From Candidatus Gastranaerophilales bacterium (lineage in GTDB: Bacteria > Cyanobacteriota > Vampirovibrionia > Gastranaerophilales > Gastranaerophilaceae): a stretch of DNA of 64,000 nt. The notes under the pieces were generated by a model. The model was not told the DNA's origin, did no database searches, and saw nothing but the letters and a program-made list of their open reading frames with translations. The stretch lies in contig CALUTF010000004.1 of the NCBI GenBank assembly GCA_944323595.1, positions 1 to 64,000 on the forward strand, written 5' to 3'. A program made the position numbers and the translations under genes. Below, in pieces: positions 1 to 64,000 of the stretch (position 1 is its first letter; every line of letters begins with the position of its first letter).

Positions 1-78
1 TTTTGAACCCCCTTTAACATATTAAAAATAGTTTTCCTTTTTTTCCCTTTACGACCTACAGCTGGTCGTTTTTTATTT

Positions 79-345
79 GCAAACGAAGCGTTTGCATCAA
101 TAAGACTCTTCAACATTCAAAAAATCGCCTGTATTAGGTGTACAAAAACTTTTGAATATCTTTGAAGTTGCGGCTTTTGACGAAACTGTTGTCCCCTCTC
201 CTTAACAAGGAGAGGGGTAGGGGTGAGGTGCAAACATGATGTTTGGCAAACGTAACGTTTGCATCAATAAGACTCTTCAACATTCAAATAGTCGCCTTTT
301 AATGATATTCCAAACCTTATAAAATTTTGGACAAATCGGCTTTTG
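79..345 (+). repeat. Dispersed intergenic repeat array, left copy
   Basis: Bases 1-359 hold no gene I can support. Two copies of a unit that begins with a gcaaac...gtttgc hairpin, continues catcaataagactcttcaac and ends near cgcc lie at 79-130 and 246-298. Between them, at about 193-222, is a GC-rich palindrome of the form ccctctcc-ttaacaa-ggagaggg followed by taggggtgaggt. The same combination recurs at 12335-12760, and the palindrome alone at 31706-31741 and 32126-32161. It looks like a REP/MITE-type non-autonomous repeat; mobility is inferred. Confidence 0.8.
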
Positions 346-359
346 GATAAATAATGAAT

Positions 360-779
360 CTATTTATCTCTGTGACCGATTTTTAATTGGTGGTCAACGT
401 TTGCTGTTCTTTGGTTGGATTTAAGGCGTGCCTTAATAATATGGAATGCCGCAATACCTCCGCCTACAATGGATGCAGCCATGCCGCCTTTCATTGTGTG
501 TTTCAGGTTGATTGCACGATCGCCCAAAACAATCGCTCCGGCTGCTGCGCCGCCGTATAAAAGCCCTTTAACTATTCCGACAGCCATTTCTTTCATATTA
601 ACAAAGAATTTGGCTACACTGCCGAGACCCTCTTTAAATGTTTTTTTGTGTTCAGTTTTTTCAAACGAATCATCAGGTGTTGGTGCAGTTTTGGTATTAA
701 CAGTTGCATTTACATCTGTTTTGTTTTCTGCTTGTTTCGCTTGAAAAGCTACTTGCGGATTAAGACCTACTAACTGCAT
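360..779 (-). CDS. Small membrane-associated hypothetical protein with N-terminal FQAK motif
   Basis: I do not recognise a family for this 139-residue protein. The N-terminus is polar and contains FQAK at residues 12-15; a Thr/Asp/Lys-rich linker follows. A glycine- and alanine-rich hydrophobic stretch at about residues 65-113 could form one or two membrane segments, and the C-terminus is basic. An aaggag ribosome site lies just upstream of the ATG. The layout (short tag, linker, hydrophobic core, charged tail) resembles the protein at 29318-29782, and the tag recurs at 8872-9240. It stands alone, downstream of a repeat block. Confidence 0.7.
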   Translation of the reverse strand: MQLVGLNPQVAFQAKQAENKTDVNATVNTKTAPTPDDSFEKTEHKKTFKEGLGSVAKFFVNMKEMAVGIVKGLLYGGAAAGAIVLGDRAINLKHTMKGGMAASIVGGGIAAFHIIKARLKSNQRTANVDHQLKIGHRDK

Positions 780-869
780 ATTTTCTCCTTATACTTCTTT
801 TACATTAAAACGCATAAATAAAATTTTTTGCTCTTTTTTTTAGAAAAAATTTACAAAATTTAATTATTT

Positions 870-3449
870 TTAGCTGCCAAACAGATTTAATTGAGGAATT
901 TCCGGAACATTTTCTTCTGTCTTTCTCCTTGTTGCGAGGTTATTAGAAAAATCTTTCTGCATTTTAACCATTAAGTCTTCTGATTTTTTAATAACAGCGT
1001 TCGGCAAACCTGCCATTTTTGCAACCTGAATACCATAACTTTTGCTTGCGCCGCCCTGAACGATTTTTCTTAAAAATTCAATATGTCCGTTTTCTTCGCT
1101 GATTGTTATTCTGTAGTTTTTGATTTGCGGGTAGGTTTTTGTCATAACATTTAATTCGTGGTAGTGAGTTGCAAATATGCATCTTGCTTTAATTTTTGTT
1201 GCGATGTATTCCGCAACCGCCCAGGCAATGGCAACTCCATCATAAGTACTTGTCCCTCTTCCTATTTCATCAAGGAGTATAAAGCTCTTGTCTGTTGCTG
1301 CATTCAGAATATATGCAGTTTCAATCATTTCAACCATAAAGGTTGACTGTCCGAGTGTTAAATCATCAGAAGCACCTACTCTGGTAAAAATTTTATCAAA
1401 TACTCCGACTTTTGCGTAATCTGCCGGTACCCAGGAACCTATTTGTGCAAGCAGTGCAATTAAGGCATTTTGCCGCATATAAGTTGATTTACCCGCCATA
1501 TTAGGGCCGGTTAATATCATAAACTGCGTCGTATCATGCGATTTGCTTTTTAATTCCAAATCATTGGAAACGTATTCGCCTAAAGGTAGTATTTTTTCCA
1601 GAACCGGATGTCTGCCGTTTTTGACTATAAAATCATCAGAGTCATCTATCTCCGGCTTGCAGTAACTGTTTTCAACTGCTGCCTGTGCAAGTGAGGCATA
1701 AACATCTGTTTTGGCGATGCTGTCAGCTATTTCTCTGATTTTTGTCACAAATTCTTTGGAATATTCCCTAAAGTCGCAAAACAGTTTATATTCCAGTTCA
1801 ACAGCTTTAAATTTTGCGGACAATACATCATCTTCGTGTTTTTTCAATTCATCCGTAATAAAACGTTCTGCACCGGTAAGAGTTTGTTTACGGATGTATG
1901 TCGGCGGGACAAGGTTACGGAAAGAGTTTGTTACTTCTATAAAATAACCGAAAACTTTATTATATCCGACTTTCAGATTTTTTATGCCGGTTGCTTCTTT
2001 TTCCTGCTCTTCAAAATTTTTAAGCCAGTTTTCTCCGCCGGTAAGAAGTTCTCTAAAATAGTCGAGTTCTCCGTTGACGCCCTCTTTTAAAATTCCGCCG
2101 TCTTTGATAAGCATTGGCGCGTCTTCTGCTATAGTTCTGTCAATCAACTGAACGTATTCTTTAATTTCTTCTCTGTACTGCTCAATACCTGCAAGCGGAT
2201 TATTTTCAAGCGTTTGTGCTGCATCCAGTAATTCCGGCAGCATATTGAGAGATGCTTTTAAGCTTAGAAAATCTTTAGGATTTGCCGAACTGTTGCTCAT
2301 TCTTGTTGCAAGTCTCTGGATGTCATAAATTTTTTCTAAAATATTATTTATATTAATTCTGACGTCATTATTTTCAACAAACTCGCTGACTACATTTTGT
2401 CTTGCAAGTATGTCGTCCACTTTTTTAAGAGGCTGACAAATCCAGCTTTTTAACAGTCTGGCTCCCATATTAGTCTTTGTTCTGTCAATTGCCCAGAATA
2501 GTGAGCCGTATTTACTTTTTTCCCGTAATGTTTCTGTCAGTTCAAGATTTTTTCTGGTGCTGCTGTCTAAAATCATGAACTCTGAAAGTTCATAGGGCTC
2601 AATTCTGTCAAATCTTGGCAGGTTAGCTTTCATATTCTCCCAGACGTAAGCCAGTAATGCGCCTGCGGCTCTAAAACCTGTTTTGTATTTTGTATACCCG
2701 AAAGATTCCAGACTTTGTGCCTCAAATACGGCTTTCAGATTACTCTGTGCAAAATTTTCATCAAACACAGATGATGGAATTTTGGAGCAATTGTATAATT
2801 TTACAATTTCATCAGGCAGATTGATTTTAGATTCCGGCACAATTTGAAACGGCTGTAGTTTTTGTTCAATGGACGGTGCGATTACTTCTGCCGGTCTTAT
2901 CCGTGCAAGTTCTGACATTATCAGAGCAAGCGGAGCCTGTGTTGTTTTGAATTCTCCTGTCGAAATATCAGCATAGGCAAAACCGTATATATCGCTTTTT
3001 TCATTTTTAAATAATGCACATATATAATTGTTGGAATTCTGGTTAAGAAAATCGCTTTCAGTAAGAGTTCCTGATGTAATAATACGTGTTACACCTCTTT
3101 TTACAAGCCCTTTTGCGAATTTTGGGTCTTCAAGCTGGTCGCAGATTGCAACTTTTATATTTTTTTGAACCAGTTTTTCCAGATATCCTGCAACTGCTTT
3201 TGCCGGTATTCCGGCTAAAGGTATTCTCCCGTATTTAGCGCCTGCATCTCTTCCTGTTAATGTCAATTCAAGTTCTTTTGACATTAAAACAGCATCTTCA
3301 AAGAATGTTTCGTAAAAATCGCCGAGTCGATAAAATAATACAGCATCGGGGTTCTGGCGTTTACATTCCAAATACTGCTGCATGACCGGCGTCAACTCTT
3401 CAATATCAACTTCTGAAGTTTTTATATTATTGATTTCTGCTTTTGTCAT
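870..3449 (-). CDS. mutS: DNA mismatch repair protein MutS
   Basis: MutS recognises base mismatches and small loops and starts mismatch repair with MutL. The N-terminal mismatch-binding domain has the GDFYETFFEDA segment, with the FYE wedge near residues 45-47. The C-terminal ATPase has the TGPNMAGKST P-loop near residue 645 and the LLDEIGRGTS Walker B region near 725. I chose the ATG at 3449 (859 residues, normal for the family). The longer open frame runs back into the divergent gene at 3490 and adds 70 residues unlike MutS. No mutL is nearby. The 40-bp gap to the divergent gene must hold both promoters. Confidence 0.97.
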   Translation of the reverse strand: MTKAEINNIKTSEVDIEELTPVMQQYLECKRQNPDAVLFYRLGDFYETFFEDAVLMSKELELTLTGRDAGAKYGRIPLAGIPAKAVAGYLEKLVQKNIKVAICDQLEDPKFAKGLVKRGVTRIITSGTLTESDFLNQNSNNYICALFKNEKSDIYGFAYADISTGEFKTTQAPLALIMSELARIRPAEVIAPSIEQKLQPFQIVPESKINLPDEIVKLYNCSKIPSSVFDENFAQSNLKAVFEAQSLESFGYTKYKTGFRAAGALLAYVWENMKANLPRFDRIEPYELSEFMILDSSTRKNLELTETLREKSKYGSLFWAIDRTKTNMGARLLKSWICQPLKKVDDILARQNVVSEFVENNDVRININNILEKIYDIQRLATRMSNSSANPKDFLSLKASLNMLPELLDAAQTLENNPLAGIEQYREEIKEYVQLIDRTIAEDAPMLIKDGGILKEGVNGELDYFRELLTGGENWLKNFEEQEKEATGIKNLKVGYNKVFGYFIEVTNSFRNLVPPTYIRKQTLTGAERFITDELKKHEDDVLSAKFKAVELEYKLFCDFREYSKEFVTKIREIADSIAKTDVYASLAQAAVENSYCKPEIDDSDDFIVKNGRHPVLEKILPLGEYVSNDLELKSKSHDTTQFMILTGPNMAGKSTYMRQNALIALLAQIGSWVPADYAKVGVFDKIFTRVGASDDLTLGQSTFMVEMIETAYILNAATDKSFILLDEIGRGTSTYDGVAIAWAVAEYIATKIKARCIFATHYHELNVMTKTYPQIKNYRITISEENGHIEFLRKIVQGGASKSYGIQVAKMAGLPNAVIKKSEDLMVKMQKDFSNNLATRRKTEENVPEIPQLNLFGS

Positions 3450-3489
3450 ATTTATAATAATTGTATCAGGATAATGTGAGGAATTCAAC

Positions 3490-4089
3490 ATGGGATGTTT
3501 AAAAAACTTTATAAATGCAATTATATTAACCCTTGCTATTATTGGGTTTATATCTATAGGCGGAAAAGATTTAGTGATTAAATACGTAGGACCGTATTTT
3601 AAACATTCAGAAGAAAGCATGCTTGAAAAGGCTAAAAAAGTAGGAGATTTCAGCGGCATTAATGAAGAATTTGAAATAGAACGTGCTGCGGGGATTATGG
3701 GTTATAATGCTGTTGTAGCAGAACATAAAGCTTCCGGACAAAAACTTGTTGTTGTTGATTCAGGCAAGAAAGAACTGATTACGGCGGATGATTTAAAATC
3801 CGATGCTGCTGAACAAAAAATTAAAACAGCAATCAGTAAATTTAAATACCAATCGGCAGCAATTGAAGATTTTAAGATAACCAGAAGAGGTACTATGCAG
3901 GCTTTTGGTAAAACTGCCCCTTATGTAAAATTTGAAGCAAAAGTCAGCAAACTTCCGTTTGGTGATATCGCAGGGATTATTTCCGTTGTTGAAAACAGTA
4001 ACGGTGAACCCAGAGTTTTGCTCTCTGCAAATGAAAATTCAAAGTATTCCCAGTTGATTTCTGATGAATTCTTTAAACAGGTCAAGTAA
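3490..4089 (+). CDS. Membrane-anchored hypothetical protein
   Basis: This 199-residue protein begins with a hydrophobic segment at about residues 8-24, which is a signal anchor or uncleaved signal. The rest is a soluble, mixed alpha/beta region with no motif I recognise. It contains no cysteines beyond Cys3 and ends in a lysine-containing tail. It is divergent from mutS and sits 23 bp upstream of smpB. Because smpB appears to have its own start-proximal promoter, the two are not necessarily one operon. Function unknown; an extracytoplasmic location is inferred from the single hydrophobic segment. Confidence 0.75.
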   Translation: MGCLKNFINAIILTLAIIGFISIGGKDLVIKYVGPYFKHSEESMLEKAKKVGDFSGINEEFEIERAAGIMGYNAVVAEHKASGQKLVVVDSGKKELITADDLKSDAAEQKIKTAISKFKYQSAAIEDFKITRRGTMQAFGKTAPYVKFEAKVSKLPFGDIAGIISVVENSNGEPRVLLSANENSKYSQLISDEFFKQVK

Positions 4090-4097
4090 TTTTTCTA

Positions 4098-4106
4098 TGT
4101 TATAAT
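4098..4106 (+). promoter_or_regulatory. Extended -10 promoter for smpB
   Basis: The sequence tgttataat is a consensus extended -10 (TGnTATAAT) at 4098-4106. Counting from its last base as -7 puts +1 at 4113, the A of the smpB start codon. There is no Shine-Dalgarno sequence in between, so a leaderless transcript is likely. No good -35 is present, which is usual for extended -10 promoters. Confidence 0.65.
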
Positions 4107-4112
4107 CAACTT

Positions 4113-4565
4113 ATGGACAAAAAAGTTATTACTACAAATCGTAAAGCGTTCCACGATTTTACAATTTTTGAAAAATATATTGCAGGGATTGTTCTGACAG
4201 GTACTGAAATTAAGTCAATCAGAAAAAATGCCATAAATCTTAAAGACAGTTTTTGTAAAATTGAGGACAACGAAATTTTCTTATATAACTGTCATATTTC
4301 GCCGTACGAGCAGGGAAACAGATTTAATCATCAGGCAGAACGGACGAGAAAATTGCTGCTGAATAAAAAAGAAATTCTTAAAATTTCTAATAAAATAAAG
4401 AAAGACGGTTATACTGTAGTGCCTCTGGAAGTATTCTTGTCACACGGGTTTGCAAAAGTTGAAATAGGACTTGCTAAAGGTAAAAAAATCCATGACAAAC
4501 GTGATGATATTGCTAAGAAAGACCAGAAACGCGAAATGGACAGAGCATCTAAGATTAAATATTAA
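4113..4565 (+). CDS. smpB: SsrA-binding protein SmpB
   Basis: SmpB binds tmRNA and delivers it to stalled ribosomes for trans-translation. The 150-residue length is standard. Family features visible are the N-terminal NRKAFHDF segment, LTGTEIKSIRK near residues 28-38 in the beta-barrel core, the SPYEQGN loop, and the basic C-terminal tail with KKIHDKRDD followed by a Lys/Arg-rich helix that enters the decoding centre. The gene has no visible ribosome site and sits directly behind an extended -10. A terminator follows its stop. tmRNA itself (ssrA) was not found in this window. Confidence 0.97.
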   Translation: MDKKVITTNRKAFHDFTIFEKYIAGIVLTGTEIKSIRKNAINLKDSFCKIEDNEIFLYNCHISPYEQGNRFNHQAERTRKLLLNKKEILKISNKIKKDGYTVVPLEVFLSHGFAKVEIGLAKGKKIHDKRDDIAKKDQKREMDRASKIKY

Positions 4566-4606
4566 AAAAAACGGGCAGTGTTTAACTTACTCCCGTTTTT
4601 TTTATT
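4565..4606 (+). terminator. Intrinsic terminator after smpB
   Basis: An A-run followed by acggg, a loop of about 16 bases, then cccgt and a run of eight T. The A/T flanks extend the stem. It lies between smpB and the convergent EF-hand gene and could serve both strands. Confidence 0.8.
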
Positions 4607-4624
4607 CAAATTTATTAATTCTGT

Positions 4625-5188
4625 TTAATTATCTGAATCCGCATCATTCGGTTTGAATTTTTCGCTTATTTTTGCCAGAGATTCCTGATTAAGTTTCAGT
4701 TCTTTTAAATAATTCGTTGAGGCTCTTTCTTCATGTGAATTATTAATATTATTTTCTTGCTGAGGTTTCTTAGGCTCTTCCGCTCTTGTAGGACCGCCAG
4801 CATCCGTAGCAGGAGGCTTTTTGCTTGCTTTTTCTTCCTCTTCAAATTTTTCTCTGAACATTGCAGAGTATTCATCAATATTCAATGCGCCATCGCCGTT
4901 TGCATCATATTCTTTTGCCCGTTCCTGATAATAATTCAGTAAGTCTGCAATAGTTTCACCCTGAGCATGCGCGTCTGTTCGTTTGTAGCCGTTATCAACA
5001 TATTCTTTAATAATGGCATTTGAAAGTTCATCAAAAGATACACGCATTGATGTATCAGTATCTTTTTTCTTAAAATCAATTAAAATCTTTTTTGCAATTT
5101 CTTCTGTAAGCGGCTCTGAGCCGTATCCTTCAGGCTTTCTTGGTGTACTGCCTCTACTACCCGATACGTTTCCGTCAAATTCAACCAT
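4625..5188 (-). CDS. EF-hand calcium-binding protein
   Basis: This 187-residue acidic protein has two EF-hand-type loops. The second, at about residues 95-106 (DANGDGALNIDE), is canonical, with Asp/Asn/Asp at positions 1, 3, 5 and Glu at 12. The first, at about 43-54 (DTDTSMRVSFDE), is degenerate. No signal peptide is seen, so it may be cytoplasmic. The C-terminal third is a Lys/Glu/Pro-rich, probably disordered tail. A good aaaggag ribosome site precedes the ATG. Calcium binding is inferred from loop chemistry; the partner is unknown. It is convergent with smpB across a shared terminator. Confidence 0.8.
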   Translation of the reverse strand: MVEFDGNVSGSRGSTPRKPEGYGSEPLTEEIAKKILIDFKKKDTDTSMRVSFDELSNAIIKEYVDNGYKRTDAHAQGETIADLLNYYQERAKEYDANGDGALNIDEYSAMFREKFEEEEKASKKPPATDAGGPTRAEEPKKPQQENNINNSHEERASTNYLKELKLNQESLAKISEKFKPNDADSDN

Positions 5189-5251
5189 GTTTTCTCCTTT
5201 AAATTAAAATAACACAAGTATTATATCGGCGTATTTTGTGAAAAACTTTAA

Positions 5252-5274
5252 TTGTAAAATTTACAATTTTACAA
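5252..5274. promoter_or_regulatory. Perfect 10-3-10 palindrome in the promoter of the formyltransferase-like gene
   Basis: Arms ttgtaaaatt and aattttacaa are separated by three bases. The palindrome overlaps a possible -35 (tttaca, 5260-5265), with tatatg about 18 bases downstream. The position fits a repressor operator, but I cannot name the regulator. Confidence 0.4.
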
Positions 5275-5303
5275 AAGTTTACTTATATGGGAAAATAAAA
5301 TTT

Positions 5304-6248
5304 ATGAAAGTCGTTATTCTCGGTAAAGGTTCAATGCTGATTAATCTCATAAAAGGCGCGCAGGATGCAGGTTGTGAGATTACAGGTGTATTACGTTATG
5401 AACGAGTTGTGTTAAATCCTTTTAAACTTTTTTTGCATGACTTTTTTAAGACAAATCCTGATGTTACGTTTATAAAAAAGTTCAAAATACCTGAAATAAA
5501 AGTTAAATCGGCAAATTGCAAAAAGTTCCGCGATTTTTTAATAAAAAATACTACAGATGTATTACTTGTGGGTACGTGGAGGGAGAAAATTTCAAAACAA
5601 ACTTTTGATATCCCGAAGCTTGCATCAATTAATCTTCATCCTGCTCTTCTTCCGAAATATCGCGGTGCAAATCCTTATTACAATGCTATAAAAAATCTTG
5701 AAACAAAATCAGGTTTAACTTTGCATTTGATTGATGAAAAGTTTGATCACGGTGCAATTTTGAGTCAGAAAGAAATAGAAATTCTTCCAAATGATACAGG
5801 TAAAGAATTAAAAAATAAAATTACTTTTGAAGCACGATTTGAGATTGCAAATATTCTGCAGAATATTGAGTACGGGACGTTGATACCGGTGCCGCAAAAT
5901 GAAGATAATGCAACTTATTGTGAGAATATTACAAGAGATGATCTTATGCTGGACTTTGAAAATTCAACAGCAGAAGAAATCCATGCCAAAATCCGTGCTC
6001 TTCATCCTTGGGGACCTTCTTATGTTACGGTCGGCAGAAATTTTCTTATCCCTAATCCTTACAAATTGAAGATTGTTGAACTTAAGCATTTTTATCCGGC
6101 AGGAAAAATTATCGGCAAGTGTGCTAAAAATTCATCGCTTACAATTGTCTGTGCAAATAAAAAAGCGTTAAAAATGGACGGTTTAAAGCTGTATGGCTTT
6201 TTTAACCGTCCGTTTACAAAACTATTTATAAATTTTATTAAAACGTAA
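5304..6248 (+). CDS. Methionyl-tRNA formyltransferase-like protein
   Basis: This two-domain formyltransferase of 314 residues would transfer a formyl group from 10-formyltetrahydrofolate. The N-terminal domain has the NLHPALLPKYRGANP signature, with catalytic Asn110 and His112, and the matching Asp148 in EKFDHG. The C-terminal part (HAKIRALHPWGPSYVT) resembles the Fmt C-terminal domain. The N-terminus is not the usual Fmt type and the substrate loop is variant, so it could be Fmt itself or a paralog acting on a sugar or other amine. Start chosen at the ATG at 5304, matching the family's beta-strand start. Its last 11 bases overlap the convergent hydG. Confidence 0.75.
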   Translation: MKVVILGKGSMLINLIKGAQDAGCEITGVLRYERVVLNPFKLFLHDFFKTNPDVTFIKKFKIPEIKVKSANCKKFRDFLIKNTTDVLLVGTWREKISKQTFDIPKLASINLHPALLPKYRGANPYYNAIKNLETKSGLTLHLIDEKFDHGAILSQKEIEILPNDTGKELKNKITFEARFEIANILQNIEYGTLIPVPQNEDNATYCENITRDDLMLDFENSTAEEIHAKIRALHPWGPSYVTVGRNFLIPNPYKLKIVELKHFYPAGKIIGKCAKNSSLTIVCANKKALKMDGLKLYGFFNRPFTKLFINFIKT

Positions 6249-7656
6249 AGTCTCGTTCTCCGTTATGAATTTTTACCAGATCTTCTTTAACTGCTGTTTG
6301 GATATTTGCATTTTGAAGTTTTTCAACTTCTTGTGCTATAAGAGCTTCGCCGACTTTTTTTGTTTCATCTGAGGCGTAATCTTCAAGGTATTCTTTCAGT
6401 GTCATAATTGCATTCGGCTGACAGTAGTTATGGATTTGCTGGCTTTTGCAGATGTCCATAAATCTTTCACCGGTTCTGCCGTTTCTGTAGCAGGCGGTGC
6501 AGAAGCTTGGAATATACCCGAGGGTCATAAGCCATTTTATAACTTCATCCAGCGGGCGTCTGTCAGATACGTCAAATTGTGCGGAATTTTCGTCTTCCGG
6601 CATAGGATTAAAGTAGCCGCCGACACTTGTTTTTGAACCGCCGCTTATTTGGGAAATCCCGAGATGAAGCAATCGTTTACGGCATTCTTCACTTTCGCGT
6701 GTTGATATTATCATTCCTGTATAAGGAACTGCAATTCTTATGCAGGCAGCAATTTTAGCGAATGTGTCATCGTCAATTCCGTTGTCAAATTCATCAGGGT
6801 CTATGTCATCAGCTTTTTTTATTCTCGGTACACTGATTGTATGCGGTCCGACTCCAAAAACTGCTTCAAGGTGTTCTGCATGCATTAAAAGTGCAGAAAA
6901 TTCATATCTGTATGATTCTAATCCAAATAAAACTCCTAAACCTACGTCATCAATGCCGCCCTGCATAGCTCTGTCCATTGCCTCTGTGTGATAGGCATAA
7001 TTATGTTTAGGTCCTGTCGGGTGAAGTTTTTCGTAAGATTCTTTGTGATATGTTTCCTGAAACAGAATATAAGTTCCTATTCCTGCTTCGTGCAGTTTTT
7101 TGTAATTTTCTACTGTTGTTGCTGCAATATTTACATTAACACGTCTTATTGAGCCGTTCTTATGTTTTACACTGTATATGGTTTTGATTGATTCAAGAAT
7201 ATATTCTATCGGATTGTTTACGGGATCTTCTCCTGCTTCAATTGCAAGCCGTTTGTGTCCCATGTCCTGAAGAGCTTCTACTTCTTTTTTTATTTCATCC
7301 TGTGAAAGTTTTCTTCTAGGGATATGTTTATTTTTTGCGTGGTAAGGACAGTAAACGCATCCGTTAACACAATAGTTTGAAAGATAAAGAGGCGCAAACA
7401 AAACGATTCTGTTGCCGTAGTAGTCTTTTTTTATTTGTTCAGCAAGAGCAAAAATTTCGTCATTTTTTTCTTTGATGTCACAGTCAAGAAGTACTGCGGC
7501 TTCTCTGTGCGAAAGTCCTTTTTTCAGTCTGGCTTTTTCTAAAATTTTGTCTATAACTTCTACATTATTTTTATTCTGTGAAGCATACTCCAGTGATGCC
7601 AGAACTTCTTCATGACAAATAAATTCTTCGGCTTTGCTTGATTTAGGGTTATACAT
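6238..7656 (-). CDS. hydG: [FeFe]-hydrogenase maturase HydG (radical SAM tyrosine lyase)
   Basis: HydG cleaves tyrosine to make the CO and CN ligands of the hydrogenase H-cluster. The 472-residue length is right. The radical-SAM cluster motif CX3CX2C is at Cys96, Cys100, Cys103 (NYCVNGCVYC). The C-terminal auxiliary-cluster motif CX2CX22C, specific to HydG within the ThiH-like family, begins in FCTACYRNGRTG and ends in NYC. This separates it from ThiH and NosL-type enzymes. hydE, hydF and the hydrogenase genes are not in the window. mnmA follows upstream on the same strand after a 60-bp gap. Implies anaerobic hydrogen metabolism. Confidence 0.96.
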   Translation of the reverse strand: MYNPKSSKAEEFICHEEVLASLEYASQNKNNVEVIDKILEKARLKKGLSHREAAVLLDCDIKEKNDEIFALAEQIKKDYYGNRIVLFAPLYLSNYCVNGCVYCPYHAKNKHIPRRKLSQDEIKKEVEALQDMGHKRLAIEAGEDPVNNPIEYILESIKTIYSVKHKNGSIRRVNVNIAATTVENYKKLHEAGIGTYILFQETYHKESYEKLHPTGPKHNYAYHTEAMDRAMQGGIDDVGLGVLFGLESYRYEFSALLMHAEHLEAVFGVGPHTISVPRIKKADDIDPDEFDNGIDDDTFAKIAACIRIAVPYTGMIISTRESEECRKRLLHLGISQISGGSKTSVGGYFNPMPEDENSAQFDVSDRRPLDEVIKWLMTLGYIPSFCTACYRNGRTGERFMDICKSQQIHNYCQPNAIMTLKEYLEDYASDETKKVGEALIAQEVEKLQNANIQTAVKEDLVKIHNGERDFTF

Positions 7657-7716
7657 AATAATTCAGCCTCCTCTTAATTTCATGATAAGCCTGTAAAAAT
7701 TAAATGTAAAGCTTAT

Positions 7717-8766
7717 CTAATTTACCCATCCGCCGCCAATCAGGTGTCCGTCATTTATATCGTAAAATACTCCTGCCTGCCCTTTTGTGATTGAATTTAC
7801 GGGCGCATAAAATTCTATATCTGCATTTGTTCCGTTAAGTTTTATGTGTGCTTTTTGAGCTTGCATGTTATAGCGGATTTTTACCATTGCATCAAACTCC
7901 TGCGGGCAATCAGGATATGTTAAATTTAAATCGGTAACTGATAATTTGGTTTTGTAGTTATCTTCTTCGCGTCCGAGATAAACTATATTTTTTTCTGCGT
8001 CTATGTCTATTACATATAACGGATATGGAGCAGCTATTCCTATACCTTTTCTCTGACCTATTGTATATTGATATGTGCCGGTATGTTCTCCCCATTTATG
8101 TCCGTCTTTTATATCAATGAAGTCGCCTTTTTTTATTCCGAATTTATCATTAAGATATTTTTTTGTAGTGTTTGGCTTTTCAATAAAACAGATGTCCTGA
8201 CTTTCTTTTGAAGATTTTGGCGGGAGGTCTGCATCTACTGCCATTTGTCTTACCTGATTTTTTTCGTAATCTGCGAGCGGAAAAAGCATTCTGGAAAGCT
8301 TGTTTTGGTTAAGTCTGTACAGGAAATAAAGCTGGTCTTTGTGAGAATCTTTTGCGGGATAAAGTTTATGAATCCCGTTTTCATTTATTATTTTGGCGTA
8401 GTGTCCTGTTGAGTAAAAGTCTGCACCAAGCTCATTTACGGCATAATCCAGCAGTTCACCGAATTTAATAAACTGATTGCACATAATGCACGGGTTAGGG
8501 GTCTTTCCTGTAGCATAAGAATTCTCAAAATATTTTATAATTTTTTCCTCAAAATTCTCTGTTACATCATAAATATAATGTTGAATTCCTAGTTTATCGG
8601 CAACGATTTTAGCATTTTCGCATACTTTATCTGCCCCAGGCGAGTTAACCATTTTACCCGTTATCCCGATGACTTCATAGCCTTGATTTTTTAAAAGTAA
8701 TGCCGCTACAGCGCTGTCAACTCCGCCGCTTAATGCTACTGCAGCCTTTTTATTTTTCCTATCCAT
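7717..8766 (-). CDS. mnmA: tRNA-specific 2-thiouridylase MnmA
   Basis: MnmA adds sulfur at uridine-34 of tRNA-Glu, -Lys and -Gln using ATP. The protein is 349 residues. The PP-loop SGGVDS is at residues 13-18; the catalytic cysteine pair corresponds to Cys96 (NPCIMCNQFIKFG) and Cys193 (ESQDICFI). The C-terminal beta-barrel is present with the YTIGQRKGI segment. The start lies close to MDRKNKKAAVALSGG, as usual. It is transcribed toward hydG but separated by about 60 bp, so an operon is possible but not shown. The window also carries a tRNA-Glu, but with CTC anticodon, not an MnmA substrate. Confidence 0.97.
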   Translation of the reverse strand: MDRKNKKAAVALSGGVDSAVAALLLKNQGYEVIGITGKMVNSPGADKVCENAKIVADKLGIQHYIYDVTENFEEKIIKYFENSYATGKTPNPCIMCNQFIKFGELLDYAVNELGADFYSTGHYAKIINENGIHKLYPAKDSHKDQLYFLYRLNQNKLSRMLFPLADYEKNQVRQMAVDADLPPKSSKESQDICFIEKPNTTKKYLNDKFGIKKGDFIDIKDGHKWGEHTGTYQYTIGQRKGIGIAAPYPLYVIDIDAEKNIVYLGREEDNYKTKLSVTDLNLTYPDCPQEFDAMVKIRYNMQAQKAHIKLNGTNADIEFYAPVNSITKGQAGVFYDINDGHLIGGGWVN

Positions 8767-8871
8767 AAACTAATTTTATCATAAAAGTTCTATTTAAGAT
8801 TTGTAACAAAAAAGCATTACAATAGCAAAAAATATTTTTCAGAAATTTTTCTGCGTCTAAAGGAGAAGTAT

Positions 8872-9240
8872 ATGCAAATTAATTCAAGCAATAAAAATTC
8901 TAATTTTTCATTTCAGGCAAAAGTTTCACCTGATTTTATAAATGCTGCCAAAAACTATTACACTAAAACAAACTCATATTTACAGTGTGATGCCAAGATA
9001 AATAAATTTATGCATAAAATCGGAGAATATGATAAATTCGGTAAAGATGATGTTACAGTTATTTATCAGAAAGTTCATTTAAACGGACAAACTCAACATG
9101 CATTATATGCAGTAAAAGAAGGTATGCAGCCGGGTGATTATATTGTTTTAACTGTAAAAGACCAGTTTAGAAAAGTGCTTGAAAAATTCCAGAGAATAAA
9201 TAAGTACGAATTTGACGTTAAAACAAAAGAGATTAAATAA
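8872..9240 (+). CDS. Small hypothetical protein with N-terminal FQAK motif
   Basis: No family recognised. The 122-residue protein begins with an Asn/Ser-rich leader ending in FSFQAKV (FQAK at residues 14-17), like the protein at 360-779. The remainder is a soluble alpha/beta domain with many Lys and Tyr and a single Cys at about residue 39. There is no signal peptide or membrane segment. An aaaggagaag ribosome site precedes the ATG. It is followed by a strong bidirectional terminator and has its own upstream region, so it is probably monocistronic. Confidence 0.75.
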   Translation: MQINSSNKNSNFSFQAKVSPDFINAAKNYYTKTNSYLQCDAKINKFMHKIGEYDKFGKDDVTVIYQKVHLNGQTQHALYAVKEGMQPGDYIVLTVKDQFRKVLEKFQRINKYEFDVKTKEIK

Positions 9241-9258
9241 ATAATATAAGGTAGCAAT

Positions 9259-9292
9259 AAAAAAGCCCGTCATTATAATGACGGGCTTTTTT
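9259..9292 (+). terminator. Bidirectional intrinsic terminator
   Basis: A perfect stem aaaagcccgtcat / atgacgggctttt with a three- to four-base loop, an A-run on the left and a T-run on the right. It separates two convergent genes. Confidence 0.92.
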
Positions 9293-9301
9293 CCGTGGAA
9301 A

Positions 9302-11878
9302 TTAATCTTTTACTATTGAGCGAACATAGTTATTTGTAAAATATTTATTGGCAACTTCTACAATGTCCGCCTCGGTTACACTGTTGATAAGTTCAAGATA
9401 TTTATCACCGAAGTCATAACCTCTGCCGGAAGCTTCAAACCATGCAGCATTTGATGCTTTTTCAAGGTTTGTTTCAAGTGCTATTATGTAATTTCCTGTG
9501 AGTTTTTCTTTGGCATCGGAGAGTTCTTTGCTGCTTACATATTCTGATTTCAGTCTGTTTATTTCCGCAAGCAGTTTTTCCTGAGCTATATCCAAATTTT
9601 CAGGGTTTGTGCCGATATAAACAACAAACGCGCCTTTCAAAATATTCGCGCCGAACGCGGAACCAAGCTGGTATGCAAGCCCGTGCGCATCACGCAGATT
9701 TTTGAATAATCTGGAACTCATTCCTGACCCTAAAATTGCGTCTATTACTGATAATGTTGCATAATCCTTTTGAGAAATTACACCTGATGTCTGCCAGCCG
9801 TAAACTATCCAATCCGTCTGTAAATCAGGAATTGTTTTTGTGACAGTTTTGGGTGAAGTTAACTGCGGCACTGAATATTTTGAATAATCAAAGATTTCGC
9901 CTGTTTTGCTCCCGAATATTTTAGCAATTGCATCTGTCATTTTATCTTTATCAACATCTCCGTTTACGGATATTACAAGGTTTTTCGGGTTGAAGATGTT
10001 TGATGCGTATTTAACGATATCTTCTCTTTGTACAGACGGGAGATATTTTTCCAGAACTTTGGTGGAATTTGAATAAGGCGAACCTTCAAATATCAAAGTT
10101 TTGTATTCTTCAAGTGCAAGTTGAATAGGCACATCACGATTTCTTTTGATTACGTTTAATTTTTCAGAGCGTGCCTTTTCAAGCTCATAGTCATCAAATT
10201 TTGAATTATTTATTATGTCATCTAAAATTTCAAGAGTTTTATCAAGCTGCGGTTTTGTTGTCAATACCGAAATCATAAAGGCGTCAGCTTTTGTTGCCGG
10301 AGATATTTTAATTCCGTTATCATCAAGCAGTTGTGCAAGTTCAAGGGCTGTATACTTTCCCGTTCCTTTCAACAATAAAGATGCGGTCAGGTTTGCTGTG
10401 CCGGGAATATTTTCTAAAAATTCACCGCCTTTTGCATATATTGATATTGCAACAATGTCGTTATTTTTGTTTTCATTAAGCAGTAATGTCGCGCCGTTTG
10501 ATAGTGTATATTTTTGTGTTCCGTTATTTTCGCTTATAAGCGTAGAGGTTACGGGCGTTTCTGTTTTATTGGAAATTTTTACTTCTTTTCCTGTTTCAGG
10601 AAGCACTATTGATACAGCACTTTTATTTATTCCGATGTATTTATTTGCAACACGTTTTACATCCTGCGGTGTTACTTTTTTTATATTTTCAAGATATGTA
10701 TCATAGAATTTCACATCACCGGTGAGAGCAACAGTATATCCTATTTCAGATGCTATATTGGAAACTGATTCTCTGGAATAATACGTGTCACGTTCTATAA
10801 TATTTTGTGCAAGGTTAACCTGTTCCTGTGTTACTCCGTTTTTTTGAACGGCTGCAATTTCTTCAAAAATAGTTTTTTCTAACTTATCAAGCTGGTCAGG
10901 CACAAAGTTAGCTGAAACATAAAAGATGCCATCGTCGCGCATTACGGAGTTTGTCGCTGCAATTGAATATGCAAGCTGTTTTTTATCTTTTATATTCTGA
11001 TAGAATATTGAAGAACGCCCATCGCCTAATATTGTTGCCAGTACATCCAGCGCATAAGAATCCTTGTTATTTATATCAACACTGCGAAATCCTATTAGCA
11101 TATAACCGCTTTTTGTATTAGTATAAGCAACTTTTCTTACCTGCTGCTTAAGAGGTGCTTCTTTTTTGTAAGTGTTTCGTTTAACTTTTTTTATTTCGCC
11201 GTTAAATTCTTTTTTTATTTTATCCAGAGCCTGATTTGTATCAACGTCGCCAATTACTACAGTTACCATATTCCCGGGGTAGTAATTGTTATAGAAAAAG
11301 TCTAAAATATCTTCTCTGGTGATAGTTTCAATAACATCAGCACGTCCTATAACTTTTCTTTTATACGGGTGGGTTGTGTACATTAAATCTACAAGATTAT
11401 CAAAAACTAATCGGTCAGGAGAGTTAGCGTCTTTGGAAATTTCTTCTAATACAACTTTGCGTTCTTTTTCCATTTCATTTCCGGGGATAAGAGGATTTTG
11501 AAGCATGTCTGCATGCATTTCCATTGCCAGATTGAAGTGTTTAGATGGAATTGTTATGTAATAATGGGTAAAATCTTTGCTTGTTGCGGCATTTGTAATC
11601 CCGCCTTTATTTTCAATGGCTTTGTCAAATTCTCCGGGGCCGTGGGTTTGGGTTCCTTTAAAAAACAGATGTTCCAAAAAATGTGCAACCCCGTTATTTG
11701 AGTCATTTTCGTCAATTGAACCGGTTTTTATCCAGGTATCCACAATCACAATAGGATTGTTTTTGACTTCCTGAATGACAACGGTCTGTCCGTTATCTAG
11801 TTTAAAGACATTAAAATCTGCGCCGAATACGCAGGTTCCAAATATAAATAACGCAAAAAGTATCAAAAATTTTTTCAT
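9302..11878 (-). CDS. M16 family zinc metalloprotease, double-domain, secreted
   Basis: This is a peptidase M16 (insulinase/PqqL-like) protein of 858 residues made of two M16 halves. The N-terminal half has the inverted zinc motif HFLEH at residues 66-70, with a downstream Glu in ERKVVLEEI near residue 146. The second half lacks HxxEH, as expected for the non-catalytic half. A signal peptide (MKKFLILFALFIFGTCVFGA) directs it to the periplasm. In many bacteria the halves are separate ~430-residue genes, so this is a fused form. I chose the second of two adjacent ATGs (11878), five bases after a ggggg ribosome site; 11881 is also possible. It probably degrades peptides. Confidence 0.93.
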   Translation of the reverse strand: MKKFLILFALFIFGTCVFGADFNVFKLDNGQTVVIQEVKNNPIVIVDTWIKTGSIDENDSNNGVAHFLEHLFFKGTQTHGPGEFDKAIENKGGITNAATSKDFTHYYITIPSKHFNLAMEMHADMLQNPLIPGNEMEKERKVVLEEISKDANSPDRLVFDNLVDLMYTTHPYKRKVIGRADVIETITREDILDFFYNNYYPGNMVTVVIGDVDTNQALDKIKKEFNGEIKKVKRNTYKKEAPLKQQVRKVAYTNTKSGYMLIGFRSVDINNKDSYALDVLATILGDGRSSIFYQNIKDKKQLAYSIAATNSVMRDDGIFYVSANFVPDQLDKLEKTIFEEIAAVQKNGVTQEQVNLAQNIIERDTYYSRESVSNIASEIGYTVALTGDVKFYDTYLENIKKVTPQDVKRVANKYIGINKSAVSIVLPETGKEVKISNKTETPVTSTLISENNGTQKYTLSNGATLLLNENKNNDIVAISIYAKGGEFLENIPGTANLTASLLLKGTGKYTALELAQLLDDNGIKISPATKADAFMISVLTTKPQLDKTLEILDDIINNSKFDDYELEKARSEKLNVIKRNRDVPIQLALEEYKTLIFEGSPYSNSTKVLEKYLPSVQREDIVKYASNIFNPKNLVISVNGDVDKDKMTDAIAKIFGSKTGEIFDYSKYSVPQLTSPKTVTKTIPDLQTDWIVYGWQTSGVISQKDYATLSVIDAILGSGMSSRLFKNLRDAHGLAYQLGSAFGANILKGAFVVYIGTNPENLDIAQEKLLAEINRLKSEYVSSKELSDAKEKLTGNYIIALETNLEKASNAAWFEASGRGYDFGDKYLELINSVTEADIVEVANKYFTNNYVRSIVKD

Positions 11879-11955
11879 CATATCCCCCTGATTTACTCTC
11901 TGCAAACATATTACTATAAATTCAAATATAAAAAAAGTAGTAAGGGGCGGTATTG

Positions 11956-12324
11956 TTATTTTTTTAAGAATGTATGGAGTTTTTTACCGCCGAAAACTGC
12001 CGCTGTAATTCCTGCGGCCCAGTATAATAATTTTATACAAACAGGCGTTTTTTGTTGTTTTTCAAATGGTTTAGCATTTTTTCTTACATCTGCATCCATT
12101 TTATTAAAAGAGTCTGTAGCTTCTTTGTCCGAATACAATACAGGTTTGTAAAATGAATTAGGCGGCGTAAGGACACCGACATTCAATTCGGGATTTTTCA
12201 TCGGCAAATTTGCAGAATTTTCAATCATCACTACCATATATATATTAAAACCATGATTTTGAAGAAATTGCTGTTTTGTTAAATTTTGTAATTTTAAAGT
12301 CTGTGGGGATATTATTTTGAACAT
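11956..12324 (-). CDS. Small hypothetical protein with C-terminal membrane segment
   Basis: No family recognised. It is 122 residues if translation starts at 12324. A start at an internal Met (residue 31 or 34) would give a protein of about 90 residues, and no ribosome site clearly decides. The C-terminus (about residues 99-115, CIKLLYWAAGITAAVFGG) is a hydrophobic segment followed by lysines, so a tail-anchored inner-membrane protein is likely. It lies between the M16 protease gene and the repeat block at 12335. Confidence 0.5.
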   Translation of the reverse strand: MFKIISPQTLKLQNLTKQQFLQNHGFNIYMVVMIENSANLPMKNPELNVGVLTPPNSFYKPVLYSDKEATDSFNKMDADVRKNAKPFEKQQKTPVCIKLLYWAAGITAAVFGGKKLHTFLKK

Positions 12325-12334
12325 TTTTAAAATA

Positions 12335-12760
12335 GCGGCTTTAGTAGAAATAAAGTTCCCTCGCCCCGCCAGATTGACCTCTGTGGGTGAGAGGGGTAGT
12401 AATGTAGGTCGGATTTACTTCCCCTCTCCTTGTTAAGGAGAGGGGGTAGGGGTGAGGTGCAAACGTAACGTTTGGCAAACATGATGTTTGCATCAATAGG
12501 GCTCCTCAACATTCAAGTAGTCGCCTGTATTAGATATTCAAAACGATTCAATCTTCTTTGAAGTATCGGCTTTTGTAGAAATTACTTCCACTCTCCTTAG
12601 TAGGAGAGCGGATTTGCGGACGGACGACACGGAGTTAGTCCGGATAGCGAACGGAACGAGACTGCTTAGCCGCAGGCTTCTTGTCGAGTCTCCGTGAGCG
12701 TGGAGCAAATCCAAGACAGGGGATAGGGTGAGGTATGATTTACGGAAAACTGAGATTCTG
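12335..12760. repeat. Block of palindromic intergenic repeats with a GC-rich folded insert
   Basis: The 686 bases between 12324 and 13011 contain no gene. They hold three degenerate to good copies of the ccctctcc/ggagaggg palindrome (near 12356-12396, 12421-12446 and 12589-12608). They also hold a copy of the catcaata...ctcaacattcaa unit at 12475-12526, and a 113-bp GC-rich insert at 12610-12722 bounded by ggatttgc and gcaaatcc, with nested cacggag/ctccgtg arms. The block matches that at 79-345. From 12760 to 13010 I see only AT-rich sequence and the promoter region of the adhesin gene (tataat at 12972-12977). Confidence 0.8.
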
Positions 12761-13010
12761 AAACGAGTTTAGTATGATAGATTTACTTTCCAGCCCCTGT
12801 GGATTTCCCCTCTCAAACATTACAAAATGTAACAAAAGCATCTAAAAAGTTAAAGATTTAGCGAAAAAACTCCGATAAGAGAAAACGTGTAGTAAGAACA
12901 AAAAACAATAAGAAATGTAAAATTTCATAAAGAAATATTACAAAAATATGGTAAGTTTATAAAAACTGGTATATAATATAAATATATAGCAGATATCACG
13001 AGGAGCAGTT

Positions 13011-16000
13011 ATGAGAAAGAAATCAAACGAAGCAAAAGCTGGGCTAAACCCCTTGAATGACGTACAATTCGGGGGTGGGGGGGTAACCTCTAAGGCATTA
13101 TTAGCGGCTTTGCTGCTCGGTATAACTCCCGCGATGGCAGCAGAACTTGCTGATGTCGATTTGAGTAAAATTCCGCTCAATAAGCCTACTTTAGACTATT
13201 TGCACGAAAATAATGTACAAATCCCGCAAACAGAATATGATGACGAGGGGAACCTTGTAGAAAGCGGCTCTATTTTAGCGCCCGAAAGCGCTTATACTTT
13301 GACGGAAGTTCCGGCAGGCGAGGACGGCGCAGCACCTGCGGGTGACAACATAATAACTAAGTTTGAATACAATGCCTCTGACGGTAGTTTTTCTCCTAAG
13401 TATTATCAACTCAACTTAAAACAAACTACTTACGGTGACACAAACGGAGATACTTCTATTACTATACAGGTTAACGGACTGACAGCTCCTGTAAATGTTA
13501 CTTTTAAGTACAATAATCCAACTGTATCAGAAAGCAATTACAGTAATGTTTATAAAGATCAAACTATAAATTTGGAGTTGGAAATGCCCGATGAGGGCGA
13601 TTACCAGGTAAATGGTGGGCTCACAGGTATCACCAATTTGGAAAATGTTTTATTTAAGAATAATAAAACAGATGTGACTTTAAATGTTGATGTTAGTGGG
13701 CATACTTATGTTGATATTCTAGGTGGAGCTTTAAACAATTCTAGCACAATTGATACTCTTAGCGGAGCTTTTGTTGATAACTCAATTACAGGAACAGTCA
13801 ATTCATCTGGTTATTATCGCTATGGATATTTATATAAATATGGCGCAGCTTTATATAATTCAGGTAATATTGCAAATATAAATGCAGATTTTATAAATAA
13901 CTCAAATAACTCAGACTATAGGTCATATGGCGCTGCTATTGCTAATACTGGAGCTATAGGTAATATTAATGGAAATTTCATTGGCAATACTGCTAGCTCT
14001 GGTAGTGCGATATACAACAAAGCCGGAAATATTGGCAACATAACCAGCAACTTTATTGATAATAATGGTACTGTAATTTATAATACATATGATGGCACTA
14101 TAGATAATATTTCTAGTAATTTTATTAATAATAACAGTGTTGCCATATATAATGAAGATGGAACAATAAGAGCTATCTCAAGCAATTTTTTGGGTAATGC
14201 AAGTAGTGGTATCGGTAATCAATCTTTAATTGAACAAATTTCTGGCAATTTTATCGGCAACTATGATAGTGGTGGGGGGGATGAAGATTCGGATTTTCAT
14301 TCTTATGGTGGGGCTATCTATAATGTTGACGACGGTGTAATAAATAGCATATCAGGAACTTTTATTGGGAATTATGCCGAAACTTACGGTGACTATGATG
14401 ATGAATCAACTGCTGAAGGTGGGGCAATATATAATTATGAGCGGACTACCATTGGAACAATTACTGGTGATTTTATTGCTAACTATGCAAAAGGAGTAAG
14501 AAGAGCATATGGTGGGGCAATTTATAATGATGACGATGCTATAATTAATAATATCACAGGTGACTTTATCAGTAATTATGCAAGCGCCAATCGTAATGCA
14601 TATGGTGGGGCAATTTACAACGAACGTGACGCCGTAATTAATAATATAACAGGTAATTTTATTAATAATTATATAACAGAAAGTGATGACGCAAGAGGCG
14701 GGGCAATATATAACGGAGCGACTATAAATAACATTACAGGTACGTTTATTAATAACCATATAATGGCTGATGATTCAAAAGCAATTGGTGGGGCAATCGT
14801 TTCAAATGATGCCAATATTGGTATTATTAATGCTGACTTTATAAAAAATTATGTAGATGCTGTAGATGGGGCAGCAGGTGGCGCGGTTTATTTATATCAG
14901 GCTGAACCACCACATCCCGAAAGCGGTATTATTGACTATAACAACTTACCAAATATTCAAAACCTTACAGGCAATTTTATCGGCAACTATGTTAAATCAT
15001 CAACAAAAAAAGCAAATGGCGGGGCTCTATATGCGGATTCATTTCTGGTTAAATCTATAACCGGAGATTTCAAAAATAACTACGCATACGCTGTTGAAGA
15101 TAAAGCAAGCGGCGGCGCGATTTATTTAACGGATAATGCCTTTATTGACAATGTAAAAGGCACTTTTGAGGGTAACTACGCAAAATCCGATGCCAAACAG
15201 GCAAGCGGCGGTGCGATTTACAGTTCAATGGGTGATGACTACAAAGATGGTGGATTGTTAAACATTGAAGCTTCTTTTGTCAATAACTATGTTGAATCTC
15301 CAAATAACAATGCCTTGGGTGGTGCTATTTACAACGACGCTAAAATGGACAACATCACAGGCGATTTTACAGGCAACTATGCTAAATCTACAACAGGTAA
15401 GGCACAAGGCGGCGCGTTGTATCTGGATAAACTTAGTACACTCAACAGTGTTACCTCTGATTTTGTCGGGAACTACACTATTGCAAAAGAAAATAACTCA
15501 CAGGGCGGAGCTATTTATAACAGGTCAGAACAAAATGAAATTGAGTTGAATGGTAATTTCCAAAAGAACTACTCTGACGGTAATAAAGCCTATGGCGGTG
15601 CTGTCTACAATGAAGGTAACATTAGTGAAATGGCTGGCTCATTCATTGAAAACTACCTCCTCGGTACAGCAACTGCTTACGGCGGTGCGCTCTATAACAA
15701 AAAAGATATTAACACTGATTTGAGCGGTGACTTTATCGGCAACTACGCGGTTTCCGATTCCGGCGACGCCAAAGGTGGTGCTATACACAACACTTCATAC
15801 ATAAAATCTATCAGCGGCGACTTTATCAACAACTACACAAAAGCTGCAAAAAGTGCTTCTGCCGGCGCTTTGTACAACAGCGGAACTATTGATTTAATTT
15901 CAAACTCTTCATTTATTAACAATACAGTAACATCAACAGGCGGAAGTGCTCTCGGCGGTGCTATCTACACAAATAAAGACCTGACTTTTGAAGCTAAAGA

Positions 16001-17963
16001 CGATTATATGTCTGTATTCAGAGATAACACAACCACTGCACCCAAAACAGATGAAACTACCGGCACAACCACAGTTACAACAACCAACAACGCTATTCAC
16101 GTAGCAAGCAAAGATGCTACTTTGAACTTTACAATGTCCAATGGCGGCAAAATTTATCTGGCTGATAGCATCACAGGTTCTGTAGAAGAAGTTGAAAATG
16201 AAGACGGTACGGTCACAACAGATGCCTACAATGTAAATATATCAGGTGATGGAATTCAAACAACAACAGAATCCGAAGACGATATTACTGAAGATTCTAC
16301 AGGCACAGATAGTTCAGGTGATGTTGAAGCCGATTCAACCGGAGATGGCGTTTTAGACACTAATTCAGAAAATTCTTCCGGCGAAGAAAACGAATCTGCT
16401 GAAAATACACCGGAAAATTCCGGTTATCCAAACAGTACTGTATTCTATATGTTAAATGACATTAAAAATGCAGACTTTACCATTGGCAATACGACATTAA
16501 ATACAATAAATGATGATGCACATGTTTATAACTTTAATAGCTTTGCACTCACAGGCGATACAAATATGGTTGCTGACGTCGACTTAGCTAATAAAGAAAT
16601 GGATAGATTTACTGCAGGCAGCTATGGTGTACATAACGGAAACCTTTATGTCACAGGTATGAACCTCTTGTCTGACGCTAATATGGATGAAGACGTCACC
16701 GCTGTCTACTTCGCTGAACCAGGTCTGAAAAATAATGTCGTAAACGGCACAGGCGAGCTTCCTGACAGCTACCAGACTGCCTACACACCAATCTACAAGT
16801 ATAATGTGGTTTATGACAACGAAAACCAATACGATGGCAAGGGCGATGGCGGCTACTTCCTCTTCACACGCGGCGATAAAATTATCTATCCTGATGGCGG
16901 CGGAGGCTCTACAGGCAACCCGTCTGATGCGTTCAACCCTGCTGTTTTAGCAACACCCGTCGGAAACCTCGCAGCCGGTCAAGCTGCTGTCAATGAAGCT
17001 TTCAAATACGTCTTCGAACACGCTGACGCATTTACTCAATTACCTGCTATGGAGCGTTACGCTAAAATCAATGCCAACAAATATGCATTAAGCACTGATT
17101 TTAACGAAAATATGCCGTCCTACGCTGATCAGCTTCATAACAATGCTGTCTGGTTCAGACCGTACACCACTTTTGAAACCATGAACATTAAAAACGGGCC
17201 GAAAGTTGATGCCATCACTTATGGTTCTCTTGTTGGCTTCGACGGTGATTTCAAAGAAATGAAAAACGGTTGGCATAGAGTATTCACTGGTTATGCAGGT
17301 TATATGGGTTCCAGTTTAAATTATAGCGGCGTTGATACCACTATGAACGGCGGTTTGTTAGGCTTCACCGAAACTTTCTACAAAGGTAACTTCTGGACTG
17401 CTATCACTGCTTCAGCTGGTGCTTCCGTTGGAGAATCACACACTATGTACGGTAAAGAAGATTATACTTCTCTTCTTGCTGGTGTTGGTTCTAAAACGGG
17501 TTACAACTTTGAATTTAAAGACGGTAAGTTCATTATCCAGCCGATTATGTTCTTGTCTTATACTTTCGTTAACACCTTTGATTATAAAAATGCTGCTGGA
17601 GTTAACATTGAATCCGACCCGTTGCACACTATTCAATTAAACCCTAGTGTTCGTTTCATTGCTAACCTCAAAGGTGGTTGGCAACCGTACGCTTCTGTCG
17701 GTATGGTTTGGAACTTAATGAATGAATCTAAAGTTACTGCTAACAACGTTAAGCTTCCTGAAATGAGTGTTAAACCTTACGTTGAATACGGTGTTGGTGT
17801 TCAACGTAACTGGGCTGACAAGTTCACTGCGTTCTTACAAGCTATGATTCGTAACGGAGGCAGAAACGGTGTTGCTCTCACAGGCGGCTTCCGTTTCATG
17901 CTTGGCTCTGACAGCAAGAATAGTGGCAAGCCCAAAGTTAAAAAAGAGATTAAATCTTTATAA
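13011..17963 (+). CDS. Giant Pmp-like autotransporter adhesin (FxxN/GGAI repeats)
   Basis: This 1650-residue surface protein is built like a type V autotransporter. Residues 1-25 are an unusual charged extension, 26-45 a signal-like hydrophobic segment ending AMA-AE. From about residue 195 to 1000 there are roughly 24 imperfect repeats of F-I-x-N-Y ... G-G-A-I-Y-N, about 35 residues each. These are the FxxN and GGAI motifs of chlamydial polymorphic membrane proteins, expected to fold as a right-handed beta-helix. A Ser/Thr/Asp/Glu-rich stretch (about 1080-1150) follows, then a C-terminal beta-barrel from about 1370 to the end. A gaggag ribosome site precedes the ATG. Two in-frame G7 tracts (13077-13083 and 14274-14280) are possible phase-variation sites. 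Adhesion is inferred. Confidence 0.88.
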   Translation: MRKKSNEAKAGLNPLNDVQFGGGGVTSKALLAALLLGITPAMAAELADVDLSKIPLNKPTLDYLHENNVQIPQTEYDDEGNLVESGSILAPESAYTLTEVPAGEDGAAPAGDNIITKFEYNASDGSFSPKYYQLNLKQTTYGDTNGDTSITIQVNGLTAPVNVTFKYNNPTVSESNYSNVYKDQTINLELEMPDEGDYQVNGGLTGITNLENVLFKNNKTDVTLNVDVSGHTYVDILGGALNNSSTIDTLSGAFVDNSITGTVNSSGYYRYGYLYKYGAALYNSGNIANINADFINNSNNSDYRSYGAAIANTGAIGNINGNFIGNTASSGSAIYNKAGNIGNITSNFIDNNGTVIYNTYDGTIDNISSNFINNNSVAIYNEDGTIRAISSNFLGNASSGIGNQSLIEQISGNFIGNYDSGGGDEDSDFHSYGGAIYNVDDGVINSISGTFIGNYAETYGDYDDESTAEGGAIYNYERTTIGTITGDFIANYAKGVRRAYGGAIYNDDDAIINNITGDFISNYASANRNAYGGAIYNERDAVINNITGNFINNYITESDDARGGAIYNGATINNITGTFINNHIMADDSKAIGGAIVSNDANIGIINADFIKNYVDAVDGAAGGAVYLYQAEPPHPESGIIDYNNLPNIQNLTGNFIGNYVKSSTKKANGGALYADSFLVKSITGDFKNNYAYAVEDKASGGAIYLTDNAFIDNVKGTFEGNYAKSDAKQASGGAIYSSMGDDYKDGGLLNIEASFVNNYVESPNNNALGGAIYNDAKMDNITGDFTGNYAKSTTGKAQGGALYLDKLSTLNSVTSDFVGNYTIAKENNSQGGAIYNRSEQNEIELNGNFQKNYSDGNKAYGGAVYNEGNISEMAGSFIENYLLGTATAYGGALYNKKDINTDLSGDFIGNYAVSDSGDAKGGAIHNTSYIKSISGDFINNYTKAAKSASAGALYNSGTIDLISNSSFINNTVTSTGGSALGGAIYTNKDLTFEAKDDYMSVFRDNTTTAPKTDETTGTTTVTTTNNAIHVASKDATLNFTMSNGGKIYLADSITGSVEEVENEDGTVTTDAYNVNISGDGIQTTTESEDDITEDSTGTDSSGDVEADSTGDGVLDTNSENSSGEENESAENTPENSGYPNSTVFYMLNDIKNADFTIGNTTLNTINDDAHVYNFNSFALTGDTNMVADVDLANKEMDRFTAGSYGVHNGNLYVTGMNLLSDANMDEDVTAVYFAEPGLKNNVVNGTGELPDSYQTAYTPIYKYNVVYDNENQYDGKGDGGYFLFTRGDKIIYPDGGGGSTGNPSDAFNPAVLATPVGNLAAGQAAVNEAFKYVFEHADAFTQLPAMERYAKINANKYALSTDFNENMPSYADQLHNNAVWFRPYTTFETMNIKNGPKVDAITYGSLVGFDGDFKEMKNGWHRVFTGYAGYMGSSLNYSGVDTTMNGGLLGFTETFYKGNFWTAITASAGASVGESHTMYGKEDYTSLLAGVGSKTGYNFEFKDGKFIIQPIMFLSYTFVNTFDYKNAAGVNIESDPLHTIQLNPSVRFIANLKGGWQPYASVGMVWNLMNESKVTANNVKLPEMSVKPYVEYGVGVQRNWADKFTAFLQAMIRNGGRNGVALTGGFRFMLGSDSKNSGKPKVKKEIKSL

Positions 17964-17990
17964 CTGAGATAATTATGAAAAAGTTATTTT

Positions 17991-18027
17991 AATATCTTCC
18001 CCACCCCTTGATGGTGGGGAAGATATT
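17991..18027. terminator. Strong hairpin after the autotransporter gene
   Basis: A 15-bp perfect stem beginning aatatcttccccacc, with a seven-base loop, lies between the adhesin gene and the convergent secreted-protein gene. There is no long T-run on either side, so it may protect mRNA 3' ends or act as a weak terminator. Confidence 0.55.
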
Positions 18028-18053
18028 AAGTCTCTGTCGGGTTTTATAGTTAC

Positions 18054-18710
18054 TTACCAGTTAGTTCTTGTTAAAACTTGTTTTGCATCTATGTTAAACA
18101 TTTTATCTTTGTACCAGACACCCTGAAATTCACCGTCCGGTGCGTACATATATTGAATATCTTTTGATACAAAATATATTGCACTTATCATTTTTCCGTT
18201 AGAGGTGTATTGTTTTGACCAGTAAGGAAAGTCAGGATAGTTGCCCGCCATTACATCAACAAATCTTAAACGTCCGAATGCGTCATAATAAAATGCATTT
18301 TTCATGCGATCTTTATATTGTAGTGCGTAGATTACAAGAATATCTTTTTTATAGAAAAAGGCGCAAAGTTTTGCATAGCCTGTGTCAAGCACTCCATTAG
18401 ATGCAAGTCTGTAATGTTCTTTGTAATCTTTATCTCTCAAAAAATCGTTAAAATGATTTCGGAACTCCTTACGTTTGTATTTATAAACTTCATCATCTGA
18501 AAAAATTATGTTTTTATAATTCTCAACAATTTCTTCTCTTTTTACCATTGAAATATCAAACCAATCAAAGGTAATTTCAGCTTGCAGCGGTATGGAGTCT
18601 TCTGTGCCGTTTGCCGAAAAACTGTTTTGCGCCTGAATACTCATATCCTCTGCTTTTGCAATGTTGCCAAAAAATAATATGCAAATTAAAAATAATAAAA
18701 TTTTCTTCAT
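18054..18710 (-). CDS. Secreted hypothetical protein
   Basis: A 218-residue exported protein of unknown function. The start at 18710 gives a clean signal peptide (MKKILLFLICILFFGNIAKA-ED) with an agggg ribosome site eight bases upstream; an earlier in-frame ATG seven codons upstream lacks one. The mature part is rich in Tyr, Phe and Asp and has YYDAFGRLRFVD and a later MYAPDGEFQGVW. These recall the short aromatic repeats of YD/WG-type surface proteins, but I cannot assign a family. It is divergent from the pilin-like gene at 18841. Confidence 0.72.
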   Translation of the reverse strand: MKKILLFLICILFFGNIAKAEDMSIQAQNSFSANGTEDSIPLQAEITFDWFDISMVKREEIVENYKNIIFSDDEVYKYKRKEFRNHFNDFLRDKDYKEHYRLASNGVLDTGYAKLCAFFYKKDILVIYALQYKDRMKNAFYYDAFGRLRFVDVMAGNYPDFPYWSKQYTSNGKMISAIYFVSKDIQYMYAPDGEFQGVWYKDKMFNIDAKQVLTRTNW

Positions 18711-18840
18711 AAAGTTTACCCCTGTTTTCATTGATTTTCATTAAATTATATAATAAAATTTAACATATTTGAAATAATGGTACATATATGTTAAGATAAT
18801 TCTAACTTTTTATTATTTATGTAAAAGAATCAGGGGATCA

Positions 18841-19602
18841 ATGAATTACAAATCTAAATTTCATAAAGCTTTTACTCTTGCAGAGGTGCTTGTTACATTA
18901 GGGATAATAGGAGTTGTTGCAGCTCTAACACTTCCTATTTTAACTAATAAACATCAAAATTCGGTAGCGCTTGCCGGTATAAAAGTTGCGTATGCCAAAA
19001 TAAATGACGGATTTCTTTTTATGCGTTCAGATGAAAATCTTGATGACTTGAGAAGCCTTTCCGTCTTTCATAATATGACACCGGAAACTTTTCAGGATGA
19101 AAGTGTTCAGGCAAATTTAGACGAACAAATGAAAAAATATTTTAATATTGTAAAATCGTATAAAGCCGGCGAGACATGTTCGGAATGTCCTGTTTATGTA
19201 AAGATGAACGGCGAACTTGCTGATGGCGGTCAATATGATTATGCATGGAGAGGATTTTCTTCTGACGGAATGATTTATTTTATGCATCTGAGCGGTCCTC
19301 AAGAAGCTGCTAATAAAGGTAAAATCCAGTCTGTTGTCGCTTATTTTTTTGTTGATATAAACGGCACAAAGCTTCCTAATAAATGGGGCAAAGATATGTT
19401 TCAATACGCACTTGCTCAAAACGGAATGTTGTATTCTGCCTGGGGTAAAGAACTTTCTGAAGCGATGCCGGAATCTCAAACTTATTGGGGCGAAAATTCT
19501 TCCGGCTGCGGCTCTCCTGCCAATAAAGACGTCAGTTCATCATCTGGTTACGCTTGTACAGCCCGTATTATTGAAAAAAGCTGGAAAATTGACTACGATT
19601 AA
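18841..19602 (+). CDS. Type IV pilin-like / pseudopilin protein
   Basis: The 253-residue protein has a type III signal: a short basic leader, then A|FTLAEVLVTLGIIGVVAAL with Phe+1 and Glu+5 of the mature form, as cut and methylated by prepilin peptidase PilD. The hydrophobic N-terminal helix is followed by a large variable globular domain with Cys pairs (GETCSECP, and Cys near residues 223 and 237) that may form disulfides. The pilin family, T2SS pseudopilin or minor pilin, cannot be told apart from sequence alone. No other pilus genes are adjacent. An agggga ribosome site precedes the ATG. Confidence 0.85.
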   Translation: MNYKSKFHKAFTLAEVLVTLGIIGVVAALTLPILTNKHQNSVALAGIKVAYAKINDGFLFMRSDENLDDLRSLSVFHNMTPETFQDESVQANLDEQMKKYFNIVKSYKAGETCSECPVYVKMNGELADGGQYDYAWRGFSSDGMIYFMHLSGPQEAANKGKIQSVVAYFFVDINGTKLPNKWGKDMFQYALAQNGMLYSAWGKELSEAMPESQTYWGENSSGCGSPANKDVSSSSGYACTARIIEKSWKIDYD

Positions 19603-19709
19603 TATTGAGCGACTTGACAGCGTTTGTCTCTCGTATCAAAACTTTCCGCCTTTTTGTCTGCTCCTGTAACAAAAATGTAACATTTTTCTGATATAAATAT
19701 TATATTCCC

Positions 19710-19737
19710 TTGACTCTTAATATTGATGTACTATGAT
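19710..19737 (+). promoter_or_regulatory. Promoter of the rpoB-rpoC1-rpoC2 operon
   Basis: ttgact (19710-19715) and tatgat (19732-19737) are separated by 16 bases, a close match to a housekeeping sigma-70 promoter. The predicted start near 19744 gives a leader of about 190 bases before rpoB. Confidence 0.75.
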
Positions 19738-19743
19738 AAAGTA

Positions 19744-19932
19744 ACATGCAATAGTACTGTCTTGTATTCTGTGTGTAATAACGGAAACTTTGACTGCTAA
19801 AGCATTTGAGACAAATACAAAAGCTTTTTTTTATATATTTGTTTGCACGATTAGTGCAAAAGGTTAACAGCCTCAAGTTAGATTTACAAATTTTTTAATA
19901 GTACGTACACCATTTATAGACGAGGTGAATTG
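19744..19932 (+). promoter_or_regulatory. Long 5' leader of rpoB with possible attenuator
   Basis: The leader between the predicted start and the rpoB ATG has no gene. It contains an imperfect stem (atttg aga caaat) leading to gctttttttt at about 19797-19835, which could be an intrinsic attenuator. A perfect inverted repeat tttgcac-gatta-gtgcaaa follows at 19842-19860. A gaggtg ribosome site is at 19922-19927. Regulation is inferred only from these structures. Confidence 0.35.
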
Positions 19933-22900
19933 ATGTCTAAGACAAAATATGCTGAAAGAGTAACTCCGATGGGTATCCCGCATACTCGTTTGGATGATTT
20001 ACCGGACCTTATTGAAGTGCAGAAAAAATCTTTTGAATGGTTTTTGAAAGAAGGTTTGAAAGAAGAATTGCTTTCATTCTCTCCTATCAAAGATTATACC
20101 GGAAGATTGGAATTGCACTTTTTACCTAATTATACTTTTGATAATGCAAAGTATACAATTGAAGAAGCAAGAATTCATGACGCAACTTATGCAAAACAAT
20201 TGCGCGTTATGATTAGATTAGTAAACCGTGACAGCGGTGAAATTAAAGAACAGGAAGTTTACATCGGTGATATTCCTACAATGACTGATAAAGGTACATT
20301 CATTGTAAACGGTGCAGAACGTGTAATCGTTTCCCAAATCGTTCGTTCTCCTGGTGTTTACTTCAAGCGCGAAGTTTCCCCTGCAGGAAAACGTTTGTAC
20401 AATGCAACAATGATTCCAAACCGCGGTGCCTGGTTGAAAATTGAAACTGATGCAAACGATTTAATCTACGTTAAAATAGATAAAAACAGAAAAATTCTGG
20501 CAACAACTTTGTTGAAAGCTATGGGTATTACTGTTTCAGAAATGGAATCTCTGTTTACACACTTTGAATTCTTAAAGAAAACTCTGGACAAAGATACCGC
20601 AGAAACAACAGATGATGCTTTGATTGAAGTTTATAAAAAATTAAGACCTGGTGACCCTGCTTCTCCTCAAGGCGGACGCTCCATTCTTGAAGCCCGTTTC
20701 TTTGATGAAAAGAAATATGATATCGGTCGTGTAGGTCGTTATAAATTAAATAAAAAATTAAACTTGAATATTCCTAAAAATCAAAGAACATTAACAGTTC
20801 AAGATATCGTTGCATCAATCGAATACCTTATCAATTTAACATACGATGAAGGTACAGTTGATGATATCGACCACTTAGGAAACAGAAGAATCCGTTCAGT
20901 AGGTGAACTTCTTCAAAACCAATTCAGAGTTGGTCTTTCAAGAATTGAAAGAATCGTTAAAGAAAGAATGACACTTCAGGATTCTGAAACATTAACTCCG
21001 TTGAACCTTTTAAATACAAAACCTCTTGTAGCTTCATTAAAAGAATTCTTCGGAAGTTCACAATTATCACAATTTATGGACCAAACCAACCCTCTTGCTG
21101 AATTAACTCACAAAAGACGTATTTCAGCATTAGGACCTGGCGGTTTGATGAGAGAAAGAGCCGGATTTGCGGTTCGTGACATCCACCCGTCTCACTACGG
21201 ACGTATTTGCCCTGTAGAAACTCCGGAAGGTCCGAACGCAGGTTTGATAGGTTCACTTGCTACTCACGCAAAAGTTAACGACTACGGTTTTGTTGAATCT
21301 CCGTTCTTCGTTGTAAAAGACGGTGTTGTAACTGACGAGGTTCACTATCTTACAGCTGATGAAGATGAAAACTTCCGCTGTGCTCCGGCAGACGTTAAAT
21401 TAAATAAAGACGGTACATTCAAAGATGCACAGGTTCCTGTTAGATACCGTTCTGAATTTACAATGTGCGAATCTTCTAAAGTTGACTATGTCGGTGTTTG
21501 TCCGATACAGATTATTTCAGTTGCAACTTCAATGATTCCGTTCATTGAACACGACGACGCTAACCGTGCATTGATGGGTTCTAACATGCAACGTCAGGCA
21601 GTACCGCTTTTCATTACAGAAAGACCTGTTGTAGGTACCGGTTTAGAGGCTAGAGCAGCAAAAGACTCAGGTATGGTTATTGTATCTGATGTTGACGGTA
21701 CTGTTGAAAGAGTTGTCGGTGAAGAAATTATCATCCGCGACATTAACAACCAGCCTCATGTATATCAATTAATGAAATACGTAAGATCCAACCAGGATAC
21801 TTGTATTAACCAGCGTCCGCTCGTTCACGAGGGTGATAAGGTTAAAGCAGGTGATGTTATCGCAGACGGTGCATCAACATGCGGCGGAGAACTTTCATTA
21901 GGTAAAAACGTAATCGTAGCTTATATGCCTTGGGAAGGGTATAACTTCGAAGATGCTATTTTGCTTTCTGAAAGATGCGTTCACGATGATATCTTTACAT
22001 CAATCCACATTGAAAAATTGGAAATTGATGCAAGACAAACAAAACTCGGACCGGAAGAAATTACCCGTGAAATTCCTAACGTTTCAGAAGATGCTTTGAG
22101 ACATTTGGATGAACGCGGTATTGTTCGTATCGGTGCAAGAGTTTATGCTGATGATATTCTCGTTGGTAAAGTAACTCCTAAAGGTGAATCAGAACATCCG
22201 CCTGAAGAAAAATTGTTAAGAGCAATCTTTGCTGAAAAAGCAAGAGATGTTAAAGATAATTCACTGAGAGTACCTCACGGCGAAGGCGGAAGAGTCTTAG
22301 ACGTTAAGGTATTCGACAGAGAAAAAGGCGATGAACTTCCTCCGGGAGCAAATACTGTTATCAGAGTTTACATCGCTCAAAAACGTAAAGTTTCTGTCGG
22401 TGATAAACTTTCAGGACGTCACGGTAACAAAGGTATTGTATCAAGAATTCTTGCAAAAGAAGATATGCCGTTTATGCCGGATGGTACCCCTGTTGATATC
22501 GTATTGAACCCTCTTGGTGTTCCGTCACGTATGAACGTTGGTCAAACTTATGAACTTCTTCTTGGTTTGGCAGCATATCTTACAGGAAACTACTACGAGG
22601 CTCCTTCATTTGATGAAATGTTCGGGGATGCTCAATCTGAAATCGCAACCAAAGCAGAACTTTTGAAAGGTATTAAAGAATCAGGCTGCGATTGGGTAAC
22701 AGAAGACGGTAAAGTAAGATTGATTGACGGTAGAACAGGTGAACCGTTTGATGAACCTGTTGCAGTCGGTCTTTCATATATCCTGAAACTCGTTCACCTT
22801 GTAGATGACAAAATCCACGCACGTTCAACAGGACCATACTCATTAGTAACACAACAACCGTTAGGCGGTAAGGCTCAATTCGGCGGACAAAGATTCGGTG

Positions 22901-23250
22901 AAATGGAAGTTTGGGCATTGGAAGCTTACGGTGCAGCTTATACATTACAAGAAATGTTGACTATCAAATCAGATGATGTTAACGGAAGAAACAGAGCATA
23001 CGAATCAATCGTTAAGGGTGATAATATCCCGAGACCTGGTATACCTGAATCATTCAAAGTACTTGTAAGAGAATTGCAAAGTATCGGTTTGGATATTACC
23101 TGTGTTAAAAAAGACGGTTCTGAAGTTGATCTGGTATCCGATATGGATGACTTGAGAAAATCAGCTCCGAAAAGAACATTATCAGATATTGATTCAGAGT
23201 TGTTGAATATCAACTTCTTTGAAACACCAACAACATTTGGAGATTTATAA
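19933..23250 (+). CDS. rpoB: DNA-directed RNA polymerase subunit beta
   Basis: RpoB forms one pincer and part of the active site of RNA polymerase. It is 1105 residues, like cyanobacterial RpoB and shorter than the enterobacterial protein. The rifampicin region is intact and matches sensitive enzymes ([33 protein letters not shown]). Conserved sites near the end include [14 protein letters not shown] and [23 protein letters not shown] start it at the ATG at 19933, five bases after the gaggtg ribosome site; a TTG codon lies directly before. It leads an operon with rpoC1 (54-bp gap) and rpoC2. Unlike most bacteria, no rplKAJL genes precede it, as in cyanobacteria. Confidence 0.98.
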
Positions 23251-23303
23251 ACAGATTAACAGCGGGGGCAATTCCCCCCGCAATAAAAAGGAGAAACATA
23301 TAA

Positions 23304-25013
23304 ATGTCTACAAGTATAGATTATTTTGATTATATACGAATAAGTATAGCTTCACCGGAAAGAATTCTGAAATGGTCTTACGGAGAAGTAACAAAACCGG
23401 AAACAATCAATTACCGTACCTTAAAACCGGAAAGAGACGGTTTGTTCTGTGAAAGAATTTTCGGACCGTCAAAAGACTGGGAATGCTATTGCGGTAAATA
23501 TAAAAGAGTTCGTCACAAAGGTATTATCTGCGAACGCTGCGGTGTAGAAGTTACAGATTCAAAAGTGCGCCGTCACAGAATGGGGCATATCAAACTAGCC
23601 GCTCCTGTTTCACACATCTGGTTCCTGAAAGGCATTCCGTCATATCTTGGTTTGCTTCTGGATATGACATTGAAAGATTTGGAACAGGTAATTTACTTTA
23701 ACAATTATGTAGTTCTTGATCCGGCAGACAGCCCGTTCAAGAAATTACAATTACTCAGTGAAGAAGAATATGAAGACTTTATGGCTGAAAACGAAGATTC
23801 CGAATTGAAAGTAGGTATCGGTGCAGAAGCTATTAAAGAACTTCTTATGGAATTAAACATAAAAGAACTCGCAGAAGAAATCAGAACAGAACTTGCAGGC
23901 TCTGTAAACTCTGTTCAAAGAAAAAGCAAACTTATCAAACGTTTGAGATTGCTTGATTCTTTAATTTCTTCAGAAACAGAACCGTCTTGGATGATTATGG
24001 ATGTGCTCCCTGTAACACCTCCGGATTTAAGACCGATGGTTCAGTTAGACGGCGGACGTTTCGCAACATCTGACCTTAACGATTTGTACAGACGTGTTAT
24101 CAACAGAAACAACCGTCTCCAAAGACTTTTGGAAATGGGTGCACCTGAAATCATTGTCAGAAACGAAAAACGTATGCTTCAGGAAGCTGTAGATGCTCTT
24201 ATTGATAACGGCAGACGCGGCAGAACTGTTGTAGGTCCGAATAACAGAGCGTTAAAATCATTATCAAATATTATCGAAGGTAAACAAGGTCGTTTCCGTC
24301 AAAACCTCCTCGGTAAACGTGTTGACTACTCCGGTCGTTCAGTAATCGTAGTAGGTCCGCAGTTGAGTTTGAACCAGTGCGGTTTGCCGAAAGAAATGGC
24401 TATCGAATTGTTTAAACCATTCGTCGTTAATAAACTGATTGAAAGAGGTTACGTTCAAAACATTAAATCAGCTAAAAAGAAAATTGAACGTTCCGAAGCA
24501 ATCGTATGGGATATATTAGAAGAGGTAATCGACGGACACCCTGTACTGTTGAACCGTGCTCCGACCCTCCACAGATTAGGTATTCAGGCATTTGAACCTA
24601 AATTAGTCGAAGGTCGTGCAATTCAGCTTCACCCGTTAGTATGTACAGCATTCAACGCTGACTTCGACGGTGACCAAATGGCTGTTCACGTACCGTTGTC
24701 TATTGAAGCCCAAACAGAAGCAAGAATGTTAATGTTAGCAACTAACAATATTCTTGCACCTGCAAACGGTAAACCAATCATCACACCGTCACAGGATATG
24801 GTATTGGGTATGTATTACCTGACAATTCTGAAAGATCCTGCACAGGAACCGAAAGGTTACTTCTATAACTTCCAGGACGCAATTGCAGCCCTTGAAGTCG
24901 GAATTATCAGTTTACACGACAAAATTATTGTAAGAAACGAAAACGGTGAAAGATTTGAAACTACAGTCGGAAGAATTATCTTCAACGAAACCGTTAGAAA
25001 CGCTCTTGCATAA
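23304..25013 (+). CDS. rpoC1: DNA-directed RNA polymerase subunit gamma (beta-prime N-terminal part)
   Basis: This is the N-terminal third of beta-prime, a separate 569-residue protein as in cyanobacteria and plastids. It has the zinc ribbon (CYCGKY...CERCG near residues 60-85), the clamp region, and the catalytic [12 protein letters not shown] motif, whose three Asp hold the active-site magnesium. It ends right after the [10 protein letters not shown] region that begins the second part of beta-prime in other bacteria. A gtaaaaaggag-type ribosome site precedes the ATG. The split is clean, with a stop codon and a new ribosome site for rpoC2, so it is not a sequencing frameshift. Confidence 0.97.
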
Positions 25014-25052
25014 TCAGTAAATTTTTGAAAATTAAAATTGAGGAAAAATAGA

Positions 25053-28000
25053 ATGGATACAACATACGCACATGTTAAAAAAGAACCGGAGTTCATCAAC
25101 AAACAGATGGACAAGAAAGCATTGAATAACCTTCTTGCTCAGATGTATTTGGAGTACGGCGGTGCTAAAACGGCTGAACTTGCCAATGCATTGAAAAACC
25201 TCGGTTATAAATATGCTACAAAATCCGGTACAACTATATCAATTGCAGACTTACAGGTTCCTGCAGTGAAAAAAGATCTGCTCAACGAAGCGGAAAAAGA
25301 AATTGAACAATCAACTAACAGATACTTAAAAGGTGAAATCACAGAGGTTGAAAGATATACAAAAGTTATCGACACATGGTCAGAAACAACAGCTAAATTG
25401 ACTGCTCAGGTTGTTGAAAACTTTGATAAATTAAACCCGGTATATATGATGGCGTTCTCCGGAGCAAGAGGTAACGTTTCTCAGGTATCACAACTTGTAG
25501 GTATGCGTGGTTTGATGGCTGATGCACAGGGACAAATCATCGACTTGCCTATTAAGTCAAACTTTAAAGAAGGTTTGTCAGTTACCGAATACATTATTTC
25601 TTCATACGGTGCACGTAAAGGTCTTGTAGATACTGCGTTGAAAACAGCTGACTCAGGTTACCTTACAAGACGTCTGGTAGACGTTGCTCAGGATGTAATT
25701 ATCCGTGCAGATGACTGCCATACTACTAAATGTATTAATATGAAAGCTATCACTGACGGTGATGCAGTTATCGTTCCGTTAATCGACAGATTGCTCGGAA
25801 GAACTGTTGCTCAGGATATCGTTGATACAGACGGCACTCTTCTTGTTAAAAACGGTACAACCTTGAACCGTGATGATATCAAAAAAATTGCACACCTCAA
25901 TCTGCAAGAACTAAAAGTCAGATCCGGTTTAACCTGCGGTCTTGAGTATGGTATTTGCCAAAAATGCTACGGCTGGGCAATGACTACACAAAAACTTGTT
26001 GATGTTGGTGAAGCAATCGGTATTATCGCAGCACAATCAATCGGTGAACCTGGTACACAGCTTACAATGAGAACATTCCACACAGGCGGTGTATTCAAAG
26101 GTTCAGGTGCAATGAAAACCGTTGATGCAAAAATTGCCGGTGAAGTTGTTTCTAACGTTAAAACACGTGAACTCAGAACACGTCACGGTGATATCGTAAA
26201 CGTAGCTAATTACGAAGCTGATATTGAAGTTAAAGGCGAAAAGAGAACTGAAAAATACCACATTCCTGCAGGGTCAACAGTATTCTTTACTAACGGAATG
26301 AAAGTAGAAAAAGGTTTTAAACTCGCTGAATACGAACCGGTATCTCAGGGTGACGGTTCACGTTTGACCGAAAAAGCTACAAAAGATATTACGTCTGACC
26401 TTAGCGGAGAAGTTCTTTTTGAAGACTTTATTGCCGACGAAAAGAAAGACAGACAGGGTAATATCTCAAGAACAACTAATAAACAAGGTATTATATGGGT
26501 TCTCGGCGGTGATGTATACAACCTCCCGGGCGGCTCTAAAGTTCTTGTTAAAGACGGTCAGGCTATTAAAGAGGGTGAAAAACTCGCTGAAACTCTTACA
26601 ATCAGTGAACACGGCGGTGAAGTCCGCTTCGGTGATGACCTCGTAATTGAAGATGTAAGCTTTGAAGGCAAAAAAATCAAGAAAATTGTTCAAGGTAAAG
26701 AAATTACTATTGTAATTGCTTCATTGATGCCTGAAAATGCTTCATTTGAACAAACTAAAAAAGAACAAATCTGGACAGTTAATAAAACCGGTGAAAAATA
26801 TATCGTTAAAGCTCCTGTTGATACAACAGTAGAAAACGGTATGATTATTGCCGAACTTATTGATGATGACTGTGCAGTTACATCTTCAGGTGAAATAAGA
26901 TATGTCGACGTTGAAGTTGATGAAAACCAGATTATTACAAAACCTGGTACGGTTGTATTTATTCCTGAAGAAATACACCAGATTTCAAAAGATAGTTCTT
27001 TGAAAATGGTTGAAAACGGAACATTCGTTACAGCGGGTACTGAAATCGTAAAAGATGTATACTGCCACATTGACGGTATTGTTGAATTCAAGGAATACAA
27101 TGATATTATCCACGAAATTACAGTTCGTCCTGGTGAAGTTCATACATTGCCTAGCGTTTCAGAATTGAAAGTTGACGAAGGCGAAGTTGTTAAAAAAGGA
27201 ACAGTTATTGCAGATGGAGTTACTGCAAAAGAAACTTCTATCGTTACAATAATGGATTCAACTATGGATGATCTGGACATTGATGATTTGGATGAAGAAA
27301 TTGATACAAGTCTTTCACTTGATGAAGACAATATTGCTAATCAGCCAATTCAAATCTTAATCAGACCTGTTCAGGTATTGGAAGTTCAACAGAAAGATGT
27401 TTCAATTAAATTCAATACAACAGATAATTTAATTGATATTGTTCCTGTAACACAACTTCAATACAAAGACGGTGCAAGAGTAAGAAACCTTGACGGTTCA
27501 ACAATCACAAGAACAAGTCTTGTTCTTCAAATGCAAGGATACCTTTCACACTTAAAAGGTATGGTTGAAATTGATGACAAAGGCAACTTGAGAATTGTTG
27601 TTCTGGAAAACCTGATTGTCCGCCGTGAATTTGAAGGTAATGCTAAATTGCTTTCATCTCTTCAAACAGAATTGCTTGTAAAAGACGGACAAACAATTAC
27701 TCCAAAAACACCTGTTGCAAAAACTCAGGTTCTTGCAATTAACAACGGTGTTGCATCTATTAAAGATGAAAACGCTGAATCTAGAAGATTACTTTTGACA
27801 AGTTCAACTTATGAAGAAAAAATCGCAATTAGCGGCAAATCAAATGTTAAAAAAGGCGATTTTGTAAAACTTGATGAAGTAATTGCTGAAAGCGGAGAAA
27901 AATCAACAGTTTCAGGTCTGGTTACTGCCGTTAATAAAGGCGAAGTAACAGTAAGAACCGGTCGTCCATACCTTATCAGCCCTGGTACAATGCTTCAGGT

Positions 28001-28901
28001 TGATTCCGGTGCACTGGTTCTGAGAGGCGATATTATTGCAACACTTGTATTTGAAAGACAAAAAACAGGTGATATCGTTCAAGGTCTTCCGAGAGTAGAA
28101 GAGTTGCTTGAAGGCAGAAAGCCGAAAGATTGTGCTATATTGGCAGAAGAAGAAGGTGTTGCCGAAATTGAAACTGATGATGATCTTCCTAGACTCTATC
28201 TTGTAAATGAAAACGGAAGAACAGAAATCAAGTATGCAATTGATGCAAATATAGTTGTTCACAACAAACAGGAAATCAAAAAAGGTCAGCCGTTAACAAG
28301 CGGACCATTGAACCCGCACGATGTAATCAGACTCTGCGGTCCTGAAGCTGCTCAACAATATCTGGTAGATGAAGTTCAACGCGTATACCGTTCTCAAGGT
28401 GTAGAAATTGCAGATAAACACGTTGAAATTATCGTTCGTCAGATGACTAAGAAAGTTAAAGTTGTTGATGCCGGTGATACTAAATTGCTTCCGGGTGAAC
28501 TTGTTGAAATGCAAATCTTTGAAAGAGAAAACAAAGAGGCTGAAGAAAATGGCGGTCAACCTGCAACATGTGAATATATGTTGTTAGGTATTACAAAAGC
28601 GTCATTGAACACAGACAGCTTTATTTCAGCAGCATCATTCCAGGAAACAACAAGAATCCTGACAGAAGCAGCTGTAGACGGAAAACGTGACTTGCTCCGC
28701 GGATTAAAAGAAAACGTAATTATCGGTCGTTTAATCCCTGCAGGTACAGGTTTCCACCATCTTTCCAACGCTAACGAAGAAAAAGAACGCGAAGAAAGAA
28801 AACGTGCAGTTGCACAAAGAAATCAAGCAAGAAAACCATCTGCGATTTTGGAAGAAATCGAAGGTATGTTTGGCGCTCCTGATTTCAACATTGATGAATA
28901 A
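25053..28901 (+). CDS. rpoC2: DNA-directed RNA polymerase subunit beta-prime-2 (C-terminal part)
   Basis: This is the C-terminal part of beta-prime, 1282 residues, in an operon with rpoB and rpoC1. It contains the bridge helix and trigger-loop area (SGARGNVSQVSQLVGMRG, then SIGEPGTQLTMRTFHTGG ending near residue 346) and the second zinc cysteines (CGLEYGICQKCYG). At the trigger loop the sequence is interrupted by about 650 residues before GDIVQGLPRVEELLE resumes near residue 1005. This is the site of the SI3 insertion, which is very large in cyanobacteria. I start at the ATG at 25053, after a gagga ribosome site; an upstream TTG adds five residues. A terminator follows. Confidence 0.97.
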   Translation: MDTTYAHVKKEPEFINKQMDKKALNNLLAQMYLEYGGAKTAELANALKNLGYKYATKSGTTISIADLQVPAVKKDLLNEAEKEIEQSTNRYLKGEITEVERYTKVIDTWSETTAKLTAQVVENFDKLNPVYMMAFSGARGNVSQVSQLVGMRGLMADAQGQIIDLPIKSNFKEGLSVTEYIISSYGARKGLVDTALKTADSGYLTRRLVDVAQDVIIRADDCHTTKCINMKAITDGDAVIVPLIDRLLGRTVAQDIVDTDGTLLVKNGTTLNRDDIKKIAHLNLQELKVRSGLTCGLEYGICQKCYGWAMTTQKLVDVGEAIGIIAAQSIGEPGTQLTMRTFHTGGVFKGSGAMKTVDAKIAGEVVSNVKTRELRTRHGDIVNVANYEADIEVKGEKRTEKYHIPAGSTVFFTNGMKVEKGFKLAEYEPVSQGDGSRLTEKATKDITSDLSGEVLFEDFIADEKKDRQGNISRTTNKQGIIWVLGGDVYNLPGGSKVLVKDGQAIKEGEKLAETLTISEHGGEVRFGDDLVIEDVSFEGKKIKKIVQGKEITIVIASLMPENASFEQTKKEQIWTVNKTGEKYIVKAPVDTTVENGMIIAELIDDDCAVTSSGEIRYVDVEVDENQIITKPGTVVFIPEEIHQISKDSSLKMVENGTFVTAGTEIVKDVYCHIDGIVEFKEYNDIIHEITVRPGEVHTLPSVSELKVDEGEVVKKGTVIADGVTAKETSIVTIMDSTMDDLDIDDLDEEIDTSLSLDEDNIANQPIQILIRPVQVLEVQQKDVSIKFNTTDNLIDIVPVTQLQYKDGARVRNLDGSTITRTSLVLQMQGYLSHLKGMVEIDDKGNLRIVVLENLIVRREFEGNAKLLSSLQTELLVKDGQTITPKTPVAKTQVLAINNGVASIKDENAESRRLLLTSSTYEEKIAISGKSNVKKGDFVKLDEVIAESGEKSTVSGLVTAVNKGEVTVRTGRPYLISPGTMLQVDSGALVLRGDIIATLVFERQKTGDIVQGLPRVEELLEGRKPKDCAILAEEEGVAEIETDDDLPRLYLVNENGRTEIKYAIDANIVVHNKQEIKKGQPLTSGPLNPHDVIRLCGPEAAQQYLVDEVQRVYRSQGVEIADKHVEIIVRQMTKKVKVVDAGDTKLLPGELVEMQIFERENKEAEENGGQPATCEYMLLGITKASLNTDSFISAASFQETTRILTEAAVDGKRDLLRGLKENVIIGRLIPAGTGFHHLSNANEEKEREERKRAVAQRNQARKPSAILEEIEGMFGAPDFNIDE

Positions 28902-28924
28902 TTCGAGGATATTATACGAAACAC

Positions 28925-28962
28925 AAAAGGGTCCGGACTTATTAGTTTGGACTCTTTTTTAT
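28925..28962 (+). terminator. Intrinsic terminator of the rpoB operon
   Basis: An 11-bp stem with three G-U wobbles (gggtccggact / agtttggactc) followed by tttttt. It begins about 24 bases after the rpoC2 stop. Confidence 0.82.
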
Positions 28963-29056
28963 TATTTACATAAGTATTTCTATATACGACAGATGATTTC
29001 TTTAAAGTTTTTTCCAGATTGTCCGATAAGATTATTAGCAAGAGAGGACAGTTTGT

Positions 29057-29221
29057 ATGGCAAAGATTTTGGAAGGTAAACGCAGAATAATAAAAATGTC
29101 TGTGGATGATGTGTTAAATATTGTTCGTATGTACCAGCAGGTAACGAAAAACAGTTGTTGTTATGAACATACCAGAGAACTTTTAGAGCGGGAAGCTTTT
29201 TATTTGCCGGAAGATTTGTAA
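29057..29221 (+). CDS. Small hypothetical protein (54 residues)
   Basis: A short open frame starting MAKILEGKRRIIKM and ending LPEDL, preceded by agagagga at a good distance. It is basic at the start, amphipathic in the middle (SVDDVLNIVRMYQQ) and has two adjacent cysteines near residues 34-35. It lies between the rpoC2 terminator and the next small gene. I do not recognise a family; the ribosome site and composition support a real gene. Confidence 0.55.
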   Translation: MAKILEGKRRIIKMSVDDVLNIVRMYQQVTKNSCCYEHTRELLEREAFYLPEDL

Positions 29222-29317
29222 CGTTTTTGTGTAAAATGCTTAATAAAATAGCAAATTTTTTCATGCTCTGATTTAATATAAACATAAGTAGTGTGTGTAT
29301 CGCATGGAGGTTTTTAT

Positions 29318-29782
29318 ATGAATGTTAGTGCTATAAACAGTTATTCCGCAAGTTTTGGTAATAAATCGGGGAAAGTTGCAGATAATAAACAACCTAAACC
29401 GGGTACTGCGCAGGTTGAAATTCCCGGATTAACAACACCGGCATCAGATGATGTTAAAAAAGCTCTTAAAACTCAAAAAAATATCGGTTATGCAGGTATT
29501 GCAGCTACAGCGCTTGCAGTCGGCGGTTCATTTTTCAAAAACAGAGCACTTAGATTTGTGACGGCACTTCCTGCTATCGCAACTACTGCGGTTGCAGGTT
29601 TGATTTTCTTTGCTTCTGCTAAAAAGGCAGAACAATTAATGGATGTTATGGAAAAAACAGAGGCTCCTGCCGCTAATGAAACAAAAAAAGCAGAAAATGC
29701 ACCTGCTGATGATGCAAAAACTGCGGCCGTAAAAAAAGAAGAACCTGCCAAACAGGCTGAGTCAACAGAGCAGGATAAATAG
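29318..29782 (+). CDS. Small membrane protein with N-terminal FGNK motif
   Basis: This 154-residue protein has no family I recognise. Its N-terminus is MNVSAINSYSASFGNK, with FGNK at residues 13-16 echoing the FQAK tag of two other small proteins in the window. Two hydrophobic stretches (about residues 55-69 and 81-97) suggest two membrane passes. The C-terminal 50 residues are Ala/Lys/Glu-rich and probably disordered. Start chosen at 29318, seven bases after a ggagg ribosome site; an earlier in-frame ATG has none. Architecture matches the protein at 360-779. Confidence 0.75.
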   Translation: MNVSAINSYSASFGNKSGKVADNKQPKPGTAQVEIPGLTTPASDDVKKALKTQKNIGYAGIAATALAVGGSFFKNRALRFVTALPAIATTAVAGLIFFASAKKAEQLMDVMEKTEAPAANETKKAENAPADDAKTAAVKKEEPAKQAESTEQDK

Positions 29783-29852
29783 TAGCCATATAGAGTTATA
29801 AAAAATTCCTTTTTATTGTATTATGACGATATAATCAAAAAGGAGTTTTTTT

Positions 29853-30245
29853 ATGAGAAAAAATATCATTACAGTTTTACTTATCTTAATCATTCCGATG
29901 TTTGCATACTGGCTTCTGAATACTAATGATGCCTCAACATCAAGTACAGTTGCAGAGGCAAGCAACAAACCTCAGATTATTAAATTTACATCTGAAATGT
30001 GCATGGATTGCCAGACCATGAACCAGATTATGAAAGAAATTTATCCTGCATACAAAGATAAGATTACCCTGATAGAAATTCCTGTTCAGGATAAGACATC
30101 CTTTAATCAGGAACAGATAAAAAAATATAAAGTAACTCTTGTACCTACAATTATACTGATTGATTCTAACGGCAAACAGGTTAAAAGAATTGAGGGTGCT
30201 ATAGAAAAAGACGTTATGGACTCATATCTGCAAGGACTTAATTAA
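29853..30245 (+). CDS. Membrane-anchored thioredoxin-fold protein
   Basis: The 130-residue protein has an N-terminal membrane anchor (about residues 5-22) and an extracytoplasmic thioredoxin domain. The active site is CMDC at residues 50-53 and the cis-Pro region is KVTLVPTIIL. It would carry electrons across the membrane or reduce periplasmic disulfides. It overlaps the next gene, ccdA-like, by one base (taatg), so the two are surely co-translated, with CcdA supplying reducing power from cytoplasmic thioredoxin. A tataat at 29830-29835 and an aaggag ribosome site precede it. Confidence 0.9.
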   Translation: MRKNIITVLLILIIPMFAYWLLNTNDASTSSTVAEASNKPQIIKFTSEMCMDCQTMNQIMKEIYPAYKDKITLIEIPVQDKTSFNQEQIKKYKVTLVPTIILIDSNGKQVKRIEGAIEKDVMDSYLQGLN

Positions 30246-30955
30246 TGCAAAACTACGTTGAATTATTCACATCACAGGGCAATATTATATTATTATTCTG
30301 GTTGTCATTTTTAGGGGGGCTTATAGCTTCGGTGTCACCGTGTTCTCTGGCTATGCTCCCGATGATAATCGGGTATATAGGCGGATATTCAAAAGAAAAA
30401 CCTTCCAGAACATTACTACAGATGATATTTTTTGTTCTTGGAACTGCAATAGTTTTTACGATAATTGGCATAATTTGTGCATTGACTGGTAAAGTTTTTG
30501 TGTCTTTTGCCGGCGGTTATTTTGGATTAATTATTGCCGCTATAGTAATGATTATGGGCTTGAAACTTGTAGGCTTTTTGGATTTTGAACTTCCTGTTAT
30601 AATAAAAGAAATTCCGCAAAATAAAGCTCAAAGTATTTATTTATATCCAATACTTCTGGGTGCTGTTTTTGCATTAGCGGGCACCCCGTGTTCAACCCCT
30701 ATTCTTGCGGCAATAATGGCATTTGCTTCATTATCTGCAAGCCTTGCACAGGCCGTAATAATGCTTTTTCTATTTGCAATAGGGCAGGGATTGATTTTGA
30801 TACTTGCAGGATTTTTAACCTCCCGTTTGAAAAACTGGAAAGGGTTTTACAAGTTTTCAGATATGCTTTTAAAAATAAGCGGTGTGCTTTTAATTTTAGC
30901 TTCACTATATATTTACTATAAAATTTTTGCTCCGTTTGTGATGAAGTTGTTATAG
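30245..30955 (+). CDS. ccdA: CcdA/DsbD-type transmembrane thiol transporter
   Basis: This 236-residue polytopic protein has about six membrane helices. The two cysteines that carry electrons lie in the family motifs SPCSLAMLP (first helix) and GTPCSTPIL (fourth helix). CcdA moves reducing equivalents from cytoplasmic thioredoxin to extracytoplasmic thioredoxin-like proteins. Its partner is almost certainly the membrane thioredoxin encoded immediately upstream. The thioredoxin reductase at 49018 could feed the chain. No cytochrome c maturation genes are in the window, so the role may be general thiol repair. Confidence 0.9.
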   Translation: MQNYVELFTSQGNIILLFWLSFLGGLIASVSPCSLAMLPMIIGYIGGYSKEKPSRTLLQMIFFVLGTAIVFTIIGIICALTGKVFVSFAGGYFGLIIAAIVMIMGLKLVGFLDFELPVIIKEIPQNKAQSIYLYPILLGAVFALAGTPCSTPILAAIMAFASLSASLAQAVIMLFLFAIGQGLILILAGFLTSRLKNWKGFYKFSDMLLKISGVLLILASLYIYYKIFAPFVMKLL

Positions 30956-30958
30956 TGT

Positions 30959-31048
30959 AAAAAAGAAATAAGGAAAATTATTTTCGGAACACGCGTCTCG
31001 CTGCCGCTCGCGTTATCGCCATCAAATAACATTCCTTATTTCTTTTTT
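30959..31048. repeat. 16-bp inverted repeat enclosing a GC-rich core
   Basis: Arms aaaaaagaaataagga (30959-30974) and its exact complement (31033-31048) enclose 58 bases with a markedly GC-rich centre (acgcgtctcgctgccgctcg). It sits between convergent genes and could terminate both. The large GC-rich core is more than a terminator needs and resembles the folded insert at 12610-12722. Confidence 0.7.
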
Positions 31049-31071
31049 AGTGTATTTTTTTTTGACTTTAA

Positions 31072-31563
31072 TTATTCTACACAGGTAATTGTAAATTTTT
31101 TGTTATTTGCAGTATTGATATAAGTTTTAGATAACGTACCGTTTATATTTAAAAATACAGTCGCTTTTGTTTCTGCTACGCTTGGCGTAAATGTAACATC
31201 CCTGTGGTTTGTAACCTGTCCGTATCTGTTATAATCTTCATGTATGGTTCTTACTTTATAGGCGCCTTGATTACGGGATGCAGGTCCGAATCCTGCCTGT
31301 TCTCTGGCAATTGTGCCTGTACTTATTACATTACCCTTGTTATCAACTGTTGTATGATACTGGTAATTTTTCCCGTCTTTAAAAATGTTTTTTTGACGAA
31401 CAAGTTTTCCGGATTTCTCCTCAATAAGAGTATATTGTTTACCTCCTTTAAAATTTTTTTCAAAACAGATTAAACCGCTTTTAGATGTACGACCTATTTG
31501 TTTGCCGTAACCTTTCATAATGGCAGTGCCAATTTTGCGTAATGAACCTAATAAGTTCCCCAT
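31072..31563 (-). CDS. Hypothetical protein
   Basis: No family recognised. The 163-residue basic protein has a short amphipathic N-terminus (MGNLLGSLRKIGTAIMKGYG) and a soluble, beta-rich body with Tyr- and Asn-containing turns such as EDYNRYGQVTNHRDVTF. It lacks a signal peptide and contains two cysteines. The ATG is followed upstream by an ataggagaaaattttatg-type ribosome region. It is bounded by the hairpin at 30959-31048 on one side and the DUF559 element on the other. Confidence 0.65.
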   Translation of the reverse strand: MGNLLGSLRKIGTAIMKGYGKQIGRTSKSGLICFEKNFKGGKQYTLIEEKSGKLVRQKNIFKDGKNYQYHTTVDNKGNVISTGTIAREQAGFGPASRNQGAYKVRTIHEDYNRYGQVTNHRDVTFTPSVAETKATVFLNINGTLSKTYINTANNKKFTITCVE

Positions 31564-31705
31564 AAAATTTTCTCCTATAACTTTTTACAGATGATTAATA
31601 TCCCTATAATTTTTATAAAACATTTGTAATCCATTTATTGCTATTTTATATAACAATGTAAACTAATCTTAATTTCAATCCTGATTTTAATAAAATAATT
31701 TTGCG

Positions 31706-31741
31706 ACCTCACCCCACCCCTCTCCTTATAAAGGAGAGGGA
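31706..31741 (-). repeat. Left inverted repeat of the DUF559 unit
   Basis: Begins acctcaccccacccctctcc, continues ttataa, and closes with ggagaggga. It is itself a palindrome plus tail and is the reverse complement of the right copy at three mismatches. Confidence 0.85.
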
Positions 31742-31748
31742 GAATCTA

Positions 31749-32094
31749 TTACTTGTTATTTAATAATTCTAAAAGTTTTAAATAAACGCCATCAATATTA
31801 TTATCAATTTCGTTATTCCAGAATCTGATAACTTTGTAGCCTTGTGATATTAGATATTCAGTCCTGATGTTATCATAAGGATATATTTTCAGGGCTGTTA
31901 TGCTGTCCGCCATCTAACTCTATTACAATATGCTCTCTTCTGCTGGCAAAATCAACTATATAAGGACCAATTGGATATTGTCTGACAAATTTTATTCCGT
32001 TTAATTGACGATTTTTTAATAAATCCCATAGTTTATATTCCTGCGGGGTCATATTTTTTCTTAAAACTCTTGCTGTAATATATTTTTTATCCAT
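31749..32094 (-). pseudogene. DUF559 (Vsr-like endonuclease fold) protein, frameshifted
   Basis: The first part, from the ATG at 32094, reads MDKKYITARVLRKNMTPQEY through GIKFVRQYPIGPYIVDF and IELDGGQH, a typical DUF559 domain related to very-short-patch repair endonucleases. The frame stops at about 31873 after ENISL. In the next frame the rest of the domain continues without a gap: YDNIRTEYLISQGYKVIRFW and a final LLELLNNK before the stop at 31749. A single-base shift therefore breaks an otherwise complete gene of about 115 codons. It is either a recent pseudogene or a sequence error. Confidence 0.85.
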
Positions 32095-32125
32095 AAATTG
32101 ATTATAACATATTTGTAAATAATGC

Positions 32126-32161
32126 ACCCTCTCCTTTATAAGGAGAGGGTTAGGGTGAGGT
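32126..32161 (+). repeat. Right inverted repeat of the DUF559 unit
   Basis: Begins accctctcctttataaggag and ends gggtgaggt. It lies 32 bases upstream of the ribH promoter. Confidence 0.85.
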
Positions 32162-32192
32162 TTTTGAGTTTTTATATATCTTTACTAATGAC

Positions 32193-32221
32193 TTGTAAAA
32201 AAGCCTTGAATATCGTATAAT
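32193..32221 (+). promoter_or_regulatory. Promoter of ribH
   Basis: ttgtaa (32193-32198) and tataat (32216-32221) with a 17-base spacer; predicted start near 32228, 18 bases before the ATG. The short leader leaves no room for an FMN riboswitch. Confidence 0.7.
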
Positions 32222-32245
32222 TTATATACAAAAAGGAGCAGAAAG

Positions 32246-32710
32246 ATGAAAATTTACGAAGGACAACTTACAACACAGCAAAATGAAAAATTTTGTATTA
32301 TTATTTCCAGATTTAATGATTTTATCGGAGAAAAACTGTTGTCCGGAGCTATAGATACACTGAAACGCCACGGTGTTTCTGATGAAAATATTGAAGTGGC
32401 AAAAGTCCCCGGAGCTTTTGAAATTCCTCTTGCTGCACAAAAATTTGCTAAAACAAATAAATACAGTGCCATAATTACACTTGGTGCCGTAATTAAAGGT
32501 TCAACACCTCATTTTGACTATGTTAGTGCGGAAGTTTCAAAGGGTGTTGCTAATGTAAGTCTTCAAACAGGTGTTCCTGTAATATTTGGAGTCTTAACTA
32601 CAGACAATATAGAACAAGCTATTGAAAGAGCCGGTACAAAAGCAGGCAACAAAGGTGCTGATGCTGCTAAAACCGCAATTGAAATGGTTAACCTGTTCAA
32701 AACTATATAG
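32246..32710 (+). CDS. ribH: 6,7-dimethyl-8-ribityllumazine synthase
   Basis: RibH condenses 5-amino-6-ribitylaminouracil with dihydroxybutanone phosphate in riboflavin synthesis. The 154-residue length is standard. Conserved sites include the ISRFNDFI start of strand one, the [11 protein letters not shown] phosphate/substrate segment, [14 protein letters not shown] with the catalytic His, and the C-terminal [14 protein letters not shown]. An aaaggagcag ribosome site precedes the ATG. It stands apart from the other rib genes, none of which are in the window. murQ follows after 33 bp and may be co-transcribed. Confidence 0.97.
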
Positions 32711-32743
32711 TGTTTATATTTTATCAGTTTAGGGGGTCTGCGT

Positions 32744-33634
32744 ATGAGTGAAGTGATGACGGAATACCGTAATGAAAACACAAAGGACATTGATATTCTG
32801 CCAACCATCGAAATGGTCAAAAAGATGAACGAGGAAGACAAAATAGTTGCGCTTGCGGTTGAAGATGAATGCGAGCACATTGCTCAGGCTATTGATATTA
32901 TAGCAAAACAGTTTTTAAAGGGCGGTAAATTATACTATTTTGGTGCGGGGACTTCCGGACGTCTCGGAATCCTTGACGCATCAGAATGCCCGCCGACATT
33001 CAGCGTAAGCCCTGATATGGTACAGGGAATTATGGCAGGCGGCGATAAAGCTTTCAGGATTGCGGTAGAGGGAGCAGAGGATGATTTTGAAGCCGGCAAA
33101 AAAGATGCGGAAGTTTTGACGGATAAAGATGTTGCGGTAGCAATTTCTGCCAGCGGTAATCCTAAATATCTTCTTGGTGTTTTGCAGCAGGCTGATAGTG
33201 TTAATGCTAAAACAATTGCGCTGACATGCAATTCAAAAGCTCTTATTGCTGAAGATGCGGGGCTTACTATCTGTGTTGAAGTAGGTCCTGAAGTTATTGC
33301 TGGGTCAAGCCGTTTAAAGGCAGGCTCTGCTCAGAAAATGGTTTTGAATATGCTGACAACAGGAGCTATGATTAAAATCGGTAAAACCTATCAAAATTTT
33401 ATGATAGATTTGAAAGCTTCAAACGAAAAATTAAAAGACAGAGCAATAAGAATTGTTGCGCAAATAGCAGGGGTAACTCACAGTGATGCTCTGGCGGCTC
33501 TTCTTGATTGCAATTGGGAAATTAAAACTGCAATTGTAATGATTTTGAGAAAAGTTTCACCGGATGAAGCAAGGCTTGAACTTAAAAAACACTGCGGTGT
33601 CTTAAGAAAACTTCTGACTAAAGAACTTGTGTAG
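32744..33634 (+). CDS. murQ: N-acetylmuramic acid 6-phosphate etherase
   Basis: MurQ cleaves the lactyl ether of MurNAc-6-phosphate to give GlcNAc-6-phosphate during peptidoglycan recycling. The 296-residue protein has the SIS-domain signature FGAGTSGRLGILDASECPPT, with a catalytic Glu at residue 81 and a second at about 112 in VEGAEDD. The conserved ISASGNPKYLLG and EVIAGSSRLKAGSAQK segments follow. A tttagggggt ribosome site lies upstream. Recycling kinase or MurP genes are not adjacent. It implies a peptidoglycan wall turned over by the host cell or taken from gut neighbours. Confidence 0.97.
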   Translation: MSEVMTEYRNENTKDIDILPTIEMVKKMNEEDKIVALAVEDECEHIAQAIDIIAKQFLKGGKLYYFGAGTSGRLGILDASECPPTFSVSPDMVQGIMAGGDKAFRIAVEGAEDDFEAGKKDAEVLTDKDVAVAISASGNPKYLLGVLQQADSVNAKTIALTCNSKALIAEDAGLTICVEVGPEVIAGSSRLKAGSAQKMVLNMLTTGAMIKIGKTYQNFMIDLKASNEKLKDRAIRIVAQIAGVTHSDALAALLDCNWEIKTAIVMILRKVSPDEARLELKKHCGVLRKLLTKELV

Positions 33635-33686
33635 ACAAACTGTCAGCATTATTGTAAAATATTTATATATAAGGGAAAGAGTAAAT

Positions 33687-34688
33687 ATGAAATTAACAGT
33701 AATAGGCGCAGGATGCTGGGGATTAACACTTGCCTGGCTTTTGACAGATAATTTTGAACAGGTGACGGTTTGGGGGCGTGCACAGGACTTATCAGAGGAT
33801 TTGTTAAAAAACAAACATACCTCAAAACCTCTTGAAGTTCAACTTGCAGACAAAGTAGAGGTTACTTCTGATCTTACATCTGCTATCAAAGATGCTGATA
33901 TTATTTTGAATGTAGTTGCAACGTCAGGTACACGCGATGTTTGTGAAAATCTGAAAAAATCCGGTATAAAGCCTGAGCAAATTTTTGTTAATGCTTCAAA
34001 AGGCATTGAACTTCCGTCTTTGATGAGAATGTCTGAGGTTATAAAAGAAGTTCTTCCTGAACAAAAACTTGCTATTTTATCAGGTCCTACTCTTGCAAAG
34101 GAAGTTTTGCAGGGCAAACCTACAGCGGCATCAGTTGCATCTGATGATATGAAGATTGCTGAATTTGTTCAAAAACATTGTAATGTACCTGGACGTTTCA
34201 GACTCTATACAAATTCGGATGTTATAGGTGTTGAACTCGGCGGCAGTTTAAAAAACGTAATCGCTATTGCATCTGGTTTTGCTCACGCGATGAATTTAGG
34301 TGATAACTGTACGGGCACTCTTCTGACTCGCGGGATGGCTGAAATTGTTCGTGTAAGTATTAATCTTGGCGCAAATCCATCTACATTATACGGGCTTTCA
34401 GGCATGGGTGATTTAATAGCTACCTGCTCAAGTCCGATGTCAAGAAATTACACAGTTGGTTCTATGCTCGGACAAGGCAAAAAAATTGATGATATTTTAA
34501 AAGAATTGGGTTCTGTTGCAGAGGGAGTAAAAACATCTAAAGCAATATGCGAACTTGCAAAAAAACTTGATATAGATGTGCCGGTTTCTAATGCAATTTA
34601 CGAAGCGGTTTATACGGATATTACTCCAAAAGAACTTCTGGATAAATTAATGAACCGTAAGTTGAAAGAAGAAGAAAGATACGTGTAA
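33687..34688 (+). CDS. gpsA: Glycerol-3-phosphate dehydrogenase [NAD(P)+]
   Basis: GpsA reduces dihydroxyacetone phosphate to sn-glycerol-3-phosphate for phospholipids. The 333-residue protein starts with the Rossmann motif GAGCWGLTLAWLL, a variant of the usual GAGSWGTALA. It contains NASKGIEL, the SGPTLAKEV segment, the catalytic Lys in GGSLKNVIAIASG and SRNYTVGSMLGQG. I start at the ATG at 33687, since an upstream in-frame ATG adds 20 residues without family match. The stop overlaps the start of the next gene (taatg), indicating coupling. Confidence 0.96.
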   Translation: MKLTVIGAGCWGLTLAWLLTDNFEQVTVWGRAQDLSEDLLKNKHTSKPLEVQLADKVEVTSDLTSAIKDADIILNVVATSGTRDVCENLKKSGIKPEQIFVNASKGIELPSLMRMSEVIKEVLPEQKLAILSGPTLAKEVLQGKPTAASVASDDMKIAEFVQKHCNVPGRFRLYTNSDVIGVELGGSLKNVIAIASGFAHAMNLGDNCTGTLLTRGMAEIVRVSINLGANPSTLYGLSGMGDLIATCSSPMSRNYTVGSMLGQGKKIDDILKELGSVAEGVKTSKAICELAKKLDIDVPVSNAIYEAVYTDITPKELLDKLMNRKLKEEERYV

Positions 34689-35623
34689 TGACCGAAAAAA
34701 AATATGCTGTTAGATATTTGAAAAATACTTATTACCCTGTGATAATTCCTGATAATGTTTCGGTCGAAGACGGGCAGATGATTCTTGTGCGTACAGAAAA
34801 GGGCGAAGAAGCCTTAAAAGTCTTTACTGTAAATTCTCAGATTGCAGCTATCTGGGATAACAGTGATTTAAAACCGGAGCCTTTTCCGTTTATTCGTGTT
34901 ATGTCCCAGCGTGACTTACAAATTCTGGATGATATTAAAAAAGAAGAAGTTGAATCATTTTTCAAATGTCAGGCGCTTGTGAAACAGCACAAGTTAACTA
35001 TGAATCTTGTTCAATGCCGTATTACATTTGATAAAAGAAAAATAACTTTTTATTATACGGCTCCGGAAAGAGTAGACTTTCGAGCTTTGTTGAAAGATTT
35101 GACCCAGGTGTTTACACGGGTAAGAATTGATTTGCGGCATATCGGAGTCCGAGACGAAACCTCAATTCTTGAGGGCACAGGTGTTTGCGGCAGACCGTTC
35201 TGTTGTTCAAGTTTTTTGAGAAAATTTGCTACAATCAATGTAAAATTAGCTAAAGATCAGGGGATGCCGATTGCACCCGGAAAAATTTCCGGTACCTGCG
35301 GACGTCTTTTGTGCTGCTTAACTTATGAATATTCAAACTATATAGATGCGGCAAAAGGCATGCCGCCTGTAGGTTCTTCTGTGATGACGCCTGACGGACT
35401 GGGGAAAGTTTATTATCTTCAATTCCTGAGCGGCAAAGTTGCCGTTAAAATGGAAGACGGCAAGGTCAGAGAATTCCCTAAAGGTGATATTGAAATGGTT
35501 GATGCTGATGTCAATGTTGAAATTGATATTCCGGATATTAACAATGCCTACGCTGAAGATGGCGAACACATTGATATAAAACAACTTGAAGATGACAAAA
35601 ACAGTTCAACAGGTAACATTTAA
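34688..35623 (+). CDS. PSP1-domain protein, RicT/YaaT-like
   Basis: The 311-residue protein belongs to the PSP1 family. Two cysteine clusters mark it: GVCGRPFCCSSF near residues 167-178 and GTCGRLLCCLTYE near 202-214. In Bacillus RicT the equivalent cysteines help the RicA/F/T complex carry iron-sulfur clusters and promote RNA maturation. The acidic C-terminal tail (about 275-311) is probably disordered. It is translationally coupled to gpsA by a one-base overlap. The function in this lineage is inferred from the family only. Confidence 0.88.
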   Translation: MTEKKYAVRYLKNTYYPVIIPDNVSVEDGQMILVRTEKGEEALKVFTVNSQIAAIWDNSDLKPEPFPFIRVMSQRDLQILDDIKKEEVESFFKCQALVKQHKLTMNLVQCRITFDKRKITFYYTAPERVDFRALLKDLTQVFTRVRIDLRHIGVRDETSILEGTGVCGRPFCCSSFLRKFATINVKLAKDQGMPIAPGKISGTCGRLLCCLTYEYSNYIDAAKGMPPVGSSVMTPDGLGKVYYLQFLSGKVAVKMEDGKVREFPKGDIEMVDADVNVEIDIPDINNAYAEDGEHIDIKQLEDDKNSSTGNI

Positions 35624-35818
35624 TTTTTTGATATCAGGAAATTTTTCCCTCGTCACGGGATTATTGTTACTGTATAAAAAAAGTTCAAGCAATTTTCAAA
35701 TTGTTTAAAATTTTTCTTATTTTTTATTCTGGTTATTTTGTTCGGGTAAAATTTTTGTACAAACTGTCAGACAAGTTGTATAAGACTTTCTTTGCATTAG
35801 AAACCCTATTTATAATTT

Positions 35819-36781
35819 TTACTTGTTATAGAGGTGGCATCTGACTGAATGAGTATCTGAAAGTTGAGTGCTCTCCGACGGAACAGTTTTACAGATATCC
35901 ATACAGTACTGACATCTTGTGTGGAACTTGCAGCCTGTTGGAAGATTCGCTGGCGATGGCAGATCACCTTGCAGGATAATTTCTTCTTTTTTACCGGTAA
36001 GCTGCGGCACGGAACTCAAGAGCGCTTTTGTGTAAGGATGCTTCGGCGCTGAAAACAGTTCTTCTGTTGTGCCGATTTCAACAATTTCTCCAAGGTACAT
36101 AATTGCAACCCTGTCGGCTAAGTATTTAATCACGCTCATATCATGCGTAATCAAAAGGAATGTCAGGTTAAATGTTTCTTTTAAATCTTTTAAAAGATTT
36201 ATAATCTGTGCCTGAATACTTACATCAAGCGCGCTGACAGGTTCGTCTGCAAGAATAAACTCAGGGTTTAAAACAAGTGCACGCGCAATTGCGATTCTCT
36301 GACGCTGTCCGCCAGAAAATTCATGCGGAAATCTGTTAAGTGCTTCTGCAGTTAATCCTGTCTTTTCAGCTTTCTCTAAGACAATCCCGTCGATTATATC
36401 GTTTTTGTAATCCGTATTTATTTTCAGAGGTTCCCGCAGTGTATCAATAATTTTCATTTTAGGGTTGAGGCTTGAATACGGGTTCTGAAAAATCATCTGG
36501 GCTTTAGTGCGGAAGTTTTTCAGTTCCTTTTTATCCATAGTGAGAATATTTTTGCCCTCAAAATCAATTTCACCTGATTTTGCATCTTCAAGTTTTATTA
36601 TCGCTCTTGCAAGTGTTGATTTGCCGCAGCCTGATTCGCCCGCAATCGCAAGAATTTCTCCTCTCTTTATATCAAGCGACACTCCGTTTACAGCATGGAT
36701 GGTTTCTTTTTTGCCTAAAATTCCTTTGCTTGTATTGTACTCAACAACCAGATTTTTAATTTTTACCAGATTTTCAACCAT
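35819..36781 (-). CDS. Oligopeptide/dipeptide ABC transporter ATP-binding protein, OppF/DppF-like
   Basis: This 320-residue ATPase has Walker A GESGCGKST at residues 48-56, Q-loop FQNPYSSLNP, signature FSGGQRQR, Walker B FILADEPVSALD and the H-loop THD. The C-terminal extension with HTRCQYCMDICK is typical of the oligopeptide subfamily (OppD/OppF, DppD/DppF). The binding protein, permeases and the second ATPase are not beside it, so it must work with subunits encoded elsewhere or downstream partners have been lost. It is convergent with the ricT-like gene. Confidence 0.93.
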   Translation of the reverse strand: MVENLVKIKNLVVEYNTSKGILGKKETIHAVNGVSLDIKRGEILAIAGESGCGKSTLARAIIKLEDAKSGEIDFEGKNILTMDKKELKNFRTKAQMIFQNPYSSLNPKMKIIDTLREPLKINTDYKNDIIDGIVLEKAEKTGLTAEALNRFPHEFSGGQRQRIAIARALVLNPEFILADEPVSALDVSIQAQIINLLKDLKETFNLTFLLITHDMSVIKYLADRVAIMYLGEIVEIGTTEELFSAPKHPYTKALLSSVPQLTGKKEEIILQGDLPSPANLPTGCKFHTRCQYCMDICKTVPSESTQLSDTHSVRCHLYNK

Positions 36782-36932
36782 AGAATGATATTAACTTAAT
36801 TCTTAAATTAATGCAATCGGTCAGCTTGTTAAATAGATAATTCTCCCTAACTGCAGAATGTAACAAATTTTTCATATAATGTCAAAATTATTATTTTACG
36901 AGATTTAAAATAAAAAATACAAGGATGATATT

Positions 36933-37376
36933 ATGATGAATACCCGTTCAATTAACAAATCTGTTGAGCAAATTTAAACGTTTTTATATCGGAGAAATGA
37001 GTTCAGCAGAGCTAAGACAATATCAAAATCAGAAACAAATGAACATGTTAAATCGTATTTAAAGAATTTTTATACAGAGGCAATGGATGCTCCTGCACAT
37101 GCGGAGTATCTGCATCGGATACACCGTATGCGAAGCTTATTAGGCTGCGTAATGAAACCTTATAAAGAGCAGAATCCTTTTATGTTGAAATTAAAACTCG
37201 CTGCTGCCGAGTTTATTACAGATTATAGAAAGAAAAATTTAATAAAAAGAGATCCCGAGCTTACTGCCTTAAAAAAGTCATATGATGAAAAGGTCAATGA
37301 GCTTTATCCTAATAGCAGCAGTTTACGAAAGAAAATTATAAATAGAATAAAATTTCACGGATTTTCTAATCCTTAA
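36933..37376 (+). pseudogene. Disrupted small gene
   Basis: An ATG at 36933 with an aagga-like site upstream reads MMNTRSINKSVEQI and stops at 36975-36977. A shifted frame continues KFKRFYIGEMSSAELRQYQN to a stop near 37060. The original frame is then open again through MDAPAHAEYLHRIHRMRSLL to the end at 37376 (basic, helical, NSSSLRKKIINRIKFHGFSN). Two compensating frameshifts would rebuild one gene of about 145 codons. Alternatively only the last 97 residues, from 37083, are made. The family is unknown. Its end overlaps the convergent recR by four bases. Confidence 0.45.
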
Positions 37377-37969
37377 ATTTCACGGCGTCCTTCAAGCGCT
37401 TTTGCAATAGTTATTTCATCCGCATATTCCAGATCTGCTCCTACAGGCAAACCGAATGCAATTCTGGAAATTTTTATCCCGAAAGGTTTTATTAGTTTAG
37501 TAAGGTAAAGACTTGTTGCTTCTCCCTCGACTGACGGGCTCAGCGCAAGGATTACTTCCTGAACTTCTTCAGATGTAAGCCGCGTTAAAAGTTCCTTAAT
37601 TCTTATATCATCAGCCCCTATTCCGTCCATTGGCGAAATCAGACCTTGCAGAACATGATAAAGCCCCTTATATTCGTTTGTTTTTTCAATAGCAATCAAA
37701 TCTTTGGTTTCTGCTACAACGCATATTGTTGAGCGGTCGCGTTTTGTAGACTGGCAGATTTCACACGGGCTGGTTGACGACAAATTAAAGCAAACCTCGC
37801 AGGTGCGGGTGTTTGCTTTAGCGTCAATTATTGCCTGAGCAAATTTTTGAACTTCAGTCTCCGGCATTCTAAGTAAATAGAATGCCATTCTTTGTGCGGA
37901 TTTTGGTCCGACTGACGGAAATTTTTGAAAATGCTCGATTAATGTTGCAATTGATTTAGGATAAATCAT
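37373..37969 (-). CDS. recR: Recombination protein RecR
   Basis: RecR acts with RecF and RecO to load RecA at gaps during DNA repair. The 198-residue protein has the helix-hairpin-helix region GPKSAQRMAFYLL, a four-cysteine zinc site (Cys57, Cys60, Cys69, Cys72), and the Toprim domain from TICVVAETKDL on, with SPMDGIGADDI. It lies two bases after ebfC on the same strand, the classic ebfC-recR pairing. dnaX, often in front, is not here. Confidence 0.96.
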   Translation of the reverse strand: MIYPKSIATLIEHFQKFPSVGPKSAQRMAFYLLRMPETEVQKFAQAIIDAKANTRTCEVCFNLSSTSPCEICQSTKRDRSTICVVAETKDLIAIEKTNEYKGLYHVLQGLISPMDGIGADDIRIKELLTRLTSEEVQEVILALSPSVEGEATSLYLTKLIKPFGIKISRIAFGLPVGADLEYADEITIAKALEGRREI

Positions 37970-37971
37970 TA

Positions 37972-38304
37972 TTAGAATAATCCCGGAATGTTAATACCGC
38001 CTGTCGCAGCTTTCATTTTTTCTTCCATTTGAGCTGCAGCTTTGTCGCTAGCCTGTTGGATTGCAGCAGCGATAATATCTTCCATCATTTCTACTGTTTC
38101 AGAATCAACTGATGCAGGATTTTCAGGATTGATAGCTTCCGGAGAAAGTTTAATGGATTTGAATTTTCCAAGACCGTCACAGATAACTTTTACTGAACCG
38201 CCTGCAGATTCTCCTGAGATTTCCAGATTAGCAAGTTCTTCCTGTGTTTTTTTTAATTTTTTTTGTATGTTTTGTGCCTGCTGCATCATTTGCATGATAT
38301 TCAT
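37972..38304 (-). CDS. ebfC: YbaB/EbfC family nucleoid-associated protein
   Basis: A 110-residue DNA-binding protein of the YbaB/EbfC family, which forms dimers that clamp DNA and affects nucleoid structure and expression. It begins with a Met/Gln-rich helix (MNIMQMMQQAQNIQKKLKKT), then the beta-sheet core with GGSVKVICDGLGKFKSIKL, and a C-terminal helix. A perfect aaggagg ribosome site precedes the start. It forms an operon with recR. Confidence 0.94.
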   Translation of the reverse strand: MNIMQMMQQAQNIQKKLKKTQEELANLEISGESAGGSVKVICDGLGKFKSIKLSPEAINPENPASVDSETVEMMEDIIAAAIQQASDKAAAQMEEKMKAATGGINIPGLF

Positions 38305-38355
38305 TCTTAAATGTCCTCCTTAGTCTTTTTGCGTTTTTTATTATACAATAAAAAT

Positions 38356-39138
38356 ATGAATAAGAAAACTTATGTACAAGAATCTTTAAGAAACGGGCGC
38401 ATAATGCGCTGGACAATGATGCCCTTAAAGGTTTATGTTGCACCTATGAAGTTTTATTCAAAACAGGGGGAGGATTACAAATACAGAGGGCTGGTTAAGC
38501 GTGCTCTTGATGAGTGGCAGGCTGCAACAAAGGGCAGAGTGTCTTTTACTCTGGTCGGGACTCTTCTTGAATCAAATATTAATGTAGATTGGAAACGTGT
38601 TGAGAGAAAAGCTCTCGGTCATTGTTATTTTCAGTTTGATGCAGCGCAGCGTCTTTACAGTGCAGAAGTTTCTATCGGGTTGACAGACGGAATTATTCAC
38701 AGTGATTACATGGACGAGGGAGAGGTTTACCACACTATATTGCATGAAATCGGACATGCAATCGGTTTGGGGCACAGTCCTTATAAATCAGATATTATGT
38801 ACACCCCGCACCAGAAAGGTGTAAACAGGGTTTCAGAGGGCGACGTTTTGACTGTGAACTGGTTATACAAACTACCGCAGGGTGCGAAAGTTTCAGAAGT
38901 TGCTTCGCAGCTGGGTGTTGGCGGTTATGATATTGACGATATCATAACAAAATATATGAATAAAGCTTCAGGTAAATCGCAGGATTCGCAGCCCGAACAC
39001 AAAAAAATTGTTAAGCGCAGAGATTTATTGGAAGAACAGGAAAAAATTGCACTTTTGCGTAAATACCATTTAACCCTCCAGAGTGTTAGTATGTCCGAGG
39101 AGCTTAAAAAATTTTTTCAAAAGCCGCAGGATAAGTAA
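38356..39138 (+). CDS. Matrixin-like zinc metallopeptidase
   Basis: The 260-residue protein has the metzincin zinc motif HEIGHAIGLGH (His130, Glu131, His134, His140) and the Met-turn at Met148 (SDIMYTP), so it belongs near peptidase family M10. The N-terminal part has DEWQAATKGRVSFTLV, usual for matrixin-like bacterial proteins. There is no signal peptide, which is odd for this group; the C-terminal 70 residues are a charged helical tail. I start at 38356. The codon has no ribosome site, and a tacaat hexamer at 38344-38349 would put +1 on the ATG. Substrate unknown. Confidence 0.85.
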   Translation: MNKKTYVQESLRNGRIMRWTMMPLKVYVAPMKFYSKQGEDYKYRGLVKRALDEWQAATKGRVSFTLVGTLLESNINVDWKRVERKALGHCYFQFDAAQRLYSAEVSIGLTDGIIHSDYMDEGEVYHTILHEIGHAIGLGHSPYKSDIMYTPHQKGVNRVSEGDVLTVNWLYKLPQGAKVSEVASQLGVGGYDIDDIITKYMNKASGKSQDSQPEHKKIVKRRDLLEEQEKIALLRKYHLTLQSVSMSEELKKFFQKPQDK

Positions 39139-39162
39139 TTTCCTGTAAGTAAAAATACTGAA

Positions 39163-39192
39163 TTGACGTAATGGGTGCTGAATTAGTATAAT
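39163..39192 (+). promoter_or_regulatory. Promoter upstream of the frame-disrupted gene
   Basis: ttgacg (39163-39168) and tataat (39187-39192) with an 18-base spacer; predicted start near 39199, about 93 bases before the ATG at 39292. Confidence 0.65.
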
Positions 39193-39291
39193 TAATATAA
39201 TGTTGCCTGGCAATTAATGGTTTACACTTGTAAATGGTATTACTGAAAATACCTGAAATAATTATGAAAAGAAAGGATACAAAAGTCAAAA

Positions 39292-40018
39292 ATGCAAAAT
39301 AATTTTAATCTCCAAAAAGAAATTAAAGATAAAACAACTGAAAAATTTCATACTTTAAAAAAGGATGATACTAAGTATTTTATTGCAGAAGACAAATTAG
39401 GAAATAAGAAATTTTATTTAGGCAAAAAACACCATCGATCAAGGCACTCCTTCTCGAGAAGAAGGTACTAGCTCCGATGGTGTCAAAACTTTCAATGAAA
39501 GTTTTGATATTATTATACCAAATCAGATAGAAAATAGCAATCCTGTTGCGGTTTCTGCAACTCAATTAATCCCATTAACTTCGTCTATTCAAGCAGGAGT
39601 AAAGCAGCCATTAAAAATAAATATAGAAGAAAATGTAGATGCATCCGGTCATCATATTTTCACACCAACGGAAATAGGAGAGATGACACCGGAAGAATTT
39701 GAGAAAAATTTACCGGTGATTGAACAACAGCTAAGGGACGGTTTGATAAAACAATCAGCCCCTAAAATAGATTATACAGGCTATGTAAATCCGGTTAGCG
39801 GCGATGGTAAAATATATTCAAGAGACGAAATAGCAAAATTAACAACGGATGAATATATCAAGCTAGAGCCTGAAATAATTTCTCAACTGAATACAATAGG
39901 AATTCCAACCGAAAAAGAACTTGAAAAATATACGGCTGCCGGAGATTTGATATATGTTCACCCGTATACAAGAAGTGACGGCACAAAGGTCAGAGGGTAT
40001 TACAGAGCTGCAAGATAA
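39292..40018 (+). pseudogene. Hypothetical gene interrupted by a frame change at an A6 run (pseudogene or recoded gene)
   Basis: From the ATG at 39292 the frame reads MQNNFNLQKEIKDKTTEK to KKFYLGKK and stops about 48 bases later. In another frame the protein continues at once as NTIDQGTPSREEGTSSDGVK and runs to 40018. That second frame has a stop directly before the A6 run (39424-39429), so the junction must lie there; loss of one A, or a -2 slip, joins them into about 241 residues. Two hairpins follow directly (39429-39483, 39484-39506). The C-terminus, YVHPYTRSDGTKVRGYYR, resembles a short motif seen in phage and surface proteins. Function unknown. Confidence 0.7.
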
Positions 40019-40027
40019 GAATTCTGT

Positions 40028-40057
40028 AAAAAAGGCGTCATTATTTGACGCCTTTTC
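40028..40057. terminator. Bidirectional intrinsic terminator
   Basis: aaaaaaggcgtca, a five-base loop, then tgacgcctttt. It separates the plus-strand frame-disrupted gene from the convergent MFS gene. Confidence 0.88.
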
Positions 40058-40059
40058 TA

Positions 40060-41451
40060 TTAGATTTTATTATTTTTGTAAGCGTGGAATGCAAGTGTAA
40101 AACACGTTAGTCCGAACAGTACACCAACCAGCATAGTGTTATGGTATGCATTCAAAAATGCAGAAGTGTATTCAAGTCCTTCTTTTAAATAGTCGCTCCG
40201 GAAACTGTCAAATATACTGATGGTTAATGCTACCCCGAGAATATTTCCCATATTTCGGGAAAGGGCAAGAATTCCGCTTGCTATTCCAAGTTCTGATTTT
40301 TTTACGCTGGTAATAATTGCAGTATTGGACGGTGATTGAAATAATCCGTTTCCTATCCCCATAATTCCTGAGGCAACTATGATTTCCCATGCAGGTGTTG
40401 TTTCATTGAAAGTTGTGAAAATTATAAGTGCAATAATATATACAAGCGGTCCTGCCATTGTTAAAATTCTGCTTCCGTGTTTACCTGCCCAGTTACCGCT
40501 AAATGGGGCTGTGATAGATAACGTTACGGAATATGGCAATACCAGCAAGCCGGTGATTAACGGATTGTATTTTAAAATTTCCTGCAGGAAAAAAGGAAGC
40601 AGGATTGAGTTTGTAAACATTGCCATATATGAAGTCATTACTGCAAGATTACCTAACGTGAAAGTTTTGATTTTGAAGATTTCAAAGTTAATCATCGGGT
40701 ATTTAATTTTGTGGTCTCTTATGTAAAATAATGCGCCGAAAATTGCCGTGAGCAGTCCCAGAATAGTTATTTTTAAAGATGTCCAACCCCATTGATGCCC
40801 CTCGGATATTGCAAGCAGCAGAGCAAAGATACTTATAGTAAAGTATAGAAATCCGGGGTAATCAAATTTGAAATTTTTTCTGTGTTCACAATGAGATGGC
40901 AGCATTCTGTATGCATAAATGGCGCCAATAATTGCAATCGGTATACAGGGCACAAATATTGCACGCCAGTCGTATGTATTTATTAAAAATCCGCCGAGTG
41001 CCGGTCCGCTCATCCCTCCTATTGCAATTATACATCCGTTAAGCCCGAGAGCTTTGCCGCGTCTTGCGTTTCTAAAAATAGATGCAATAACGGCAGACGC
41101 ATTTGATATCATAATTGAAGCCCCGAGCGCCTCTATACATCTGTATAAAATAAGCTGCCAGAACGTCATGGCTGTTGTGTTTAATATCGCGCCGAGCGCA
41201 AATAACAAAAATCCGCCTGCATACATCTTGTTTTTTGGAAAAATATCCCCCAGTTTCCCAAAAAACGGAAGAAATACCGTAAGTACAAGCATATATGCAA
41301 TTACTACCCACTGGATTTGTGAGATAGTAACATCAAACGCCCTCGACATTTCATAAAGTCCGAGGTTCACTGTTGTTGAATCCAGCATCCCTAAAAAATT
41401 GCCGATTGCAACTATTATGAACATTGTCCATTTAAGTGATTTTGTTTTCAT
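40060..41451 (-). CDS. MFS transporter, DHA2 (drug:H+ antiporter) family
   Basis: A 463-residue polytopic protein with about 14 hydrophobic helices. The first helix carries LDSTTVNLGL, the DHA2 family motif. GKLGDIFPKNKMY is the loop 2-3 motif, and GPALGGFLINTYDWRAIF is the antiporter motif C region. Members export drugs, dyes or metabolites using the proton gradient. Its ATG is only two bases from the glmU stop, so the two genes are co-transcribed. The link between UDP-GlcNAc synthesis and this exporter is not known. Confidence 0.9.
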   Translation of the reverse strand: MKTKSLKWTMFIIVAIGNFLGMLDSTTVNLGLYEMSRAFDVTISQIQWVVIAYMLVLTVFLPFFGKLGDIFPKNKMYAGGFLLFALGAILNTTAMTFWQLILYRCIEALGASIMISNASAVIASIFRNARRGKALGLNGCIIAIGGMSGPALGGFLINTYDWRAIFVPCIPIAIIGAIYAYRMLPSHCEHRKNFKFDYPGFLYFTISIFALLLAISEGHQWGWTSLKITILGLLTAIFGALFYIRDHKIKYPMINFEIFKIKTFTLGNLAVMTSYMAMFTNSILLPFFLQEILKYNPLITGLLVLPYSVTLSITAPFSGNWAGKHGSRILTMAGPLVYIIALIIFTTFNETTPAWEIIVASGIMGIGNGLFQSPSNTAIITSVKKSELGIASGILALSRNMGNILGVALTISIFDSFRSDYLKEGLEYTSAFLNAYHNTMLVGVLFGLTCFTLAFHAYKNNKI

Positions 41452-41453
41452 TT

Positions 41454-42731
41454 TTAATTATTTAAATTTTTCACCCAGTCTTTAATGACTCTCAGCGGCG
41501 AGCGTGTCAGGGCAAGTGAATTTTTTTCTACATTTTTTGTAATAACACTTCCCGCGCCTACGTTTACCCATTCCTGCAATTCAACAGGTGCGACAAGTAC
41601 GGCATTTGAGCCGATTTTTACATTGTCATGAAGAATTGTTTTACTTTTGACTTTTGTAATAGGATTATAATTTGCCGTGATTGTGCCGGCTCCTATATTA
41701 ACGTGTTCTCCGATTTCACTATCGCCGATGTAACTCAAATGTCCTGCATTTGTATTGGAATTTATTTTAGATTTTTTTACTTCTACAAAGTTTCCGATTT
41801 TAACATTGTCAGCCACTTCTACCCCGCCTCTGAAGTGTGCAAACGGGCCGATTTTACAATTTTCTCCGATTTTATTTTTACCTTCCAAATACGTTGACGG
41901 GTATATAATAGTGTCTTTTCCTATTTCTGTATCTTCGCTTATCCATGTAGAATCAGGGTCAACTATAGTGACGCCGTTTTCCATTAACTCAACGAGTTTT
42001 CTTTTATTCATAATTTTTGTAGCTTCTGCAAGATGGAGGCGTGAATTTATACCGAAAATTTCTTCGTTATTTTTCAATGTGTATGCATTTACCGAAAGTT
42101 TATTTTTCTTACCCCATTCAATTATATCCGTAAGGTAATATTCGCCCTGCGCATTATTGCTGGTAAGTTGATTAAATGCAGGTGAAATTTTTGCCCAGTC
42201 AAGACAGTATATTCCGGCATTAATTTCTTTTACTGCTTTTTGTTCCGGCGTTGCATCTTTTTCTTCCACTATACATTTTAAAGAATCGTCTTTTTCTCTT
42301 ATGATTCTTCCGTAATTTGTCGGATTGTCAAAGATTGCACTCATTACGGTCAAATCTGATTTTTGCATTTTGTGGAATTCAATAAATTCTTTCAGTGTTT
42401 TTTCTGTGATAAGCGGGGTATCTCCGCATAGTATTAATACCAAACCTTTGTAATCTTTCAAAAACGGGCAGGCTTTTGATACGGCATCACCTGTTCCAAG
42501 CTGCGGAGATTGTAAAACAGCTTTTGCATTTTTATAATTTTCGCCCAAAAATTTTTCAACTTCTTCTGCATGATGACCGACGATTACAAAAGATTCATCA
42601 GCAATATTTTTTACATTATCAAGTACGTACCCGAGTAATGTTTTGTCCATAATTTTGTGCAAAACTTTCGGAGTGTTTGACTTCATGCGTGTTCCCTTGC
42701 CTGCTGCAAGAATTATTGATTTTATATCCAT
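41454..42731 (-). CDS. glmU: Bifunctional UDP-N-acetylglucosamine pyrophosphorylase / glucosamine-1-phosphate acetyltransferase
   Basis: GlmU makes UDP-GlcNAc, the precursor of peptidoglycan and lipopolysaccharide. The uridyltransferase domain starts with LAAGKGTRMKSNTPKVLHK. The acetyltransferase domain is a left-handed beta-helix of hexapeptide repeats with AGHLSYIGDSEIGEHVNIG and GAGTITANYN. The length, 425 residues, is at the short end of the family. Start chosen at 42731; the longer frame adds 17 unrelated residues. A weak gagaga site is upstream. It heads a two-gene operon with the MFS exporter. Confidence 0.96.
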   Translation of the reverse strand: MDIKSIILAAGKGTRMKSNTPKVLHKIMDKTLLGYVLDNVKNIADESFVIVGHHAEEVEKFLGENYKNAKAVLQSPQLGTGDAVSKACPFLKDYKGLVLILCGDTPLITEKTLKEFIEFHKMQKSDLTVMSAIFDNPTNYGRIIREKDDSLKCIVEEKDATPEQKAVKEINAGIYCLDWAKISPAFNQLTSNNAQGEYYLTDIIEWGKKNKLSVNAYTLKNNEEIFGINSRLHLAEATKIMNKRKLVELMENGVTIVDPDSTWISEDTEIGKDTIIYPSTYLEGKNKIGENCKIGPFAHFRGGVEVADNVKIGNFVEVKKSKINSNTNAGHLSYIGDSEIGEHVNIGAGTITANYNPITKVKSKTILHDNVKIGSNAVLVAPVELQEWVNVGAGSVITKNVEKNSLALTRSPLRVIKDWVKNLNN

Positions 42732-42899
42732 TCTATTCTCTCTTTCACTGATACTAAAACTTTCAACCTGATTATATAACAAACATTATTAACTGACGAC
42801 AGGTTTTTTGTAAATATTTATACATAAAGAATTGATTTTTTTTTATGTCGGTCATATTATGAACGAACGAGTGTATAGATTACAATATTGGATGATGTT

Positions 42900-43772
42900 A
42901 TGGCGTTAAATTTTCAGGAATTAGTATTTAATTTATCAAAGTTCTGGTCAGATTACGGATGTATAATTCAACAGCCGTATGATATAGAAAAAGGTGCTTC
43001 TACAATGAACCCTGCAACTTTTTTAAGAGCGCTGGGACCTGAACCCTGGAATACTGCAATGATTGAACCTTGCAGAAGACCTACCGATGCACGTTACGGA
43101 GAAAACCCTAACAGGCTCGGACATTATTTCCAATTTCAGGTTATCCTGAAACCATCTCCAAATAATGCGCAGGAACTTTATTTGAAAAGTTTGGAAGCTA
43201 TGGGGATTGACCTTAAAGAACATGATGTAAGATTTGTGGAAGATAACTGGGAATCTCCGACTCTCGGTGCTGCAGGTGTAGGCTGGGAAGTTTGGCTTGA
43301 CGGTATGGAAATTACACAGTTTACATACTTCCAGCAAGTCGGCGGTCTTGAGGTTAAGCCTGTTGCTCTTGAATTAACTTACGGGTTAGAGAGAATTGCA
43401 ATGTATCTTCAAAATAAAGAATCCGTATACGATATTATGTGGAATGATACACTCAAATACGGTGATATTTATTTACAAAACGAAATTGAACAATCTAAAT
43501 ATAACTTTGAAGTCAGTGATGCCAAATCTCTGTTCACTATGTTTGACCTCTATCAAAAAGAAGTTGATAATTGTGTTAATGCAAAACTTGTTTTGCCTGC
43601 ATACGATTATGTTTTGAAATGTTCTCATACATTCAATCTTCTTGATGCAAGAGGGGTAATCAGTAAGGATGAAAGAATTAATTTCATCAACAGGGTCAGA
43701 ACAATGGCATCAGCTGTTGCTAAATTGTATGTAGCTCAAAGAGAAGAATTAGGTTTTCCTCTTTGTAAATAA
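42900..43772 (+). CDS. glyQ: Glycyl-tRNA synthetase alpha subunit
   Basis: GlyQ is the catalytic aminoacylation subunit of the heterotetrameric (alpha2beta2) glycyl-tRNA synthetase. The 290-residue protein starts [20 protein letters not shown] and contains [39 protein letters not shown] and the class II motif 3 region [14 protein letters not shown]. The ATG at 42900 has a weak ggatga site; an in-frame TTG lies 12 bases upstream. The beta subunit gene glyS is not adjacent, as in many cyanobacteria. An amino-acid permease follows after 14 bp. Confidence 0.96.
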
Positions 43773-43786
43773 TATAAGGAATATAA

Positions 43787-45379
43787 ATGGCAGTAAAATT
43801 TAACAGAGCAACGCTCTCAAGAAATTTTTTGAAAAAAATTACCAAAATCAAAGCCCCTGATGATATGCTGGCAGAGGCTAAGACTGCAGGATTAGAAAAG
43901 ACACTTGGCGCTTGGGATTTAATTATTCTCGGCGTTGGTGCGATTATAGGTTCCGGAATTTTTGCGGTTGTAGGGATTGCAGCTGCTGGAGCATCCGGTC
44001 AGGTTGGTGCAGGTCCTGCCTTGATGATATCAATGATTATTGCAGCAATTGCATGCGTATTTTCAGCACTTTGCTATACAGAATTTGCTACAATGATACC
44101 TGTTGCAGGCGGTGCATATATTTATACGTTTGCAACGCTCGGCGAATTTGCGGCATGGATGGTCGGCTGGGTATTGATGCTTGAATATGCTGTCGGATTT
44201 ATTGCTGTTGCGTGTGCATGGTCAAATCATTTTGTTCAATTTATGAGCGGTTTTTCAAATATCTTACCGTCCTGGATTGCAAATCCTCCTCTGTGGCTGG
44301 TAAATGATGCCGGCTCTGCTATGAAAATAGCGCAGGATAGCGGACTTAATCCACATGACGTTATTCCGTCAATTTTCGGTATTCCGCTTTGTATAAATGT
44401 TCCTGCGATTGTTATGGTTTTATTGAGTACAATGATTCTTGTCAGAGGAACAAAAGATTCTACAAAAATGGCAGGCGTTATGGTGTTTATAAAACTTGCC
44501 GTAATCGCATTATTTATACTTGTTGGTGCTTTTTATGTGAAACCGGAAAACTGGACTCCTTTTGCTCCGAACGGATTTGAGGGAGTTTTTGCCGGCGCAT
44601 TTTTAATATTTTTTGCATACATCGGGTTTGATGCTATAGCGACAGCTGCGGAAGAATGTAAAAATCCACAGAAAGATTTGCCTATAGGTATTATCGGTTC
44701 ACTCATAGTAACAACAGTTGTTTATGTACTGGTTGCTCTTGTGCTTACCGGTATGCAGGATACAAGCGGAAGTGTTCCGTCTGCATTTCTTGCGGCACCG
44801 ATGGCTTATTGTATGAAAATGGTTAACCATAACTGGGCTGCAGGTTTGATTTCGTTAGGTTCGCTTGCAGGATTGACATCAGTTCTTATTGTTATGGAAA
44901 TGGCCGCAACAAGAATTCTTTTTGCAATGAGCAGAGATCATTTTATCTCAAAAAGATTCCAAAAATTACACCCGAAATTCCATACTCCGCATGTTCTTAC
45001 ATGGACTGTAGGATTACTTTCAGTGCTCGGGATTTTGACTCTTGATTTGAATGTTGCGGCTGAACTTTGTAACTTTGGAACATTTACTTCATTTATAGTT
45101 GTTTGTATTGCTGTTTTAATTTTGAGAAAAACAGAACCATACAGACCAAGACCTTTTAAAGTTCCATTTTCACCATGGCTTCCTGCAATGGGTATTATTT
45201 GCTGCGGCGGATTGATGGTTTATAAGATGCAATCAATCTCAAGCTCTGCGGTACTTTTCCCGTTATGGCTCGGTGTTGGAGCTTTGATTTACCTCTATTA
45301 TGGATTTTCAAGAAACAGAATTAACGAAAATGAAATCCATAAAAAAATTGTACGTGAAAAACAGGAATTAGTTAAATAA
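43787..45379 (+). CDS. APC-superfamily amino acid permease (first of tandem pair)
   Basis: A 530-residue transporter with about 12 to 14 helices. The first helix has the GVGAIIGSGIFAVVG motif that binds the amino-acid carboxylate in APC transporters, and IGFDAIATAAEECKNPQKDLP is the helix 6-7 motif of the cationic amino acid transporter (CAT/YfnA) group. RPRPFKVPFSPWLPAMG near the end is also typical. The stop codon and the ATG of the next gene are adjacent. The two proteins are clearly related, so they arose by tandem duplication. Exact substrate cannot be told. Confidence 0.93.
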   Translation: MAVKFNRATLSRNFLKKITKIKAPDDMLAEAKTAGLEKTLGAWDLIILGVGAIIGSGIFAVVGIAAAGASGQVGAGPALMISMIIAAIACVFSALCYTEFATMIPVAGGAYIYTFATLGEFAAWMVGWVLMLEYAVGFIAVACAWSNHFVQFMSGFSNILPSWIANPPLWLVNDAGSAMKIAQDSGLNPHDVIPSIFGIPLCINVPAIVMVLLSTMILVRGTKDSTKMAGVMVFIKLAVIALFILVGAFYVKPENWTPFAPNGFEGVFAGAFLIFFAYIGFDAIATAAEECKNPQKDLPIGIIGSLIVTTVVYVLVALVLTGMQDTSGSVPSAFLAAPMAYCMKMVNHNWAAGLISLGSLAGLTSVLIVMEMAATRILFAMSRDHFISKRFQKLHPKFHTPHVLTWTVGLLSVLGILTLDLNVAAELCNFGTFTSFIVVCIAVLILRKTEPYRPRPFKVPFSPWLPAMGIICCGGLMVYKMQSISSSAVLFPLWLGVGALIYLYYGFSRNRINENEIHKKIVREKQELVK

Positions 45380-46936
45380 ATGAATATAAAAACAGTTTTG
45401 GCTAATGCACTTAGCAAAAGAAGCCCCGATGAATTAATTGCCACCAGCAAAAAATCAGAGTTAAAGAAAACTTTGAATGTTTTTGATTTGATTGTAATCG
45501 GTATCGGTGCAGTTGTAGGAACAGGAATTTTTACGATTATAGGAACGGCAATTCAAGGCGGTCCTGAGGGTGTTGGTGCCGGTTCTGCGATTATTATTTC
45601 AATGGTGCTTGCAGCAATCGCGTGCGTATTTTCAGCACTTTGTTACAGCGAAATTGCCGCGATGATTCCGGTTGCAGGAAGCGCATATACCTATACTTAC
45701 GCTACTATGGGCGAATTTATGGCGTGGATGGTCGGCTGGATTTTGATGCTGGAGTATGCCATCGGAAATATTACAGTTGCAAGTGCGTGGACAGGATATT
45801 TTGTCCAATTTTTGAAAGGTTTTAAAGCTGTACTTCCTGATTTTGTTGTGAATTTTCCGATGTGGCTCAGAAATGATTACAGATTTATGTTTGCTTATTG
45901 TGATAAATTCGGGCTGGATCCGCATACGCAGATGCCGTATTTGTTTGATAAAATCCCTGTTGCAATAAATCTTCCGGCTATTGCTATTGTACTTGTGCTG
46001 ACTGTGCTTCTTATCAGGGGCATCAAAGAGTCTACTCGTGTTGCAAGTATTATGGTCGGCGTAAATATGTTTATGATAATTTCTTTTATCATCGTAGGTG
46101 CTTTTTATGTTAAGCCTGAAAATTGGACCCCTTTTGCACCCGGCGGTTTTGAGGGTATTTTTATGGGGGCGTTTTTAATTTTCTTCGCTTACATAGGTTT
46201 TGATGCAATTTCTACGACAGCTGAAGAAACGGAAAATCCTCAAAGAGACTTGCCGATTGCTATTTTAGGAACGCTTATTATATGTACAATTTTGTATGTT
46301 TGCGTTGCGCTTGTTTTAACCGGTAATGTACCTCTCGGACAAATTGATATTCAAGCTCCAATTGCTCATGCTATGCGTGCTATTGGTATTAACTGGTTTG
46401 CAGGTTTAATTTCTGTTGGTGCTTTGTGTGCCTTAACTTCAGTGCTTTTAATTTATCAGCTGGGCACTACAAGAATTTTATACGCAATGAGCCGTGATAA
46501 ATTTTTGCCGAAGTCTTTGCGTTTGATACATAAAAAATACAGAACGCCTCACGTTTTGACATGGATTTCAGGTATTGTTGTAATTGTATGTGCTTTATTT
46601 ATGGATTTGAATATTTCGGCTGAACTTTGCAACTTCGGAACATTCACTTCATTTATAATTATTTGCATAGCGGTTTTGATTTTAAGAAAAACCGATCCGG
46701 AAAGACCAAGACCTTTCAAAGTTCCGCTTTGTCCGCTGTTCCCTGTACTTGGAATTTTAACCTGCGGGGGATTGATGATTTATTCAATGAAATTTTTAAA
46801 AACTTCATCTTTATACTTTCCGCTCTGGCTTGCAATGGGAGTTGCTATTTATGTTATCTACGGGTATAAACAAAAACGGGTAGAAGAACAAACACGTAAA
46901 AAAAGACAGCCTAAAAAGGTTAAAGTGCAGCTGTGA
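45380..46936 (+). CDS. APC-superfamily amino acid permease (second of tandem pair)
   Basis: A 518-residue paralog of the preceding permease, sharing GIGAVVGTGIFTIIGTA, AYIGFDAISTTAEETENPQRD and the RPRPFKVPL C-terminal segment. It begins directly at the base after the previous stop, so translation is coupled. Differences cluster in the loop after helix 4 and in helix 8, which might change substrate. A Lys/Arg-rich cytoplasmic tail ends the protein. A cationic or branched-chain amino acid substrate is possible; none is shown. Confidence 0.93.
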   Translation: MNIKTVLANALSKRSPDELIATSKKSELKKTLNVFDLIVIGIGAVVGTGIFTIIGTAIQGGPEGVGAGSAIIISMVLAAIACVFSALCYSEIAAMIPVAGSAYTYTYATMGEFMAWMVGWILMLEYAIGNITVASAWTGYFVQFLKGFKAVLPDFVVNFPMWLRNDYRFMFAYCDKFGLDPHTQMPYLFDKIPVAINLPAIAIVLVLTVLLIRGIKESTRVASIMVGVNMFMIISFIIVGAFYVKPENWTPFAPGGFEGIFMGAFLIFFAYIGFDAISTTAEETENPQRDLPIAILGTLIICTILYVCVALVLTGNVPLGQIDIQAPIAHAMRAIGINWFAGLISVGALCALTSVLLIYQLGTTRILYAMSRDKFLPKSLRLIHKKYRTPHVLTWISGIVVIVCALFMDLNISAELCNFGTFTSFIIICIAVLILRKTDPERPRPFKVPLCPLFPVLGILTCGGLMIYSMKFLKTSSLYFPLWLAMGVAIYVIYGYKQKRVEEQTRKKRQPKKVKVQL

Positions 46937-46971
46937 TAGTAAATAATTATTAAAATCTTTCTTCTATTTAC

Positions 46972-46999
46972 TTGAAATCACCCGTTCAGCGGATACAAT
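46972..46999 (+). promoter_or_regulatory. Promoter of pgi
   Basis: ttgaaa (46972-46977) and tacaat (46994-46999) with a 16-base spacer, about 55 bases before the predicted leader's ATG. Confidence 0.6.
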
Positions 47000-47059
47000 A
47001 AGAGTATAAATTACGTTTACTTTTAAATAAATTAGAGAGAAAATCTTAGAGGGGTAAAA

Positions 47060-48448
47060 ATGATTAAACTCGATTACAGAAATGTAGATGCGATGCTTAT
47101 CGGTGAAGAAAACGGGTTGGATATTGAGAGTTCTTTTAATGAATATAAAGACAGAATTACTCATATTATTGCTGATTTAAATAAAAGAAAAGATAAGCCC
47201 GGACAATGGCTGCAATGGATGAATTTAGGTTACAGCGAAGAAACTGTCTGGTATGTTAAAGAATACGCATCTATGGTCGAGGGTAGATTTGATAATATTT
47301 TAGTTCTGGGTATAGGCGGTTCGGCACTCGGCGGACTGGCTGTGACGGAAGCTCTATTAAAACCTTACTGGAATTTGTTAACTCCTGAACAGCGCGAAAA
47401 TCTTCCCCGTATTTTCTTTCTTGATAATATTGACCCTGATACTATTACCGGTTTGTTAGAGATTCTTGATTTAAGTAAAACTCTTGTTAACGTTATTACC
47501 AAATCCGGTTCCACTGCAGAAACGATGTCACAGTTTCTGATAGTTAAGGATATTCTGGAACGTGAACTTGGTGACGATTACAGAAAAAATATCGTTGCCA
47601 CTACAGATAAAAAAACAGGAATATTGAGACAAATTGCTGAACAGGAAGGGTATAAAACTTTTGTTGTGCCGGATGATGTCGGCGGCAGATTCTCTGTTTT
47701 TTCTGCAGTAGGCTTGTTGCCTTTCGCTCTTGTCGGTATAAATATCGATGATATTACCAACGGTATTAAGGATATGGATCTTGCATTGAAAAATGTTGAC
47801 ATCTGGGAAAATATTGCGGCTCAAAACGCTCTTATTCATTATCTTCTTGATACCCGTAAAGGTAAAAATATGTCTGTGATGATGCCGTATTCAAGCAGAT
47901 TAAGATACGTTGCCGACTGGTATGCTCAGCTTTGGGCAGAATCTCTCGGTAAAAATAAAGATAAAGACGGTAATGATGTGCAGATTGGTCCAACTCCGAT
48001 TAAAGCTCTCGGGGTTACTGATCAGCACTCACAAATTCAACTTTATAACGAGGGACCTAATAATAAAATTATTAATTTCATACGGGTTGAAGAATTTGAC
48101 AACACTGTTGAAATCCCTCGTATTTTTGAATACACGGGTATCGGCTATTTAGGCGGAAAAACTATTAATGACTTGCTTAACGCTGAGGCTGATTCAACAA
48201 GGGTTGCACTTTCAGATTATAATCGTCCGACAGTTACGATTACTCTGCCAAAAGTTGACGGGTATAATGTAGGGCAGCTTTTGTATATGCTTGAGGTGCA
48301 AACTGCTATTGCCGGTGAATTGTATAATATCGATACATTCAACCAACCTGGAGTAGAACAGGCTAAAAATTATACCTACGCACTTATGGGAAGAGCCGGT
48401 TATGAAGAATCTGCACAGGCTCTTCAATCAAAAATGTCTGTTGTGTAA
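47060..48448 (+). CDS. pgi: Glucose-6-phosphate isomerase
   Basis: Pgi interconverts glucose-6-phosphate and fructose-6-phosphate. The 462-residue protein has the SIS fold with VLGIGGSALGGLAVTEALL near residue 80, ITKSGSTAETMSQF near 145, DDVGGRFSVFSAVGLLP, WYAQLWAESLGK and the QLYNEGPNNKIINF segment; the conserved C-terminal QPGVEQAK region is present. An agaggggt ribosome site precedes the ATG. The shorter ~450-residue form is that of Firmicutes-type Pgi rather than the ~550-residue enterobacterial form. It stands alone under its own promoter. Confidence 0.96.
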   Translation: MIKLDYRNVDAMLIGEENGLDIESSFNEYKDRITHIIADLNKRKDKPGQWLQWMNLGYSEETVWYVKEYASMVEGRFDNILVLGIGGSALGGLAVTEALLKPYWNLLTPEQRENLPRIFFLDNIDPDTITGLLEILDLSKTLVNVITKSGSTAETMSQFLIVKDILERELGDDYRKNIVATTDKKTGILRQIAEQEGYKTFVVPDDVGGRFSVFSAVGLLPFALVGINIDDITNGIKDMDLALKNVDIWENIAAQNALIHYLLDTRKGKNMSVMMPYSSRLRYVADWYAQLWAESLGKNKDKDGNDVQIGPTPIKALGVTDQHSQIQLYNEGPNNKIINFIRVEEFDNTVEIPRIFEYTGIGYLGGKTINDLLNAEADSTRVALSDYNRPTVTITLPKVDGYNVGQLLYMLEVQTAIAGELYNIDTFNQPGVEQAKNYTYALMGRAGYEESAQALQSKMSVV

Positions 48449-48454
48449 AATTTT

Positions 48455-48482
48455 TTGACAAAAGACCGGTTTCTATTATATT
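48455..48482 (+). promoter_or_regulatory. Promoter giving a leaderless transcript
   Basis: A perfect -35 ttgaca (48455-48460), a 16-base spacer and tatatt (48477-48482). The predicted +1 at 48489 falls on the tandem ATG codons at 48488-48493, with no room for a ribosome site. Confidence 0.65.
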
Positions 48483-48487
48483 ATTTA

Positions 48488-49003
48488 ATGATGAAATTTT
48501 TAAAATTTGTAATTGTAATATTATGTTTAGCGGCAGTATTTCCGTCATTGGGTTGTTTTGCAGAAGATGGCGGATATACATTGAAAGCTGGTGTATCTGT
48601 TATAGACAGTGTGCCGAATACTTTTTACGGGAATTGGCGCGTTGTGTCAAAACTCCAAAGGACAAATGCGCCTGCAAAATTTAATTCATCATCAGTTGAT
48701 TTATGGAACTTATCACGTGAGGGAGACGTCTTAAATCTCAGCAATCCGTTTACCGGAGCTTCTGCAAGTCTGAGTCTTAGTCAGGCAAGCGAAAATTCTA
48801 TTAAATTCACAAGAGTTTCAGAGGTGCAAAGTAACCAGAGAGTGACTGAAGTTGTAGAGTTAAATTTAAACAAGGATTATTTTACAGGTACAAATACCTG
48901 GTACTGGCAGGTTATGTCTGATGTGAACGGACAGATTGTCAGCACCTATACTGCCCGATATTCAATCAGGGGCGAAAAATTATCAGGCATGAGTATATTT
49001 TGA
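48488..49003 (+). CDS. Secreted hypothetical protein
   Basis: The protein (171 residues) starts with a signal peptide, MMKFLKFVIVILCLAAVFPS, cut probably after GCFA; the Cys there could alternatively be a lipobox-like site, but the context is poor. The mature domain is a compact beta-rich fold with YGNWRVVSKLQRTNAP, a Ser-rich centre and TNTWYWQVMSDVNGQIVSTY. No family recognised. It lies just after pgi with its own promoter and 14 bp before trxB, so it may be co-transcribed with trxB. Confidence 0.75.
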   Translation: MMKFLKFVIVILCLAAVFPSLGCFAEDGGYTLKAGVSVIDSVPNTFYGNWRVVSKLQRTNAPAKFNSSSVDLWNLSREGDVLNLSNPFTGASASLSLSQASENSIKFTRVSEVQSNQRVTEVVELNLNKDYFTGTNTWYWQVMSDVNGQIVSTYTARYSIRGEKLSGMSIF

Positions 49004-49017
49004 AGAAAGAGGTATAG

Positions 49018-49962
49018 ATGCAAGTATACGAATTTGATACAGTAATATTAGGCGGCGGACCTGCAGGATTATCCGCAGGAATATATGCAAGCAGAGGCGC
49101 TATTTCTACCGCAATTATTGATATAAACATGTTCGGCGGGCAGCCGTCAAATTATCTGGAGTTAGAAAATTATCCTGGATTTTCCGTAGTCGGAGGCTAT
49201 GATTTGATGGAGAAATTTGAAGAGCATGCTGATAAGTTCGGCGTTCAGAAATTCCCTATGCAAGAAATTGAAAAAATTGATTTGAAATCAAATCCGAAAA
49301 TTGTTTTGACAAAAGATGCGGAATTCAGAGCAAAGAGTATTATTATTGCAACAGGTGCTCAGCCTATGAAGCTAGGTGTTCCCGGTGAAAAAGAATTTGT
49401 AGGCCGCGGAGTAAGTTATTGTGCGGTTTGTGACGGTGCATTTTATAAAGAAAAAACGGTTGCAGTTGTCGGCGGCGGAAATGCTGCTGTTGAAGAAGCT
49501 ATGTACCTTACAAAATTTGCGGACAAGGTATATCTGATTCATCGCCGTGATGAGCTTAGAGCCGATAAAATTGTTCAGGAACGCGCTTTTAAAAACGAAA
49601 AATTAGAATTTATCTGGGACACTGTTGTTAAAGAAATTGTCGGGGATGATTTGGTTCATACCGCAGTGCTGGAAAATGTAAAAACAAAAGAGAGAAAAAA
49701 TCTTGCGATTAACGGAATTTTCCCGTACATAGGAATTGTTCCTAATGTCGAAAATATCAGCGGGCAATTGGAGCAGGATGCAGGCGGCTTTATTATTACG
49801 GATGAAACAATGAAAACTTCTATAGAGGGAGTGTATGCAGTGGGTGATGTTCGTAAAACTCCGCTCAGACAGGTGATTACTGCGGCTGCCGACGGTGCTG
49901 TAGGAGCAGTCTACGCGGTTAAATATCTGGAAACTCTCAAAGACGTTCCGCAAACTGTATAG
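49018..49962 (+). CDS. trxB: Thioredoxin reductase
   Basis: TrxB transfers electrons from NADPH through FAD to thioredoxin. The 314-residue protein has FAD motif GGGPAGLSAGIYASRG (residues 12-27), the redox pair CAVC (Cys135, Cys138), the NADPH-binding VVGGGNAAVEEA and the second FAD motif YAVGDVRKTPLRQ. An aaagaggtatag ribosome region precedes the ATG. Together with the CcdA/thioredoxin pair at 29.9-31.0 kb it suggests an active thiol-reducing chain across the membrane. Confidence 0.96.
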   Translation: MQVYEFDTVILGGGPAGLSAGIYASRGAISTAIIDINMFGGQPSNYLELENYPGFSVVGGYDLMEKFEEHADKFGVQKFPMQEIEKIDLKSNPKIVLTKDAEFRAKSIIIATGAQPMKLGVPGEKEFVGRGVSYCAVCDGAFYKEKTVAVVGGGNAAVEEAMYLTKFADKVYLIHRRDELRADKIVQERAFKNEKLEFIWDTVVKEIVGDDLVHTAVLENVKTKERKNLAINGIFPYIGIVPNVENISGQLEQDAGGFIITDETMKTSIEGVYAVGDVRKTPLRQVITAAADGAVGAVYAVKYLETLKDVPQTV

Positions 49963-49982
49963 GTTTATACATGTAAAATTTT

Positions 49983-50026
49983 CTGCCTTTTTATTAATCA
50001 AAAAAGATTGATAATAAGAAAGGCAG
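49983..50026. other. Hairpin overlapping the recombinase ribosome site
   Basis: ctgccttt (49983-49990) pairs with aaaggcag (50019-50026), and inner ttaatc/gattga bases extend the stem. The right arm contains the aggcagg ribosome site of the recombinase pseudogene, so the hairpin could end trxB transcription and hide that site. Confidence 0.45.
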
Positions 50027-50032
50027 GTAAGT

Positions 50033-50576
50033 ATGAAACAAACGGTTGAACCTATACGTGACAGGTATCAGATAAGGTTAGTTGAAGAATTTTTGATGTT
50101 GAAAAGTCAGCGCAATAGGTTACTCTTTGTGCTTGGGACAAATAGCGGGTTAAGGATATCTGATATATTGAATTTAAATGTAGCGGATGTACGAGAGAAA
50201 ACTCATATAGAAATAAAGGAGCAAAAGACAGGAAAGTTTAAAAAATTTCCTATAAATGAAAAGTTAAAGAATTTAATCAATTCTTTTATAAATAATAGAG
50301 AAGATAGTGAGCCGTTGTTTTTAAGTCAGAAAAATCAGCGGCTTGATCGTTCTCAGGTATATAGAATGCTAAATGAAGCCTGTAAAGCAGTTGGTGTAAG
50401 TGCAAATATAGGAACGCACAGTATGAGGAAAAGTTTTGGCTACCATCATTACAAGCAGTTTAAGGATGTCGCGATGCTGCAGATGATTTTAATCATTCAA
50501 CGCCTGCGGTCACATTGCGTTATATCGGCATAGAGCAGACGAAATAGACAATAGCTACAGACAATTTGAATTATAA
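50033..50576 (+). pseudogene. Tyrosine recombinase, decayed by two single-base deletions
   Basis: The frame from the ATG at 50033 is a catalytic domain of a small tyrosine recombinase: Arg in SGLRISDILN, Lys in EQKTGKFK, HxxR in GTHSMRKSF. At about 50486 the frame shifts; restoring one base gives NHSTPAVTLRYIGIEQ, which contains the second His and the nucleophile Tyr. A second lost base at about 50537 would continue DEIDNSYRQFEL to a stop at 50574-50576. Without repair the product lacks Tyr and cannot recombine DNA. It marks an old insertion next to the accessory genes that follow. Confidence 0.88.
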
Positions 50577-50807
50577 AACATCTAAAAATCCAACAAAATA
50601 ATACATTTGATGCATTAATTTTGAAAAGCAGTAGTTGCCGTGTTTAGGATGATAATACTCCACAAGTGCATACATTATATGAAGTATTTTGCTTGCGCTA
50701 AGTTACTCAATATGTTATATTTAAATTATAATTTACACGTAATGCATTAAATGTCTTATTTGGGTGTCAATTGTAAAGAAGAAAGATATTCTACCGGAAT
50801 AAATATA

Positions 50808-51431
50808 ATGAAAAAACGAAATATTTTGGCAGCACGTATAATTCCAACTATCAATCAGGACTATATTTGTCTGGCTGGTATAGAAAAAATAAAAAAATAC
50901 AGATTTGTACCACTGAAAATTGTAGATGATTATTTGTATATTGTAGTAGAATCGAAAACAGACAAGAAATTAGTCAATAATTATATGAAAAATATATTAC
51001 CATATAGTATTAAGTATTTTGAAATTCCAAACTCAGATTTTGCTCAAATAATCGATTTTATTTCTACGAATGCAGATGTGTTCAAGACCAAAACTGATGC
51101 TTTAAATATAGTTTGTAATGTAAATGGACAAGAAAACTCTAATCAAATATCCCAAATTTTAACATTTTCATGTGCAATAGTAGCTGGTTTTTTAGTTACT
51201 TGTTTATTGGGTTATACGATTTTCCCTGCATTAATTATTAATCCCTTAGTTCCGTCAATCGTATGTTCTTACACATTATATCCTTTATGTAGATATAAGT
51301 TTAACATTTCAAAAGCTTTTCCTCAAGGTTGGTTGGATTTTTTTTATAGATTAGTTATTTCGTATATTTTTATAGGCATACCTATGACTATTATAATTAA
51401 ATTGGGACAATACACAAATAATTTAAAATAA
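50808..51431 (+). CDS. Membrane protein with possible MshEN-like N-terminal domain
   Basis: A 207-residue protein; an upstream ATG at 50751 would add 19 residues, and the ribosome site does not decide. Residues 1-85 (AARIIPTINQDYICLAG, then RFVPLKIVDDYLYIVVES) recall the N-terminal domain of type II secretion ATPases (MshEN), which in some proteins binds c-di-GMP. I cannot confirm this. About residues 115-200 hold three hydrophobic segments. It is the first gene of a tight three-gene cluster, all AT-rich and membrane-associated. Function unknown. Confidence 0.55.
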   Translation: MKKRNILAARIIPTINQDYICLAGIEKIKKYRFVPLKIVDDYLYIVVESKTDKKLVNNYMKNILPYSIKYFEIPNSDFAQIIDFISTNADVFKTKTDALNIVCNVNGQENSNQISQILTFSCAIVAGFLVTCLLGYTIFPALIINPLVPSIVCSYTLYPLCRYKFNISKAFPQGWLDFFYRLVISYIFIGIPMTIIIKLGQYTNNLK

Positions 51432-51444
51432 AAAAGGAATAGTG

Positions 51445-52005
51445 ATGTATAATCTAAAAATAATAATAACAATATGTATCTGTGGATTGCTTTTTGGAGG
51501 GGGGTGCTTATTTTGGTGTTATAAAGGTTATTACCCTTTTAATAGAGGACAAGGTAAATTTTTACATTTTTGGCTATATGACAATTATCATATAGCATTT
51601 AACCATTCTAATATAGAAATAAATTCTCAGCGATATTGGTGTAAAACACAATACATAGATGAAGTTCAACGCATTTACAGTCCTAATTTTGAGGCTTATG
51701 ATGAACAATTAAAACAACTACAAAAAAACATAAATGCGTTAAGAAATAGCCAATATTCGCAATTTGAGTTGAATCGAGATAATTCAGACATTCAATATTT
51801 ATATGATACGGCTCATATACTAAAAGATAATTATTATTATTATAAAGCAGAGCAAAAGAAATATAATTTACAGTTGAAATATGAACATAATGAACGAACC
51901 CAAAATTATATAAAAGATATAGAAAAACTTATTGAAAAGATAAATCAAAAACAAGAAAAAGATTTAAAAAATATAATTTATATTTACTGTGTTAAGGTTT
52001 TATAA
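51445..52005 (+). CDS. Membrane-anchored coiled-coil protein, unknown
   Basis: A 186-residue protein with one N-terminal membrane segment (IIITICICGLLFGGGCLFWC), a Tyr- and Trp-rich middle (FLHFWLYDNYHIAF) and a Gln/Asn/Lys-rich helical second half (about 75-180) with coiled-coil character. The start is the ATG after an in-frame GTG, 8 bases after aagga. It begins 13 bases after the preceding gene and ends 14 bases before the next. Composition is far more AT-rich than the core genes. No family recognised. Confidence 0.6.
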   Translation: MYNLKIIITICICGLLFGGGCLFWCYKGYYPFNRGQGKFLHFWLYDNYHIAFNHSNIEINSQRYWCKTQYIDEVQRIYSPNFEAYDEQLKQLQKNINALRNSQYSQFELNRDNSDIQYLYDTAHILKDNYYYYKAEQKKYNLQLKYEHNERTQNYIKDIEKLIEKINQKQEKDLKNIIYIYCVKVL

Positions 52006-52019
52006 AAGGGGATTGTATT

Positions 52020-53042
52020 ATGAAGTTAAAAAATAAAAAAATAGTAGTATTATCAGTTATTTTAGTAATGTTGCTAATAGGGTGGTGGGGATTTTATCCT
52101 ATAAAACAAACCTGCGAACTTTATAATATACATCACAAACATTCAATATTTAATCCTTATATGCGAGAACCTAATATGGACTTGGTTGAATATGTTTTAA
52201 ATACACCGCGTGATTATACTATTCAATCACCTCTTTTTATTAACTCCCAATTAAGCCTGAAAAATATTTCATATCGTATTTATACGAAAAGATATGTTCA
52301 TGAAAAATTTGATATTTATCCAGATCGCATGTGGATTAGTTTGCTTACTAAAATTGGTCATTATGAAGAAGCTGAGTCTTATTTGAAAAAGTATAAATTT
52401 GAAATTGGTAAAAATCTTATTTATTTTAATTATGGATGTATGCATGATACAGATATAACTAATAGGTTTAAAATTTTAGCTTGTGAAATAGTTGAGGGTG
52501 CAATAACATTAAAGGATACAAAGATAATCAAATACCTTTATGATTATGAAATGTATTATTTGGCATCGATAATTGCTATTGCAAAAGAAAAAGGTCCATT
52601 TTGGTATAGAGAAAATTTTGAATTTGAAAAAGTACCGCTGCCGTTTTGTCCTGAAAACTATGATAGAAGTAAATTTAGGAGTGGATTGCCTGACCGTTTT
52701 GAAAGGTATCCTGGGTTGCAATACTGTGGGCATGTTGCATACTTGACTTATCTTTTGCAAGAAAATAAATTAGAGCAGACAAATGAATATTTAAAGTTAT
52801 ACGAAAAACAATATGGAGATAGAGCTGATTTCCTATTATATGGTTTTCGCTATCGCCTCGCTATGGCGTATTATGAAAAACAGGAATACGCTAAGGCTAT
52901 TCCACTATTAAAACAAGTTTTAAAAGTTCAGGACTATGACTATTTTGCAAATAAAAAAATAGCTGAATGTTACCGCAAAATTGGTAACATCAAACAAGCG
53001 CAATACTATGAAAATATTATGAAAGAGCTGCTGGCTTTATAA
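52020..53042 (+). CDS. Membrane-anchored TPR-like protein, unknown
   Basis: A 340-residue protein with an N-terminal membrane helix (VVLSVILVMLLIGWWGF) and a large extracytoplasmic or cytoplasmic helical domain. The C-terminal 90 residues read as tetratricopeptide-like helix pairs (LAMAYYEKQEYAKAIPLLKQ, then KKIAECYRKIGNIKQAQYYE). The middle has aromatic residues and several cysteines. It closes the three-gene cluster with a ggggattgta ribosome region. TPR domains usually hold protein partners, here perhaps the other two membrane proteins; that is inference. Confidence 0.65.
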   Translation: MKLKNKKIVVLSVILVMLLIGWWGFYPIKQTCELYNIHHKHSIFNPYMREPNMDLVEYVLNTPRDYTIQSPLFINSQLSLKNISYRIYTKRYVHEKFDIYPDRMWISLLTKIGHYEEAESYLKKYKFEIGKNLIYFNYGCMHDTDITNRFKILACEIVEGAITLKDTKIIKYLYDYEMYYLASIIAIAKEKGPFWYRENFEFEKVPLPFCPENYDRSKFRSGLPDRFERYPGLQYCGHVAYLTYLLQENKLEQTNEYLKLYEKQYGDRADFLLYGFRYRLAMAYYEKQEYAKAIPLLKQVLKVQDYDYFANKKIAECYRKIGNIKQAQYYENIMKELLAL

Positions 53043-53058
53043 AAGTTATAAGAGCTAT

Positions 53059-53088
53059 TTGCAGGTATTGCTGCTTTCGTGCTATAAT
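53059..53088 (+). promoter_or_regulatory. Promoter of the Fic gene
   Basis: ttgcag (53059-53064), an 18-base spacer, and an extended -10 tgctataat ending at 53088. It separates the Fic gene from the membrane cluster. Confidence 0.65.
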
Positions 53089-53105
53089 AATCTAAAAGGT
53101 GGGCA

Positions 53106-53852
53106 ATGTTTAAAAATTGTTTTAAGCAAAATGATGAATTGAAAAAACAAATTGACGTATTTCGTCCGCTGTCCCCTGATGCGCTTAAACAAATCAAAGA
53201 ATATTACAAAATCGGGTTAACATATTCTTCCAATGCACTTGAGGGGAATACATTGGATTTAGCGGAAACTAAAGTAGTGATTGAAGATGGGTTGACTATA
53301 GGCGGCAAACCTATGAAAGACCATCTGGAAGCGCTTGGACATGCCGTTGCTTTCGATGAGCTGATGAATTTGGCTAAAAAAGATTTATTCACAGAACAAG
53401 ATGTTAAAAATTTACATTATCTTTTTTATTCCAAAATAAATGAGCAAAATGCCGGCAAATATAGAACTTCTCAGGTGATAATTACTGGCTCTGATGTTGA
53501 ATTTCCCACTCCTGACAAGTTAGCTGGTAAAATGCAAGAATTTATTGCTCAACTTCCCGAGTTGAAGAGTTCTTTGCATCCTGTTGAATATGCAGCAATG
53601 GTGCATATAATTTTTGTGAATATTCATCCGTTTATTGACGGTAATGGCAGAGTCGCAAGACTTTTGATGAATCTTGCCCTTCTGCAAAGCGGCTATAACA
53701 TCGTATCTATACCACCGATTGTCAGAGCAGATTATATCAGAACGCTCCAGAAAACGAACAACGGTATTTTTCTGCCATTTGTAAATTTTATATCCGAAAT
53801 GACTCTTGAAGCTCAAAAAGAATATTTAAGAATTATAAAAAGGTTTGTCTGA
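53106..53852 (+). CDS. Fic-domain protein (AMPylase-type), class II
   Basis: The 248-residue protein carries the complete Fic active site HPFIDGNGRVAR (residues 174-185; catalytic His174), so it should transfer AMP or another nucleotide part to a protein hydroxyl. The inhibitory helix motif (S/T)xxxE(G/N) is present near the N-terminus as SNALEGN (Ser42, Glu46, Gly47). This makes it a class II Fic, controlled by its own N-terminus and not by a partner antitoxin; no small antitoxin gene is nearby. An aaggtggg ribosome site precedes the ATG. The target is unknown. Confidence 0.92.
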   Translation: MFKNCFKQNDELKKQIDVFRPLSPDALKQIKEYYKIGLTYSSNALEGNTLDLAETKVVIEDGLTIGGKPMKDHLEALGHAVAFDELMNLAKKDLFTEQDVKNLHYLFYSKINEQNAGKYRTSQVIITGSDVEFPTPDKLAGKMQEFIAQLPELKSSLHPVEYAAMVHIIFVNIHPFIDGNGRVARLLMNLALLQSGYNIVSIPPIVRADYIRTLQKTNNGIFLPFVNFISEMTLEAQKEYLRIIKRFV

Positions 53853-53932
53853 ACTGTAAGATGGTTTATTTACTTGTGTGTTATTAGATTACTCTTGTAA
53901 AATAAAAGTTTAGTGCTAAGATGTAAGTACTT

Positions 53933-54004
53933 AGCGGTATCGTCTAGGGGTCAGGATAGCAGATTCTCATTCTGTTGACACGGGTTCAAATCCCGTTGCC
54001 GCCG
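53933..54004 (+). tRNA. tRNA-Glu (anticodon CTC)
   Basis: A full cloverleaf can be drawn: acceptor agcggta/tgccgcc, D-stem gtct/ggat, anticodon stem gcaga/tctgt with loop ttctcat (anticodon CTC, reading GAG), T-stem acggg/cccgt with loop ttcaaat, discriminator G. CCA is not encoded. The first acceptor pair is A-C, a mismatch unusual for tRNA-Glu. The 3' end is repeated downstream, so the gene looks like an integration site. Confidence 0.88.
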
Positions 54005-54317
54005 ATAAATTTATAAAAAGCATTCATTAAACGGTTGATTTAGACGGCACGCGATTTGCACCAAAGAATTTTTTACTAAAAATTCTTTGGGTTAGCTTTG
54101 CATCCAAATCCGTACGGCTCGAATTACCCATTCTCGCCTACGGCTTAGTAAAATCCCGTTGTCGCCGATAATTTTACAAAAAAGCATTCATTAAATGGTA
54201 GGTAAGACGGCATGCGATTTGTACCAAAGAATTTTTTACTAAAAATTCTTTGGGTTAGCTTTGCATCCAAATCCGTACGGCTCGAATTTTCCATTCTCGA
54301 CGACGGCTTAGTAAAAT
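53991..54317 (+). repeat. Two tandem 163-bp repeats starting with the tRNA-Glu 3' end
   Basis: Unit one (53991-54153) begins with the T-stem and acceptor end of tRNA-Glu (tcccgttgccgccga). Unit two (54154-54317) begins tcccgttgtcgccga. A third, weaker trace, tcccatgcctctg, starts at 54318. Each unit contains a 13-bp hairpin (ccaaagaattttt, loop, complement) and the segment ttagctttgcatccaaatcc. They may be scars of successive integrations at the tRNA, or a tandem element copied with it. No gene is seen in 54005-54480. Confidence 0.85.
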
Positions 54318-54482
54318 TCCCATGCCTCTGTCACTTAAAAATGCATTCCTTAAAATCTTGATTTTAATAGCTTATAATTTGAACTAAGATAATTTAAAAA
54401 ATTTTTTGTTAATCTGTTGTAGGTTCAATTTGCGTCAAAGTTTTTATTTGTACAAGTAGTTTAACTTTAGAAATGTGGCTAA

Positions 54483-54511
54483 TTGACCGGTTCTAAAATG
54501 AATATTATAAT
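54483..54511 (+). promoter_or_regulatory. Promoter of the TRL-family gene
   Basis: ttgacc (54483-54488), 17-base spacer, tataat (54506-54511). The predicted start is about 41 bases before the ATG. Confidence 0.75.
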
Positions 54512-54558
54512 TATATCCTAATGTTTAATTATTTTTAATTTTGTGAAAGGAATTTTAT

Positions 54559-54867
54559 ATGAAAAAGATTTTCTTGGCTATGGTTCTAGCATTATGTTTC
54601 TGTTCATCAGTTTCTGCGGCTGAAGAAGGTGTCTATGGTGTTATTTACAAAAATGCAACTGAGCCTGGTGTTGGTTTTAGTACAGCTAATCCTGTAAAAA
54701 CTGGTGAGGCGAGTTGTACAAGCGTATTTGGTATAGTCGCGGTCGGTAATTGCAGTGTAAACAAAGCTGCTCAAAAGGCAGAAATTAATAATATTTCTTA
54801 TTATGATATTCATACTTTGAATATACTTGGATTTAAACGCCTTACAGTGCATGCTTATGGCGAATAA
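54559..54867 (+). CDS. TRL-like family secreted protein
   Basis: A 102-residue protein with signal peptide MKKIFLAMVLALCFCSSVSA. The mature part follows the TRL (tRNA-associated locus) family pattern: G-V-I-Y-K-N, a central TGEASCTSVFGIVAVGNCSV, then AAQKAEINNISYYDIHT and a C-terminal TVHAYGE. Two cysteines in the centre could bond. The family was named for genes beside tRNA loci, and here tRNA-Glu lies about 550 bases upstream. Function of the family is unknown. A gaaagga ribosome site precedes the ATG. Confidence 0.8.
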   Translation: MKKIFLAMVLALCFCSSVSAAEEGVYGVIYKNATEPGVGFSTANPVKTGEASCTSVFGIVAVGNCSVNKAAQKAEINNISYYDIHTLNILGFKRLTVHAYGE

Positions 54868-55167
54868 AATAGTTATTTAGTGCAGCAAAATTGCAGCATT
54901 TGATAAAAATAGAAGTTTTTGTATCCCCTGCAAATTCCTTAAAATCCTTTATATAAAAGAAAAAGTTGCCATTAGAATTAGTGGCAACATTAAATAAACA
55001 CGAGGATATTAAGTTTTCGAGGTGTATATTTTTTGTAAAAATTTATAAAAGTATAAAAAACCATATAAACTGATATGACTTGATTTTAAGGCTTTTATAT
55101 TTTAAAATCTTTTTATAGTTTTTTAGAATTTTATAAAATTACTACGGTAAAACTACGGTAAAAAATA
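54868..55167. other. AT-rich gap before the integrase
   Basis: No gene seen. There is a hairpin gttgcca/tggcaac at 54965-54988 and an 11-bp-period direct repeat actacggtaa at 55141 and 55152, just before the integrase ATG. Either could belong to an attachment or Xis/integrase-binding region, which I cannot delimit because the other element end is outside the window. Confidence 0.4.
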
Positions 55168-56271
55168 ATGGCTTATATAAAAGAAATTGTAAATAAAAAA
55201 GGTGTATCATATCAAGTTAATATTCGTGCAGCTGGTTATAAACCTGTATATAAGACTTTCAAAGGTGATAAGGCTAAAACTCGTGCTAAGAAATGGGCAT
55301 CTATAGTAGAAGGTCAAATGAATGATGGAACCTATAAAGAAATGCCTGATATATTAAATATTCAAGAGAGAGAACAAATTGATACTATTGAAACTCTAAT
55401 TGCTTATTTTAGAAAAAATGTTGCTCCTGAACGTTATGCCAGCCCTGAAAAATATAATGCTATGTTTGATTGGTGGATTTCACATATAGGCTCAATAAAG
55501 ATTCACAATCTATCCTCATCAATTATTTCCGGCTATAAGGAAATTCTCCGAACCGAGCCTATCAAAAAAGGTAAAAAGAAGATTGCAACTCGCAGTAACA
55601 ATACTGTAAATAAGTATCTAATGTGTCTTTCTGCAATTCTTACCTATGCGGTTAAAGAATTAGAAATAATTGAAGTCAATCCTTGCTCAAATGTTGCAAC
55701 ATTGCCTAAATCAAAAGGAAGAGAACGCTTTTTAACACTTGATGAAATTGAGCTATTTTTAGGAGCTTGTAAAGAACACTCACAAATGGTCTATATTTTT
55801 GCTCTTATTTCTATTTCAACTGGTGCAAGATATAGTGAAGTTCTCCATCTAAAAGTTGAAAATATAGATTACCAAAACTCCCAAATACACTACTTAAATA
55901 CAAAGAATAAAGAAAATAGAGGTGTTCCTATTGATCCAGACATTCTCAGATTATTAAAAAATTATCTAGTGGAAAACAAAATTGAATCCGGCAATATATT
56001 TAGAGCAAAAAGAAATGATGGAGAATATCCATATATCAAAGGAATTCTTGAGAAAATTATAAAAGATACAAACATAAAAAATTTTCACATACATGATATA
56101 AGGCATACAACGGCTTCTTATATTGCTATGAATGGTGGTAGTTTATTAGATATTGCAGAAATTCTTGGGCATAAATCTCTCGTTATGGCAAGAAGATATT
56201 CTCACCTTACCAAAAAACATACAGCAACAGTTTTGAATAACGTTACGACAAAAATTCTTCCCGAGATATAG
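55168..56271 (+). CDS. Tyrosine-type site-specific integrase
   Basis: A 367-residue phage integrase. The N-terminal 60 residues are an arm-binding type domain, residues 70-165 a SAM-like core-binding domain, and the rest the catalytic domain. The active residues are all present: Arg221 (TGARYSEVL), Lys near 246-248, His309 and Arg312 (HIHDIRHTT), His335 (LGHKS) and Tyr344 (RRYSHL). Unlike the decayed recombinase at 50.0 kb, it should be active. Its 3' end overlaps the convergent excisionase-like gene by 29 bases. The ribosome site is weak. Confidence 0.95.
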   Translation: MAYIKEIVNKKGVSYQVNIRAAGYKPVYKTFKGDKAKTRAKKWASIVEGQMNDGTYKEMPDILNIQEREQIDTIETLIAYFRKNVAPERYASPEKYNAMFDWWISHIGSIKIHNLSSSIISGYKEILRTEPIKKGKKKIATRSNNTVNKYLMCLSAILTYAVKELEIIEVNPCSNVATLPKSKGRERFLTLDEIELFLGACKEHSQMVYIFALISISTGARYSEVLHLKVENIDYQNSQIHYLNTKNKENRGVPIDPDILRLLKNYLVENKIESGNIFRAKRNDGEYPYIKGILEKIIKDTNIKNFHIHDIRHTTASYIAMNGGSLLDIAEILGHKSLVMARRYSHLTKKHTATVLNNVTTKILPEI

Positions 56272-56632
56272 ATTTCTTTTTCTTTTTCCGCTTCTCAATC
56301 CACTCAAAAAGTTTATCTTCATTTATCAATATTCTGCCGCCTTCCATTCCGCCATATTCTACAACTTCATCAAATCCATTTTCATTGCGGTAATGATGGT
56401 ACTGATATAATGCACCTTTAGTCGGATAAGAATAATACTTATCCCATTCAGCAAGTGGAATAAGCATTGATTTTTTCTCAGCTTTTACTTCCGGTTGGAT
56501 CATTTTTTCAAGACTTATTATTTCAATTAACGCATCTTTGAATTTTTTACCAAATTTTTTTTCAGCTTCTTGAATTTTATTTTCAATAAGCTCTTCAATT
56601 TCTTGTTTGTTTAATTGCACTTTTCGCTCCAT
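56243..56632 (-). CDS. Excisionase-like winged-helix DNA-binding protein
   Basis: A 129-residue protein with a helical, charged N-terminal half and a C-terminal winged-helix of the excisionase kind: YPTKGALYQYHHYRNENGFD, then GGRILINEDKLFEWIEKRKK. It ends within the integrase gene on the opposite strand, a common place for a recombination directionality factor. The first ATG lacks a ribosome site; a GTG at 56620 follows tggag and may be the real start. Role in excision is inferred from domain and position. Confidence 0.7.
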   Translation of the reverse strand: MERKVQLNKQEIEELIENKIQEAEKKFGKKFKDALIEIISLEKMIQPEVKAEKKSMLIPLAEWDKYYSYPTKGALYQYHHYRNENGFDEVVEYGGMEGGRILINEDKLFEWIEKRKKKKKSISREEFLS

Positions 56633-56834
56633 CTATTATTTCAGTTATATGTAATACATCTTCATTTTCTAGCACAAATTTTGTACTGCATAGCATCCTT
56701 ATTCTTTTTAGGGCTTGGAATAAAATTCTACAATTTACCTCGTTAATTCCAGCGTTATATGCTATTTTAAAATTTTCTTGATTCTCTTTTAGAGAAGTTT
56801 TTTCAGCCAGTCCATACAGTTCGTCAGCTGTCAT
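56595..56834 (-). CDS. Small phage hypothetical protein
   Basis: A 79-residue helical protein (MTADELYGLAEKTSLKENQE) with two cysteines and no known family. It overlaps the gene before it by 11 bases and the excisionase-like gene after it by about 38. Confidence 0.55.
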   Translation of the reverse strand: MTADELYGLAEKTSLKENQENFKIAYNAGINEVNCRILFQALKRIRMLCSTKFVLENEDVLHITEIIDGAKSAIKQTRN

Positions 56835-57078
56835 TCCACGTTTTTTTTAATTTAATAATTTTTGTTACATATAGGGTTTTATTTCCATCATTACCATAAT
56901 CAGTATGAATATCTCTTATATAATCAATAATAGCTCCAGCCTCTTTCAAAATATCTTCTTCAACTTCAAGCACAATAGCATCATTACCGCAGCAAAGAAT
57001 CTTATTTGTAAGAGTGTTAAAATTTTCGATTTCCTCTTTACTTAACAAATCTCTTAATTTAATATTTATTGTTGACAT
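56824..57078 (-). CDS. Small phage hypothetical protein
   Basis: An 84-residue acidic protein, MSTINIKLRDLLSKEEIENF, with two cysteines at about residues 29-30. The gaggtgg ribosome site lies inside the end of the YopX gene, and the start overlaps that gene's stop (taatg). No family recognised. Confidence 0.6.
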   Translation of the reverse strand: MSTINIKLRDLLSKEEIENFNTLTNKILCCGNDAIVLEVEEDILKEAGAIIDYIRDIHTDYGNDGNKTLYVTKIIKLKKTWNDS

Positions 57079-57554
57079 TATTCCACCTCCAACAGTTCCG
57101 GATTTTGGTATATATTGCCAATTATTTCATACTGTTTATTTTCTGTATTTATTTGAATGGTATCTAAATCTAAAGAATGAATTTCACAAGTCTTTTTATA
57201 ATTAGGATTTTCACAACGAAATTTGTGCCAATCGTGATCATAAATAATTGCGAATATTTTATCTTTAGGTAGATTAGAAAATTGACGGCTAAATAAAGGA
57301 ATTTGTGCTCCAATATATTGAACTCTTATAATATCACCTTCATAAATCAGCTTACCGTTTTTGTCCTTTAAACCAGTACATTGCATAACTATAGCATTTG
57401 AATCCATTAGTACATCTTGGAATCTATCATGATGGCTAGAGCCTGGGTAATCTTCACAACATCCGGTATCATACGTTCCTTGTACATCATATATCATTTC
57501 TGTATTTTTATCGTAATCCGTGTACCATGCACGAAATCTAAACCTGTCTTGCAT
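57078..57554 (-). CDS. YopX family phage protein
   Basis: The 158-residue protein matches the YopX pattern: an N-terminal FRFRAWYTDYDKNTEM, central MQCTGLKDKNGKLIYEGDII, and C-terminal YEIIGNIYQNPELLE. YopX proteins are common in Gram-positive and gut phages and form oligomers; their job is unknown. An ataggag ribosome site precedes the ATG. It sits between the methyltransferase gene and a short hypothetical gene. Confidence 0.9.
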   Translation of the reverse strand: MQDRFRFRAWYTDYDKNTEMIYDVQGTYDTGCCEDYPGSSHHDRFQDVLMDSNAIVMQCTGLKDKNGKLIYEGDIIRVQYIGAQIPLFSRQFSNLPKDKIFAIIYDHDWHKFRCENPNYKKTCEIHSLDLDTIQINTENKQYEIIGNIYQNPELLEVE

Positions 57555-57562
57555 AATTTCTC

Positions 57563-58018
57563 CTATAAATTTTTAGTTCTAATTCTTTTCTTAAAGTAAA
57601 CAATTACCGTTCCACTATTATTGCCGGACTTAGGCTTCTTTGTTTGTGGATCAATGAAAGAAATTCTCCCTTCAAGTATTTCGTAAACAAATTTCCCTTC
57701 TATATATTTGTGCCAAGCTTTTGTGTCCATAGAGTTTAAAGGCAAAATCATTACGCATATCGGGCATTCATTCTTTAATACCTCATCATGTGCCTTTTTT
57801 ATAAAGTCCGCCATTTTGCTAAACGGTGGATTACAAAAACATCTTTGCGAAAACCAGCTACATTCCAATGCATTATCCTGCTCTGTAAAATAATATTCAC
57901 ACAGATGATTGTTCTCATTTGCAGCAACATCAAGAGTAAATTTAAAGATATCATCTAGTTGCCGGAAAATAGAACGAGGCGTTTCAAAATAATCATTACC
58001 TTTAGTATTCATCTTCAT
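57563..58018 (-). CDS. Phage N6-adenine DNA methyltransferase (Dam type)
   Basis: A 151-residue enzyme of the phage DNA N-6-adenine-methyltransferase family. It begins GNDYFETPRSIFRQLDDIF, has the TLDVAANENNHLC methionine-binding stretch, and the catalytic NPPF (in CFCNPPFSKMADFI). The target, by family, is adenine, perhaps in GATC; this cannot be read from sequence. It probably protects phage DNA from host restriction or times replication. An aaagga ribosome site is upstream. A second, related enzyme is at 63148-63705. Confidence 0.9.
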   Translation of the reverse strand: MKMNTKGNDYFETPRSIFRQLDDIFKFTLDVAANENNHLCEYYFTEQDNALECSWFSQRCFCNPPFSKMADFIKKAHDEVLKNECPICVMILPLNSMDTKAWHKYIEGKFVYEILEGRISFIDPQTKKPKSGNNSGTVIVYFKKRIRTKNL

Positions 58019-58020
58019 TT

Positions 58021-58257
58021 TTATATATTCCTTTTTGTTTCATACCTGTTGCAAGTTGCCGCTGGATTATGAGAAACAAAACCGTAATTACCACCCCAAC
58101 TACAAGCAGATCTATACTTAACCTCACCATAACCAAAATGTTTTAACGTATAGTCATCTTTATAATTTTCTACATAATGCTTACAATTCATGCACTGCTT
58201 ATCACTTGCTTTATTTTTTGCAATAATTTTTTGAACTAACCCAATACTATCATCCAT
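58021..58257 (-). CDS. Small cysteine-containing phage protein
   Basis: A 78-residue protein if translation starts at the ATG at 58257, which overlaps the preceding gene's stop by eight bases. It has CMNCKHYVENY, then CSWGG and a final CNRYETKR, a spacing that could bind zinc or iron. The open frame extends upstream, but that part lies inside the previous gene. Confidence 0.6.
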   Translation of the reverse strand: MDDSIGLVQKIIAKNKASDKQCMNCKHYVENYKDDYTLKHFGYGEVKYRSACSWGGNYGFVSHNPAATCNRYETKRNI

Positions 58258-58624
58258 ACACCCACTCCGTTTCTCTGATTGCTTCAATAATTTGTGCACC
58301 ATAGTCGTTATATCCTGTAAGATATTTGCATAAAGCACTTAGAAAATCTTCAACATCAAAAATATGAAAATGCCTTGACAAAATGTGAATTATAGTTTCC
58401 GTTGGTTCACTGCTTTTAATTTTGATAGGTAAACTAAACAGTTTCATAAAATTATCGGGCTCTTTAAAATTTATATAATACTTATTATCCCTATAATGTG
58501 GGCATTCTGTATTATTGCAGGGTTTATTTTCTAACTCCGGATTTTTACATTCCCAAAAGCAATATTTATCCTCATGCGGTTCAATCCCGCAAATCTCGCA
58601 TAGTTCTTTTGATAGGTTAGTCAT
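58250..58624 (-). CDS. Cysteine-rich phage hypothetical protein
   Basis: A 124-residue protein with a Cys-rich N-terminal half (CEICGIEPHEDKYCFWECK, then CNNTECPHYRD) that looks like a zinc-binding fold, and a helical C-terminal half. The start at 58624 overlaps the preceding stop and follows a gacgagggg ribosome site. No family recognised. Confidence 0.6.
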   Translation of the reverse strand: MTNLSKELCEICGIEPHEDKYCFWECKNPELENKPCNNTECPHYRDNKYYINFKEPDNFMKLFSLPIKIKSSEPTETIIHILSRHFHIFDVEDFLSALCKYLTGYNDYGAQIIEAIRETEWVYG

Positions 58625-59111
58625 CCCCTCGTCCTTTCGCTTTGTTGATAATATCAATAATCTGTTGTTGTATGTCGTAAGCAATTCTACCGGCATCCAG
58701 ACAAGTGGATATTAAACAAACATCTTTTATATTTCTGTCTTGTATAACAATCTTGCCAATATCATTCAGAGCCCTGCGGTAGCGGTTTGTTAACTCTATT
58801 TCAAGAGCAAGATTTTTTCTTAATTTCTTAATTTTATTTTCCTGCTCCTCGCACTCCGACGTCTTGCAAGTGAGTCGCTTGTAATCCTCATAAATTTGAC
58901 AATTATCATCACAAGGTGGTAAATCCTCACATAGCTCGCAAAAGCAAGTACAATAAGGCTTGCCGTCAAATTTTTCTTTATCTTGAAACTTATATTTGCA
59001 TATTGCCTGTTCTTTATTTGGATTATATTTACACTCTGGGCATTTGAATTTCATAGCCGGTGGTTCTACACTACAATTCTTGCAGTAATCAATTGTGTCT
59101 TTATCTGTCAT
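58617..59111 (-). CDS. Cysteine-rich phage protein with coiled coil
   Basis: A 164-residue protein. The first half has 17 or so cysteines in CxxC groups (YCKNC, CPEC, CTCFCELC, CDDNC), and the second half is a coiled coil (ENKIKKLRKNLALEIELTNR). Such proteins occur in early regions of gut phages; their function is unknown. The start overlaps the stop of the preceding gene (taatg). Confidence 0.65.
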   Translation of the reverse strand: MTDKDTIDYCKNCSVEPPAMKFKCPECKYNPNKEQAICKYKFQDKEKFDGKPYCTCFCELCEDLPPCDDNCQIYEDYKRLTCKTSECEEQENKIKKLRKNLALEIELTNRYRRALNDIGKIVIQDRNIKDVCLISTCLDAGRIAYDIQQQIIDIINKAKGRGDD

Positions 59112-59311
59112 TATTCTTCTCCTAAAACATTGAGCATTGTCCCATAAAGCTTACTATCCCTAACTTGAATAAATGCCCTTAACCTACATTGTTCTAATAA
59201 ACCCAGTTTTTTATATTGTGTTTTGAAATTTTCTGGCTCATTATTTATAAAATCAGTCCAGAAATTCATTATTTCGGTTTCTTTTGTTTGTTGTTGTAAA
59301 TACTCTGTCAT
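59111..59311 (-). CDS. Small phage hypothetical protein
   Basis: A 66-residue helical protein beginning MTEYLQQQTKETEIMNFW, with an aggag ribosome site seven bases upstream. No family recognised. Confidence 0.6.
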   Translation of the reverse strand: MTEYLQQQTKETEIMNFWTDFINNEPENFKTQYKKLGLLEQCRLRAFIQVRDSKLYGTMLNVLGEE

Positions 59312-59325
59312 TACTACACTCCTAT

Positions 59326-59547
59326 CTAAAACTCCTTAATATCATTGTCTACAATTACTGGTAAGCCTAATAATTGCACAGGTTTAGTATATGAAAGGTT
59401 ATATGCCCAAAATGCACACTTTAACATGGTTAAATTCTTATCATTCAGTATTATGCTTTTAGGTTCCAAGTTACAGTTCTTTACCCTTGCTATTTTGTTA
59501 TATATACTTTCAATAAGATTTCTGGTTTGTTGTTCTACAGATTGCAT
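59326..59547 (-). CDS. Small phage hypothetical protein
   Basis: A 73-residue protein, MQSVEQQTRNLIESIYNKIA, then an alpha/beta stretch ending GLPVIVDNDIKEF. A gaggtgg ribosome site precedes the ATG. No family recognised. Confidence 0.6.
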   Translation of the reverse strand: MQSVEQQTRNLIESIYNKIARVKNCNLEPKSIILNDKNLTMLKCAFWAYNLSYTKPVQLLGLPVIVDNDIKEF

Positions 59548-59573
59548 TTGTCTACCACCTCTAAATTTTAATT

Positions 59574-59867
59574 TTAAGAAATTTCATTACACCTTAATTC
59601 AAGAGTAAACCCCTCTTGGGCTGAATCAATCTCAACAGGAATTCCTAAAACATTTTCGAGAAATGCTGCATCATACGAAAGGTTTGATTCTTTTATACAT
59701 ATATGCTCAAGTAATCTACCTGCTTCTTGTGATACTAGAATATACATATCAGAAGGCTTAGCTCCTTGTTCTATACGTTTTCGATACCCTTCTACAATGG
59801 CATCAAACTGTTTTTTTAAAGTGTTTTTCCCTGGGCGTTTACCCCACATAACAAATAAACTTCTCAC
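59574..59867 (-). CDS. Small phage hypothetical protein
   Basis: A 97-residue protein starting at a GTG that follows aaggag by six bases; an internal ATG at 59849 is an alternative. It has a basic N-terminus (MWGKRPGKNTLKKQFDAIVE) and an alpha/beta C-terminus with VLGIPVEIDSAQEG. No family recognised. Confidence 0.55.
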   Translation of the reverse strand: MRSLFVMWGKRPGKNTLKKQFDAIVEGYRKRIEQGAKPSDMYILVSQEAGRLLEHICIKESNLSYDAAFLENVLGIPVEIDSAQEGFTLELRCNEIS

Positions 59868-59877
59868 CCTTTTCTCC

Positions 59878-60036
59878 TTATTTAAAACGATTTTGTAATT
59901 TTATATTTGTACACATTATTGGATCTCGTGAAAACATACACTCACTAGCTCCCATTTTTTTTGCATAACGTAATGGGGCAAAAAGCAAATATAAAATTGC
60001 TATTATTAAAATAATTACACAAATTTTTGACATCAT
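59878..60036 (-). CDS. Tiny single-pass membrane protein
   Basis: A 52-residue open frame with an aaaggga ribosome site. It begins MMSKICVIILIIAILYLLFA, a clear membrane helix, followed by a short basic, Cys-containing tail. It fills a gap between two phage genes. Confidence 0.6.
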   Translation of the reverse strand: MMSKICVIILIIAILYLLFAPLRYAKKMGASECMFSRDPIMCTNIKLQNRFK

Positions 60037-60046
60037 TTTTTCCCTT

Positions 60047-60235
60047 TCAATTATTCATATTTGTTTTTGTAGGAATTTCTTTTAGAGATTTAAAAAAAAT
60101 TGCCTGTATTCTTATTAGATCAGTAACACTAACTTCATCTGCTACACAGCATATAAAGTTTATTGCAGCTTCTGGATTTTTCATTACTTCATTAGCGATA
60201 CTTGTCGCAAAATTTATTCTGTTGTTAATCATCAA
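60047..60235 (-). CDS. Small phage hypothetical protein
   Basis: A 62-residue helical protein, MMINNRINFATSIANEVMKN, with adjacent cysteines near residues 29-30. The start overlaps the end of the ASCH gene by 11 bases. Confidence 0.5.
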   Translation of the reverse strand: MMINNRINFATSIANEVMKNPEAAINFICCVADEVSVTDLIRIQAIFFKSLKEIPTKTNMNN

Positions 60236-60542
60236 TTTTCCCAGTGTTTAATAATTCAAATTCAATATCAAAAACTTGATTTTTCACTTTTAAATCGGTG
60301 TTTATTCCATCAACAACTTTTACAGATTTTATTTTTGCATATAGAACTTTGCACTTATCGGTTGATTTTACCACTTGTCCTTGCCGGAATCTTATTGTGG
60401 TATAGCGTGCATATTTACCATTACCCAATTTATTATCCCAATTCGCAGCATTCCTATACTCATGGGTTTTCTCTCCGGCTTTTATTTTGTTAAACCAATA
60501 TTTTTTTATAGGTAAATCAAGTATTCCATCTTTAATACTCAT
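60225..60542 (-). CDS. ASCH-domain protein
   Basis: A 105-residue ASCH domain: LPIKKYWFNKIKAGEKTHEY at the start, then TTIRFRQGQVVKS and IKSVKVVDGINTDLKV. ASCH is a PUA-like fold thought to bind RNA; phage members are common and some act on modified nucleosides. An aaggag ribosome site lies upstream, and the gene overlaps the one before it by 11 bases. Confidence 0.85.
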   Translation of the reverse strand: MSIKDGILDLPIKKYWFNKIKAGEKTHEYRNAANWDNKLGNGKYARYTTIRFRQGQVVKSTDKCKVLYAKIKSVKVVDGINTDLKVKNQVFDIEFELLNTGKIDD

Positions 60543-60753
60543 TCTTATTACTCCTTCCTACATACTTATCAAGAACGGTTTTACCTATAGAATCAATAAC
60601 TCCGATAACGCCACGACTTCTACCTTTCAGAAGAGTTTGTAATTCTCGGTTTCGTTTTTTAAGATTTTCATTTTGAGCAATAAGAAAATCATAGTCTATC
60701 TTTAAGATAGTTATAGTTTCCTTTTTACTTTTCTTTTTGCTGTTTTTTGCCAT
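60532..60753 (-). CDS. Small basic coiled-coil phage protein
   Basis: A 73-residue protein with a Lys/Ser-rich start (MAKNSKKKSKKETITILKID) and a helix (LIAQNENLKKRNRELQTLLK) of leucine-zipper type. It may bind nucleic acid. A gaggaata ribosome site precedes the ATG. Confidence 0.6.
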   Translation of the reverse strand: MAKNSKKKSKKETITILKIDYDFLIAQNENLKKRNRELQTLLKGRSRGVIGVIDSIGKTVLDKYVGRSNKNEY

Positions 60754-60832
60754 TTATCTATTCCTCATCAGTATAAGTTTTACTTATATACAGACAGCTC
60801 AGTCTACAGAACCGCCTGTTTCGGAATTGTTA

Positions 60833-61156
60833 TTATTTTTTGAATGGGGAGGTAGGGATATCAGAGGCTAAAAGAGTGTCCTTTAAAAGATTTTTAAGCA
60901 TACTACTTGGGTTTTCTTCGTAAGAATAAGTAAGGTTTTTTACACACGTATAACCTAATTCTGATAATTCTTTTTCAAGATTGTCAAAAATTTCAATAAT
61001 CTTTTCTTCTGCCGGAGATTTTTCTCTTAAATATTCTTTTCTTGCATTATTGACATCATCAACCTTTAGCACTCTTTGATTAAACTCAGACATATTCACT
61101 GGATAAGTAAATCTTAAATCCGCCTGCAAAATTGTTTTTACAATGTTGTTTTCCAT
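60833..61156 (-). CDS. Small phage hypothetical protein
   Basis: A 107-residue acidic helical protein, MENNIVKTILQADLRFTYPV, with a strong aaaaaggag ribosome site. No family recognised. The 140-bp gap after it on this strand holds a perfect palindrome accccttaaggggt (61189-61202) but no gene. Confidence 0.6.
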   Translation of the reverse strand: MENNIVKTILQADLRFTYPVNMSEFNQRVLKVDDVNNARKEYLREKSPAEEKIIEIFDNLEKELSELGYTCVKNLTYSYEENPSSMLKNLLKDTLLASDIPTSPFKK

Positions 61157-61296
61157 TTTTTAATTCTCCTTTTTCTCTTAGTACAAACAACCCCTTAAGG
61201 GGTGGAACTGTTTTGTGTCTATAAATACCAACTTGACACAGGGCTAAATATCACATTCAAGATATACGGCTCGTTCCTCTCCCCCTGGCATTCTTT

Positions 61297-62097
61297 TTAG
61301 AAATCTGCTAATACCAACAGATCTGCATATTCAGATAATGCTTCTTTTATATCTGCAGCCTCGTCAATAATGGCTTGCTCAAAATTAGTTTCCCAATCTG
61401 TTACTTGAACTTTGACTGCAATTTCACTGCTTTTTGTGTTAAAGAAAAGTAATTCTACATGATATGTATATTGTCTTTCTCCAGCTTTTACAAAAGGCAA
61501 AGACACATAGAAATCAGCAGGAAGTACAGCTTCTTCATCTGTACCATCACTAAGTCTGTATTGGCAACGATAACCACTTTCAGCTTCTCCCGAATCGTCA
61601 AATATTGGAGTAGAATTAACTTCTGAACGCCCAACAATTCTTATTTTAGAACATCTTTTATAAAGTTCTGAAAAATCTTTTATACTTGGTTTAAGTTTTT
61701 GAAGCATTATCAAAAATCCTTCATGGTCAAGCACTTGACCATTATAAGCTTCTAATGTATTAAATTGTTCTGAATACAATCTTTCATATAAGCAGCAACC
61801 TTCATTATAATTACAATCTGCTCTAAAATTACCGCCTTGCATGTGTATTCTAGCTGTTGCAAATAATCCGGTAGTATTTTTTCTGCGTTTTAATTCTTCT
61901 TTTATGTATTCAATAAAAGCCTTTGCTGAACGTACTTTATTGTCAACACACTCATTTTTTTTGATTTTATATACTTTATCAGTATCAGAGTATGTTCCTT
62001 CATATTGTTTTGAACCGAAATAAGCACCGTATTCCTCAATAATAGTATGTTCTGGTCGATTTCTTAAAATAACATCATTTACAAATTCTTTTAGCAT
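61297..62097 (-). CDS. DUF2303-like phage protein
   Basis: A 266-residue protein. The pattern of a central FNTLEAYNGQVLDHEGFLIM, then RCQYRLSDGTDEEAVLPADF and a beta-rich YVSLPFVKAGERQYTYHVEL resembles DUF2303 (YfdQ-like) prophage proteins, whose function is unknown. The match is by general pattern only. I start at 62097, seven bases after an aaaggag ribosome site, because the earlier in-frame ATG contains that site. It is paired with the gene at 62128, as expected for a phage DNA-metabolism module. Confidence 0.5.
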   Translation of the reverse strand: MLKEFVNDVILRNRPEHTIIEEYGAYFGSKQYEGTYSDTDKVYKIKKNECVDNKVRSAKAFIEYIKEELKRRKNTTGLFATARIHMQGGNFRADCNYNEGCCLYERLYSEQFNTLEAYNGQVLDHEGFLIMLQKLKPSIKDFSELYKRCSKIRIVGRSEVNSTPIFDDSGEAESGYRCQYRLSDGTDEEAVLPADFYVSLPFVKAGERQYTYHVELLFFNTKSSEIAVKVQVTDWETNFEQAIIDEAADIKEALSEYADLLVLADF

Positions 62098-62127
62098 TTT
62101 TAACTCCTTTAACATTACTTATACTAA

Positions 62128-62529
62128 CTATCTTTTTATTGAGCGGACATTGTTTTTATCAAACAATGCCATCTGATTTGGATCGTCTAAATATAAACGA
62201 CCTTTTAAATCTCTGAACATTTTTGTTCCGGTAGCCTGTCCTTTAGGCTTTTTCCCTTCAATCTCAGCGGAAATAAGCATTTCATTAGCTTGTACGCACT
62301 TAAATTTCAGAGTGATTTTTATTTGTCCGTCTTTGCCATATTTATTGATTGCCTGCATGACATCTTTTATTTCGTCATTAACGGAATCAATTAAAAATCT
62401 TGTTTTGTCTTTGCAGTTTGAAGCTCTAACTTCTGCAAGGATATTTTCAAATAAAATCTCTTGCTCATCACTGCAAGCAACGGTTTCTGCAGTCCGTTCT
62501 TCTTCTTTTTCAGCCATTAAATTTTTCAC
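62128..62529 (-). CDS. Phage hypothetical protein
   Basis: A 133-residue protein beginning at GTG 62529, or 129 residues from the ATG at 62517. The body has QIKITLKFKCVQANEMLIS and ends DPNQMALFDKNN, a short tail motif frequent in small phage recombination or DNA-binding proteins. Function not assigned. Confidence 0.65.
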   Translation of the reverse strand: MKNLMAEKEEERTAETVACSDEQEILFENILAEVRASNCKDKTRFLIDSVNDEIKDVMQAINKYGKDGQIKITLKFKCVQANEMLISAEIEGKKPKGQATGTKMFRDLKGRLYLDDPNQMALFDKNNVRSIKR

Positions 62530-62532
62530 CTG

Positions 62533-62760
62533 TTACCCTTTCTCCAATTCTATTGGTCTAAAAATTTCTTTAATTTCTCCGGTTTTGGCAATTGCATATT
62601 TATAACCCTTGTCCATAGTTTTTAGTAGTCCATCTGCACGCCATCCACATCTTTGACAATTATATGGATCCGGATTCATATATCCGCAATTTGTACAGAT
62701 ATAAAATCTGCTTGGAAATCTTTGATAAAATTCACGCTCAGTTTTAAATATGTCCATCAT
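62533..62760 (-). CDS. Small zinc-ribbon phage protein
   Basis: A 75-residue protein with one zinc ribbon, CTNCGYMNPDPYNCQRCGW (two CxxC pairs). It begins MMDIFKTEREFYQRFPSRFY; the ribosome site is weak, so either of the two adjacent ATGs may be used. Confidence 0.65.
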   Translation of the reverse strand: MMDIFKTEREFYQRFPSRFYICTNCGYMNPDPYNCQRCGWRADGLLKTMDKGYKYAIAKTGEIKEIFRPIELEKG

Positions 62761-62878
62761 TTTTTGATTTTCTTCTTACATTCATTTCATCAATAATGAT
62801 TTCAAATAACATATACAGCTTCTCATCAGACATTGAGCTGACAAAAAGTTTAAATAATTTAACATTGAGACTTTTCAC
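62744..62878 (-). CDS. Tiny phage hypothetical protein
   Basis: A 44-residue frame from a GTG that follows aaggag by seven bases: MKSLNVKLFKLFVSSMSDEK, ending KSKNDGHI. It overlaps the preceding gene's end and the zinc-ribbon gene's start, in the same coupled style as its neighbours. Confidence 0.45.
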   Translation of the reverse strand: MKSLNVKLFKLFVSSMSDEKLYMLFEIIIDEMNVRRKSKNDGHI

Positions 62879-63155
62879 TATCACACTCCTTTTTAGCCTT
62901 TTTCATAATTATCAAACTCCAAGCAAGAAAAATATCATCTTTCATTCTGCCTTTCATTTGTACCCTATCACCTACTGAAATATTACTTCTGCCCCATAAT
63001 ACACAGAGCCTATCTTCACCTGTACTGCTTGCACACTTAAAAACATTTTTTATTCTTTCCGCATATTCCTTATTTAGCTCAAGTATTTCTGTAATCACAG
63101 TATCGATCAACAGAATATTATGAGTACATTTTGCCACCTTCTTTCTTCTACGCAT
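62859..63155 (-). CDS. OB-fold-like small phage protein
   Basis: A 98-residue basic protein. The second half (LCVLWGRSNISVGDRVQMKG, then RMKDDIFLAWSLIIMKKAKK) has the shape of an OB-fold nucleic-acid-binding strand set. A gaggag ribosome site lies in the end of the preceding gene. A role in single-strand binding is possible but unproven. Confidence 0.6.
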   Translation of the reverse strand: MRRRKKVAKCTHNILLIDTVITEILELNKEYAERIKNVFKCASSTGEDRLCVLWGRSNISVGDRVQMKGRMKDDIFLAWSLIIMKKAKKECDSEKSQC

Positions 63156-63705
63156 CTAAACACTCCTCATTCCCCTTAATCACAACAAGAGCAAGCCCCT
63201 CTTTAAAAACTCCGTCAACCGTTTTATATTTACCGTTAGGCATTTTCTTTCGCATCTGAACATACTTGCCTGTTTCGGGATCAACAAAACATAAGCCCTT
63301 TTTCAAGAACATTACATCAATATTATGACGAGGCTTTCCCTCTTTATAAATTCCGTTATACCAATAATCAGTTTCAGTTCTCACAGGGAGCAACATGTAA
63401 GTTGTATGCCCTTTTTTTTGTTCGGCAAGGGCTTTATAAACAAACTTATCAGCAATCTTAAAAGGCGGATTGCACCAATTCACAGGAAACCAAGTACCTT
63501 TTAAACCATCATTTTCAGATATTCTATTCCCAGAATTGAGATATAAACCATCTTGACGATATCTGAAATGTGCAGGAATGTTAAATATACTGCAACAAAC
63601 ATCACAATCAAACATTGTAAGCCCTGCCTCATCTAACACTTTTTCGTAAAACCACGCAGGCGTTAAATAATCACTTCGTTTGGATGTAAAACTATATTTA
63701 GGCAT
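63148..63705 (-). CDS. Second phage N6-adenine methyltransferase-like protein
   Basis: A 185-residue protein related to the phage Dam family: SKRSDYLTPAWFYEKVLDEA near the start, FDCDVCCSIFNIPAHF in the methionine-binding area, and the catalytic NPPF in VNWCNPPFKIADKF. It is longer than and distinct from the enzyme at 57563-58018. I start at the ATG at 63705, nine bases after aagga; an earlier ATG is nearer that site. It overlaps the preceding gene's stop by eight bases. Two such enzymes may have different specificities. Confidence 0.8.
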   Translation of the reverse strand: MPKYSFTSKRSDYLTPAWFYEKVLDEAGLTMFDCDVCCSIFNIPAHFRYRQDGLYLNSGNRISENDGLKGTWFPVNWCNPPFKIADKFVYKALAEQKKGHTTYMLLPVRTETDYWYNGIYKEGKPRHNIDVMFLKKGLCFVDPETGKYVQMRKKMPNGKYKTVDGVFKEGLALVVIKGNEECLDA

Positions 63706-64000
63706 AACACACATCCTTTCGTGAGTTGTCATATATCGAATCAAAACAAGTTAAATCATCTTCTGTTAAAAGAAAATTGGCAGAGTTACTTAAGGAATGT
63801 ATATCCGCCAAGTTGGATTGTCTAAAATTCAAAATTTCGCAGGTTCTTTCCTGTCTTGAATTTATATCAAACAATAGTACATCTGGGTTTATACCATATA
63901 TTTTTTCAAAATGTATTTTGTCAAGTTTATAAATTGGATTTTCAAGATGCTGATGCATCATTTTAGGTAACAATATTAGGGCATTCTCTTTAACGACATT
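63698..64000 (-). CDS. Partial phage hypothetical protein, runs off the window edge
   Basis: The frame is open from the window end to the stop at 63698, at least 100 codons, ending SRKDVCYA. The visible part reads HLENPIYKLDKIHFEKIYGI and SRQERTCEILNFRQSNLADI. No start codon can be set because the upstream part is missing. No family recognised. Confidence 0.55.
   Translation of the reverse strand, partial: NVVKENALILLPKMMHQHLENPIYKLDKIHFEKIYGINPDVLLFDINSRQERTCEILNFRQSNLADIHSLSNSANFLLTEDDLTCFDSIYDNSRKDVCYA

Follow-up and report, generated by a model that had tools for sequence, protein, structure and literature searches.

The window (the whole 64,000-nt stretch of DNA analysed here) carries, at positions 31706–32161, a gene of the DUF559 family (PF04480) framed by two inverted copies of a repeat unit that is predicted to fold into an intrastrand triplex. 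In our view it is probably an autonomous element, now decayed, from a widespread group of small mobile elements (~0.45 kb), in which a Vsr-like nuclease and triplex-forming ends would make up a REPtron-like pair of autonomous and non-autonomous forms, with DUF559 as the mover. The data described below show that the ends match, that the dispersed copies are stem-specific, that copy number tracks the gene and that entire units are present or absent at orthologous sites; the simplest account of these findings is a system of autonomous and non-autonomous elements in which DUF559 would act on the folded unit.

Architecture of the element and identity of its repeat

Alignment of 31706–31741 with the reverse complement of 32126–32161 gives 33/36 identities, and a repeat search of the window extends the inverted arms to 47 nt at 85% identity. 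The left terminal unit (31706–31740, minus strand) comprises an outward-directed third-strand tail, ACCTCACCC (31706–31714), a short linker and the palindrome CCCTCTCCTTATAAAGGAGAGGG (31718–31740); the right terminal unit (32127–32161, plus strand) comprises the palindrome CCCTCTCCTTTATAAGGAGAGGG (32127–32149), the 3-nt linker TTA and the tail GGGTGAGGT (32153–32161). Nothing is enclosed by these units other than the DUF559 gene (~31749–32094, minus strand), whose product is predicted to adopt a Vsr-like PD-(D/E)XK fold. The PF04480 profile matches it in two pieces, 31882–32079 and 31761–31880 (82.9 and 37.8 bits in the window, both above the cut-off of 20.6), which sit in different frames; the gene is frameshifted between them and the window copy is, therefore, a pseudogene. 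At the matching locus of the sister species G002 (L069/L078), the ortholog is intact and encodes 115 aa. An earlier, sequence-only reading of this DNA had described two 36-bp inverted copies with a DUF559 gene as their only content, and both the window alignment and the profile match bear this out. Adjoining the element, at 31072–31563 (minus strand), is a gene for a 163-aa protein of no known family; a related gene is present at the G001 and G002 loci, and at the G003 locus the neighbour is a CcdA-like gene instead.

The same reading had placed further, solitary copies of the palindrome elsewhere in the window. Two of these are complete units that lack a gene (193–229 and 12421–12458, both plus strand, each with a palindrome and the tail GGGGTGAGGT), but the third is degenerate (12587–12734, plus strand): its palindrome, CACTCTCCTTAGTAGGAGAGCG (12587–12608), is separated from its tail, AGGGTGAGGT (12724–12734), by a foldable linker of ~115 nt. 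That such palindromes are dispersed beyond chance was borne out by pattern searches, from which all palindrome counts per genome were obtained: the 2.05-Mb Gastranaerophilales genome contains 32 perfect CCTCTCCN{3,14}GGAGAGG palindromes, against none for a reversed-pattern control, and in the window genome a GTGAGGT tail usually lies on one side of the palindrome. Many lone units of this genome are joined to a hairpin-like repeat of ~110 nt (GCAAACATGATGTTTGCATCAA...GTCGCCTGTATTAGATGTTCAAGAAGTTTTAAATATCTTTGTAATGGCGGC...), sometimes in tandem (window ~80–260 and ~12430–12560; L015, L017, L027, L193 and others). As at window 12587–12734, an additional foldable hairpin or a long linker lies between the stem and its third-strand tail at L061 and in the Sphingomonadales loci L290, L291 and L293.

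What the sequence-only reading overlooked is the identity of the repeat. The tail is a mirror of the purine arm of the stem, usually starting exactly 3 nt past it, and the unit is therefore the BoxC/PIT G/C-rich intrastrand triplex motif, for which triplex folding is predicted: the order of parts is a C-rich arm, a loop, a G-rich arm, a short loop and a G-rich third strand that mirrors the second arm. In E. coli, such BoxC/PIT/triplex motifs were already known in the 1990s. The published pattern is CCCTCNCCCN3-6GGGNGAGGGN3GGGNGAGGG, formerly named BoxC or PIT element; 3610 copies are reported from 262 proteobacterial genomes, including 23 in E. coli MG1655, where five inverted pairs are found, and the motifs are tied to genomic instability, with no mobility gene reported near them (PMC4666352). 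Both DUF559 and endonucleases are absent from the main text of that study (Holder et al. 2015; PMC4666352). The window units read CCCTCTCC..GGAGAGGG, TTA and GGGTGAGGT, a relaxed form of this pattern. Like them, the E. coli motif (TM-ECO) has a C-rich arm, a loop, a G-rich arm, a 3-nt loop and a second G-rich strand (GGGTGAGGG), and it too is dispersed and partly arranged in inverted pairs; relative to the published description, the link to a nuclease gene, the lineage-specific stems, the in-frame copies and the putative autonomous elements are new.

The tail varies with the stem, the two reading GGGAGAGG/GGGTGAGG, GGAAGGGG/GGATGGGG or GGGGAGGGC/GGGGAGGGC, with further pairs besides. Of the candidate hairpins, 49% have a mirror score of 0.88 or more, compared with 18% when the stems of other loci are used and 4% with shuffled tails.

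DUF559 loci across genomes

Intact orthologs and relatives of the window protein score up to 143 bits against PF04480. An AlphaFold2 model (pLDDT 88) has a Vsr-like fold, with matches to 3hrl (Z 15.3), I-Bth0305I (3r3p; Z 13.2) and Vsr (1cw0; Z 11.3); as 3hrl is NGO0050, an uncharacterised DUF559 protein from N. gonorrhoeae, the model indicates I-Bth0305I and Vsr as the closest characterised folds. I-Bth0305I is also matched in a profile comparison (E 2e-4). Across 43 DUF559 sequences, Glu19, Asp48, Glu59, Asp61, Gln64 and His65 are invariant, and we take the conserved acidic and histidine positions to correspond to the catalytic residues of Vsr. Weak profile matches to enterotoxin B chains (E ~0.006) were judged to be due to chance, since they cover only a short segment and the predicted structure is clearly Vsr-like.

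Flanking repeats were sought, with no motif assumed, at 80 DUF559 loci on one-genome-per-species contigs spanning Gastranaerophilales, Alpha-, Beta-, Gamma- and Deltaproteobacteria, Chloroflexi, Patescibacteria, Nitrospira and others, using the best local alignment between the left 350-nt flank and the reverse complement of the right flank. The median score was 21.5, against 9.5 in displaced controls from the same loci (n = 425), and 62 of the 80 exceeded the control 99th percentile; flanks paired across different loci aligned worse (median 10, 95th percentile 14.6). For Sphingomonadales, 40 loci were sampled from across the DUF559 list of the order, and 38 of them lay above the shuffle 99th percentile, with a median of 31. 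The enrichment in inverted repeats anticipated by the sequence-only reading is thus found over many phyla, and the opposite outcome, that most DUF559 genes lack such flanks, was not encountered among relatives of the window gene, but other Pfam DUF559 branches do lack them. The flank test found no flanking inverted repeats at DUF559 genes of Shinella, Streptomyces and Bacillus, and, in the same genomes as the elements, DUF559 domains at the C-termini of ~1000–1500-aa proteins (L072–L075) have immediate flanks without such repeats; these domains of helicase-like fusions are a different DUF559 branch.

A set of 59 genomes, the window genome included, contains 14 with a DUF559 match at E < 1e-30 (again counting the window genome), and nearly all of these loci have inverted palindromes on both sides, the stems differing between genomes. 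The similarity of the ends follows that of the DUF559 proteins, both over all loci (Mantel rho 0.31, p 0.001) and within Sphingomonadales (rho 0.35, p 0.001), and in one genome the ends differ between two DUF559 loci. At loci with units on both sides, the tails point inward in 33 cases, the commonest arrangement being palindrome, inward tail, gene, inward tail, palindrome, and outward in seven, the window among them; because both orientations occur, any exact end assigned to the element is tentative.

The dispersed palindromes accompany the gene. Taking E ≤ 1e-15 as presence, 96 of 198 Sphingomonadales genomes are positive for DUF559 and 102 are negative; the former contain 1059 palindrome copies and the latter 15 (Fisher p 1.7e-16, kinship ignored), and the stem CCCTCCCGC..GCGGGAGGG occurs in 62 genomes, 56 of which also have DUF559. 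When the genome list is divided into two blocks, the association is seen in each (p 7e-11 in one and, more weakly, p 0.0015 in the other), and palindrome number correlates with DUF559 copy number (Spearman 0.66); Y1_Tnp, the RAYT-type transposase family, shows no association with the palindrome in this order (p 0.49). Counts in the Gastranaerophilales set range from 0 to 247 (median ~33) with DUF559 and are mostly 0 without it (Mann–Whitney p 6e-7, kinship ignored). The outcome that the earlier reading had named as refuting its proposal, palindromes equally common in the absence of the gene, thus occurred in neither group. Palindromes do occur where no DUF559 was detected, namely in G031 (33 copies), G043 (46 copies) and six Sphingomonadales (1–5 copies).

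Lone copies have the same stem as the DUF559 element resident in their genome. When 32 DUF559 genomes of other groups were searched for the sphingomonad stem, it was present in just five, all with this stem at the ends of their own DUF559 loci and no others being so; in those five the window-type stem is rare (0–5 copies). Inverted pairs in four sphingomonad genomes are either 400–440 nt apart, these being DUF559 elements, or 33–107 nt apart and gene-free; no gene other than DUF559 was seen between the pairs in these four genomes. The gene-free copies of Novosphingobium and its relatives are MITEs of ~100 nt, consisting of a palindrome, a GGGGAGGGC tail, ~20 nt, an inverted tail and a palindrome.

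The DUF559 gene of E. coli is ycjD, located between sapF and fabI, and its product has previously been placed in the PD-(D/E)XK superfamily (PMC1189080). Its position and its sequence both identify the motif downstream of ycjD as no. 9 of the published K-12 set (1351204–1351239; PMC4666352). Across 60 E. coli records drawn evenly down a ranking, motif places number 13–28 (median 18) with ycjD and 1–16 (median 3) without it, so the sampled strains that lack the gene have few triplex motifs; strain lineage confounds this comparison, which is consequently supportive only. The ycjD-less strains were rejected as a clean empty site, as an RND efflux operon replaces ycjD between sapF and fabI (in L165–L167, together with a TetR regulator). 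Upstream of ycjD (L163, ~1530–1580) lies a different inverted repeat, CACCTCATTCTGACAA..TTGTCAGAATGAGGTG, in place of a triplex unit.

Orthologous sites and competing explanations

An empty site of the kind sought in the earlier reading exists. G000 and G002 have the element upstream of ribH, and it is wholly missing there, tails included, from G001 of the same genus; comparison of the filled and empty ribH sites reveals no visible target-site duplication, and 20 sphingomonad places yielded no consistent duplication. A fixed target sequence was not found either. Within the family, a linker of PriA contains the element in G001, G003 and G030 and is repeat-free in G012, G013 and G017; the G010 match runs through it without interruption. 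MITEs lie between rpoB and rpoC in five sphingomonads and are missing from most others compared; these sites and those at atpD–atpC show presence and absence, but they were rejected as base-exact insertions because their boundaries are not base-exact.

Several elements lie in-frame within host proteins, which we have named from sequence reading and which are presumably IspE (four of four genus members), PriA (three genomes) and a HydE-like radical-SAM protein, in the last case at its C-terminus (four genomes). The corresponding loci are L001 (ispE), L058/L036/L030 (priA), L066–L068/L040 (hydE-like) and contig C15 of the window genome, and the palindromes are translated as Pro/Gly/Arg-rich linkers, for example PPPLRGRLGGG. 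The PriA and IspE sites are occupied repeatedly across species, and elements are also found at many unrelated sites.

Such recurrence at PriA and IspE is what allelic homing would produce, and it raises the possibility that DUF559 is a homing endonuclease gene for which the triplex repeats are a niche: it would cut existing repeats or pairs and copy itself in by recombination, the repeats having spread by other means. The nearest characterised fold, that of the homing endonuclease I-Bth0305I, and the lack of a target-site duplication at ribH are in keeping with this. However, the empty ribH site and the element-free PriA linkers miss the whole unit, with both repeats gone and no lone repeat left; the ends covary with the DUF559 protein and not with the host genome; and the dependence of palindrome number on DUF559 copy number is unexpected under pure homing. 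We therefore regard this explanation as unlikely.

Somewhat less likely again is a role for DUF559 as a passenger or guardian, which would resolve or remove toxic triplexes and be kept near the repeats, or be spread with them, by relieving their cost, the repeats themselves being moved by an unknown host process or transposase. Triplex motifs have been associated with genomic instability (PMC4666352), which a Vsr-like nuclease could plausibly repair, and for VsrA, a DUF559 protein of Caulobacter, a part in mismatch repair has been suggested (PMC12907096). Yet DUF559 is the sole gene between the paired ends of the loci examined, at compact spacing, the four sphingomonad genomes included, and genomes that have it contain many motifs rather than few.

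Bacterial genes often have hairpins near their ends, and at most loci the distance from hairpin to gene is short; nevertheless, that the palindromes merely serve a small gene as bidirectional terminators or regulatory hairpins, and are alike by convergence, is highly improbable and already contradicted by the units inside the IspE and PriA reading frames and the identical-stem lone copies elsewhere in the genome, and it sits poorly with a third-strand tail that covaries with the stem and with the joint absence of the gene and both ends at ribH.

Proposed mode of spread and relation to known systems

To return to the preferred explanation, that of a mobile element moved by DUF559, the autonomous form would consist of two inverted triplex-forming units (each a G/C-rich hairpin, a linker of ~3 nt and a third strand mirroring the purine arm) around a single DUF559 gene, and the non-autonomous forms would be the lone units and short inverted pairs (in sphingomonads, the MITEs of ~100 nt) that share its stem. 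Probably, a unit that becomes single-stranded, on the lagging strand or during repair, folds into the hairpin plus third strand; DUF559 would recognise the folded unit and nick either at the base of the fold or at the target DNA, and repair synthesis or strand transfer could then place a copy elsewhere.

In plan, this resembles REP/REPIN–RAYT systems (REPtrons), in which inverted palindromic units likewise frame an enzyme gene and many short gene-free inverted pairs track the enzyme in number. It is not a member of that group, because the HUH Y1 tyrosine transposase is replaced by a PF04480 protein with a Vsr-like PD-(D/E)XK fold, and the GTAG tag by a mirror third strand, with the tail GGGTGAGG. 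An autonomous element with non-autonomous copies, REP/RAYT-like with a different enzyme, was the proposal of the sequence-only reading; its flanks, co-occurrence and stem match hold, and mobilisation by DUF559 is the part that we infer. The element differs from DDE insertion sequences and their MITEs in the absence of a target-site duplication at ribH or, consistently, at the 20 sphingomonad places. I-Bth0305I, an EDxHD enzyme with a Vsr-like fold, is close in structure, but no intron was seen around the DUF559 gene, which is framed by its own repeats and has dispersed gene-free copies; Vsr shares the fold, and VsrA of Caulobacter is itself a DUF559 protein, but no cytosine methyltransferase linked to the DUF559 gene came to notice. 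Rickettsia palindromic elements are, like the DUF559 units, small and palindromic and may sit in-frame in genes, and CGTC REPs have no known dedicated enzyme (PMC3733652); both differ in sequence and tag, and the passages considered here describe no triplex tail for either. The open-licence PMC literature yielded no earlier link of DUF559 with palindromes, inverted repeats or mobility, and a subscription paper could exist.

The spread of BoxC/PIT triplex repeats has long lacked an explanation, and no role has been established for DUF559/YcjD, although this nuclease family is common. Our results bring these two orphans together: of the enzymes that might spread the repeats, DUF559 is so far the strongest candidate. 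We put at about even the chances of the broader proposition, that a Vsr-like PD-(D/E)XK nuclease recognises triplex-folding ends and copies them, its non-autonomous progeny being the BoxC/PIT/triplex repeats found in Proteobacteria, E. coli included, and in other phyla, with YcjD as the E. coli enzyme. As the plan itself resembles REP/RAYT, the system would be categorically new only if mobilisation by DUF559 were confirmed; the origin of the repeats is now testable in E. coli. If the proposal is correct, a nuclease fold so far associated with mismatch repair and homing would drive a REPtron-like repeat system as well, a triple-stranded DNA fold would serve as a natural recognition signal, and the selfish in-frame insertions in genes such as ispE and priA would be explained.
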